Assembly (NCBI GenBank): GCA_017470425.1
Contig: JAFUYT010000026.1
Coordinates: forward strand, 118,291-158,696
DNA length: 40,406 bases
Direction of reading: 5' to 3'
Origin: Bacteroidaceae bacterium
Lineage (GTDB): Bacteria > Bacteroidota > Bacteroidia > Bacteroidales > Bacteroidaceae
In this document: one piece after another, positions 1 through 40,406 of the stretch
Numbering within the stretch: the stretch's first letter is position 1
Layout: every line of letters begins with the position of its first letter
Notes under the pieces: generated by a model
The model's database searches: none
Told to the model about the DNA's origin: nothing
The model's input: the letters and a program-made list of their open reading frames with translations, nothing else
Position numbers and translations under genes: made by a program

Positions 1-3000
1 AGTGCCACGGGTGATATTCAGACCAAGGTCGATGATCCTTCTGTTGACTATGACGTCACCGCCGTCTATGGCGGCGGTGACCTGGCGCAGTACGAGCCCG
101 ACGGTGCCGACGACTACACCGAGGTCCTCATCGAAGGCTGTGACTACACCAGCATTCAGCAAGTCTATGGTGGCGGCAATGCCGCCTGCGTGCCGGCTAC
201 GAATGTCCGCGTGTCGGAGTGCCATATCATCAACGAACTCTTCGGCGGCGGCAACGGCTTGGACAAATACGAGAAGGACGGCAAGTGGTATGAGAACCCG
301 GGTGCCAACGTGGGCTATTATCCGCTGGAGCATCATGTGACCGACGGCACGCAGGGCACCGGCGCTGATGCAGCGAACGCTTATAAGACTTTCGTGAACA
401 CCTCTCCCGATGCCACGACGAAGGAGGCTCGCCAGACCCCTACCAACGGTTACATCTATGGTACCGGCTGGGCCACGACGACTGTCACCGGCGGACATAT
501 CAACTTTGTCTATGGGGGCAGTAACGAGAAGGGTAACATCCGTTCCGTGGCGCTCTCGCAGTACCAGAAGTCTGGCACGTGCCCCTTGGCAACAGGTACG
601 ACCTACGGTGGCAGTAAGAATGCCGAGATCGATGCCGAGATCCGCGTGGTGATGGACTGCGTGACTGATGGCGGCACCTACTACGGCGGTTCTGCGAACT
701 CGGACATCAACAACAACGTGACCATCGATATCACCAACGGCACCTACGAGAAGGTGTTCGGCGGCAACGACCACTCCGGAACCATCAATGGTTCCATCAC
801 CATCAACATCGAGGAGCGCGGCTGCACACCTATCTTCATCGGTGAACTGTATGGCGGCGGCAACGAGGCCGACTACTCCATCTATGGCTATAACATCACA
901 AAAGACGGCAGCGGAAACGTTACCGGGCGCACAGCACTCAAGAAAGGTGAAACAGGTGCACTGGAAACGCCCCACCGCGACCCGCAGATCAACATTATCT
1001 CTGCGACCCACATCGGCAACATCTACGGTGGCGGATACAAGGCCAGGATGATCGGCAGCCCGACTGTCAATGTGAACATGACCAACGGCATCATCACAGA
1101 AGACTATGCGGGAGATGCTAATTTCACGGTAGATACTCACACGGTCAATGGAAATACCTACAAGGTCATCAGCAACGACGGCATCGCCACCCTCGCCATC
1201 GGAACTATCGGCAACATCTTCGGCGGCGGCAACCTGGCCGATGTCATCGGCAACACCACCGTGGAAGTAGGCACCGGACAGTGGCGCAACGCGGACGGCG
1301 ACCTCGAGACGATGGGCACCGACGGCACGACCTACCGCTATAATACGACCTCCGAGAAGTGGGAGTACCTGACAGCAGGACATTACGAGGCAGTCGAGGG
1401 CACGCCCGCTCCAGCCCGCAACGCAGCCTTCATCACCGGCTCTGTCTATGGCGGCGGCAAGATGGGGCACGTGGGCGACTTCACGCTCGACGCCAACGGC
1501 AAGCCCGTCAGCTGTGCCGACGGCACCGGCACCAGCACCGTGGTCATCAGCAACGGCAACATAGGTCCCGATGACATGACGATGTTCCACTTAGACGAGG
1601 ATGATAAGATCAAGACAGGCGACTATCCCGATGACTATGGTCATGTGTTCGGCGGCGGACAGGGCACGCTGGACTATTACTATGACGACACCACTGGCAT
1701 GACCGAAGACGAGAAGGTGACGGGAATGAGAAGCCTTACCACAGAGCAGATGAACGCCAAGGTGGGCACGCTGGCCTTCGTGGATAATGCCAACGTCACC
1801 ATCAACGGCACGGCTTTCGTGAAAGGCAGTGTCTTCGGCGGTGCCGAGAACGGCCACGTGCTGCACGACACGCATGTCGTCATCGATGGTGACTGCCAAA
1901 TAGGCAACGGCCACATCTTCCTGACGGACGGCAGCGGTAATATCACTCACAACTACGGCGTGAACCGCCCATATACTTCTGACGAATGGACGCAAGGCAA
2001 GCTGATAGGCGATGCCAACTGGACGGCCACGTCCCTGCCCGAATGTGCCAGCTGGCTGTACGCTAAAGAAATCGACGGGACAGGCACGAAGGGTAAGGTG
2101 AAGGCTATCAACTACCATTCGCCCTACGACAAGTTCGCCGACGCTGACGATTATGAAGAAGACGGCGGCGTCAAGATAGCCTCCAGCGGCCGCACATTCT
2201 ACGGCAACGTCTTTGCCGGCGGCTCCGGCTTCTATCCCTACGCTCCGGGCAAATGGCTCGAGACAGCCGGTGAGGTGGAGGGCAACGCCTACGTGGATGT
2301 CACCGGCGGCCACATCCTCACCAGCCTCTACGGCGGCAACGAGATGTCCAGCGTGCTGGGCGACACCTATGTCACCATGTCCGGCGGCACCGTCGGCGTG
2401 CCGCGCACGGTGGCCGAGATCACGGCTCACCCCGTCACCTGCTATGTCTTCGGCGGCGGCAAGGGCGAGGCACGCCCGATGCTCAACAACGACACCAATG
2501 TGCGGAACGCCAGCGTCAACATCTCTGGCGGTTGGATCTATGGCTCCGTGTTCGGCGGTGCCGAGGACGGCCACGTGATCAAGGATGCCACGGTTGCAAT
2601 CAGTGGCGGTAAGATCGGCACGTGGGGCACCTCCTACGTGGATGGCAACGTCTTCGGCGGCGGCCGTGGCTTCGACGGCCACAACCCCTTCGCCGGTTGT
2701 ATCGAGGGCAATGTTAACATGACCGTCAGCGGCGGCGAGATGCTGGGCAGCATCTACGGCGGCGGACGTCTGGGCTCCGTAGGCATCAACAGCAGCGGCG
2801 AGGAAATGGTCGATGTGGAGGACGACGATGCGACCCCCGACGTGGATGAGACATCCACCCACGGCCACGTCACCATCGACATCAGCGGCGGCACTATCGG
2901 AAACGACCTCGAGTACAAGTACTACACCTTCAACATTGACACTGGTGGAGAGAAGTGGTCGTCGGCCATCGAGGCAGCGAAGGCCAGTGCTATAGCAGCT

Positions 3001-6000
3001 CTGGAGGATCAGAAGGTGGAGGATAACATCCCGCAGACCGAGTTCCAGCCCATCGACTCCATCCAGAGCGGCGACACGCGTACCTATATTTACCGCCTCA
3101 CCCACACCCGCGGCGGCAACGTCTTCGCCGGCGGCATGGGACGCCTGAGAAACTTGGAGAACGAGCCCATCCCCTACTGGTTCAACCTGGGCGGCGTGAA
3201 GGACACGCGGCTCACCATCCGTGGCGAGGGCACGAGGATCAAGGGCAACGTCTATGGCGGCTGCGAGCTGGGGCAGGTGGCTGGCACGCATAAGGTGTAT
3301 GATGCCTATCACAGAGAAGTGAACGTGGTGGATGGCAAAGATGTAGCCGTAGATGAGAAGGACGAGTACGCATGGCCCGAGACGCTCACGCAGGTTCTCA
3401 TCCAGGGCGGCACCATCGGCTCAGAGATCAAGGACGGTTCCGAGGTGACACAATATACCTTTGGCAGCGTCTTCGGCAGCGGCTATGGCGACGCCACGGA
3501 GAAGGTGAATTACACCATCAGCGGGCAGAAGTACGAGTCGAATCCCAAGTTCTCCTCCGGCCTCGTCGAGGGCGGCACACAGGTAAGGATGGAAGGCGGC
3601 ACTGTCCTTGGCAGCGTCTTTGGCGGCGGACAGGTGGCCAACACCCACGGCAATAGTGTCGTGACCGTCACGGGTGGCACCGTCGGTATGCCCAACATGG
3701 GCGACCTCCGCTCGGGCAATGTCTATGGCGGTGGCTTCGGTAACCGCACCATCGTGCGCTGCGGACAGATCTACGGCAACTCTACGGTCACCATCAGCGG
3801 CACGCCCCGCATCTACCACAACGTATATGGCGGCGGTGCTTACGGTTCGGTGGGGCAGTTCAAGTATGACACCCGTGTTGACCCTGTGCATCTCACGCCG
3901 AAGGTCTATGGCGTATTGGGTCTCAAGTCGCGCGCCGACCTTACGAATGAGCTCGCCCCGTCGGGCACGACGCCCGCGGAGGGAACCATCATAGAGCCCG
4001 ATGCCACCGGCACTGCCACCGTGACCATCACGGGCGGCACCGTCGGCACCGATGGCCTGGCGGACGGCAGCGTCTTCGGCTCGTCGTACGGCGACGTGGC
4101 CAACCCGCTGCAGCGCGACGACTTCATCGGATGGGTCAATGACGCCAGCGTCACCATCGGCACCCTCGGCAATGGCTATGCGGCTCCCGAGCCTCAGATT
4201 GCCGGTAATGTCTATGGCAGCGGCGACAACGGACACACGTTCAACAACACCATCGTCAACATCCACAGCGGCACCATCGGCCTTGTCGATGAGCAGCCCA
4301 ACGATGTCACGGGCGAAGAGGGCTACAAGAGCCCCCGCCGAGGCAACGTCTATGGCGCTGGCAACGGTATCGAGACCTATAACATCGGTGAAGACGAATT
4401 GTACAAGGGCCAGGCCGGTATTGTCTATGGCAATACCACGGTGAACATCGACGGCGGCCTGATCGTGCACAACGTCTATGGCGGCGGCGAGATGGCCTCT
4501 GTCGGTCATCTCTCCAACGACCCGCAGGCGAAGGACGCGTCCGGCGTCCTCATCGACCGCTCGGCCTACATGCACAATAACACGGCCAATGGCTTCGCCC
4601 TCAGCTGGCCCTATAAATATATGTATGGGTATGACAGCGCAGACCCCGCGACAAGGCAACCCGTTGAATTTGGCGGTGTGAACCCCATCGGCGGCAAGGC
4701 CACGGTCAACATCTCCGGCGGTCATATCGGCGTGGTGGGCAGTTATGGCGGCGACATCTTCGGCGGCTCACAGGGCTTGGCTGGCGACCGCTATGACTAC
4801 GACGACATGTCCAATGTCCGCGAGACTGAGGTGAACATCGACTACGGCGAAACGGCCGACATCGCCGACATCGCGACGCTCAGCACACCGGCCATCGCAG
4901 GCTCGGTTCACGGCGGCGCCGAGAACGGCCACATCGTCGAGGACGCCCGCGTGACGCTCAGCGGTGGTCTTATCGCCCACTCGCTCTATGGCGCAGGAAA
5001 GGGTAAGGGAACCTATGCAGTACAGCTCAAGAAGATTGGTGCTCCATCATCTTCTACACCCGAACTAAACCCGGACGATTTCTACGATGCTGACATCTAC
5101 AGCCTCACGGCCGGTAAGGTCTATGGCAACACCTACGTCACGATGACCGGTGGCCATGTGGGCCGCAATGTCTATGGCGGCGGCAACATGGGTTCCGTGG
5201 GCAAGGGCAACTACTCCGGCGGTGCCGATGACTACTCGGCCGCCGGCTACGGCGAGACGCTTACCGGCAACCTTTGGAGCACTACTCCCAGCTTCGACCC
5301 CAGCGCACCGCTCAACGCGGAAAATGCGCCCTCCTCGATGGCCGACTACTTCCTCAGCAGCGGCAAGACGCAGGTGAGCGTCACCGGCGGCACCGTGGGC
5401 TACATCAATGAGGACGACCCGGAAGAGACCTTCAAGGACGGCCTGCCCTACGGCAACGTCTTCGGCGGCTGTCGCGGAGAGTCGGCACCCAATGTGCCCG
5501 ACGATGTTGACCCGCGCTACCAGTACGTCCCGTCGTTCTACTCCGGCTATGTCAACGAGACGGATGTCACCATCGGCACCCTCGGACAGGGCAGCGACCC
5601 TGAAACGGCAGGCACCGTCGGCAATGCGCCGCGCATCCTCGGCTCCGTCTATGGTGGCGGCCAGGACGGACACGTGCGCCGCTGGACCCATGTGAAGGTG
5701 AACAGCGGTGTCATCGGTCTGCCCTATACCACCGAGAACCGGACGCTGCTGAAGACCAACACGCGTTCTGCATCGCCAGAACAGGACAATCCCCAGTGGC
5801 TCTACCGCGGCAATGTCTATGGTGCCGGTTCGGGCATTAGTGAGTATGAGTACGACTTCAACTACAACGAGAAGTACAAGGACAACGAAGGCAATGTTGA
5901 AGTGACCACCCTCGGCGGTGTCGAATACCCCGAGGTGGGCCACAGCACCTCGTCAGGCTCCGTGACATGCTTCACGACGGTCGATGTCCTGGGCGGTCTC

Positions 6001-6390
6001 ATCTATCGCGGTGTCGCTGGCGGCGGTTCGCTGGCCTCGGTAGGTCCTCCCATGATTCCGCCGTTGACGGAGTATGCTGCGCGCAAGACGTCAGATGCTT
6101 CTCAGTGGGGCCGGCAGAGCCTGAATCAGGTGAACATCGGCGGCGCCGTGGATGGCGAGGGCAACGTCATCCCCGTCACCATCGGCGAGGCCACGAGCGT
6201 GGCGGCCGGCTACGGCGGCAACGTCTATGGCGGCAGCCGCGGTGAGGCAGACCTCGGCAACGCCTTCGGTACCTCCATCTGGACGGAGGTGAACCTGAAG
6301 AAGGGCACCAACATCCTCGGCAACGTCTTCGGCGGCGGCAACGCCGGCGAGGTGATGAAGGACACGAAGGTGAACGTGGGCGCAGAGTGA
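1..6390 (+). CDS. Giant glycine-rich repeat protein, probably surface or secreted (5' end outside window)
   Basis: Frame 1 is open from the first base, so the true start lies to the left; at least 2,129 residues are present. The protein is built from irregular units of about 30-60 residues. Each has a short beta-strand stretch such as VTISGGxIG and then a turn such as NVFGGGxxG, SVYGGGxxGxV or VFGGAENGHV. I count about 40 such Y/F-G-G turns by eye. This spacing suggests a long beta-helix or beta-solenoid, as in adhesins and passenger domains; that is inference from pattern only. There is no catalytic motif and no membrane segment. The C-terminus stops inside a repeat (GNVFGGGNAGEVMKDTKVNVGAE without the last strand pair), and the IYNLAGQ-type sorting tail of other large proteins in this window is absent. 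The gene ends just before a strong hairpin shared with the convergent gene at 6452. Confidence 0.85.
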   Translation, partial: SATGDIQTKVDDPSVDYDVTAVYGGGDLAQYEPDGADDYTEVLIEGCDYTSIQQVYGGGNAACVPATNVRVSECHIINELFGGGNGLDKYEKDGKWYENPGANVGYYPLEHHVTDGTQGTGADAANAYKTFVNTSPDATTKEARQTPTNGYIYGTGWATTTVTGGHINFVYGGSNEKGNIRSVALSQYQKSGTCPLATGTTYGGSKNAEIDAEIRVVMDCVTDGGTYYGGSANSDINNNVTIDITNGTYEKVFGGNDHSGTINGSITINIEERGCTPIFIGELYGGGNEADYSIYGYNITKDGSGNVTGRTALKKGETGALETPHRDPQINIISATHIGNIYGGGYKARMIGSPTVNVNMTNGIITEDYAGDANFTVDTHTVNGNTYKVISNDGIATLAIGTIGNIFGGGNLADVIGNTTVEVGTGQWRNADGDLETMGTDGTTYRYNTTSEKWEYLTAGHYEAVEGTPAPARNAAFITGSVYGGGKMGHVGDFTLDANGKPVSCADGTGTSTVVISNGNIGPDDMTMFHLDEDDKIKTGDYPDDYGHVFGGGQGTLDYYYDDTTGMTEDEKVTGMRSLTTEQMNAKVGTLAFVDNANVTINGTAFVKGSVFGGAENGHVLHDTHVVIDGDCQIGNGHIFLTDGSGNITHNYGVNRPYTSDEWTQGKLIGDANWTATSLPECASWLYAKEIDGTGTKGKVKAINYHSPYDKFADADDYEEDGGVKIASSGRTFYGNVFAGGSGFYPYAPGKWLETAGEVEGNAYVDVTGGHILTSLYGGNEMSSVLGDTYVTMSGGTVGVPRTVAEITAHPVTCYVFGGGKGEARPMLNNDTNVRNASVNISGGWIYGSVFGGAEDGHVIKDATVAISGGKIGTWGTSYVDGNVFGGGRGFDGHNPFAGCIEGNVNMTVSGGEMLGSIYGGGRLGSVGINSSGEEMVDVEDDDATPDVDETSTHGHVTIDISGGTIGNDLEYKYYTFNIDTGGEKWSSAIEAAKASAIAALEDQKVEDNIPQTEFQPIDSIQSGDTRTYIYRLTHTRGGNVFAGGMGRLRNLENEPIPYWFNLGGVKDTRLTIRGEGTRIKGNVYGGCELGQVAGTHKVYDAYHREVNVVDGKDVAVDEKDEYAWPETLTQVLIQGGTIGSEIKDGSEVTQYTFGSVFGSGYGDATEKVNYTISGQKYESNPKFSSGLVEGGTQVRMEGGTVLGSVFGGGQVANTHGNSVVTVTGGTVGMPNMGDLRSGNVYGGGFGNRTIVRCGQIYGNSTVTISGTPRIYHNVYGGGAYGSVGQFKYDTRVDPVHLTPKVYGVLGLKSRADLTNELAPSGTTPAEGTIIEPDATGTATVTITGGTVGTDGLADGSVFGSSYGDVANPLQRDDFIGWVNDASVTIGTLGNGYAAPEPQIAGNVYGSGDNGHTFNNTIVNIHSGTIGLVDEQPNDVTGEEGYKSPRRGNVYGAGNGIETYNIGEDELYKGQAGIVYGNTTVNIDGGLIVHNVYGGGEMASVGHLSNDPQAKDASGVLIDRSAYMHNNTANGFALSWPYKYMYGYDSADPATRQPVEFGGVNPIGGKATVNISGGHIGVVGSYGGDIFGGSQGLAGDRYDYDDMSNVRETEVNIDYGETADIADIATLSTPAIAGSVHGGAENGHIVEDARVTLSGGLIAHSLYGAGKGKGTYAVQLKKIGAPSSSTPELNPDDFYDADIYSLTAGKVYGNTYVTMTGGHVGRNVYGGGNMGSVGKGNYSGGADDYSAAGYGETLTGNLWSTTPSFDPSAPLNAENAPSSMADYFLSSGKTQVSVTGGTVGYINEDDPEETFKDGLPYGNVFGGCRGESAPNVPDDVDPRYQYVPSFYSGYVNETDVTIGTLGQGSDPETAGTVGNAPRILGSVYGGGQDGHVRRWTHVKVNSGVIGLPYTTENRTLLKTNTRSASPEQDNPQWLYRGNVYGAGSGISEYEYDFNYNEKYKDNEGNVEVTTLGGVEYPEVGHSTSSGSVTCFTTVDVLGGLIYRGVAGGGSLASVGPPMIPPLTEYAARKTSDASQWGRQSLNQVNIGGAVDGEGNVIPVTIGEATSVAAGYGGNVYGGSRGEADLGNAFGTSIWTEVNLKKGTNILGNVFGGGNAGEVMKDTKVNVGAE

Positions 6391-6396
6391 TGATAG

Positions 6397-6441
6397 CACA
6401 AGAAAGCGGCGGACATCCATGATGCCCGCCGCTTTCTTGTG
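6397..6441. terminator. Bidirectional hairpin terminator
   Basis: A perfect 16-bp inverted repeat (arms 6397-6412 and 6426-6441, 13-nt loop) lies between the stop codons of two convergent genes. The arms end in AAGAAAG/CTTTCTT, which gives modest U-rich stretches on both transcripts. Confidence 0.8.
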
Positions 6442-6451
6442 CGTTGATCAA

Positions 6452-8443
6452 TCAGAGGGGATGGTACTGCACGAAGGCTTCCATCGCCTCGTAGGATGCC
6501 AGTCCGAGGCTGCTGTAGAGCTCGGCGGTAGCGTGGTTGCGGTCCTCGGCGCGCTGCCAGAACAGACGCTCGTCGTTGCCCAGGAAGGGTGCCGACTCCA
6601 TCTGGCTGGCGTGCTTGAGGATGGCGTTGCGCTTGGTGCGCAGCTCCTCGGGGCTGATGGGCACGGCCATCTCGATGTGCTCGATCTCCCATTCGGCCCA
6701 GGCACCGCGGTACATCCAGATGCGGCAGTTCTTGAGCCACTCGGCGCCGGCTTCCTTCTCGATGTCGATGGCAGCCAGCACGGCATCGGTGCAGACGCGG
6801 TGGGTGCCGTGGGGGTCGGCGAGGTCACCGGCCACGAAGATCTGGTGAGGCTTCACCTCGCGCAGCAGGTTGAGGACGATCTCCACGTCGGCCTCGGAGA
6901 TGGGGTTCTTCTGGATCTTACCCGTCTCGTAGAACGGCAGGTTCAGGAAGTGGACACGCTCGAGGGGGATGCCGCTGTACATGGAGGCGATGCGCGCCTC
7001 GCCGCGGCGGATGAGGCCCTTCACCTCCAGGATGTCGCGCGTGTCGAAGTCCTCGGGCTTTTTCTTGTTGATGAAGTCGATGAACTCCTTGTAGCGGGCG
7101 GTGATGGTCTCGTTCTTGCCTTCCTCGAAGAGCTCGTTGAAGCCCTTTGTGAAGTGCATGAAGCGGAACACCTCTTCGTCGCCGACGGCGATGTTACCGC
7201 TGGTCTCGTAGGCCACATGCACCTCGTGCTTCTGCTTCACTAGGCGCTGGAGCGTGCCGCCCATCGAGATGACGTCGTCGTCGGGGTGCGGCGAGAAGAT
7301 GATGACGCGCTTCTGTGCGGGTTTCGCGCGCTCGGGACGGTTGCTGTCGTCGGCATTGGGCTTGCCGCCGGGCCATCCGGTGATGGTGTGCTGGAGGTCG
7401 TTGAAGATCTTGATGTTCACCTCGTAGGCGGAGCCGAAGAGGGCGAGGAGCTCGCCGAGGCCGTGCTCGTTGTAGTCCTTGTTGGTGAGTTTCAGGATGG
7501 GCTTGCCGGTCTTCTGGCAGAGCCATACGATGGCGGAGCGGATGAGCTTGTCGTCCCAGTCGCAGGAGGTGACGAGCCACGGACGGCGGATGCGCGTCAG
7601 GTTGGCGGCGCTGGAGAGGTCGAGGACCACCTGCACGTTGTTGTGCATCTGCAGGAAGGTGGCGCTCTGGGCGTCGGTCATCTCACCTTCGACGGCGCTC
7701 TTGATGACGTCGGCCTTCTCGTCGCCCCACGCCATGAGGAAGATCTTGCGGGCCTGGCGGATGGTGCTGACGCCCATCGTGATGGCGCAGACGGGCACGT
7801 TCTGCTCGGCGCCGAACACCTTCACACCTTCTGCACGGCTGGAGGGGTCGAGGAGCACGAGGCGTGTGTGGCTGTTGCGCTGCGAGCCCGTGACATTCAG
7901 GGCGATGTTACCCATGCGGCCGATGCCGAGCAAGGCAATGTCGATGCCGCCGAGCTGCTCGATCATCTTCTCGTAGGCCATGCAATGTTCCGTGACGCGC
8001 TCCTGCGGCGTGGTGCCGTCGAGGGGATAGATATTCTGCGAGGGGATATCCACACGGTCGAAGAACTGCTCCTTCAGGGCCTTCAGGTTGCTCTGCACGC
8101 TGTCGGCGGGCAGGGGGTAGTACTCGTGGGTGACGAAGGCGACGACGTTCTGGAAGCTCAGGCCCTCCTCCTCGTGCATCCGCACGAGTTGGTTGAAGAC
8201 CTCGGTCATCGTGGCGCCGCCGGAGAAGGCGATGGTGCAGGCGCGGATCTCGCGCTGACGCTGGCGGATGGTGGCAGCCACCTTCAGGGCTACCTCCGTG
8301 GCGCCCTCCTCAATGGTGGCATAGATGTCGGTGGGCAGCTTCTCGAAGCGGGTGAGGACGCTGCGCTCGATGGTGCCGTCGGGGCGGTAGTAGCGCGGCG
8401 ACACGCGGTCAAGGGTAATCTGTGAACTTAGGTTTGTCTTCAT
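6452..8443 (-). CDS. Glucosamine-6-phosphate deaminase-like / PIG-L (LmbE) deacetylase fusion protein
   Basis: This 663-residue protein has a NagB-like sugar-phosphate isomerase fold at about residues 50-290 and a PIG-L/LmbE-type zinc deacetylase domain from about 380. The deacetylase motif SPHPDDDVISMGG is intact (H386, D388, D389), and a later DPHGTHR provides the expected histidines. Known family: Bacteroidetes NagB-like two-domain proteins of about 660 residues. Comparison from memory with E. coli NagB shows its catalytic residues replaced: D72 by H106, D141 by M177, H143 by N179 and E148 by V184. The NagB half may therefore bind rather than deaminate a sugar phosphate, and nagB should not be assigned. 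The protein is cytoplasmic, with no signal peptide. It lies 35 nt downstream of the barrel gene at 8479-8964 on the same strand and has no obvious promoter of its own, so it is probably cotranscribed. Confidence 0.88.
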   Translation of the reverse strand: MKTNLSSQITLDRVSPRYYRPDGTIERSVLTRFEKLPTDIYATIEEGATEVALKVAATIRQRQREIRACTIAFSGGATMTEVFNQLVRMHEEEGLSFQNVVAFVTHEYYPLPADSVQSNLKALKEQFFDRVDIPSQNIYPLDGTTPQERVTEHCMAYEKMIEQLGGIDIALLGIGRMGNIALNVTGSQRNSHTRLVLLDPSSRAEGVKVFGAEQNVPVCAITMGVSTIRQARKIFLMAWGDEKADVIKSAVEGEMTDAQSATFLQMHNNVQVVLDLSSAANLTRIRRPWLVTSCDWDDKLIRSAIVWLCQKTGKPILKLTNKDYNEHGLGELLALFGSAYEVNIKIFNDLQHTITGWPGGKPNADDSNRPERAKPAQKRVIIFSPHPDDDVISMGGTLQRLVKQKHEVHVAYETSGNIAVGDEEVFRFMHFTKGFNELFEEGKNETITARYKEFIDFINKKKPEDFDTRDILEVKGLIRRGEARIASMYSGIPLERVHFLNLPFYETGKIQKNPISEADVEIVLNLLREVKPHQIFVAGDLADPHGTHRVCTDAVLAAIDIEKEAGAEWLKNCRIWMYRGAWAEWEIEHIEMAVPISPEELRTKRNAILKHASQMESAPFLGNDERLFWQRAEDRNHATAELYSSLGLASYEAMEAFVQYHPL

Positions 8444-8478
8444 AGATGTAAGTTAGTTATGGTATGAGTGGATGAGTC

Positions 8479-8964
8479 TCAGAAGTAGTAGCCGAATCCG
8501 ATCTTCAGACCTACGGTGGAGGCGTCGGCAAAGTCGTTGACGGACATACGGTAGTAGATGGCAGGCTCGATGGTGACATGCTGGTTCAGGAAGAAGGCAT
8601 AGCCGATCTCCGGCGTGATGAAGCAGTTATCGGACTTCACGCTTTCGTACTTGCTGTGGGCATAGGCCACGCCCAGTCCCAGATAGAGTCCATTCTGCAC
8701 GATGTAGTAGCGTCCGCCGACGCCCAGCTCAAAGATGTTCACACCGTCGAGATGCTGGTATTCCACGTTGGCGAGCAGCATCCAGTTCTCCGCCAGCAGC
8801 CGTCCGGCAGTGGCGCTGAGGTCGAAGTTCACCTTCGCCTGCTTGCTATAGCTCAGTCCCAGTCCCGAGACGGACGCACCGATGTAATTCTTGCCTACTT
8901 CAAACTGCGCGCTGGCAGTGAGGGTGGAGAGGGCCATCACGAGGCCCATGATGATTTTCTTCAT
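8479..8964 (-). CDS. Small outer-membrane beta-barrel protein
   Basis: The product is 161 residues with a clear signal peptide (MKKIIMGLVMALSTLTASA, cleavage before QFEVG). The mature part has alternating strands rich in G, Y and aromatic residues (VGGRYYIVQNGLYLGLGVAY, EIGYAFFLNQHV) and ends KIGFGYYF, with the terminal Phe typical of outer-membrane barrels assembled by BAM. The size suits an 8-strand OmpW/OmpX-like or porin-family barrel; ligand unknown. The start at 8964 is chosen over the upstream ATG at 9045 because the signal peptide begins there and the longer version would overlap the promoter at 9007-9038. It is the first gene of a likely operon with the NagB-like fusion gene. Confidence 0.8.
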   Translation of the reverse strand: MKKIIMGLVMALSTLTASAQFEVGKNYIGASVSGLGLSYSKQAKVNFDLSATAGRLLAENWMLLANVEYQHLDGVNIFELGVGGRYYIVQNGLYLGLGVAYAHSKYESVKSDNCFITPEIGYAFFLNQHVTIEPAIYYRMSVNDFADASTVGLKIGFGYYF

Positions 8965-9006
8965 GTTCTCTTTTCTTTTAGTGGTTAATACTCCTAATTT
9001 CCTCTG

Positions 9007-9038
9007 CAAAGCTAACCAGAATCCGCAAGCGCACCAAA
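9007..9038 (-). promoter_or_regulatory. Bacteroidetes-type promoter for the barrel/NagB-like operon
   Basis: On the minus strand, TTTG (9035-9038) is followed after exactly 20 nt by TAGCTTTG (9007-9014), a full match to the Bacteroidetes -33/-7 consensus. The leader to the start at 8964 is about 40 nt. A short palindrome GCGTTA-TT-TAACGC (9057-9070) lies just upstream and could be an operator. Confidence 0.75.
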
Positions 9039-9122
9039 CGCGCACCTATATATTTAGCGTTATTTAACGCGCAGTGGGGTAGTGGAGGCCCTCCCGGATT
9101 CAATTTCGAGGCTCCTTCCCTC

Positions 9123-9161
9123 AAAAAGTTACGGAAAAGCATCGCTCTTCCGTAACTTTTT
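9123..9161. promoter_or_regulatory. Perfect inverted repeat next to the regulator promoter (possible operator)
   Basis: Arms AAAAAGTTACGGAA (9123-9136) and TTCCGTAACTTTTT (9148-9161) pair perfectly over 14 bp with an 11-nt spacer. The second arm ends 2 nt before the -7 box at 9164, so it covers the region where a -33 element should lie. No gene ends upstream on the plus strand, which argues against a plain terminator. The position before an XRE regulator suggests autoregulation. Confidence 0.5.
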
Positions 9162-9163
9162 CA

Positions 9164-9171
9164 TACCTTTG
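9164..9171 (+). promoter_or_regulatory. -7 promoter element (TACCTTTG) for XRE-cupin regulator gene
   Basis: TACCTTTG matches TAnnTTTG. No good TTTG is seen 19-21 nt upstream, where the inverted repeat sits. The leader to the start at 9216 is about 40 nt. Confidence 0.65.
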
Positions 9172-9215
9172 CGCCCGCAAACAGAAAGCACACGCTTCAT
9201 CTTATCTTCAGTCTT

Positions 9216-9800
9216 ATGTCCAATCACCAAACCATCGTAGGTTCCAAGATCAAGGGACTGCGTGAATCCAAGAATCTCTCCATTGAAGAGATAGCAGAAC
9301 GTAGTGGACTCTCCACAGAACAGATTACCAGCATCGAGAACGATCAGTACCTGCCCTCGCTCGGGCCGCTGATCAAGGTGGCGCGCGCCCTCGGCGTGCG
9401 GCTGGGCACGTTCCTGGACGACAACGACGCACTCGGACCCGTGGTGTGCCGTGCCGGGGACCGCGGGGATGACAGCAGCATCAGCTTCTCCAACGACGCC
9501 GCCGAGGCGCGCCAGAACATGATCTACCACTCCCTCGCCAAGCAGAAGACGGGGCGCCACATGGAGCCCTTCGTGATCGACGTGCTGCCCAGCGAGGAGA
9601 AGTCCTTCCAGCTCTCGGCACACGAGGGCGAGGAGTTCATCTATGTCCTCAGCGGTGAGCTCGCCATCGACTACGGCAAGGAGACCTACACCCTCCGCGA
9701 GGGAGACAGCATCTTCTACGACTCCATCGTCAAGCACCACGTACACGGCGCACCCGGACAGGCCGCCAAGATCCTCGCTGTCGTTTATATTCCGTTTTAA
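9216..9800 (+). CDS. XRE-family transcriptional regulator with C-terminal cupin domain
   Basis: The 194-residue protein has an XRE helix-turn-helix at about residues 7-65 (KIKGLRESKNLSIEEIAERS, then STEQITSIEN) and a cupin fold at about 110-194 (EGEEFIYVLSGELAIDYG, LREGDSIFYDS, HHVHGAPG). Cupin domains in this family sense small ligands and modulate DNA binding. The next gene, 39 nt downstream on the same strand, is an acyl-CoA synthetase. This regulator-enzyme pairing suggests control of acyl activation by an acid, acyl-CoA or related ligand (inference). The perfect inverted repeat in its promoter is a candidate autoregulatory operator. Length and domain order are normal for the family. Confidence 0.9.
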   Translation: MSNHQTIVGSKIKGLRESKNLSIEEIAERSGLSTEQITSIENDQYLPSLGPLIKVARALGVRLGTFLDDNDALGPVVCRAGDRGDDSSISFSNDAAEARQNMIYHSLAKQKTGRHMEPFVIDVLPSEEKSFQLSAHEGEEFIYVLSGELAIDYGKETYTLREGDSIFYDSIVKHHVHGAPGQAAKILAVVYIPF

Positions 9801-9839
9801 CGGAATGTCGGAATATCGAAAGAGCTAAAGATTGAATCA

Positions 9840-11561
9840 ATGAGTAAATTAGATATGGCGGGCCGCCCGCTGCCTGACCGCACCTATCCCGCCGAGAACC
9901 ACGGCGAAGGCTACACCCTCTCGGAGCGCACCCTCGGACAGTGGCTCGAACACTGGGCCACGACCACGCCCGACAAGGAGTACATCGTATATAGCGACCG
10001 CGACCTGCGCTTCACGTGGGCGCAGTTCAACCAGCGCGTCGATAACCTCGCCAAGGGACTCATCTCCATCGGTGTCAAGAAAGGCAGCAACGTGGGCATC
10101 TGGGCCACCAACGTGCCCGACTGGCTCACCTTCCTCTATGCCACCGCCAAGATCGGTGCCGTCCTCGTCACCGTCAACACCAACTACAAGCAGAGCGAGC
10201 TCGAGTACCTCTGCCAGGACTCCGACATGCACACGCTCTGCATCACCAACGGCACCTGGGAGTGTGACTACGTTGAGATGACCTACACGATGCTCCCCGA
10301 GCTGCGGCAGTGCGAGCGCGGACATCTCCGCAGCGAGCGCTTCCCCCACATGCGCAACGTAGTATATATAGGTATGGAGAAGTACCGCGGTATGTACAAC
10401 ACCGCCGAGCTCCTCCTCCTCGGACAGAACATCGAGGACGAGACCCTCGACGCCATGAAGCGCGAGGTCAGCTGCCACGACGTCTGCAACATGCAATACA
10501 CCTCCGGCACCACCGGCTTCCCCAAGGGCGTCATGCTCACCCACTTCAACATCGCCAACGACGGCTACTTCACCGGCGAGAACATGGGCTTCACGCAGGA
10601 CGACAAGCTCTGCGTCTGCGTGCCCCTCTTCCACTGCTTCGGCGTCGTCCTGGCCACCATGAACTGCCTCACCCACGGCTGCACCGAGGTTATGGTCGAG
10701 AAGTTCGACCCGCTCGTCGTCCTCGCCTCCATCCATAAGGAGCGCTGCACCGCCGTCTATGGCGTTCCCACGATGTTCATCGCCGAACTCGACCACCCGA
10801 TGTTCCCCATGTTCGACATGTCCAGCCTCCGCACCGGCATCATGGCCGGTTCGCTCTGTCCCGTGGAGCTGATGAAGCGCGTCTCCGAGAAGATGTTCAT
10901 GACCATCACCTCCGTCTATGGCCTCACCGAGAGCTCGCCCGGCATGACGCAGACCTGCCTCAACGACAGCTTCGAGCAGCGCTGCACCACCGTGGGTCGC
11001 GACTACCCCTTCGTGGAGGTCAAGGTCCTCGACCCCGAGACCAACGAGGAGTGCCCCGTAGGCGTGCAGGGCGAGATGTGCTGCCGCGGCTTCAACGTCA
11101 TGAAGGGCTACTACAAGAACCCCAAGGCCACTGCCGAGGTCATCGACGAGAACGGCTTCCTGCACTCCGGGGACCTCGGCATCAAGGACGAGAACGGCTT
11201 CTACCGCATCACCGGACGCATCAAGGACATGATCATCCGCGGCGGCGAGAACGTCTATCCCCGTGAGATCGAGGAGTTCCTCTACCAGATGCCCGGCGTC
11301 AAGGACGTACAGGTCGCCGCCGTGCCGTCCAAGAAATACGGCGAGGAGGTCGGCGCCTTCATCATCCTGCAGCCCGGCGCCACGATGGCCCCCGAGGACG
11401 TCCGCGACTTCTGCAAAGGCAAGATCGCCCGCTACAAGACCCCCAAGTACGTCTTCTTCGTCAACGAGTTCCCCCTCACCGGCTCTGGCAAGATCCAGAA
11501 GTTCAAACTCAAGGAACTCAGCCTCAAGCTCTGTGCCGAGCAAGGCATCGAGGTCATCTGA
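9840..11561 (+). CDS. AMP-dependent acyl-CoA synthetase (ligase)
   Basis: This 573-residue ANL-superfamily enzyme activates a carboxylic acid to an acyl-adenylate and then a CoA thioester. Visible motifs are the phosphate-binding loop [11 protein letters not shown] (about 220-230), YGLTESSPG, the hinge block [19 protein letters not shown] with [20 protein letters not shown], and the catalytic lysine region [12 protein letters not shown] near the C-terminus. All core motifs are intact and length is normal. The sequence resembles FadD-like medium/long-chain acyl-CoA synthetases more than acetyl-CoA synthetase, but substrate cannot be read from sequence. It is probably cotranscribed with the XRE-cupin gene. 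Confidence 0.92.
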
Positions 11562-11605
11562 GGCACGAAATGAAAGGGCAGTAACAAAAAAAGTCGGTAG
11601 ATTCC

Positions 11606-11636
11606 TTTGTGCATATCGGAATAATCTCTACTTTTG
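11606..11636 (+). promoter_or_regulatory. Promoter of the GNAT module (TTTG-N19-TACTTTTG)
   Basis: TTCCTTTG (TTTG at 11606-11609) and TACTTTTG (11629-11636) are 19 nt apart. The extended form with preceding TTCC matches four other promoters in this region (12547, 13041, 17625, 18470). Confidence 0.75.
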
Positions 11637-11696
11637 CAGTTGCAAAGCCATTTGATGACGTCGCAAAGATCTCGAAATCTCATAAACGTTCATGAT

Positions 11697-11861
11697 ATGT
11701 TAGGAGTAAATTCACCCAGGGAACCGATTACACCAGAGTTTTCTAAGGAAATTCGGGCGGCGCTGTGGCGTGCAAATACGGGACACCTTACAGAAAAGGA
11801 ACGTGAGGCGCGCCGTAAGGGAAAAGAGGCATTAAGGAAATGGAGGATTGAATGGAATTGA
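11697..11861 (+). CDS. Small protein overlapping GNAT gene, possible antitoxin
   Basis: The product is 54 residues, starting MLGVNSPREPITPEFSKEI and ending in a basic, probably helical stretch (EKEREARRKGKEALRKWRIEWN less its first residues). The last 10 bases overlap the start of the GNAT gene, implying translational coupling. An in-frame ATG at 11655 would add 14 residues and is also possible; the ATG at 11634 lies inside the promoter and is excluded. The order (small gene first, overlapping an acetyltransferase gene) resembles GNAT toxin-antitoxin operons. I do not recognise the ribbon-helix-helix DUF1778 antitoxin usually found with GNAT toxins. Function is therefore unassigned. Confidence 0.6.
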   Translation: MLGVNSPREPITPEFSKEIRAALWRANTGHLTEKEREARRKGKEALRKWRIEWN

Positions 11862-12466
11862 GTTTCTCCGACTCCACATTATCAGTCCGCAAGATTACAG
11901 ATTTCCGTTGTCTGGAAACATTCTTTTCCGGGGTGGAGGCTATGGACGCCTTCATCCAAGGAGACTTTCGGTTAAGTGTGGAGAACCACTACTGTTCGGC
12001 CTATGGGGTATGGGGCGGTGATGAGTTGGTGGCAGTCTATGCCTTGAGTTATGACTCATTGGACCTTGATGCGGATGATAAGGAGGAATTGATGTCAGAC
12101 TACTCTCTCACCAAAACTCCTCTCCTTGACTGGAAATACAAAGATACGTTTTTGTCTAAGCCACGATACCCAGCTATTGATATCGCTTATTTGGCAGTGC
12201 AGAAGAAATATAGAGGACAGCATATTGGGCAGGCCATCATAGAACTCATCGCAGAGAAAGCCCGTACTCAGGACTTTGCCGGTTGTCAGTTCCTTACCGT
12301 AGAAGCACTCGCCACCCAGGAATACACTGCAGTAGGGTTCTATGATAAGTGTGGTTTCACGCCAAATGAGTTGAAGAAACCATATAAAGACACGTTGCGT
12401 ATGTTTAGGGCTCTTTATGAAAAGGATGTGCCCTTTGAAAGCGACGAACCATCATCTTCTTGTTGA
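11852..12466 (+). CDS. GNAT-family N-acetyltransferase
   Basis: The 204-residue protein carries the acetyl-CoA binding core of GNAT enzymes: IAYLAVQKKYRGQHIGQAI, with the RGQHIG loop where RGxGIG is usual, followed by a helix and a later GFYDKCGF strand-turn. Such proteins transfer acetyl groups from acetyl-CoA to amines; close relatives include toxins that acetylate aminoacyl-tRNA. The overlap with a small upstream gene and a dedicated promoter favour a toxin-like role, but an ordinary acetyltransferase is possible. The module is AT-richer than the flanking synthetase, consistent with transfer. The C-terminal 20 residues (FESDEPSSSC) look unstructured. Confidence 0.8.
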   Translation: MELSFSDSTLSVRKITDFRCLETFFSGVEAMDAFIQGDFRLSVENHYCSAYGVWGGDELVAVYALSYDSLDLDADDKEELMSDYSLTKTPLLDWKYKDTFLSKPRYPAIDIAYLAVQKKYRGQHIGQAIIELIAEKARTQDFAGCQFLTVEALATQEYTAVGFYDKCGFTPNELKKPYKDTLRMFRALYEKDVPFESDEPSSSC

Positions 12467-12480
12467 AGGAAGAACGTGAA

Positions 12481-12578
12481 GGATGCCTGCGGCCATGAGA
12501 TAAAGCATGAAAATAAAGGGAGGAAACGAAAAAGTACCGAATTTCCTTTGCCCGTACTGAAATTATAACTACTTTTGC
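12481..12578 (+). repeat. 98-bp direct repeat carrying a promoter, copy A
   Basis: Matches 12975-13072 at 97 of 98 positions by eye; the only difference is CTGCGGCC versus CTGCTGCC. Each copy ends with a complete TTTG-N19-TACTTTTG promoter and stops a few bases past it. Confidence 0.85.
12547..12577 (+). promoter_or_regulatory. Promoter in repeat copy A
   Basis: TTTG (12547-12550), 19 nt, TACTTTTG (12570-12577). It drives the 56-residue gene at 12607. Confidence 0.7.
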
Positions 12579-12606
12579 AGCACATCATTAGAAAGGAGGA
12601 TAGAGT

Positions 12607-12777
12607 ATGTTTCATCTCAGAGAAGCGCAGATTGAAGATTTCAAACGGGTTAAAGGCACATTGAACGATGAAGCCCTTAGCGGGAGTAAACGTATCACAT
12701 TCTATCGTACAAAGTCTGGGTGTTATACACCTCCACCGTATGTGCTGAAGTATCGTAAACTCTCAGAAGTATTGTAA
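12607..12777 (+). CDS. Small hypothetical protein (56 aa)
   Basis: The gene follows the repeat-A promoter with a leader of about 25 nt that includes GAAAGGAGG, a rare Shine-Dalgarno-like stretch, 9 nt before the ATG. The protein is basic and has no membrane segment (MFHLREAQIEDFKRVKG at the N-terminus, VLKYRKLSEVL at the end). No family recognised. Its stop codon overlaps the next ATG (TAATG), so it was probably the first gene of a coupled pair, as in toxin-antitoxin operons. Confidence 0.55.
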   Translation: MFHLREAQIEDFKRVKGTLNDEALSGSKRITFYRTKSGCYTPPPYVLKYRKLSEVL

Positions 12778-12860
12778 TGGCATTCCAGAAAGACTATGAA
12801 GGGCGGTTAAAGGCCATCCTTACAGATGCATACTTCAACTCCCAGCTACTGGAGTCGTGA
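12777..12860 (+). pseudogene. Remnant of the second gene of a coupled pair (27 codons)
   Basis: The ATG at 12777 overlaps the upstream TAA (TAATG). The frame gives MAFQKDYEGRLKAILTDAYF and ends after 27 codons, too short for a typical toxin or enzyme. The 114 nt that follow, up to repeat copy B, hold no recognisable continuation. I read it as a decayed or truncated partner gene; a genuine micropeptide cannot be excluded. Confidence 0.35.
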
Positions 12861-12974
12861 GGTAATACGGTTGTTTAAGGCGTGATTGCTGGCAGCGTGG
12901 CTCATAGTCTGAAAGCAGTCCTCCCTTCCAGGCAGAACCTCCGCACCTTTGCGTCTCTGCGTTGAAAGAATAAT

Positions 12975-13072
12975 GGATGCCTGCTGCCATGAGATAAAGC
13001 ATGAAAATAAAGGGAGGAAACGAAAAAGTACCGAATTTCCTTTGCCCGTACTGAAATTATAACTACTTTTGC
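12975..13072 (+). repeat. 98-bp direct repeat carrying a promoter, copy B
   Basis: Second copy of 12481-12578 (97/98 identical by eye). It sits immediately upstream of the large secreted protein gene at 13122 and provides its promoter. Confidence 0.85.
13041..13071 (+). promoter_or_regulatory. Promoter of the 1,237-aa secreted protein gene
   Basis: TTTG (13041-13044), 19 nt, TACTTTTG (13064-13071). The leader of about 45 nt contains AACAATTATAACTAACA, also found before the paralogue at 19308. Confidence 0.75.
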
Positions 13073-13121
13073 GCCGCATTTTGAAATTCTAAACAATTAT
13101 AACTAACACAATTAACAAACA

Positions 13122-16100
13122 ATGAAACGAAAGTTACTCGTTTTGCTGTGTGCTGTCATGGCCACAGTAGGAGTGAAGGCTTACACGGGTTCTGCCCCGA
13201 CAGCAGGTAACACATATTATTTGTACCATCCGGCTCATGACCAGTTTTTGTTCGTGGGATTAGATGACAAATACGGAGTGACTCCCAGTGTATTCAATGC
13301 CACACCCATTTATGTTGAGACAGGAGGAAGTGGAAATAGCAGGACGACATTCTCATTTGTGATTAGAGGTACTAAATATTATATGTATCAAAATGGTGGC
13401 GATGGGAGTCTTAATACTGGCAGTGGAAGTGAATTTGAACCCAAACCGAATGAAGACAACAAATATAGACTGCAGACGGAAAGATATAAACCAACAATAG
13501 GAGCCGTCACTTATCGCATGCTCCATGCAGGAACCAGTGGCGGTCAATGCAGCTTTGAAAACTATAAATCAAGTGACAACGATGGTTACGAATGGCAGTT
13601 CATTCCCGAAAGTGAGGTGGAAAGCGCAAGAAGTGCAATGGCAGAAAGCTGTGCCTCGACCGCAGCAAATTATGCTGCGACATCGAATGGCTGGGAACGT
13701 GTGACCTCTGTAAGTGATCTTCATAGCAGCCCTGAGAACTATTTCTTTGCCATCTTTAGCGCCAATACGACAGGTTTGATGTTGCAAGCTACGAGTAACA
13801 ATGCTGAGAGCCAGAAACTTTATTATAAGACTGCGATAGACCCCGCGAGCAGTTCAGAGTACCTTTTTGAGATGGAGAACCACGAATCGGGTGGTTTTGC
13901 CTTAAAAAGTAGTGCCATTGGCAAATATTTTGCTAATATTGGTGGTGCATGGGATTTTCATGCAGACCAAACGAGTGCCACATCCAGCAATAATACAAAC
14001 CTTACACTTACGTATGCCAATGGTGCATATACCATAGAGACAGCTCAAACGACAAATTACGTTGGCTTGTGGACTCTTACCACTAATTGGTATAGCACAG
14101 ATAAGCACTTGGCTGGTAATAAACAAAGTTCTCTTGCAGGCTCTTTTCTCATCTACCGCATCCCTAAACAGCGTCTTCGCAATGTGAACTTCACGCAATG
14201 CATTACGAATCCTTCGTTTGAGACGGGTAACACCGATGGATGGACAGTCGGAGCTAGTAGTGACACAGGTGTTAGGTCTGTGACACAGGACGACGGCAAG
14301 TATGCGATGAGTAATTCTGAGGGTTCGTATCTGTTTAATACGTGGTGGCAGGGCATACCTATGACACAGAATATTGGTATATTGCCAGCTGGCCATTATT
14401 CATTGTCTGCAGTAACAACAACCGACCAAAATGCTAAAACGTATCTTACCGTGAATTCTGGTCATAACGATGGCGCAATATCTACTAGAGGTGCAAGTGT
14501 TGGAGTCACAAATACTTATAATTTTACACTAGCAGAAGCAACAGAGGTATCAATCGGAGTTGTTGGTTGTGGGAATGATGAAAAGGCATTTGATTCCAAT
14601 GGCTATTATTGGTATAAGGTTGACAACTTCCGTCTGACTTATCTTGGAGGCATGGAAAATCTCACTGCCGTAAGTGGAAAAATGAATGCCGCCGTAAACA
14701 CGGCACAGCAGGATGCTGTTAGTACCTATAATAGCAACAAGACTGTAGCAAACTACCTTGACGCTATAGAAGCGATTGCTGCCGCTGAGGCGTCTATTGC
14801 AGCTTACGCAAATGCAGCAACCTATCTATCACGTGTGGAGACCCTGCTCGCAACAACGAACTTCTATACGCCTGATGCCTATGACGATGTATATGGAAAT
14901 TACAAGACGGCATACGATGCAGGGACACTTGATGATGCTACGGCTGATGCGCTTAGCTATAAGGTGGCAAATTATACAGGAACTGAGCGCTATGACAATA
15001 ATACAGCCAACGACCTCCTGATTCCTGGTTGGACAATAGGCGGAAATGACGCTAGAATTAGCGAGTCTGGTTTCTATATCAACACCTGGTCAACGGAAGA
15101 AGCGGCTGTATTCTCCAATCCCTTCTATGAATACTGGACATGGGAAGGAAACAGTCTTGAAGAACAATCTATATCCGCAACGATGACTGATTTGGATGCA
15201 AATAGAGCGTATTCACTAGATGTATGGGTTCGTGTACGCGAGAGAGATAACAACACCAAGGTCGCAGGTCGCGTTACACTCCAAATGAGTAATGGCGATG
15301 TAGTGGATCTTACTGCTGCAGACCAGATCGGTACTACGAAGTTCTATCAGAAGCAATTTACAGCATATGGAAAGGCTGATGGTTCTGGAAACTTAACGGT
15401 GACTTTCACTGTAACGGCAGAAAGCAATATCAGCTGGCTGGCATTTAAAAATCTAAATCTCACTGCATTGGCTGGAGCTACAGAGTATTCAGCCCTGAAC
15501 GCTGCTATAACAGCAGCAAACGCTAACACCCTCGGCTTCGGAGAAGGTGAATACGCACCTTATAATAATATAGCGGCCCTCACGGCTTTGGCAGCTGCAA
15601 AGTCGATCGACACAGAAACTGCCAATACACAGACGGCGGTTCTAACTGTCACTAGCAATCTTACTGGTGCTTCTTGGTCTGCCAATGTGAGTGATGTGGA
15701 TGCCGTGTATAATGGTGACTTTGCAATTGGACAAGGTAGTCCTGCCGCAAATATCCAAGATTATGGCTGGACACGTACTAATGGCTGGGGGCAGTTCTGT
15801 GGCGATTCGGATAATTCTTCTACAAGCAAAGGAACGTCATACTATAATCAGCCGGGTAGTCTTCAGTACGGCAATGCTGGTTATTACACCATGCCACTCA
15901 AAGCGAATACGGTTTATCAGTTATCATTCAAGTATGCTTCTTGGGCAACTAACTCCAATAATAGCGTTACAGCATCTGTGCTAAATAGCTCTGATGGGAT
16001 GGCCGCAGTCGTTTACGGGAAAAATGGCACAGCACATACAGAAGCTGACGCCTTTGTTACCAAGACGATTAAGTTCGTGACGGGTGAAGCTGGTGACTAT

Positions 16101-16835
16101 GTCCTGACGTTGGCAAATAGTGGTAATACGGTCATTACAGATGTGTCTATCACAAAGGCCTCTCAGATCCTGACCTTGCCGAGTGCTATCCAGTATGCCG
16201 CCGGCACCTATCCCGCCGTCATCCTCGACCGCTCCTTCTCGGCCGAAAAGTGGAATACGCTGTGCGTGCCGTTCGCGTTTGATGCCAGTGACTTCAGCGG
16301 GGTGAAGGAGTTGAGCGCGATTGCGGTCAATGGCGACAATGTCAGCATGACATTTGCTGATGCTTCCACGATCGCGGCGGGTCAGCCGTACCTCGTGAAG
16401 AGCGATCTTGCGAGCGTGACCTTCAACGATGTAGCCCTCGACCCCAGCACCGCCGTCAGCAATACGATGAAGGAGGACGGCACGACGAGCGTGACCTTCG
16501 TGGGCACGTTCAGCGGCACGAACCTGACGAGCAGCAATAGCGATGCGTGGGTGGTCAGCAACAACAACCTCTACAATGTGAACTCCGATGTCACCGTGGG
16601 TGCCTACCGCGCATACTTCACCGTCGGTTCCACCGCAGGCGTCAAAGCCCTCACCTTCGACTTCAATGGCACAACTGGCATAGAGGCAGTTGACAGTTTA
16701 CAGATGACAGATGACAGTAAGGAGATCTATAACCTCGCTGGCCAGAAGTTAGACAATTCACAGTTCACGATTCATCATTCACAATTGAAGAGTGGCGTGT
16801 ATATCGTGAATGGGAAGAAAGTGTTGGTAAAATAA
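13122..16835 (+). CDS. Large secreted multidomain protein with C-terminal sorting-like tail (paralogue 1)
   Basis: The 1,237-residue protein starts with a signal peptide (MKRKLLVLLCAVMATVGVKA). The N-terminal part (about 25-340) has YYLYHP/FLFVG strand repeats suggestive of a lectin-like beta-trefoil. The middle contains carbohydrate-binding-like beta-sandwich segments (INTWSTEEAAVFSNPFYEYW, ISWLAFKNLNL) separated by alanine-rich helical stretches (YAPYNNIAALTALAAAKSI). Near 1,030 a block with WNTLCVPFAF and AAGQPYLVKSD is typical of Prevotella secreted proteins. The end, EIYNLAGQKL...GVYIVNGKKVLVK, resembles a type IX secretion/surface-sorting tail. It is a paralogue of the genes at 19308 and 32206. 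Most of the gene is AT-rich, but from about 16,160 it turns GC-rich, suggesting a mosaic. A small peptide gene follows at 16916. Substrate unknown; glycan binding is a guess. Confidence 0.85.
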   Translation: MKRKLLVLLCAVMATVGVKAYTGSAPTAGNTYYLYHPAHDQFLFVGLDDKYGVTPSVFNATPIYVETGGSGNSRTTFSFVIRGTKYYMYQNGGDGSLNTGSGSEFEPKPNEDNKYRLQTERYKPTIGAVTYRMLHAGTSGGQCSFENYKSSDNDGYEWQFIPESEVESARSAMAESCASTAANYAATSNGWERVTSVSDLHSSPENYFFAIFSANTTGLMLQATSNNAESQKLYYKTAIDPASSSEYLFEMENHESGGFALKSSAIGKYFANIGGAWDFHADQTSATSSNNTNLTLTYANGAYTIETAQTTNYVGLWTLTTNWYSTDKHLAGNKQSSLAGSFLIYRIPKQRLRNVNFTQCITNPSFETGNTDGWTVGASSDTGVRSVTQDDGKYAMSNSEGSYLFNTWWQGIPMTQNIGILPAGHYSLSAVTTTDQNAKTYLTVNSGHNDGAISTRGASVGVTNTYNFTLAEATEVSIGVVGCGNDEKAFDSNGYYWYKVDNFRLTYLGGMENLTAVSGKMNAAVNTAQQDAVSTYNSNKTVANYLDAIEAIAAAEASIAAYANAATYLSRVETLLATTNFYTPDAYDDVYGNYKTAYDAGTLDDATADALSYKVANYTGTERYDNNTANDLLIPGWTIGGNDARISESGFYINTWSTEEAAVFSNPFYEYWTWEGNSLEEQSISATMTDLDANRAYSLDVWVRVRERDNNTKVAGRVTLQMSNGDVVDLTAADQIGTTKFYQKQFTAYGKADGSGNLTVTFTVTAESNISWLAFKNLNLTALAGATEYSALNAAITAANANTLGFGEGEYAPYNNIAALTALAAAKSIDTETANTQTAVLTVTSNLTGASWSANVSDVDAVYNGDFAIGQGSPAANIQDYGWTRTNGWGQFCGDSDNSSTSKGTSYYNQPGSLQYGNAGYYTMPLKANTVYQLSFKYASWATNSNNSVTASVLNSSDGMAAVVYGKNGTAHTEADAFVTKTIKFVTGEAGDYVLTLANSGNTVITDVSITKASQILTLPSAIQYAAGTYPAVILDRSFSAEKWNTLCVPFAFDASDFSGVKELSAIAVNGDNVSMTFADASTIAAGQPYLVKSDLASVTFNDVALDPSTAVSNTMKEDGTTSVTFVGTFSGTNLTSSNSDAWVVSNNNLYNVNSDVTVGAYRAYFTVGSTAGVKALTFDFNGTTGIEAVDSLQMTDDSKEIYNLAGQKLDNSQFTIHHSQLKSGVYIVNGKKVLVK
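16688..16790 (+). repeat. Interspersed-repeat sequences translated within the secreted-protein tail
   Basis: 16688-16718 (TGACAG-type repeats) and 16753-16790 (CAATTCACAGTTCACGATTC-type repeats) look like the short repeats usually seen between genes in this group. Here they are in frame and encode VDSLQMTDDSK and DNSQFTIHHSQLK on either side of IYNLAGQKL. Confidence 0.6.
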
Positions 16836-16844
16836 GAAATGAAG

Positions 16845-16900
16845 AAAATAAGAAAATAAGAAAATAAGAAAATAAGAAAATAAGAAAATAAGAAAATAAG
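16845..16900 (+). repeat. 8-bp tandem repeat, seven copies of AAAATAAG
   Basis: Seven perfect copies run from 16845 to 16900, with partial units on each side, directly between the stop codon of the large secreted gene (16835) and the small peptide gene (16916). This is a slippage-prone tract. Confidence 0.9.
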
Positions 16901-16915
16901 AAATCTTTTATGATT

Positions 16916-17089
16916 ATGAATAAGAAAACATATATCCAGCCCAGTCTCCAAGTGCATCAGCTGAATCTGGCTGACGGCATCCTGCAAACTCTTTCTGGCG
17001 ATGTTCTTGGCAATGGTGGCGACACAAATTCTAATAACGTCACCAGCTCCGACACCAAAGAATCCGGCAATTGGAGTGACATCTGGTAA
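16916..17089 (+). CDS. Small KKTYIQPS-type peptide (57 aa)
   Basis: The product begins MNKKTYIQPSLQVHQLNLAD, continues with a Gly/Asn/Ser-rich section (SGDVLGNGGDTNSNN) and ends SGNWSDIW. An ATG at 16910 would add Met-Ile. It has the same layout as the 64-residue product at 23930: K-K-T-x-Y-I-Q-P-S head, hydrophobic/acidic segment with L-x-x-x-S, polar centre, aromatic acidic end (WSDIW versus WDIFGEE). Both lie directly downstream of a large secreted protein paralogue. Small proteins of this kind are common but uncharacterised in Bacteroidales. No signal peptide or membrane helix is seen. Cotranscription with the large gene is likely because only the 8-bp tract separates them. Confidence 0.65.
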   Translation: MNKKTYIQPSLQVHQLNLADGILQTLSGDVLGNGGDTNSNNVTSSDTKESGNWSDIW

Positions 17090-17146
17090 GCGGAGCGCAC
17101 CATCGTGGTACGGCGCTCACGGCGCCGGTACCGCAGCAAGATCCCA

Positions 17147-17176
17147 GCAGCTACAGTCCACGGTGACTGTAGCTGC
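17147..17176 (+). terminator. Hairpin, probable terminator after the peptide gene
   Basis: Perfect 11-bp stem GCAGCTACAGT/ACTGTAGCTGC (17147-17157, 17166-17176) with an 8-nt loop, about 60 nt after the stop at 17089. A T-run occurs only 20 nt later. Nothing recognisable was found in 17177-17322. Confidence 0.55.
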
Positions 17177-17346
17177 TCTTGATTCATCCCTACAAAAGTT
17201 TTTTTGCCGAAAAATCCCTCACTCTCTCACACGTGTTGTCTGTCAGTTGGTTATGGGTGAGGGATGCGGTGATGGTGGTGAGGGAAATGACGTTTTCGGG
17301 TAAGGCTCCGAACGTCTTGAACCATGCCCCGTGAGGCATGGGTCAT

Positions 17347-17470
17347 AAGCTCGCGAGGTTATGGCTATAAGCACGCGAGCTTACGGGCTTAAGCACGCGT
17401 GCTTCACGGCATAAGCTCGCGTGCTTCACGCAATAAGGTCGCGTGCCTCCCGCCATCAGGTCGTATGCCT
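17347..17470. repeat. Tandem array, 22-nt period, palindromic core AAGC-N6-GCTT (array 1)
   Basis: Units begin at 17347, 17369, 17391, 17413, 17435 and 17457, exactly 22 nt apart. The core is best at 17391 (AAGCACGCGTGCTT, a perfect palindrome) and decays towards the ends. A further palindrome, CATGCC-N6-GGCATG (17323-17340), lies one unit to the left. No open frame explains it. It sits in the 627-nt gap between the peptide gene and the first toxin-antitoxin module. Confidence 0.8.
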
Positions 17471-17618
17471 CTGTTCCGAAGGTGGCGAGGCGGGCGTCAG
17501 AGGCCGCTGTGCTTTTCTTTGATACTTGCCATCGTTACACTGCGCAGCCTCTGTGTTGAAGCACAATGGTTGCTTGCGTTTTTGTGTTTTTGTCCCCCTT
17601 CGTCCCACTTTTTCCGCG

Positions 17619-17819
17619 TTTCCCTTTGCCACGTCCTGCCGATTGCTTACTTTTGCAACGTCAAACGTCTCCAACCGCCCTCATGTCGGTAGAGAACAAA
17701 CAGTTATCGGTACGATATGAATGTAGCATCCCTCAACAACCTCTGGTCTTACCTTCAGGGCCTGACGCTCACGCCCAGCAACAAGAGGTGGCTGGCCGAC
17801 CACCTGTATGAGGCTGCGA
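17619..17819 (+). repeat. Promoter plus antitoxin-head duplication, copy 1
   Basis: About 200 bp closely similar to 18464-18661: same promoter, same leader end (GTAGAGAACAAACAGTTATC) and the first 34 codons of the antitoxin (one amino-acid difference). Similarity stops abruptly inside both coding sequences. Confidence 0.85.
17625..17655 (+). promoter_or_regulatory. Promoter of toxin-antitoxin module 1
   Basis: TTTG (17625-17628), 19 nt, TACTTTTG (17648-17655). The leader to the antitoxin start is about 55 nt. Confidence 0.75.
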
Positions 17820-17986
17820 AGTCAGATACGGCGGTCGCAGAAGACCCCGCACTCCTTCAAGCTTCCGATAGGGTTTACATAGAAAATGGCGAAGTGAAAA
17901 TAGATCTCGTCACGGAGACAATGGGGCTTGAGGAGGCGCGAGACCTGTTGCACAAGGTGATAGATCTCGAATATTCCTTGCTATGA
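17717..17986 (+). CDS. Antitoxin of module 1 (RelE/ParE type)
   Basis: The 89-residue protein has a head (MNVASLNNLWSYLQGLTLTP through HLYEAA) almost identical to that of the antitoxin at 18560, then a different tail (about 36-89, ending LHKVIDLEYSLL) that would contact the toxin. The head probably binds DNA or dimerises; no classical HTH signature is obvious. The stop overlaps the next ATG by 4 nt (ATGA), as in type II toxin-antitoxin operons. Assigned from operon form and from the RelE/ParE-like partner. Confidence 0.75.
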   Translation: MNVASLNNLWSYLQGLTLTPSNKRWLADHLYEAAKSDTAVAEDPALLQASDRVYIENGEVKIDLVTETMGLEEARDLLHKVIDLEYSLL

Positions 17987-18284
17987 ACTATGTAATCAAA
18001 GACCGATGCATCAGGAATATCGCATCGTTCTACCATTACGTGGCGCAGAAATATAGTCACACGTACTCAGCCCAGATGATGCACAAGAATCTTGATGACG
18101 CCATGGATGCCATGTTCCTCATCGAGCAGTCGCTGCTTCGCCGTCGTCCTACGCTGCGGCGCTGGCAGGAGCAGGGGTGGCACATGGCGAAGGCGGGAAG
18201 TGGTTCTATGCCTACTCCGTCACCGACGACACGATCGTCATCGAGGATGCGTGCCACCAGCAGAACATGCACGAATCCGACTGA
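17983..18284 (+). pseudogene. RelE/ParE-family toxin gene with a frameshift
   Basis: The first frame gives MNYVIKDRCIRNIASFYHYV and continues through RRWQEQGWHMAKAG. It then reads nonsense into the downstream repeat array. In frame 3 the sequence from about 18190 gives GGKWFYAYSVTDDTIVIEDA then CHQQNMHESD and a stop at 18282-18284, a typical RelE/ParE C-terminal strand pair. One missing G in the GCGGGAAG tract near 18194-18198 would join both halves into a toxin of about 100 residues, the family's usual length. Either the toxin is inactivated, the tract is phase-variable, or there is a sequencing error. The antitoxin upstream is intact. Confidence 0.75.
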
Positions 18285-18296
18285 TCCCATCCTCTG

Positions 18297-18437
18297 CTTG
18301 TGGTGCGAAGATTACTAATCTTGTGGTGCGAAGATTACTAATCTTGTGGTGCGAAGATTACTAATCTTGTGGTGCGAAGATTACTAATCTTAAGGCACTA
18401 AGATTACTAATCTTACGGTATAAAGATTATGAATCTT
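18297..18437. repeat. Tandem array, 23-nt period, palindromic core AAGATT-ACT-AATCTT (array 2)
   Basis: Six units of 23 nt start at 18297. The first four are identical (CTTGTGGTGCGAAGATTACT plus AAT) and the last two diverge while keeping the core. There are no unique spacers, so it is not CRISPR. It begins 12 nt after the corrected toxin stop and ends shortly before the promoter of module 2. Confidence 0.9.
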
Positions 18438-18463
18438 ATTCTGCAAAGTAGAAATTTTCCCCA

Positions 18464-18661
18464 TTTCCCTTTGCCACGTCCCGCATTATGCTTACTTTTG
18501 CAGCGCCAATCCCTCCTACCGCACTCTACCCGGTAGAGAACAAACAGTTATCGGACGATATGAATGTAGCATCCCTCAACAACCTCTGGTCCTATCTTCA
18601 GGGTCTGACGCTCACGCCCAGCAACAAGAAGTGGCTGGCCGACCACCTGTATGAGGCCGCC
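18464..18661 (+). repeat. Promoter plus antitoxin-head duplication, copy 2
   Basis: Second copy of the block at 17619-17819. The leader between promoter and GTAGAGAACAAACAG has diverged most. Confidence 0.85.
18470..18500 (+). promoter_or_regulatory. Promoter of toxin-antitoxin module 2
   Basis: TTTG (18470-18473), 19 nt, TACTTTTG (18493-18500). It overlaps an upstream in-frame ATG at 18488, so translation must start later, at 18560. Confidence 0.75.
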
Positions 18662-18841
18662 GGAGAGACGGCGGTCGCAACAGCGAATGGCGTCACAGAT
18701 TCTTCTGTGACCAAGATGCTTGCTGAAGACGAACTCCCGGAAGCTGTGCGGCGATTGATAGGCGTCGCAGCTCCTGTGGACGACGATGACGTCGATTATC
18801 GGGACGCGTATTACTCACATTTAGCAAAGAAATACGCATGA
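18560..18841 (+). CDS. Antitoxin of module 2 (PIN type)
   Basis: The 93-residue protein shares its first 34 residues with the antitoxin at 17717 (R/K difference in PSNKKW). It then diverges into an acidic tail (EDELPEAVRRLIG, VDDDDVDYRDAYYSHLAKKY). The start is fixed by the paralogue and by the promoter at 18493-18500. The stop overlaps the toxin start by 4 nt (ATGA). The head is shared with a RelE-type module while the tail and toxin differ, so the tail is the likely toxin-neutralising part. Confidence 0.8.
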   Translation: MNVASLNNLWSYLQGLTLTPSNKKWLADHLYEAAGETAVATANGVTDSSVTKMLAEDELPEAVRRLIGVAAPVDDDDVDYRDAYYSHLAKKYA

Positions 18842-19248
18842 TGAGACTTTTCCTGGACACCAACGTTGTGATGGATATGTTGCAGAGGCGTGAGCCGTTT
18901 TTCTTGGCTGCTGCCAATCTGTTTGCATTGTCCGCAGCAGAAAAGGTGGAATTGTTCGCCTCGCCCATGACGTATGCTACGGCTTCTTATCTGATAGGGA
19001 AAAGAGACATCTCTCAAGTGAAGCCCCTTTTGTCCCAACTGAGGACACTGTCTCATGTTACAATTGCTGATGAAGCAACGATAGATCAATCTTTGGCCTC
19101 TGAGTTTGAGGACTTTGAAGACGGGCTCCAACATTTCTCTGCCACAAGGCATCACATAGATTATATCATCACGAGGAATAAGGATGACTTCTCTCATTCC
19201 CAAATAAAAGTTCTGACTCCTGCGGAGTTTATGACTTTGGCTCCATAG
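18838..19248 (+). CDS. PIN-domain toxin (VapC-like ribonuclease)
   Basis: The 136-residue protein has the PIN start RLFLDTNVVMDML (D7), an acidic cluster EFEDFEDGLQ (about 89-97) and DYIITRNKDDF (D108, D116/D117), the residues that bind Mg2+ in PIN nucleases. The second conserved acidic residue, usually in the SPxTxxE segment, is not evident (ASPMTYATAS), as in some Bacteroidetes PIN proteins. Length is normal. It overlaps its antitoxin by 4 nt. Expected role: cleavage of tRNA or other RNA when free of antitoxin. The next gene, a large secreted protein, begins 59 nt downstream without an evident promoter, so read-through from this module is possible. Confidence 0.85.
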   Translation: MMRLFLDTNVVMDMLQRREPFFLAAANLFALSAAEKVELFASPMTYATASYLIGKRDISQVKPLLSQLRTLSHVTIADEATIDQSLASEFEDFEDGLQHFSATRHHIDYIITRNKDDFSHSQIKVLTPAEFMTLAP

Positions 19249-19307
19249 CAACTTATTATCTCACTAACAATTTTTCTACTAACAATTATAACTAACAACT
19301 AACTCAA

Positions 19308-22300
19308 ATGAAACGAAAACTCTTATTAGCGGCCTTCGCCGCTATGGTCGGTTTGTGCGCCCAAGCATGGGATGGTAATGCCGGTAAGGTTTACCTTCAG
19401 AATGTGGGCTCCGGCTTTTGGTGGGGAGCAGGCAACAGCTGGGGGACTCAGGCCTCTTTGCTCGTTCACCCCGAGTATGTGACATTTGTTGCTGACGGCA
19501 ACAACTTTAAGTTGGAGTCGCAAGTCAGCAACGGTGGAACTGCTTATTACTTTGAGGGTGACTATATGGACAATGGTAGTCCTGTCAGCCTGACGGTTAC
19601 CCAGGTAGGTGACTACTACACGATTGCCAATGGTACAACGTATTATGGCTATGACGGTTCCTCCACCGTCCTCGGGAAGGGCGTAGATGCTAACACCGAC
19701 AATGGCAAGTGGCGCATCTTCACCGAGGCTGAGATGCTTGCTAATCTGGAGAATGCTACGGAAGAGAATCCTGTGGATGCTACCTTCCTGATTCTCGACC
19801 CGAACTTTGGTCGCAACAACCGTAATGTAGGTGCTTGGACAATGGTAGCCAGTAACCAGAACCTCTCAGGCGGTAACAATACCAACAACTGTGCTGAGTC
19901 CTTTCATGCTACGTTTACGCTGAGCCAGGCCATCGCAAATGCACCTTATGGTTATTATGGGCTGAAAGGTCAGGCGTTCTATCGTCAGGACGGTAGCGAT
20001 AATACGAACCTTCCTTACTTCTATTTCAATAATGAGAAGGTGAATTTCCCGCTCAAGACTGGTAGTGAAAATAGTATGTCTGATGCGTCAGAGTCCTTTA
20101 CCAATGGCCTTTACAAGACGGACGAGCTGCGCGTGACGCACGCTGGCGGTTCGCTCACCATCGGTGCCAAGTTGGAGAACAACACGAGCCTATGGTGTAT
20201 CTGGGATAACTTCGAGCTCATGTATTATGGTCCCATTGACCTTACGGAGTTCAAGAATCAGTTGGCCGAGAAGGTGGCAGAGGCCGAGGCTGTTGAAGGA
20301 ACCATTCCCTCTGCCGTGTACGCGAACATCTCTTCTGCCATCACAGCAAACAATAAGGTATATGCCACGGCCGATGAGTATGCAGCAGCTATCAAGGCGA
20401 TAGATGATGCCATTATCGCTAACACCCCTGCGGACATCATCGCAGCTTTCAGTCGCTATACCACAATCCGCGACGCCGTTGTCACTATCAGCAATAGCAG
20501 TATTGTGACAGCTGCCGATACAGAGGCTAATGCTGCCACTACCGCTGATGCAATAGAGACTGCTGTTGGTAGCGTTCGTAATGCCCTGGCTGCTTATCTG
20601 CCTACTGTAGAGCTGGGCGATGGCGAATTCATAGACCTTACAGCGGCCTTGCTGGATAACCCGGCTCCTGGCATAAGTGGAAAGACTGACTACTGGACCA
20701 ATTCTGAGGCTCCGGGCTTCGGGTATCAGCTTTGGGAGTACTACAAGAAGTCTGGTGCTACTACGAAGCAGACGATTGCCACTTCGCTTCCCGCTGGCAC
20801 CTATCGCCTCACGGCTGTAGCCTACACTCGTACTGGCTATGAGGCTAAGCTGAGTGCAGGTACAGCTAGCACGAATATTGCAACTGTTGCCTCTGGAACA
20901 GTTAATAACCTCAATCAGGGAAATTCATGGATAGCTGCGGGCAATGGCACTACTGACCTTATGTTTACGCTTGCAGAGGCCACGTCGAATCTCGAAATTG
21001 GTCTGACAGCTGCCACGACAGGTGATCAGTGGATGTGCTGGCGAAGCTTCCAGTTGGTTTATGGAAATGTCTTCCCTGCTTATACACTTGCTACAGGCAA
21101 GATGAACGCAGAAATAGAGTCCGCTCAAACAGCCGCAGAGACCGCATTCACGGCCAATAAGAGCGTGGATACCTACAACGCCCTTACTACGGCAATCACA
21201 GCAGCCCAGAACTCCATTACAGCCTATGGCGTTGCTAAGACTGCTATTGACAAGGCCAACGCCATTAAGGATGCTCACAACTTTGCATCTGCAGCAGCTA
21301 TCACGACCTTTGCCGAGGCGATTGCTGCCATTTCGGACAAGTACGATGACGGCACACTGGAGGATGCTGCTGCCTCTGCTGCTGGTACAACCCTTGGTAC
21401 CGTTGTAACTGGATGGCATGGTGGCAATAACAACGCCGCACCTGTCTATCTGCGCGATGGATTTGCCCTTGGTGATTTCGCCGCTGATCCCGCTTTACAC
21501 GTCAACACATGGTCCACGGAGGGTGATGGCGACGGCACGGGCTTCTCTGTGCCTTTCTATGAAACTTGGACGGGATCTGCAAGTCTTCCAGAGGAAACAG
21601 TGGCAGGTACACTTTCTGGCCTTCCCAATGGTCTCTATTCCGTTACCGTATGGGTACGCAAGAGCGCTGCTTCTGATGCAGAAGGTATCACAATGGATGT
21701 GAACGGTGGTTCTGCTGTCGCAATCGTAGGTGGTGATAAAGTTGGTAACTTCTACCTCAAGGAATACACCGCTGAAGGTTTTGTGAAGCGTGGCACACTG
21801 ACTCTCACCTTCAATGTTGCTGGAGAAACTGGCATCAGCTGGCTCTCATTCAAGAATGTGAAATACACCAAGCTGCGCGACCTCACGGAGGAAGAGGCCT
21901 TCATCGAGGCCACGGCCGAGGACTACGCTGCGCTGAATGCTGCTATTGATGCTCATGTCCTCGGCTTCGAGGCTGGTGAGTATGCACCTTATAATAATAT
22001 AGAGGCTGCTGCGGCACTGGCTACTGCCAAGGCCATTGACCAAACAGCCCGCAACTCTCAGGACAATGTGCAGGCCGCTACGGCGGCTGTCACTGGTGCT
22101 ACTTGGACAGCTAACGATGCGGAAGTGAATGCCATCTGGGATGGTAGCTTCGAACATGACTACAGCGGTCAGAGCGGTAACGTACAGCCTATCGGATGGT
22201 ATCGTAATGAAGGGACATACACAGGCGATGGCTACAATGTCCGTTATGTTACTGTTCCCTCAGGTGTTGAAGGAAACACTTCAGGTCATGGTCTCTTTGG

Positions 22301-23858
22301 TAAATTCACCATGCAATATGGTAAGGAGAGCGGCTATACACTTCCCTTGAAGGAAGGCTATTATAAGTTGTCCTTCAGCTATGGAGGCTATGGAGAGCAG
22401 GGCGAGCGTATTGTCAAGCTCATAGGTGACTCCGAAATGACCATAGCAACCGTTAAGGCCAAGAACAATCAAGCTAATACGAAGGCGGACGCATACACTG
22501 CTTTCTCGCAGGTCATCAAGGTTCCGGCTGCAGGCAACTATGTTCTCTCATTCTATAGGCAGAACACTACGAGCCAGAATCAGATCGCAGTTGTCGATAT
22601 TAAACTCTTCCGTGCAACAGCTGAGGATCTCAAGCCCTTGTTGGCTGAGGAAATCACTACTGCCGGTAAGATTGACACCGAACATAATGTCGGAACTGCT
22701 GCGTTCCAGATTCCTGCCGCTGCTGTGACGGCGCTCACCTCGGAGATAACAGCTGCTCAAGCTGTATATGACGATGCCGAAGCTACGGCAGATGAGGTCT
22801 CGGATGCCATCGCAGACCTTCAGGCAGCAGAGGCTATCGAGCTCAACACCCCCGATCCCGCCCAGGCGTATCACCTCGTCTTCAACTGCGACGGTCACAC
22901 CGCTACGGGTAATGCGCTCACGCTGATTCCGAATCCCTCGCAGACGCAGGGTCTCTATGGCCTGAAGTACCTTGCGCCGGCCAACGTGAACCTGGCACAG
23001 GCCTTCTACTTCGTCCACACCACCGGTAATAAATATAAGGTGTATGCTGTTGACACGGACGGCAACGACCGCTACATCACCACGCAGGCCGAGGGCTACG
23101 GCACCACCTGGTACGAGGGTATCCGTACCATCACCGATGCCAGCAAGGCGATGGAGATCGAGATTCGTCCGAACGGCGAAGGCCTCTATCTGCTGTGGAA
23201 CACGGGCGCCAACAAGGCTCTGGCCCACAATGGTACCAACAACAACGACCTGTTCACCAACAACACGGCCAACTTCCAGTTCGTAGCCACCACGAAGCCC
23301 TCCATCGACATCAACACCACGGCGCTCGGATGGGCTACCACGATGCTGCCCTTCGCTGTGGCTGAGCTGCCCGAGGGCGTGAAGGCATACACCTGCGCTG
23401 CCGTCAACGGCACCACACTTGTCCTGAATGAGGTGACAGAGCTCGAAGCCAACAAGCCTTACATCATCGAAGGCGAATGGGTGGAGACGCTGACAGGCGA
23501 CGCTCAAGGACAAGAGCTGACATACACCGAAGGCTTGCTGACGGGTACCTACGCCGAGATAGATGCTATCAACGGAACATACATCCTGCAGAAGCAAGAC
23601 GAGAAGGTGGCGTTCTATCATGTGAACACGGACGTCGCACAGCCGAAAGTTCCGGCAAATCGTTGCTATCTGACCTACTCAGCAGATCCAGGCGTGAAGA
23701 TGTTCATCCTCGAGGATATGGCCACGGGCGTCAATTTGGTTCCGGGCGAAGGGGTCACGGTGAATGGTTCTGAGATCTATAACCTCGCGGGCCAGAAGCT
23801 GAGCAAGACTCAGAAGGGCGTGAACATCATCGGTGGCAAGAAGGTCATCATCAAGTAA
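19308..23858 (+). CDS. Large secreted multidomain protein with C-terminal sorting-like tail (paralogue 2)
   Basis: The 1,516-residue protein has a signal peptide (MKRKLLLAAFAAMVGLCAQA). A lectin-like N-terminal domain follows (VYLQNVGSGFWWGAGNSWGT), then several beta-sandwich/helix units shared with the gene at 13122 (HVNTWSTEGDG...FSVPFYETW, ISWLSFKNVKY, GEYAPYNNIEAAAALATAKA). A second trefoil-like block lies at about 1,185-1,340 (AYHLVFNCDGH, KYKVYAVDTDGNDRYI). The block with WATTMLPFAV and LEANKPYIIEG and the tail EIYNLAGQKLSKT...GVNIIGGKKVIIK resemble type IX sorting ends. Base composition changes to GC-rich near 22,840. The leader shares AACAATTATAACTAACA with the gene at 13122. No TAnnTTTG box was found in the 59-nt gap after the PIN gene. 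Function unknown; surface glycan binding or adhesion is plausible. Confidence 0.85.
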   Translation: MKRKLLLAAFAAMVGLCAQAWDGNAGKVYLQNVGSGFWWGAGNSWGTQASLLVHPEYVTFVADGNNFKLESQVSNGGTAYYFEGDYMDNGSPVSLTVTQVGDYYTIANGTTYYGYDGSSTVLGKGVDANTDNGKWRIFTEAEMLANLENATEENPVDATFLILDPNFGRNNRNVGAWTMVASNQNLSGGNNTNNCAESFHATFTLSQAIANAPYGYYGLKGQAFYRQDGSDNTNLPYFYFNNEKVNFPLKTGSENSMSDASESFTNGLYKTDELRVTHAGGSLTIGAKLENNTSLWCIWDNFELMYYGPIDLTEFKNQLAEKVAEAEAVEGTIPSAVYANISSAITANNKVYATADEYAAAIKAIDDAIIANTPADIIAAFSRYTTIRDAVVTISNSSIVTAADTEANAATTADAIETAVGSVRNALAAYLPTVELGDGEFIDLTAALLDNPAPGISGKTDYWTNSEAPGFGYQLWEYYKKSGATTKQTIATSLPAGTYRLTAVAYTRTGYEAKLSAGTASTNIATVASGTVNNLNQGNSWIAAGNGTTDLMFTLAEATSNLEIGLTAATTGDQWMCWRSFQLVYGNVFPAYTLATGKMNAEIESAQTAAETAFTANKSVDTYNALTTAITAAQNSITAYGVAKTAIDKANAIKDAHNFASAAAITTFAEAIAAISDKYDDGTLEDAAASAAGTTLGTVVTGWHGGNNNAAPVYLRDGFALGDFAADPALHVNTWSTEGDGDGTGFSVPFYETWTGSASLPEETVAGTLSGLPNGLYSVTVWVRKSAASDAEGITMDVNGGSAVAIVGGDKVGNFYLKEYTAEGFVKRGTLTLTFNVAGETGISWLSFKNVKYTKLRDLTEEEAFIEATAEDYAALNAAIDAHVLGFEAGEYAPYNNIEAAAALATAKAIDQTARNSQDNVQAATAAVTGATWTANDAEVNAIWDGSFEHDYSGQSGNVQPIGWYRNEGTYTGDGYNVRYVTVPSGVEGNTSGHGLFGKFTMQYGKESGYTLPLKEGYYKLSFSYGGYGEQGERIVKLIGDSEMTIATVKAKNNQANTKADAYTAFSQVIKVPAAGNYVLSFYRQNTTSQNQIAVVDIKLFRATAEDLKPLLAEEITTAGKIDTEHNVGTAAFQIPAAAVTALTSEITAAQAVYDDAEATADEVSDAIADLQAAEAIELNTPDPAQAYHLVFNCDGHTATGNALTLIPNPSQTQGLYGLKYLAPANVNLAQAFYFVHTTGNKYKVYAVDTDGNDRYITTQAEGYGTTWYEGIRTITDASKAMEIEIRPNGEGLYLLWNTGANKALAHNGTNNNDLFTNNTANFQFVATTKPSIDINTTALGWATTMLPFAVAELPEGVKAYTCAAVNGTTLVLNEVTELEANKPYIIEGEWVETLTGDAQGQELTYTEGLLTGTYAEIDAINGTYILQKQDEKVAFYHVNTDVAQPKVPANRCYLTYSADPGVKMFILEDMATGVNLVPGEGVTVNGSEIYNLAGQKLSKTQKGVNIIGGKKVIIK

Positions 23859-23929
23859 TCAATTATTCAATTCACAACTTAGCTCACTCTTCAAGGAGAG
23901 TGAACTCACTGATAAATCATTCAAGCGTT

Positions 23930-24124
23930 ATGAAAAAGACAGCTTATATCCAACCGAGTTCAGATATAATTGAAGTTCAGACGGAGACACTCATTGCTGA
24001 CTCTATGACCATAAACAATGGTAATGCAGACGGCAGTCCCGCTGGTACCAAGCCCTACGAACTGCCCGAGATGGACTCCTACACCATGCCCACCTCCGGT
24101 TGGGACATCTTCGGCGAAGAGTAA
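23930..24124 (+). CDS. Small KKTAYIQPS-type peptide (64 aa)
   Basis: The product begins MKKTAYIQPSSDIIEVQTET, has LIADSMTINNGNADGSPAG in the centre and ends TSGWDIFGEE. It parallels the 57-residue product at 16916 in head, spacing and aromatic-acidic end, and in location after a large secreted protein gene (71 nt after its stop). The ATG at 23930 is preferred over 23900 because the conserved head starts there. No signal peptide or membrane segment. Function unknown. Confidence 0.7.
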   Translation: MKKTAYIQPSSDIIEVQTETLIADSMTINNGNADGSPAGTKPYELPEMDSYTMPTSGWDIFGEE

Positions 24125-24139
24125 TCCGCTTTATCCCCG

Positions 24140-24163
24140 GTCCCGCGCCTCGCGGCGCGGGAC
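24140..24163 (+). terminator. GC-rich hairpin after the peptide gene
   Basis: Perfect 10-bp stem GTCCCGCGCC/GGCGCGGGAC with loop TCGC, followed by TTTC, 15 nt after the stop codon. Confidence 0.7.
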
Positions 24164-24175
24164 TTTCATAGAAAA

Positions 24176-24205
24176 CAGAAGCCCCGCCGACTGGCGGGGC
24201 TTCTG
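24176..24205. terminator. Bidirectional hairpin terminator
   Basis: Perfect 13-bp stem CAGAAGCCCCGCC/GGCGGGGCTTCTG with a 4-nt loop, between convergent genes. On the minus strand the second arm is followed by TTTTC, suiting termination of the efp transcript. Confidence 0.8.
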
Positions 24206-24229
24206 TGTGGGAATGGAGTGGGGGAGGGG

Positions 24230-24796
24230 TTATGCCTTGACGCGGCCGAGGTAGCTGCCGTCGCGGGTATCGACCTCCACGATCTCACCTTCGTTGATGA
24301 AGAGGGGCACGCGGATCTCGGCGCCGGTCTCCACGCGGGCGGGCTTCAGCGTGTTGGTGGCGGTGTCGCCCTTCAGGCCGGGCTCTGTCCAGGTGATGGC
24401 CAGCTTCACCTTCACGGGCACGTCGGCATAGAGGACGGTCTCGGTGGAGGCGTCGGTGACGACCTCTACGTTCTCGCCTTCCTTCATGAAGGCCACGCCG
24501 TTGATCTGGTCCTTGGGGATGGGAATCTGCTCGAAGGTCTCGTTGTTCATGAAGATGTAGTCCTCGCCCTCGAGGTAGAGGAACTGGTAGGAGCGGCGCT
24601 CTACGCGCACGTCCTCGAGCTTCTCGCCGATGTTGAAGCGGCGCTCCAGCACGTTGCCGCTGACCACGTCCTTCAGGGTGGTGCGCATGATGGTGTTACC
24701 CTTGCCGGGCTTCACGTGCAGGAAGTCGATGCAGAAATAGAGCTTGCCGTCCATGCGGATGCAGGTGCCCTTCTTGATGTCTTGGGAGTTGATCAT
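24230..24796 (-). CDS. efp: Translation elongation factor P
   Basis: The 188-residue protein relieves ribosome stalling at polyproline stretches by binding between the P and E sites. It has the three-domain EF-P layout: KOW-like N-terminus (INSQDIKKGTCIRMDGKLYF) with loop HVKPGKGNT, where K32 corresponds to the modified lysine K34 of E. coli, then two OB-fold domains (SYQFLYLEGEDYIFMNN; LKGDTATNTLKPARVETGAE). Length is normal. The start at 24796 is chosen because the family begins there; the upstream extension in the open frame encodes only the repeats before the gene. No epmA/epmB-like modification genes are seen in this window. Confidence 0.95.
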   Translation of the reverse strand: MINSQDIKKGTCIRMDGKLYFCIDFLHVKPGKGNTIMRTTLKDVVSGNVLERRFNIGEKLEDVRVERRSYQFLYLEGEDYIFMNNETFEQIPIPKDQINGVAFMKEGENVEVVTDASTETVLYADVPVKVKLAITWTEPGLKGDTATNTLKPARVETGAEIRVPLFINEGEIVEVDTRDGSYLGRVKA

Positions 24797-24797
24797 A

Positions 24798-24839
24798 ATA
24801 ATGTATAATTGATAATGTATAACTGATAATGCGTAATTG
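24798..24839 (-). repeat. 14-nt tandem repeat, three copies, in the efp leader
   Basis: ATAATGTATAATTG, ATAATGTATAACTG and ATAATGCGTAATTG follow one another directly upstream of the efp start codon. This is one of the short repeat types common between genes in this group. Confidence 0.75.
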
Positions 24840-24926
24840 GGAGGGCGCTTTTGAGGGCGTATCTCTTGAAATCGGGCGCAAAGGTAGTGAAAAATAAGCG
24901 AAAAGAACAAAAGTTTGGGGAAAATC

Positions 24927-24957
24927 TTGCGTGAATGAAAAAAAGTACCTACTTTTG
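24927..24957 (+). promoter_or_regulatory. Promoter of rpmH
   Basis: TACTTTTG (24950-24957) preceded at 20 nt by TTG (24927-24929). The leader to the start at 25003 is about 40 nt. Confidence 0.65.
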
Positions 24958-25002
24958 CAGCCCGTTAGCCCACTATCGCAAACAAATAAATGATATAAAG
25001 CA

Positions 25003-25158
25003 ATGAAAAGAACATTTCAACCCCACAATCGCAAGAGAAAGAACAAGCACGGTTTCCGTGAACGTATGACCACCGCCAATGGCCGCCGCGTGCTCGCCGC
25101 ACGTCGTGCCAAGGGGCGCAAGAAGCTCACCGTCTCCGACGAGCGTCACGGCAAATAA
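25003..25158 (+). CDS. rpmH: 50S ribosomal protein L34
   Basis: The 51-residue, very basic protein [20 protein letters not shown] continues with [20 protein letters not shown] and ends [10 protein letters not shown]. The KRTFQP start and GFRxRMxTxxGRxVLxxRRAKGR core are diagnostic of L34 of the large subunit. Its own promoter lies upstream and a terminator follows. The usual dnaA/rnpA neighbours are not present here, which is common in Bacteroidetes. Confidence 0.97.
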
Positions 25159-25182
25159 TAGCGCGGACCGTACACTGTTGTC

Positions 25183-25226
25183 GCGGCGCAGATGATACAC
25201 TCCACAGAATGTGTCATCTGCGCCGC
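25183..25226 (+). terminator. Terminator after rpmH
   Basis: Arms GCGGCGCAGATGATACAC (25183-25200) and GTGTCATCTGCGCCGC (25211-25226) pair with a 2-nt bulge and a 10-nt loop, then TTGCTTATAT. It ends 23 nt before the next start codon. Confidence 0.7.
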
Positions 25227-25249
25227 TTGCTTATATAAGTAACATCCTC

Positions 25250-25879
25250 ATGACTATCAAGGAAAAACTGCTCAGCCCGATCGTATGGGGCAACCTGCTG
25301 GCGATGCTGCTGGTGGCGCTACTGCTCCTGCTGGTGCTCTGGAAGGGCATGGGCATCTATACCCACCACGGCGAGAGCATCGACGTGCCGCAGCTCGTGG
25401 GTCTCCAGGAGCGCGATGCGGAGTACCGCCTCAACCAGCTGGGCTTGCAGGCCGTCGTGGTTGATTCTGCCTATAACAAGGCGATGGCGCCGGGATGCAT
25501 CCTGGAACAGACGCCGGCGGCTGGCCGCGCCGTCAAGAGCGGCCGCAATGTCTATCTGACCGTCAACACCGACCACATGCCCACCGTGGCGCTCCCCGAC
25601 CTGATCGAGAACAGCTCGCTGCGCGAGGCGCAGGCGAAGCTCACCGCGATGGGCTTCCGGCTGGCACCCGTGGAGCGCGTCAGCGGCGAGAAGGACTGGG
25701 TGAAAGGCATCAAGAGCGGCGGCCGCAACGTGTATGCGGGTGACCGCGTGCCCATCGATGTGCCGCTGGTGCTGCAGGTGGGCGGCGACTCCGACGCCTT
25801 CGGCAGCATGGATGACCTCCTCGGCGACGACGACCTGACGGAGGAACCGCTGGAGGAGGAAGGCTTAGACCTCGAGTGA
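25250..25879 (+). CDS. Membrane-anchored PASTA-domain protein
   Basis: The 209-residue protein has a short cytoplasmic start, one transmembrane helix (about 14-34, NLLAMLLVALLLLLVLW) and two PASTA domains outside the membrane: IDVPQLVGLQERDAEYRLNQ at about 47-105, and VALPDLIENSSLREAQAKLT at about 110-180. An acidic tail (DDLLGDDDLTEEPLEEE) follows. PASTA domains bind peptidoglycan or beta-lactams in other bacteria; there is no kinase or transpeptidase domain here. The start at 25250 is chosen because an earlier ATG (25211) falls inside the rpmH terminator. The gene is 3 nt from rluD, so the two are cotranscribed; ddl follows nearby, placing it among cell-wall functions. Confidence 0.88.
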   Translation: MTIKEKLLSPIVWGNLLAMLLVALLLLLVLWKGMGIYTHHGESIDVPQLVGLQERDAEYRLNQLGLQAVVVDSAYNKAMAPGCILEQTPAAGRAVKSGRNVYLTVNTDHMPTVALPDLIENSSLREAQAKLTAMGFRLAPVERVSGEKDWVKGIKSGGRNVYAGDRVPIDVPLVLQVGGDSDAFGSMDDLLGDDDLTEEPLEEEGLDLE

Positions 25880-25882
25880 CCG

Positions 25883-26986
25883 ATGAGCGACCGAGAGACG
25901 ATAGAGCCGCTGGCGGAGGTGGAGGCCGAGAGCCTCGACATCGACGATGAGGGCTTAGAGGTGGCGGCCGACGGCACGCTCTACGAGCACCGTCGCGTCG
26001 TGGCCGACAAGGGGCAGACGCTCCTGCGCGTGGATAAGTTCCTGATGGAACACCTGCGCGACACCAGCCGCGCCCGCATCCAGCGCGCCGCCGAGGCGGG
26101 CTGCATCCACGTGGGCGGCCGTCCCGTGAAGAGCAACTACAGGGTGAAGCCCCTGGACGTGGTCACGCTCATGCTCGACCATCCCCGCATGGAGACGGAG
26201 ATCGTGGCCGAGGACATACCCCTCGACGTGGTCTATGAGGACCGCGACCTGCTCGTCGTGAACAAGCCCGCAGGGCTGGTGGTGCACCCCGGCGTGGGCA
26301 ACTACACGGGCACGCTCGTGAACGCGCTGGCATGGCACCTGCGGGAGGACCCGCGATACAACCCCAACGACCCCGGCGTGGGGCTCGTGCATAGGATTGA
26401 CAAGGACACGAGCGGTCTGCTCGTGGTGGCGAAGACGCCGGAGGCCAAGACCGACCTCTGCCATCAGTTCTTCGTCAAGAGCACGAAGCGGCTGTACAAC
26501 GCCCTCGTATGGGGCGCCTTCGAGGCCGCGGAGGGCAGGATAGAGGGCAACATCGCCCGTGACCCGCGCGACCGTCAGCGCATGACAGTGTTCCCGCCGG
26601 AGAGCGAGGTCGGCAAGCCCGCCGTCACGCACTGGCGGGTGCTGGAGGCCTTCGGGCCGGTGACGTGGGTGGAGTGCCGCTTGGAGACGGGGCGCACCCA
26701 TCAGATCCGCGCCCACATGAAGCACATCGGCCACCCGCTGTTCGCCGACGAGCGCTACGGCGGCTTCGAGATCCTGCGCGGCCAGCCCACGGCCAAGTAT
26801 AAGGCTTTCGTCCAGAACGCCTTCGACCTCTGCCCCCGTCAGGCGCTGCACGCCCGCACCCTCGGCTTCCGCCATCCCCGCACGGGCGAGGAGATGTACT
26901 TCGAGAGCGAGCTGCCGGAGGATTTGACATTGTTACTCAAGAAATGGGAGCAGACCCGGACCCTCCCCCCTGCCCCTACCTTATAG
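25883..26986 (+). CDS. rluD: 23S rRNA pseudouridine synthase, RluD/RluA family
   Basis: The 367-residue protein converts uridines of 23S rRNA (helix 69 in E. coli RluD) to pseudouridine. It has an acidic N-terminal extension of about 40 residues, an S4 RNA-binding domain at about 48-100 (LLRVDKFLMEHLRDTSRARI), then the catalytic domain with VVNKPAGLVVHPG, HRIDKDTSGLLVVAKT (catalytic D173) and LETGRTHQIRAHM. All motifs are intact. The last residues (TRTLPPAPTL) come from an interspersed GC-rich repeat. It lies between the PASTA protein and ddl on the same strand. Confidence 0.92.
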   Translation: MSDRETIEPLAEVEAESLDIDDEGLEVAADGTLYEHRRVVADKGQTLLRVDKFLMEHLRDTSRARIQRAAEAGCIHVGGRPVKSNYRVKPLDVVTLMLDHPRMETEIVAEDIPLDVVYEDRDLLVVNKPAGLVVHPGVGNYTGTLVNALAWHLREDPRYNPNDPGVGLVHRIDKDTSGLLVVAKTPEAKTDLCHQFFVKSTKRLYNALVWGAFEAAEGRIEGNIARDPRDRQRMTVFPPESEVGKPAVTHWRVLEAFGPVTWVECRLETGRTHQIRAHMKHIGHPLFADERYGGFEILRGQPTAKYKAFVQNAFDLCPRQALHARTLGFRHPRTGEEMYFESELPEDLTLLLKKWEQTRTLPPAPTL

Positions 26987-26993
26987 GGAGGGG
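26953..26993 (-). repeat. GC-rich interspersed repeat, inverted copy
   Basis: In reverse complement it reads CCCCTCCCTATAAGGTAGGG and continues CAGGGGGGAGGGTCCGG. It is similar to 27091-27130 in opposite orientation and contains the last codons and stop of rluD. Confidence 0.7.
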
Positions 26994-27057
26994 AGTATAT
27001 ACCTTTCAGGAATATAAATACACCTTTATTATATAAAAGAAATACAGAGAGATACAA

Positions 27058-28140
27058 ATGGAAAAGAATACATCAAGTCAACAACATACTACTCCCTCCC
27101 TCATGGGGAGGGCGGGGGGAGAGTCCGGTGGTGCCAAGTCTCCCATCATTGCCATCGTCTGCGGTGGCGACAGTTCAGAGCACGACGTTTCGTTGCGCAG
27201 TGCTCAAGGCATATACAGCTTTATAGATAAGGAGCGTTTTGAGGTCTATATCGTAGAGCTGAAAGGCTTGACGTGGGAGGCTCATCTGGATGGCGACAAG
27301 CGTGTCCCAGTCAGTCGCGAAGATTTCTCGTTCAAGGCAGGTCGCCGCATGGTGCGCCCCGACTTCGCCTACATCACCATCCACGGCACGCCGGGCGAGG
27401 ACGGCATCCTACAGGGCTACTTCGACCTCATCCGCCTGCCCTACAGCACCAGTGGCGTGCTCGTGGAGGCGATGACGTTCAACAAGTTCACGCTGAACCA
27501 GTACCTGAAGGGCTTCGGCGTGAGCGTCTCGGAGAGCCTGGTGGTGCGCCGCGGCCACGAGGACCTGGTGACCGACGCCGAGATCCTCGACCATATCGGC
27601 CTGCCCTGCTTCGTGAAGCCCAATGCGGGCGGCAGCAGCTTCGGCGTGACGAAGGTGAAGACGCTCGAACAGCTGCGCCCCGCCATCGCACTGGCCATGC
27701 AGGAGAGCGACGAGGTGATGGTGGAGGCCTTCATGCCCGGCACGGAGCTGACCTGCGGCATCTACAAGACGGCCGCCGGAGGACATGTCTTCCCCGTCAC
27801 CGAGGTGGTGACCCACAACGAGTTCTTCGACTACGACGCGAAGTACAACGGCGCCGTCGATGAGATCACGCCCGCCCGCATCAGCGATGACCTCCGCGAC
27901 CGCGTGCAGGCCCTCACCAGTGCCATCTACGACATCCTGGGCTGCTCCGGCATCATCCGCATCGACTACATCGTCACGAAGGTGACCGGCGAGGACGGCC
28001 GTGAGCGCGAACGCATCAACATGCTCGAGATCAACACCACGCCCGGCATGACCGCCACCAGCTTCATCCCCCAGCAGGTGCGCGCCGCCGGGCTGGACAT
28101 CAAGGATGTGCTCACGGAGATCATAGAAGACAAGCTATGA
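27058..28140 (+). CDS. ddl: D-alanine--D-alanine ligase
   Basis: The 360-residue ATP-grasp enzyme joins two D-alanines for peptidoglycan synthesis in the cytoplasm. Motifs: IIAIVCGGDSSEHDVSLRSA near the N-terminus, the ATP-binding segment CFVKPNAGGSSFGVTKV, VEAFMPGTELTCGIY, and LEINTTPGMTATSF for Mg2+ binding. The first about 26 residues (MEKNTSSQQHTTPSLMGRAG...) are not family sequence but are encoded by the repeat at 27091-27130. Translation could instead start at Met16 (27103). The stop overlaps the start of the acyltransferase gene by 4 nt (ATGA). Confidence 0.93.
   Translation: MEKNTSSQQHTTPSLMGRAGGESGGAKSPIIAIVCGGDSSEHDVSLRSAQGIYSFIDKERFEVYIVELKGLTWEAHLDGDKRVPVSREDFSFKAGRRMVRPDFAYITIHGTPGEDGILQGYFDLIRLPYSTSGVLVEAMTFNKFTLNQYLKGFGVSVSESLVVRRGHEDLVTDAEILDHIGLPCFVKPNAGGSSFGVTKVKTLEQLRPAIALAMQESDEVMVEAFMPGTELTCGIYKTAAGGHVFPVTEVVTHNEFFDYDAKYNGAVDEITPARISDDLRDRVQALTSAIYDILGCSGIIRIDYIVTKVTGEDGRERERINMLEINTTPGMTATSFIPQQVRAAGLDIKDVLTEIIEDKL
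27091..27130 (+). repeat. GC-rich interspersed repeat, direct copy
   Basis: ACTCCCTCCCTCATGGGGAG continuing to AGAGTCCGGTG, in frame within the start of ddl. It is the inverted counterpart of 26953-26993. Confidence 0.7.
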
Positions 28141-29303
28141 ATGAATTTGACTCAATCCGCCCCTACAACCCCGACGAGGTGCCGGGTGCCATCGACAGCC
28201 TGCTCCACGACCGTCAGTTCTCGCGCATCCTCAAGGGGATGGTGCCGTTCCTGCCGGTGAGCGTGAGCCGCGGCGTGCTGCGCCTGGCCTCCGTGGGCGT
28301 GCACACGACGCTGGACTTCCAGCTGCGGTTCATGAAGCCCATCGTGAAGTATGTCCTGCGGCGCTGTGCCACAGGCTACTCCTTCGCCTACGACGGCATC
28401 GCCCCCGGCCCCGGGCGCTATACCTTCATCAGCAACCACCGCGACATCGTCCTCGACAGCGCCATCCTGGACGTGATGCTCTACGAGGCCAAGTTCCCGA
28501 CGACGTGCGAGATCGCCATCGGCGACAACCTGCTCATCTACCCCTGGATCAAGACGCTCGTGCGCCTGAACAAGGCGTTCATCGTGCAGCGCTCCTTGGC
28601 GATGCGCGAGATGCTGAACGCCAGCCAGGTCATGAGTCGCTATATGCACTACGCCGTGGGCGAGAAGCATGAGAACATCTGGATCGCCCAGCGCGAGGGT
28701 CGTGCCAAGGACAGCGGCGACCGCACGCAGGACTCCATCCTGAAGATGATGGTGATGGGCGGCGAGGGCTCCGTTATCGACCGTCTCAAGGATCTCCATC
28801 TGGTGCCGCTGGCGCTGTCCTACGAATACGACCCCTGTGACTACCTCAAGGCGAAGGAGTTCCAGCAGAAGCGCGACGTCGCGGGCTTCAAGAAGAGCCG
28901 CCAGGACGACCTCGACAACATGCGGACAGGCATCTTCGGCCAGAAGGGCCACGTTCATTTCGAGGCGGCGCCCTGCATCGATGCGTGGCTCGACGGTCTC
29001 GACCCCGCGATGCCGAAGGCCGAGCTCTTCCCCCTCGTGGCCCAGCACATCGACCACGAGATCCACCGCAACTACCGCCTCTACGGCTCCAACCGTGCCG
29101 CCCTCGATATGCTGGAGGGGACGTCGGTTCATGCCAGCGCCACGGAGCGTGCCGCCTTCGAGAAATACCTCTCTGCCCGCCTCGACCTCGCTGCCGAGGC
29201 ACTCCGCAAGGAGGGTCTCCAACCCGACACCGACTTCCTGCGCGAGCGGATACTCACGATGTATGCCAATCCGGCGGAAAATAAGTTGAGAGTTGAAAGT
29301 TGA
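28137..29303 (+). CDS. Glycerolipid acyltransferase-family protein
   Basis: The 388-residue protein belongs to the PlsC/PlsB-like superfamily that transfers acyl groups to lysophosphatidate or related acceptors. Evidence is the block YTFISNHRDIVLDSAILD, then IAIGDNLLIYPWIKTLVRLN with FIVQRSLAMREML, IWIAQREGRAKDSGDRTQDS (counterpart of the FPEGTRS block) and LVPLALSYEYDPCDYLKAKE. The His-Asp spacing in NHRDIVLD is HX5D rather than the classical HX4D. No membrane helix is obvious. It overlaps ddl by 4 nt. The C-terminal NKLRVES is encoded by an interspersed GTTGAGAGTTGAAAGTTGA repeat that supplies the stop codon. Confidence 0.82.
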   Translation: MNEFDSIRPYNPDEVPGAIDSLLHDRQFSRILKGMVPFLPVSVSRGVLRLASVGVHTTLDFQLRFMKPIVKYVLRRCATGYSFAYDGIAPGPGRYTFISNHRDIVLDSAILDVMLYEAKFPTTCEIAIGDNLLIYPWIKTLVRLNKAFIVQRSLAMREMLNASQVMSRYMHYAVGEKHENIWIAQREGRAKDSGDRTQDSILKMMVMGGEGSVIDRLKDLHLVPLALSYEYDPCDYLKAKEFQQKRDVAGFKKSRQDDLDNMRTGIFGQKGHVHFEAAPCIDAWLDGLDPAMPKAELFPLVAQHIDHEIHRNYRLYGSNRAALDMLEGTSVHASATERAAFEKYLSARLDLAAEALRKEGLQPDTDFLRERILTMYANPAENKLRVES

Positions 29304-29361
29304 GAGTCCTCCAAGTATGGAGCGAATAAATTCGAGCGGAAAGATGAAAGTTTAAAGTGCC

Positions 29362-30030
29362 ATGCGTAGCCATTGTCCATTGTCCATTTTCCATTGTCCA
29401 TTTTCCATTGTCCTCGCCCTGGCGCTGACGATGTCCTCCTGTTCCTCCTCGGAGAATGAGGAGGAAGGGTTCCCGGCACTCATCACGGAGATGGGGCTGT
29501 TGCGCGTGGGCGCCTCGACGGCGGACGTCACGCTGCTCACGGATGGCGGCCATGCCTACCGCGTCAGCACCGAGATAGAGGGCTTGAAGCCCAATGCCTT
29601 GGCGCGCTGCCTCTGCGGCTACGTGCTCCAGGACGAGGGCACTGTGGAGGTGCGGACGCTCTCCGGCGTGGGCATCCTCCCCGACTGCACGGAGCTGGAC
29701 GTGCCCTACCGCGACCCCGTGGGTGCCGTCAGCGCATGGATGGGCGGCGGCTTCGTCAACCTGCATCTCCTCAAGAAGACACAGGGTGCCGACCACCAGT
29801 GGGGCTTCCTCCTCGACGATCAGCACCCGAACGTCGCCGGAGGCACGACCTACGAGGTGTCGCTCTTCCACCGTCAGGGCGACGACCCCGCAGCCTACAG
29901 CACCGACATCTACTTCAGCCTCTCGCAGGACTCCCTCTCCAGGACGCGCACCACGGCAGACTCACTCCTCCTTACCGTTCACACCTTCGAGGCGCAGCCC
30001 CACCGCTGGCGCTTCGGATTAACACCCTGA
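29362..30030 (+). CDS. NigD-like lipoprotein
   Basis: The 222-residue protein has a type II signal peptide ending LALALTMSSC, so lipidation on Cys27 is predicted, probably in the outer membrane. The mature part has a small beta-barrel-like first half (ITEMGLLRVGASTADVTLLT, RCLCGYVLQDEGTVEV). The second half has DPVGAVSAWMGGGFVNLHLL, YEVSLFHRQGDDPAAYSTDI and YFSLSQDSL, the layout of NigD-type OB/beta-sandwich proteins of Bacteroidales. Assigned by pattern memory, so moderate certainty. The hydrophobic part of the signal peptide (HCPLSIFHCPFSIV) is encoded by a CCATTGTCCATTTT repeat. A short 32-nt gap separates it from the glycosyltransferase gene. Confidence 0.7.
   Translation: MRSHCPLSIFHCPFSIVLALALTMSSCSSSENEEEGFPALITEMGLLRVGASTADVTLLTDGGHAYRVSTEIEGLKPNALARCLCGYVLQDEGTVEVRTLSGVGILPDCTELDVPYRDPVGAVSAWMGGGFVNLHLLKKTQGADHQWGFLLDDQHPNVAGGTTYEVSLFHRQGDDPAAYSTDIYFSLSQDSLSRTRTTADSLLLTVHTFEAQPHRWRFGLTP
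29371..29413 (+). repeat. CATTGTCCATTTTC repeat inside a signal-peptide region
   Basis: CATTGTC and CCATTTTC units alternate five to six times in 43 nt, in frame with the lipoprotein gene. Confidence 0.75.
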
Positions 30031-30062
30031 CCGAACCGTCTTACATCACCCCGTATAGCGTT

Positions 30063-31208
30063 ATGAAACACCGTCACCTCCACATTGGCTTCGACGCCAA
30101 GCGCGCAGCGCAGAACAAGACAGGCCTGGGCAACTACAGCCGCTTCGTCGTGCGGGGCCTCGCCCACTGGGCTCCCACCCTCCGCCTCCACCTCTGTATC
30201 CCCGACCCGCGCCGCTCCAAGGCCCTCGACGGTGTCGATAAGCTGGCGGCGGTCACGATGCAGTTCCCGAAGACCGCCTTCTGGCGCCTCTGCAAGCAGC
30301 TCTGGCGGCAGTGGGGCGTCGTCGCCGACCTGAAGGCCAAGAAGGTGCAGCTCTACCACGGCCTGACGGGAGAGCTCCCGCTGGGCCTGCGCCGCGCCGG
30401 CATCAAGAGCGTCGTGACCATCCACGACCTGATCTTCCTGCGCTTCCCGCAGTACTACTCCGTCATCGACCGATGGATCTACCGGTGGAAGATGCGCTCC
30501 GCCTGTCGGCGTGCCGACCGCGTAATCGCCGTGAGCGAGTGCACGAAGCGCGACATCATCCGCTTCTTCGGCACCCCCGAGGAGAAGATCAGCGTCCTCT
30601 ACCAGGGCTGCGACGAGCAGTTCCGCCAGCCCGCCACCGAGAACCATAAGCGTGCCGTCCGCCAGCGCTACCGCCTGCCCGAGCGCTTCATCCTCTACGT
30701 GGGCAGCATCGAGGAGCGTAAGAACCTGATGCTGCTGGCCGAGGCACTCACGCTGCTGGACGACAAGGACATCACCGTCATCGCCCTCGGGCATAAGACC
30801 CGCTATGCCCAGCGCGTGCGTAAGTTCGCCGATGCCCACGGCCTCGCCCGCCGCTTCCGCATGATCAGCGGCGTGGGCTTCGCCGACCTCCCCGCGTTCT
30901 ATCAGCTGGCCACGCTCTTCGTCTATCCCTCGCGCTTCGAGGGCTTCGGCATCCCCTTGCAGGAGGCGCTGTGCAGCGGTGTGCCCGTCATCGGGTGCAC
31001 CGGTTCGAGTCTCGAGGAGGCCGGAGGCCCCGACAGCCTCTATGTCGATCCCGACGACGCCCCCGCCCTCGCCGCCGCCATCACCCGTGTCCTCGGCGAC
31101 GAGGCGTTGCGCAGCCACATGATCGAGGCCGGCCACCGCTACGCCGACGCCTTCACCGAGCAACTCCTCACCGACCAGCTCCAGCACCTCTACTCCAACA
31201 TCCTCTGA
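30063..31208 (+). CDS. Glycosyltransferase, GT4 family
   Basis: The 381-residue cytoplasmic or membrane-associated enzyme has a GT-B fold. The N-terminal half includes FDAKRAAQNKTGLGNYSRFV (acceptor/nucleotide loop) and SVVTIHDLIFLRFPQYYS. The C-terminal half has the RFILYVGSIEERKNLMLLAE block and the donor-binding EGFGIPLQEAL (E-x7-E) followed by GVPVIGCTGSSLEEAGG. This pattern is typical of mannosyl- or glucosyltransferases of polysaccharide or lipid-glycan assembly; donor and acceptor unknown. The start at 30063 is chosen because the conserved N-terminus begins there; the longer frame overlaps the lipoprotein gene. Confidence 0.9.
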   Translation: MKHRHLHIGFDAKRAAQNKTGLGNYSRFVVRGLAHWAPTLRLHLCIPDPRRSKALDGVDKLAAVTMQFPKTAFWRLCKQLWRQWGVVADLKAKKVQLYHGLTGELPLGLRRAGIKSVVTIHDLIFLRFPQYYSVIDRWIYRWKMRSACRRADRVIAVSECTKRDIIRFFGTPEEKISVLYQGCDEQFRQPATENHKRAVRQRYRLPERFILYVGSIEERKNLMLLAEALTLLDDKDITVIALGHKTRYAQRVRKFADAHGLARRFRMISGVGFADLPAFYQLATLFVYPSRFEGFGIPLQEALCSGVPVIGCTGSSLEEAGGPDSLYVDPDDAPALAAAITRVLGDEALRSHMIEAGHRYADAFTEQLLTDQLQHLYSNIL

Positions 31209-31331
31209 CCCCGCCCCATACCGGCGCAGGGGCTGCGCAGTTTCGTCCTACTTCATGAAAGATTTATGCTATAAATTTGGAGAATTACAAAAAACTTCGT
31301 TAATTTGCAGCCGAAATAAAAAAGAATAAAC

Positions 31332-31469
31332 ATGGAAACTTTTACGAGAACACGCGAAGAGGTTCGTGCAGCTTTCAGAAAGTATATGCATGAGAAGAGA
31401 AAGGAAAACGAAGCGGCTCAAATCAGGCTTCAGGTATTTCACGATAAAATCTTGGCAGGGGTAATCTGA
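31332..31469 (+). CDS. Small basic/helical protein (45 aa) upstream of DUF6169 gene
   Basis: METFTRTREEVRAAFRKYMH followed by EKRKENEAAQIRLQVFHDKI and LAGVI. It is strongly charged, probably one long helix, with no family recognised. It starts about 25 nt after a weak promoter-like TTAATTTGCAG. The next gene begins 22 nt downstream, so the pair is probably one operon. It could be an antitoxin-like partner, but nothing proves this. Confidence 0.55.
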   Translation: METFTRTREEVRAAFRKYMHEKRKENEAAQIRLQVFHDKILAGVI

Positions 31470-31491
31470 TTACCACTGCCTTTTTCTAACG

Positions 31492-31987
31492 ATGAATACA
31501 CTCCTTTTAGATTATATAAACGCCCAATCTCCGTACAAGGTGATGCAGATGGAGGAATATCCCCACCTCTTCTATTTCCACACAGATTACGGCGTTGACT
31601 ATGAAATAAGCATTAAACCTAATGGATACATTCATTCGGAGCGGAGCCTACACTCTTGACATCAGTAATATCTGGGGACAGACATCACCTGGTGATATGA
31701 AACTCAGACAAACATTGATGGCAATCATTGAGGAATTCTTTCGGTGCAATAATGATGTCATGCTTTATATTACAGAGACCGAAGATGGCAAACAAGCATT
31801 TCGAGACAGGCTCTTTGTACGCTGGTTTAACACTTATGAAAAACACAATCAGTTCTTCATACAGACAGCTGAAGGCAAAATGGAAGGACAGACCAACTTC
31901 ATTGCTATTATCTCCAGAAGAGATAATCCTAAGCTACAATTAGCCATTCACGAATTTGAGAAAACTGTAGCGTTCCTGTTCGATTAG
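31492..31987 (+). pseudogene. DUF6169-family protein gene with a frameshift
   Basis: The first frame gives MNTLLLDYINAQSPYKVMQM, then LFYFHTDYGVDYEISIKPNG and stops at 31657-31659. The second frame (31622-31987) gives GAYTLDISNIWGQTSPGDMK, LMAIIEEFFRCNNDVMLYIT, DGKQAFRDRLFVRWF and so on. Joined near 31640-31650 they form one protein of about 164 residues matching the DUF6169 pattern as I remember it. One extra base around the GGAGCC tract explains the shift. The ATG at 31622 is probably not a real start. Function of the family is unknown. Confidence 0.65.
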
Positions 31988-32010
31988 GCGCATGCAGTGT
32001 CACCATCACA

Positions 32011-32068
32011 CCCTCTATAGAGAGTTGCGTGACCCTCTATAGAGGGTTGTCGTAGTCTCTATAGAGGG
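32011..32068. repeat. Tandem array, 22-nt period, palindromic core CCCTCTATAGAGGG (array 3)
   Basis: Three units start at 32011, 32033 and 32055, each with a CTCTATAGAG palindrome; the second has the full 14-bp perfect palindrome. Period and design match arrays 1 and 2 at 17347 and 18297, but the sequence is unrelated. Confidence 0.75.
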
Positions 32069-32127
32069 TGTGATGGATGGGTGCGGAGGGGGGGGATACT
32101 CCTAAATAATTCGTTGAGAAAAACAGG

Positions 32128-32166
32128 ACGAGCGGCTGTGTCAAGATGAGAGACACAGCCGCTCGT
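32128..32166 (-). terminator. Terminator of the secreted protein gene at 32206
   Basis: Perfect 15-bp stem (32128-32142 with 32152-32166, 9-nt loop). On the minus strand it is followed by CCTGTTTTTC, a good U-tract. Confidence 0.85.
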
Positions 32167-32205
32167 GGGTAGTGGGATGGGGTTACGGTGTAACCCGGGA
32201 TTCGC

Positions 32206-35200
32206 TTACTTGATGGTCACCTTCTTGCCACCGATGATGTAGATGCCACGGCTGAGGCCACGGAGGTCAGCAGCGGAGGTGACATTGCGGACGATGCGAC
32301 CGTCGATGCTGTAGAGCGCGCCGGTCATCGCCTTCGCGGGCTCTGCCTCCAGAGAGGTGACTGCAACGGGAGCCTCCGTGCCGAGATACTCGAGCTTGAA
32401 GTTGTCGAAGGGACACCAGTCGTTATCGCTGCTGGGCTTCTCTGCCTTCTTCAGACCGAGGCGGACAGCACCCGTGACATCGAGACCCTCGCCATAGCCG
32501 AAGACGATTTCGTTGTGGAAGCGGTTGACGGGTTTCTCATCCTCGTCCTTGAGGTTGATGACGAGCTCGAAACCAGTCTTGGTGTTCACTGACCAGAAGC
32601 TGTAGGGCTCTCCTTCAGCAGGAGTCACATCGTACTTAATAAGTGCGTTGTTATCAATCGCCAGCTCGTAAGGAGTGATATCGTTGCCGTCATCGTCCTT
32701 CTCACCCGTGTAGCGGAATGCTCCACGCTCAAGGTCGCTCCAAGAAACAACATTGACGGCAAGGTCGTTGATGTAGAAGTACTCGGGGTTCGTGATGGTG
32801 CCGGCAGCACGTGCATTGCAGTCGCTGGCGCTACCACCGTAGCGGTAGAGGGCATCGACGCTCAGACGCCAGTAGCCGTCCTTCAGTTTCGGGAATTCCT
32901 GATAGATGTCGAAGGATGTTGCACCCCAGAACTCTGCTGCGCCGTTACCGTCGCCGCCTGCGTTACCCTGCTGTTCGACTGTCCAGCCGTTCTTGTTGCC
33001 CGTTTCGAAGTCGCCATTGACGATGATGGGCACCACAATGGGATTTGCCTCAGTAGCGTCGTCGAGCTCTTCCATACTCAGGATATAGTTGACCCATGCA
33101 ACAGGCAGAGCGTCAATCCAGCCCTGCATCTGTTCGTTGCTCTGAATCTGGTCATCCTTTTGTGCATCCTGAATTTCCTGTAAGATAGTGGCGAGTGTCT
33201 CGTCGGTAAAGGTTCCCGTACCGTAGCTGTCGTCACGCTTCTTCTCATATTCCGGCAGAACTGTGTCGAAGAGTTTGTTGTACAGCTCCTCGCTGAGCTT
33301 GCAGGCTGCGATGGCTTCCTCCAGCTGTGCGATGACAGCCACCTGGGTCTCGCGGTCAGCGCCGAGGGCTGCACTGGCAGCAGCCAGAGCTTCACTATAC
33401 AGAGTTGCGGTCTCCACGACGAAGGGAGCATAAGCTTCCAGCTCTGCGATGAGTGCTTCAATCTCGCCATCGAGCGTCTCGGGAATGCCATTGTAGTAGA
33501 TCTCGAAGCCGTCGAAGATACACCAGTGGTTGGCTTGCAGCTCGTTGGTGCCGGCGAAGCCGACGCGGAGAGTGCCGCCGTCAGCAAGGACGTTACCGCT
33601 GACCTCGATGTAGGCCAAAGCAGCCTGCTCGGCGTATGCGGGATCCGTGAAGAGCTCGTGAGCACCCTGCTGGCTGTTGGGGATATAGTTGCCGTCACCG
33701 GCATCCCAGTCGCCAGTCTTTGCTGTCGGCGTACCGAGGGCAGCATTGTTCACGAGATGGGTGTGGTTGGCGCCAGCGTAGATGTAGGCGTACTCAGTAG
33801 CGTCGTAGTCACCATTCTGATAGCCAGGATAGTTGGTGTCGTTGGCAGCTGCACGATAGAACGCGTGGGTCTTGACCGTGTATTTACCCTTCGGCAGGTT
33901 CTCCAAGTCGCGGTAGATGTTGAAGGGACGGGCATCCCAAACCTCAGCCGTGCTGTAGTTGGTCTTGAAGTTGCCGGTCTTCGTCTCGTTCATCCACACG
34001 GGGTTCTCTGCGGGATAACCATTGGCAAAGGCAGTCTGCGTGGTGCCGTATGCGAAGGTCATGTCCTTGAAGAGGGGGCTGATGTCGAGGCCTTCTTCGA
34101 TGGGCTCGCCAGCGGCGACGGCATCGTCGAACAATTTCTGGATGTCAGCAGCAATCATGTCGGCATAGCCATCAATCTTAGCGTTGATCTCCTCGGTGCT
34201 GATGGTCTGGTTGTCGTAGCCAGTGGTCAGCTCAGTCTGGAGATTGGTCAGCTTTGCGACGAGTGCATCGTAGCCAGCCTTCTCGTCGTACTTCTCGATG
34301 TCTGCTTCTAACGTTTCAATGAAGGTATTCAGCTTGACGTAGGCAGCCACGGACTCTACGACGGCCTGGCGTGCGCCGTTGAGCTGTGCAAAAGCGGCCT
34401 GATACTCGGCATCCTTGCTATCGTCGGAAACAGCTGTGGCCAATGGCTTGGCAGCAGCGAGAGCCTCCTCCAGTGCAGTGATGGCAGCCTTTTGTGCATA
34501 AGGCTCAGTCTCAAGGTAGCTCTCAGCGGCGGCCACCTCGGCAACAAGAGCCGTGTAGCTGGGCAGGCTCTGAACCTTGCCCACGTAGGTGAGTTGGAAG
34601 TTATCGCCACCAATCCAGTTGAGGTTGGTGTTGTCGATCATCAGACCTACGGTGATGGTGTCAGACTCTGTGGAGAGGTCAAACGTGTAAGCGAAGTGTG
34701 CGGGGTGCCATACATGAGACCATTTGCCCGTCTCCTCATCCTCGGTGTCGGTGCGGTCGCTGGCGAGGGCATCGCCGTGCAGGCTGATCTTGCCGTCGGA
34801 GTAGTAGAGATATACACCCGTGTAGTCTTCTTTCTCAATGTATGCCTCAGCGGCATTATCGGTCTGGTTGATTGCCATGGCATCACATTCGAGGATATAG
34901 CGGCCGTTGGGAAGTCCGCCGACCTTCTGGTACATCTTACCGTCGTTCAGCGTGTTGGGAGCAGCCACCCAGCTCTCGATGAAGCCCTGAATGGTGACGC
35001 TCTCGTCGGCGCTCTTGTAGGTAGCGCCCTGATACTGGTAGTTACCTGTAGCACCTTCTGGCTTCTCAATAGTCCAACCCGTAAGGTTGCCTGCTGAGAG
35101 GTCTGCGTTGGTGAGCAGGTACTTGGTCAGATTGATGGGGTTCTCCACGTCGGGATTGGCGTTGATGTAAGCCACGAGCGCCTTGGCGACCAGCGGGCGG

Positions 35201-36021
35201 AGAGCCTCGGTGGCAGCCTTGATCTCATCGGCAGTGGCTTCATCGTTGTTATAGACAGCGCTGGCCTCAGCGTAATCGGCACCATAGGTGACGGCATCGT
35301 TCAGCATCTCATAGAAAGGAACGCGCGCGTTGTAGATGGCCAGTGCTGTTTCGTATGCGCTGTATTCAGCATTGTAAGCCTCTTGCTTGGCCGTGAGGTC
35401 TTCCATGTCAACGCTCTCCTGATTGATGAATTCCCATACGATGTTCTCTGCCTCGATGTCAGAGTTGAACACCACCGGAGCACCAGGACCTGCGACAGAG
35501 GCGTACTGGTCATTGGAGTTGGGATAGGTGCCGAAGTCGGCATTCTGGATGTAGTAGCCATAGCCTTCACCCGTGGGGTTCAGCTGCCAGGTGTAGCCTC
35601 TGTTCTGAGTACCCAGGTCCACAAAGCCGGAAGCCTCGTTGTCGCGGAAGAGCTTCTGGCTGCTTCCGTTCAGGGTGCAATTGTAGTTTTCGCGCCCGTT
35701 ATTGGTGCCATGAAAGAGGTACGTACCTGCAACGGGCACGAGTTCGTAGTAGTCGCCCGATGCATCCACGCGGATAGGCAGCAGGGGAAGTCCTGTGTCG
35801 GAAACACTGATCTGGGTACCCCAGCTGTTACCGCCGACGATGAACTGGCCACATCCGACATTGCGGATGAAATAGACATTACCAGCCTCGACTTCTGAAG
35901 CAGTAAATTCCAGCTCCAGCGGTGCAGGCTTTGTCGGTTCCACAGGCGCAGTCCATGATTGTGCCATCGCGCTCATAGTGAGGGCTGCGAGGGCGAAAAA
36001 TGAAAGTAAACGCTGTTTCAT
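32206..36021 (-). CDS. Large secreted multidomain protein with C-terminal sorting-like tail (paralogue 3)
   Basis: The 1,271-residue protein has a signal peptide (MKQRLLSFFALAALTMSAMA, then QSW). The N-terminal domain (about 45-205) with VYFIRNVGCGQFIVGGNSWG parallels paralogue 2. Three beta-sandwich, carbohydrate-binding-like units follow (NWIGGDNFQLTYVG; WCIFDGFEIYYNG; WCPFDNFKLEYLG), separated by long alanine/glutamate-rich helical segments (AAESYLETEPYAQKAAITAL). The tail ALYSIDGRIVRNV...GIYIIGGKKVTIK resembles a type IX sorting end. It has its own promoter and terminator. No small KKTYIQPS peptide gene is found next to it. The sequence is GC-richer and more uniform than paralogues 1 and 2. 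Surface glycan binding or adhesion is a plausible but unproven role. Confidence 0.85.
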   Translation of the reverse strand: MKQRLLSFFALAALTMSAMAQSWTAPVEPTKPAPLELEFTASEVEAGNVYFIRNVGCGQFIVGGNSWGTQISVSDTGLPLLPIRVDASGDYYELVPVAGTYLFHGTNNGRENYNCTLNGSSQKLFRDNEASGFVDLGTQNRGYTWQLNPTGEGYGYYIQNADFGTYPNSNDQYASVAGPGAPVVFNSDIEAENIVWEFINQESVDMEDLTAKQEAYNAEYSAYETALAIYNARVPFYEMLNDAVTYGADYAEASAVYNNDEATADEIKAATEALRPLVAKALVAYINANPDVENPINLTKYLLTNADLSAGNLTGWTIEKPEGATGNYQYQGATYKSADESVTIQGFIESWVAAPNTLNDGKMYQKVGGLPNGRYILECDAMAINQTDNAAEAYIEKEDYTGVYLYYSDGKISLHGDALASDRTDTEDEETGKWSHVWHPAHFAYTFDLSTESDTITVGLMIDNTNLNWIGGDNFQLTYVGKVQSLPSYTALVAEVAAAESYLETEPYAQKAAITALEEALAAAKPLATAVSDDSKDAEYQAAFAQLNGARQAVVESVAAYVKLNTFIETLEADIEKYDEKAGYDALVAKLTNLQTELTTGYDNQTISTEEINAKIDGYADMIAADIQKLFDDAVAAGEPIEEGLDISPLFKDMTFAYGTTQTAFANGYPAENPVWMNETKTGNFKTNYSTAEVWDARPFNIYRDLENLPKGKYTVKTHAFYRAAANDTNYPGYQNGDYDATEYAYIYAGANHTHLVNNAALGTPTAKTGDWDAGDGNYIPNSQQGAHELFTDPAYAEQAALAYIEVSGNVLADGGTLRVGFAGTNELQANHWCIFDGFEIYYNGIPETLDGEIEALIAELEAYAPFVVETATLYSEALAAASAALGADRETQVAVIAQLEEAIAACKLSEELYNKLFDTVLPEYEKKRDDSYGTGTFTDETLATILQEIQDAQKDDQIQSNEQMQGWIDALPVAWVNYILSMEELDDATEANPIVVPIIVNGDFETGNKNGWTVEQQGNAGGDGNGAAEFWGATSFDIYQEFPKLKDGYWRLSVDALYRYGGSASDCNARAAGTITNPEYFYINDLAVNVVSWSDLERGAFRYTGEKDDDGNDITPYELAIDNNALIKYDVTPAEGEPYSFWSVNTKTGFELVINLKDEDEKPVNRFHNEIVFGYGEGLDVTGAVRLGLKKAEKPSSDNDWCPFDNFKLEYLGTEAPVAVTSLEAEPAKAMTGALYSIDGRIVRNVTSAADLRGLSRGIYIIGGKKVTIK

Positions 36022-36064
36022 AATTTGGCGAATAAATAGTGATTAGTTAGTGTTTTAAGCAAAT

Positions 36065-36090
36065 TCGCGTACAAATCGCGTACAAAGATA
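36065..36090 (-). promoter_or_regulatory. Promoter of secreted protein 3 with 11-bp tandem repeat
   Basis: On the minus strand TATCTTTG (36083-36090) matches the -7 box. TCGCGTACAAA occurs twice in tandem (36065-36075, 36076-36086, plus-strand reading), overlapping the -7 box and the transcription start. The leader is about 55 nt. The rest of 36022-36247 shows nothing else clear. Confidence 0.65.
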
Positions 36091-36247
36091 GTAGCTACAC
36101 GTGTTCCGTGAAGCACATTCTGTAAAAAAACGTGAATCCGTTAAGGTAATTTAACCTTTCGTTGGCATGTCAGATTTCCATCTCCACTTTTCTATTCTGC
36201 CTTCCATTTATCGCCTGCGCAGCCGCGTATTGACTGAATAGCGCCGC

Positions 36248-38227
36248 CTACAGTGCTTCGAGCATGGCGATCATGCGGTCGCCGAGGGCGCTCTTGCGCT
36301 GGATATGGGCCTGGGTCTCCATGACGAAGGGGTTGGTTTCGAAGTCGCCGCGGACCTGCTCGAAGTCGGCCTCCACGGTGCGCTGGCTGGCGCCGTCGAA
36401 GCCGAAGCCGGTGCGGGCGGAGAGGGAGAACTCCTTTTTGGCATCGGCATAGAGCATCTCGTCGAGCCGGACGACGCTCTGCTTCCAGCGACGTATGATC
36501 GTGATGAGGTCCTCGATGGTGATGCGGTCGGGGTAGAGGCCGTAGTACTCAAGCATCTTCTCGTAGGCCCACGTCCACTCATACTTGTAGTAGTTTTCGT
36601 GCATCTGCAGGAGGGCGCTGTTGAAGGCGTCGCCGGTGGGCACGCGGTCTGCCTCGACGTCGTCGAGGAGGGCGTTGACGAGTTCCTTGGGTGCGATGAG
36701 TCCTGCGAGATCGACCCAGAGGCCGCGGCCCTCGGTGCGGGTGGGCTTGAGGCCTTCGAGGACGCTCTCGGCGGTGGAGCAGTCGGTGCGCTCGAGGTGT
36801 GAGATGAGGGAGTTGCCGAGGAATTTCTCGATGGCGATGCGGTAGAGCTGCTGCCCGCGGTGGAGGGAGCTGTTGCTGATCTTGGCGCTCTGGTAGGCAT
36901 AGACATCGCTGGTGGGTCCGCTGAGGCGCTCGAGTTCCTCGAGGATGTGTAGGCCGCGCAGCATCTTGTCGATGGTGTAGGGCGAGAGGAGGTTGAAGTT
37001 GATCTGATCCATGCGGCCCTCGGGGTGGCGGCGGTCACGCTTGGGCCACTTCTGGGCGTCGCGCACGGTGCCTACGGAGCGCAGGTTGACGGCTGGTGCG
37101 AGGTAGGTCTCGCCGTTCTTCTCGATGAGGTAGGAGAAGGGCAGGTCGCTGGTGTCGGCGTGGCTGCTGTGGCGCCCCATGACGAGGGAGAAGGCTCCGA
37201 TGCGGGCGGGCCAGAGGATGTAGCTGTCCGACGATGTCTTGGCGCCGCGCTCCATAGCGCCCTGATGGATGGGGCCGAGCTTGTACATGTGGTTACTCTG
37301 GTTGCTGCCCGAGCCTGCGTTCATGAAGGAGAAGAGGCCGGCGATGAGGAGGGTGCTCTTGTGGTGGGTGACGGTGAAGGGTCCGGCGAAGATGGCGCAG
37401 GCCTCGCCGTTCTCCTCCTGGCAGTTGCAGAAGAAGAGGCTGTCGGAGGCGGAGTAGCCGTGGCCGAGGGTGCAGGCCTGGCCGACATAGACGCGCGTGA
37501 GCGTGGTGCTGTCCTCGACGGCGGAGCCGTCCTGGATGATGAAGTCGTCGGCGATGACGCCGTAGCCGACGTGCACGGGTGCCTCCTGACGGCTGTTGAG
37601 GGTTCCGTTCTTGAGGCGCCCGGCGCCCTCGACCTTCGCGTACGCGCCCACGTACATATTCTTGATGTACCCGGTATCTACGATGGTGACGTGTTCGCCG
37701 ATGGTGCCGCGGGTGCTGGTGCGCTCGGCGGTGCGACGTGCGGCATAGCCCTTGAGGTGCTCGATGAGGAGGGGGCGGTGGCGGTAGAAGGTCTCGAGGT
37801 ATGCCTCGTGGGCGGTGAGGTGATCGTGGATGGTCACCTCGCGGCCGCCGGTCTCGTTGAGGACTGCGACCTCGACGCCGTTGCCGAAGCTGGTGGGGCT
37901 GTCGCAGAGGATGATATCGACGTTCTCGATGAACGTGTCGTGGGCGATGTCGTAGTTGGCGATGTAGTTCTTGATGTTCTCGATGCAGCAGTCATCGCCG
38001 ATGGTGACATTGTGGAGGGTGGCGTGGAAGAGGCCGGAGTGCTTATGGATGCCGCCGGGCATGTCGAAGCTCTTCGTGAAGGCTCCGATGCGGATGTCAC
38101 CCGAGAAACGGGTGTGGCGGATGTACTTCAGGCTGGCATCGTCGGTGATCTGTACGCGTGCCCAGTCCTCGGCGCTGCAGGCCTGGGACTCCAAGAGGGC
38201 GATTTCGGTTTGTGTGAGGGGGCGCAT
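36248..38227 (-). CDS. DUF4954 family protein (left-handed beta-helix type)
   Basis: The 659-residue protein begins MRPLTQTEIALLESQACSAE. Residues about 45-330 have hexapeptide-like strand repeats (IGAFTKSFDMPGGIHKHSGL, VTIGDDCCIENIKNYIANYD, GVIADDFIIQDGSAVEDSTT) as in left-handed beta-helix acyl/nucleotidyltransferase relatives. A helical C-terminal half follows. The family (DUF4954, about 650 residues, Bacteroidetes) has no established function; nucleotide-sugar metabolism has been suggested by fold only. The start is set at 38227 because upstream codons of the longer frame fall in an interspersed repeat and in the promoter (38267-38274). No signal peptide. Confidence 0.85.
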   Translation of the reverse strand: MRPLTQTEIALLESQACSAEDWARVQITDDASLKYIRHTRFSGDIRIGAFTKSFDMPGGIHKHSGLFHATLHNVTIGDDCCIENIKNYIANYDIAHDTFIENVDIILCDSPTSFGNGVEVAVLNETGGREVTIHDHLTAHEAYLETFYRHRPLLIEHLKGYAARRTAERTSTRGTIGEHVTIVDTGYIKNMYVGAYAKVEGAGRLKNGTLNSRQEAPVHVGYGVIADDFIIQDGSAVEDSTTLTRVYVGQACTLGHGYSASDSLFFCNCQEENGEACAIFAGPFTVTHHKSTLLIAGLFSFMNAGSGSNQSNHMYKLGPIHQGAMERGAKTSSDSYILWPARIGAFSLVMGRHSSHADTSDLPFSYLIEKNGETYLAPAVNLRSVGTVRDAQKWPKRDRRHPEGRMDQINFNLLSPYTIDKMLRGLHILEELERLSGPTSDVYAYQSAKISNSSLHRGQQLYRIAIEKFLGNSLISHLERTDCSTAESVLEGLKPTRTEGRGLWVDLAGLIAPKELVNALLDDVEADRVPTGDAFNSALLQMHENYYKYEWTWAYEKMLEYYGLYPDRITIEDLITIIRRWKQSVVRLDEMLYADAKKEFSLSARTGFGFDGASQRTVEADFEQVRGDFETNPFVMETQAHIQRKSALGDRMIAMLEAL

Positions 38228-38266
38228 ATTGAGTTGAGAGTTGACAATTAAAAGTTTAAAGTGATG

Positions 38267-38274
38267 CAAAGGTA
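38267..38274 (-). promoter_or_regulatory. -7 promoter element (TACCTTTG) of the DUF4954 gene
   Basis: The minus strand reads CATACCTTTGCAT. The leader of about 35 nt contains AACTCTCAACTCAAT-type repeat sequence (38228-38262) just before the ATG. Confidence 0.65.
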
Positions 38275-38342
38275 TGAAGTTTCTGTGGAATAGTGGTACA
38301 AAATACACTTAAATCTTTCGTCTCTCGGCAAAAAAATGAAAT

Positions 38343-38370
38343 CTGTCAACTCTCAACTGTCAACTGTCAG
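38343..38370 (+). repeat. TGTCAACTCTCAACTG interspersed repeat
   Basis: CTGTCAACTCTCAACTGTCA then ACTGTCAG, between the divergent genes at 38227 and 38393. It is related to 38231-38262, 39108-39151 and 29283-29305. Confidence 0.7.
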
Positions 38371-38392
38371 CGAAAAACGTTATCTTTGCGGC

Positions 38393-38950
38393 ATGAAACT
38401 GATTCGTAACCCGTGGGTGTGGCTCTGCCGTTTCCGCCATCGCAAAGGCTATGGCGTGCACTCTCCGACGGACTACGCCTTCATCCGTGGTGTGCTCTTA
38501 GAGCCGTGGCAGTACTATGCCTACGAGGAGCTGGACGCCCTGCACCCTTGGTGGGTGCGGGCTGCGGGGCTGTACCCGCTGGCGTGCCGCCGTCTGCTGT
38601 TCCGGTTGGCGAACGCGGTGCATCCGCGCACGATCCGGCGCTTCCACGGGCGGCCTGTGGAGGAGGCGTACATGGCGGCGGCGGTGCCCTCGGCCGAGTG
38701 GGTGGAGGGGGCTGCGGACTTCGTGTTCGTGCCGCATGAGTGTCTGGCGGAGGCGGAGGCGCTGGTGGCGCAGATGGGCAGGAGCGGGATGATGGTCCTG
38801 GAGGGCATCCATGCCGACGCGGCCGCGCGGGCGTTGTGGCAGCGTCTGCAGCAGGAGCCCTGCGTGGGCATCACCTACGACCTCTACACTTACGGTATTC
38901 TATGCTTCGACCGTTCGCGTCACCCCCATCATTACATCGTCAGTTTCTGA
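38393..38950 (+). CDS. Divergent methyltransferase-like protein lacking a clear SAM motif
   Basis: The 185-residue protein begins MKLIRNPWVWLCRFRHRKGY with GVHSPTDYAFIRGVLLEPWQ and YYAYEELDAL, then LLFRLANAVHPRTIRRFHG, and ends VGITYDLYTYGILCFDRSRH with HYIVSF. This order resembles class I SAM-methyltransferase-like proteins of Bacteroidetes. At the position where an E-x-G-x-G-x-G SAM loop is expected there is RRFHGRPVEE, and the protein is shorter than I expect. It may be catalytically dead or have another role. A -7 box TATCTTTG (38381-38388) is only 4 nt before the ATG, so the mRNA may be leaderless; the earlier ATG at 38336 lies upstream of that promoter and in a repeat. Confidence 0.7.
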   Translation: MKLIRNPWVWLCRFRHRKGYGVHSPTDYAFIRGVLLEPWQYYAYEELDALHPWWVRAAGLYPLACRRLLFRLANAVHPRTIRRFHGRPVEEAYMAAAVPSAEWVEGAADFVFVPHECLAEAEALVAQMGRSGMMVLEGIHADAAARALWQRLQQEPCVGITYDLYTYGILCFDRSRHPHHYIVSF

Positions 38951-39107
38951 ACCCGACGCTCTCCGCCCCCCTTTCGGTGGCCTTTTTTGTCGCTCTGCGG
39001 GTCATGTTTATATTATTTCGGGGTTCTCATGCAAAATATTTGCATTTTCTGCATCGTGAATAACGAATTCTTTGTACCTTCGCGCCCGCAAAAAAAGGTA
39101 TGCAACG

Positions 39108-39151
39108 CTAAACTATCAACTATCAACTTTAAACTATCAACTCTAAACTTA
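39108..39151 (+). repeat. AACTATCAACTTTAAACT interspersed repeat in a leader
   Basis: CTAAACTATCAACTATCAAC continues with TTTAAACTATCAACTCTAAAC, ending 2 nt before the start codon at 39154. Confidence 0.75.
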
Positions 39152-39153
39152 AT

Positions 39154-39375
39154 ATGTACTGGACACTGGAACTTGCATCAAAACTGGAGGATGCCCCCTG
39201 GCCTGCAACCAAGGAGGAGCTCATTGACTACGCCGTTCGCAGCGGCGCCCCCCTGGAGGTCATCGAGAACCTGGAAGAAATCGAGGACGAGGGCGACATC
39301 TACGAGAACATCGAGGACGTCTGGCCCGACTACCCCACGAAAGAAGACTTCCTCTTCAACGAGGATGAGTATTAG
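39154..39375 (+). CDS. DUF2795-like small acidic protein
   Basis: The 73-residue protein begins MYWTLELASKLEDAPWPATK, then EELIDYAVRSGAPLEVIENL, and ends in an acidic stretch (EEIEDEGDIYENIEDVWPDY, PTKEDFLFNEDEY). This is the small conserved Bacteroidetes protein usually listed under DUF2795; function unknown. A probable promoter (TACCTTCG at about 39076) lies upstream. The leader consists mainly of the repeat at 39108-39151. The gene is complete and of normal size. Confidence 0.85.
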   Translation: MYWTLELASKLEDAPWPATKEELIDYAVRSGAPLEVIENLEEIEDEGDIYENIEDVWPDYPTKEDFLFNEDEY

Positions 39376-39425
39376 ACTGTAGATTTTGTCTAAGCAATTA
39401 AATATCAGCGAGATAAGCAAATTTT

Positions 39426-39568
39426 ATTTGTTTGTCTCGTTGGTGTTTTATGGTCTTAAACAGCCTGATTTGTTTGCCTAAATTGCAATTTTTAACCCTT
39501 AAAATCGAGTTTGTTTGTCTAAAAGTTAGTACTTTTGCACATCCTCAGGAATAATAAGACAAACAAAT
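39426..39568. promoter_or_regulatory. Four 12-bp ATTTGTTTGTCT-type sites around the integrase promoter
   Basis: Direct copies at 39426-39437, 39468-39479 (one mismatch) and 39509-39520 (one mismatch) and an inverted exact copy at 39557-39568. They could be arm-type integrase or excisionase sites at an element end, or operators. The -7 box lies between the last two. Confidence 0.6.
39530..39537 (+). promoter_or_regulatory. -7 promoter element (TACTTTTG) of the integrase gene
   Basis: TACTTTTG followed by CAC; TTTG motifs lie 12 and 16 nt upstream, closer than the usual 19-21 nt, so the -33 element is unclear. Confidence 0.6.
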
Positions 39569-39574
39569 AAGATT

Positions 39575-40406
39575 ATGGGAAGACCAAAAAGATTGTATCC
39601 GTTAGGAAAGTATCGCCTTCGCACGCCGAAGGAGATAGATAAGAACAAGGCTTATTCTGTAGAGTTGGAATACACATGGAATATGCAGGCAATACGTAAG
39701 TCAGCTAATGTTTTCGTGAGAGTCGCTGATTGGAACCAAAAGGGAAATCAGGGACGTGGTGAGATACGGACAAGTTACGGGAGCGAATATAAACGAATGA
39801 ACCAACTTCTGATTGCGCGTGTTGATAGGATTGATGCTCAACTCGCAGAATACAATGAGAAGCATCCTCACCAGATAACCGTAGAGGTTATAAGTGGTAT
39901 CTTGGCCGATAAGCCCTTGTCACGTAAAGATCAGGGAAAGGACTTTGTGGAATTTACGATGGAGCGTCTTGACTCCGATTATGCCAGGAACAAGATAGGC
40001 AGAAGCAGATATATGAATGGGAAGTCATGTATGAATGTGTTTACGATATTCCTTCGTTCTACTAAAAGTGGCACTTATGAATCGGACAAAATCTATGTTG
40101 GTGATGTAACTGTAGAATTGATTGAGTCCTATATCACTTGGCGAAGGGAAATCAAACAAAATGGAGATGAGACAATCAATCATGCATTAGCCCCTATCAT
40201 GAAGGCGTGTGCCTATGCTGCTGAGTTAGGGATAATTGAACCAGCGATTAATGCTAGGATTCAGGACATGCGCATCATCAGTAGGCCGTCGTTATCGGCT
40301 GAAGAAGATGAATTCGATGGTAGAAGTCTGAGTCATGACCAGATGGAGGCTTTGCTTGAATATTATAGGAACTGTAAGGAACCACGCAGAAAGGAGTTCC
40401 TTGAAA
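39575..40406 (+). CDS. Tyrosine recombinase / integrase, Bacteroides type (3' end outside window)
   Basis: The frame is open from 39575 to the right edge (277 codons). MGRPKRLYPLGKYRLRTPKE starts an N-terminal arm-binding domain (about 1-110). A SAM-like core-binding domain follows at about 120-225 (DFVEFTMERLDSDYARNKIG, YMNGKSCMNVFTIFLRSTKS, VELIESYITWRREIKQNGDE). A linker and the start of the catalytic domain (LSHDQMEALLEYYRN) are visible; the R-H-R-Y catalytic residues would lie beyond the window. The gene is clearly lower in GC than the core genes, as expected for a mobile element. It probably marks the left end of an integrative element entering from the right. Confidence 0.85.
   Translation, partial: MGRPKRLYPLGKYRLRTPKEIDKNKAYSVELEYTWNMQAIRKSANVFVRVADWNQKGNQGRGEIRTSYGSEYKRMNQLLIARVDRIDAQLAEYNEKHPHQITVEVISGILADKPLSRKDQGKDFVEFTMERLDSDYARNKIGRSRYMNGKSCMNVFTIFLRSTKSGTYESDKIYVGDVTVELIESYITWRREIKQNGDETINHALAPIMKACAYAAELGIIEPAINARIQDMRIISRPSLSAEEDEFDGRSLSHDQMEALLEYYRNCKEPRRKEFLE

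What the first reader, a model, noticed from the sequence alone, without database searches (positions are those of the whole stretch)
17619..19248. Two toxin-antitoxin modules share promoter and antitoxin head but have different antitoxin tails and toxins
About 200 bp (17619-17819 and 18464-18661), covering promoter, leader and the first 34 antitoxin codons, are nearly identical. After that point the antitoxin tails are unrelated, and the toxins are RelE/ParE-like in one case and PIN in the other. This is what one expects if a regulated head cassette is joined to interchangeable tail-toxin pairs. Shared DNA-binding heads could also cross-regulate both operons.
Basis: partly seen in the sequence, partly recalled or inferred. 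Interest (0 to 1): 0.72.

Follow-up and report, generated by a model that had tools for sequence, protein, structure and literature searches.

The report
Swappable toxin-antitoxin pairs sharing one head
Two neighbouring bacterial toxin-antitoxin pairs share the same promoter and antitoxin start but have different antitoxin ends and toxins, and the same start occurs in many rumen Prevotella relatives joined to at least six kinds of toxin, which suggests that these bacteria exchange toxins by swapping everything behind a common antitoxin head.

Summary
17610-17817 and 18455-18660 are copies (88%; head codons 94%), and the likeness runs on to about 17839/18679. Then the antitoxin tails are unrelated. 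Module 2 has a PIN_3 toxin. Module 1 has a ParE/RelE-like toxin whose frame is disrupted here.

The head is a 34-41 residue N-terminal segment, a predicted alpha-hairpin, without a credible match in Pfam, NCBIfam, PADLOC or PHROGs. It occurs in 54 of 139 genomes of the genus and 15 of 393 of the order; in a phylum sample 2 of 395, both of the order. Of 188 head antitoxins, 150 have an assigned toxin: PIN_3, VapC-type PIN, ParE, RelE, YoeB, MazF/PemK or a ParE-like class. Tail type tracks toxin type. DNA similarity between modules of different class ends near the head end in 96% of 721 matched pairs. On the head tree toxin class changes at least 28 times (minimum 6, shuffled 62).

One locus shows the swap: related genomes share both flanks and the head at 94-99% but carry a RelE or a PIN tail-toxin.

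So the cassette idea is right. DNA binding and cross-regulation are untested; promoters are shared only by recent copies. Modular antitoxins are known; this head family appears unnamed.

The parts
17625..17655 (+). promoter-like TTTG-N19-TACTTTTG of module 1
   Evidence: sequence; motif type recalled
17610..17839 (+). shared block, copy 1 (promoter, leader, antitoxin head to about codon 41)
17717..17986 (+). antitoxin 1 (89 aa): head codons 1-34 at 17717-17818, then a tail of the ParE-like class
17983..18318 (+). toxin 1 ORF, ParE/RelE-like, overlapping the antitoxin stop by 4 nt; reading frame disrupted relative to homologues after about 70 codons
   Evidence: fold of one intact homologue
18297..18434 (.). 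array of 23-bp palindromic repeats between the modules
18470..18500 (+). promoter-like TTTG-N19-TACTTTTG of module 2
   Evidence: sequence; motif type recalled
18455..18679 (+). shared block, copy 2
18560..18841 (+). antitoxin 2 (93 aa): head codons 1-34 at 18560-18661, then a tail of a PIN_3 class
18838..19248 (+). toxin 2, PIN_3 domain (136 aa), overlapping the antitoxin stop by 4 nt

Best explanation
These are two tandem type II toxin-antitoxin modules of a Bacteroidales lineage. Their antitoxins are built from a common N-terminal alpha-hairpin head (about 34-41 residues, probably a dimerisation and operator-binding part) and a toxin-specific tail that wraps the toxin. Tail and toxin travel together as a unit, and the head gene segment is the recombination joint: exchange within the head puts a new tail-toxin pair under an existing head and promoter. 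In the window the two modules carry different, long-separated tail-toxin pairs, but their heads and promoters were made alike by a recent copy (duplication or gene conversion) of about 225 bp. Shown: shared head, tail-toxin coupling, repeated change of toxin class, one in-place exchange. Inferred: type II neutralisation by the tail, dimerisation and DNA binding by the head, homologous recombination as the agent. Toxin 1 may be inactive here.
For: Copied block with unrelated tails. Head in 54 of 139 genus genomes. Among 188 head antitoxins the downstream toxins are PIN_3 39, ParE 36, VapC-type PIN 27, RelE 20, YoeB 12, MazF/PemK 10, ParE-like 6; 38 were not assigned (Pfam names of representatives). 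Tail clusters with two or more members and an assigned toxin hold one toxin class, except one cluster mixing ParE, RelE and YoeB. DNA similarity ends 75-130 nt after the ATG in 96% of 721 cross-class pairs that have a BLAST match, but in 13% of 566 same-tail pairs. Each window head is 94% like the other but only 65-77% like heads of its own tail class. Head tree: 28 class changes at least, against a minimum of 6 and 62.5 shuffled; AU test rejects one PIN clade, p 2.5e-5. In-place swap: L136/L137 (RelE) against L140 (PIN_3) share the upstream side to codon 33 (94% for L136; 96% and, next to the head, 99.5% for L137) and the downstream side from 8-12 nt after the toxin stop (95-98%). L137 also holds an extra operon, HigBA-like by eye, just before the head; its right end carries a 36-nt copy of the sequence that follows the toxins at this locus, as if this site takes up modules repeatedly.
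Against: No experiment shows that any of these pairs is a toxin and an antitoxin. The head model has only moderate confidence (pLDDT about 75, pTM 0.28) and no clear structural relative (where only 6 chains were compared), so DNA binding is unproved. Heads mostly stay with their toxin class (nearest head has the same class in 67 of 94, against 18.9 by shuffling), so swaps are occasional. Only one locus with both flanks shared and different tails was found, in a check limited to the short flanks held. Tandem neighbours were too few to separate duplication from gene conversion.
Confidence: 0.78

Rival explanations
1. Plain tandem duplication: one whole module was duplicated and the tail and toxin of one copy then diverged beyond recognition or were replaced once; there is no wider cassette system.
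For: The modules are adjacent and the copied block is continuous. Heads mostly keep their toxin class.
Against: PIN and ParE-like toxins look like different folds and would not arise by divergence while the head stays 94% identical. Each tail-toxin pair has its own relatives in other genomes with other heads. The same junction recurs in 96% of 721 matched cross-class pairs.
Confidence: 0.08
2. Concerted evolution for cross-regulation: heads within one genome are kept alike by gene conversion because all modules share one operator and regulate each other.
For: Window heads and promoters are nearly alike; a second tandem pair (L190, genome G471) has heads above all references for its tail classes (0.78 against a maximum of 0.75); 9 of 99 within-genome pairs exceed every reference; the small overall excess was reached by only 47 of 2000 random draws.
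Against: The effect is small: over 99 within-genome cross-tail pairs the mean percentile is 0.59 and mean identity 0.474 against 0.450 for random pairs of the same classes. The window genome's third head (L063) is only 54-56% like the other two. No operator common to the loci was seen by eye (110 of 142 upstream regions printed).
Confidence: 0.1
3. The head is not regulatory but a stability or chaperone-dependence tag, or a sensor for an outside trigger (such as a phage), shared so that one signal frees many toxins.
For: Head conserved ahead of unrelated toxins; no credible match to a known DNA-binding family.
Against: No direct evidence; a short N-terminal helical segment before a low-confidence tail is the usual layout of regulatory antitoxins (recalled; modular layout stated in PMC10440598).
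Confidence: 0.15

Closest known systems
Classical modular type II antitoxins (RHH, HTH, AbrB or Phd/YefM DNA-binding part plus toxin-binding tail)
   Same: One DNA-binding part combined with different neutralising parts and toxin families; the principle is stated in PMC10440598 (Discussion read).
   Different: This head is a 34-41 residue predicted alpha-hairpin without a match to those families by sequence. In the samples searched it is confined to Bacteroidales, and a swap at one locus can be seen.
Panacea (DUF4065, PanA) hyperpromiscuous antitoxin domain
   Same: One antitoxin domain paired with many unrelated toxin folds (PMC8832971, abstract read).
   Different: Panacea can itself neutralise toxins (PMC10440598); here the part that follows the toxin type is the tail. 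No Panacea match in 59 head antitoxins.
Unstab_antitox (PF09720)
   Same: Short helical antitoxin next to ParE/RelE-like toxins in Bacteroidales; a similar-looking helix pair by eye.
   Different: No Pfam match and no profile match (probability 0.5-0.7%; only 7 sequences on the PF09720 side). PF09720 was found in 9 of 60 genomes of the order; the window's own, among the 60, had none.
VapBC, ParDE, RelBE, YoeB-YefM and MazEF modules
   Same: Representative toxins match these toxin families.
   Different: The 59 antitoxins scanned match no curated antitoxin model.

Membership tests
type II toxin-antitoxin module | two small overlapping genes, antitoxin first | tested here: met
   ATGA overlaps at 17983 and 18838
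type II toxin-antitoxin module | toxin of a known toxin family, module 2 | tested here: met
   PIN_3, E 1.6e-16
type II toxin-antitoxin module | toxin of a known toxin family, module 1 | tested here: inconclusive
type II toxin-antitoxin module | antitoxin neutralises the toxin by direct contact | not testable with these tools
   needs bench work
type II toxin-antitoxin module | autoregulation through a DNA-binding antitoxin part | not testable with these tools
   promoter-like motif present; binding not shown
Panacea (DUF4065) | DUF4065 domain | tested here: not met
   no such match in 59 head antitoxins
RHH, HTH, AbrB or Phd antitoxin families | match to a curated sequence model | tested here: not met
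   no such match in 59 members in Pfam or NCBIfam at E 0.01
RHH, HTH, AbrB or Phd antitoxin families | same fold | tested here: inconclusive
   moderate-confidence model; only 6 chains compared
Unstab_antitox PF09720 | match to PF09720 | tested here: not met
   none of 59 members; weak local profile test also negative

The most novel reading that the evidence does not exclude
The head is an undescribed alpha-hairpin antitoxin domain that serves at once as universal regulator and as a recombination handle, so that Bacteroidales keep fixed chromosomal sockets (promoter plus head) into which tail-toxin cassettes of any fold are plugged, as caught in the act at the L136/L140 locus.
Probability: 0.35. 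Interest if true: 0.72.

Novelty: new variant of a known kind. Interest (0 to 1): 0.58.

Why it matters
Partner swapping among toxin-antitoxin systems is usually inferred from family trees (recalled). Here the joint is visible in DNA, recurs near the same codon, and one locus shows two alternatives in related genomes with both flanks intact. If the head is a regulator, it would be a very small promiscuous antitoxin part, and it makes the question of how new toxin-antitoxin pairs arise directly testable in rumen Prevotella relatives. The antitoxins lack a credible match in the libraries searched, so model-based annotation would miss the antitoxin half of these operons.

Tried and rejected

Rows dropped: 193 head ORFs became 188 after removing those without a start or shorter than about 49 codons. 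The head tree used 106 rows with an assigned toxin, score 45 or more and the common register. The cross-class DNA comparison used the earlier set of 125 antitoxins, only those over 55 residues and, for the 721 pairs, with assigned toxins and a BLAST match over the head. The 59 antitoxins of A3 are a hand-limited choice. Toxin classes come from single-linkage BLAST clusters named by a marker sequence, with Pfam run on representatives only. The genome assignment of loci was typed by hand from the listings.

Full report

The head elsewhere. With a single head sequence 25 of 61 genomes of the genus matched at E 0.01. With a profile, 54 of 139 matched at E 1e-4. In the order 11 of 393 matched, or 15 of 393 with a broader profile. 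In a phylum sample 2 of 395 matched, the window's own genome and one of the same order. A scan of named genomes gave 150 relatives, of which the best 80 were kept; by their titles these are Prevotella, Prevotellaceae, Bacteroidaceae, Bacteroides, Bacteroidales or Bacteroidia records, many from ruminants. Fifty-nine chosen antitoxins had only chance-like matches in Pfam, NCBIfam and PHROGs and none in PADLOC, and the head profile none in the PDB sequences. AlphaFold2 gives two helices (3-15 and 20-42) at pLDDT about 75 and a low-confidence tail. The window's genome has a third head before a YoeB-like toxin and a weak fourth one without a recognisable toxin.

Toxins behind the head. Of 188 antitoxins, 150 have an assigned downstream toxin: PIN_3 39, ParE 36, VapC-type PIN 27, RelE 20, YoeB 12, MazF/PemK 10, ParE-like 6. 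Six Pfam toxin families are confirmed on representatives over their cut-offs, and YafQ below its cut-off in one locus. The other 38 include contig ends, broken genes and modules without a recognised toxin. Tail clusters map to toxin class with one exception, a large single-linkage cluster holding ParE, RelE and YoeB.

The joint. In DNA comparisons of modules with different toxin classes the best similarity ends 75-130 nt after the ATG in 96% of 721 matched pairs (median 95; the head is 102 nt), whereas same-tail pairs run on (13% of 566 end there). The left end is usually at the ATG (median -3), so promoters are shared only by recent exchanges; the window's pair reaches to -107. The two window heads are 94% alike but only 65-77% like heads with the same tails. 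The nearest head has the same toxin class in 67 of 94 (18.9 expected by shuffling), so heads and tails are also inherited together. A head tree of 106 rows needs at least 28 changes of class (minimum 6, shuffled 62.5) and 16 changes of superfamily (minimum 2, shuffled 38.8), and the AU test rejects one PIN clade (p 2.5e-5). The tree rests on 102 nt and a quick search, so single branches are weak.

The swap in place. L136 and L137 (RelE tail and toxin) and L140 (PIN_3 tail and toxin) come from different genomes and share the upstream gene and the head to nt 99. Identity on this side is 94% for L136 against L140; for L137 against L140 it is 96% in the upstream gene and 99.5% over the last 191 nt to the head end. 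From 8-12 nt after the toxin stop they share the next gene at 95-98%, apart from an indel of about 115 nt inside it. Only the stretch from codon 33 to just past the toxin stop differs. L144 (PIN_3) shares the head and the downstream side at 96% but not the far upstream side. L137 has about 0.8 kb more between the upstream gene and the head. This insert holds two genes that read by eye as a HigBA-like pair, and it ends in a 36-nt copy (97%) of the sequence that follows the toxins at this locus, which suggests that other modules have stood at the same site. This was the only locus in the set with both flanks shared and different tails, in a protein comparison of the short flanks held.

Cross-regulation. 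If heads were kept alike within a genome, within-genome pairs should stand out. Over 99 cross-tail pairs (38 genomes had two or more heads) the excess is small: mean percentile 0.59, identity 0.474 against 0.450 for random pairs (47 of 2000 draws as high; 36 of 2000 without the window's genome), with 9 of 99 pairs above every reference. Cross-regulation is therefore most plausible as a local matter of tandem copies such as the window's.

Interpretation. The modular antitoxin with a DNA-binding part and an exchangeable neutralising part is established (PMC10440598 Discussion), and Panacea shows how far partner swapping can go (PMC8832971 abstract). The present case differs in the size and apparent novelty of the head, its restriction to Bacteroidales in these samples, the visible DNA joint and the in-place swap. 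I rate it a new variant of a known kind.

A further finding. Following the DNA downstream of head modules led to a structured element of about 160-250 nt. In 13 genomic copies examined (two of them, L278 and L288, already known beside head modules), the stop codon of a gene on the same strand lies within 25 nt of the element's start in 11. These genes read, by eye, as nucleotidyltransferase-HEPN pairs, PIN, MazF, ORF6N-type, DUF4160/DUF2442-type and an ATPase/STAS-like pair. A 20-row alignment supports 37 base pairs that I read from it: 94.3% of cells pair against 33-45% when slid, and 19 pairs show compensatory change against 12.1 in shuffles. No Rfam family matched. A covariance model finds it in 108 of 139 genomes of the genus, up to 18 matches in one (rough E-values, at most 21 candidates scored a genome). 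It lies in 17 of 185 head loci, seven of these with weak scores, always on the head's strand and downstream of the antitoxin (17 of 17). It is not in the window or its genome. In a second set of 30 loci (some repeating the first) the genes before it were mixed, many toxin-antitoxin-like by eye, several not or without a recognised gene. Its role is unknown; it ends in a terminator-like hairpin.

Noticed in passing
L124:2561-2830, L160:1439-1596 and copies in L266, L276-L288, L289-L318: A multi-copy structured RNA-like element with strong compensatory base pairing, without an Rfam match, often directly 3' of toxin-antitoxin or defence-like operons; 108 of 139 genomes of the genus. Not in the window.
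   Followed up: partly
L137:1185-1862: An extra HigBA-like operon (by eye) between the upstream gene and the head module; it ends in a 36-nt copy of the sequence that follows the toxins at this locus.
   Followed up: partly
window 17346-17470 and 18297-18434: Arrays of 22-23 bp palindromic repeats with AAG...CTT cores stand before each module; the second array's unit recurs as single copies at three other places of the genome with 2-3 mismatches.
   Followed up: partly
window 17983-18318: The ParE/RelE-like toxin gene is out of frame relative to its intact relatives; the two contigs that carry the region give the same ORF.
   Followed up: partly
G000 contigs C23 and C24: The window region occurs on two contigs with identical head and toxin ORFs, probably assembly redundancy.
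   Followed up: no
L012 (C13:39898 of the window's genome): A weak head-bearing antitoxin with no recognisable toxin after it; the next gene is a long ORF that looks like a secreted protein.
   Followed up: no
L022: A head antitoxin with a tail of the VapC-type PIN class followed by a nucleotidyltransferase-like gene instead of a PIN toxin.
   Followed up: no
window 16829-16903: Eight-base tandem repeat AAATAAGA downstream of the long ORF.
   Followed up: no
MT838635.1:4534-4635: A head-like segment in an unannotated 5.4-kb phage record from human faeces.
   Followed up: no
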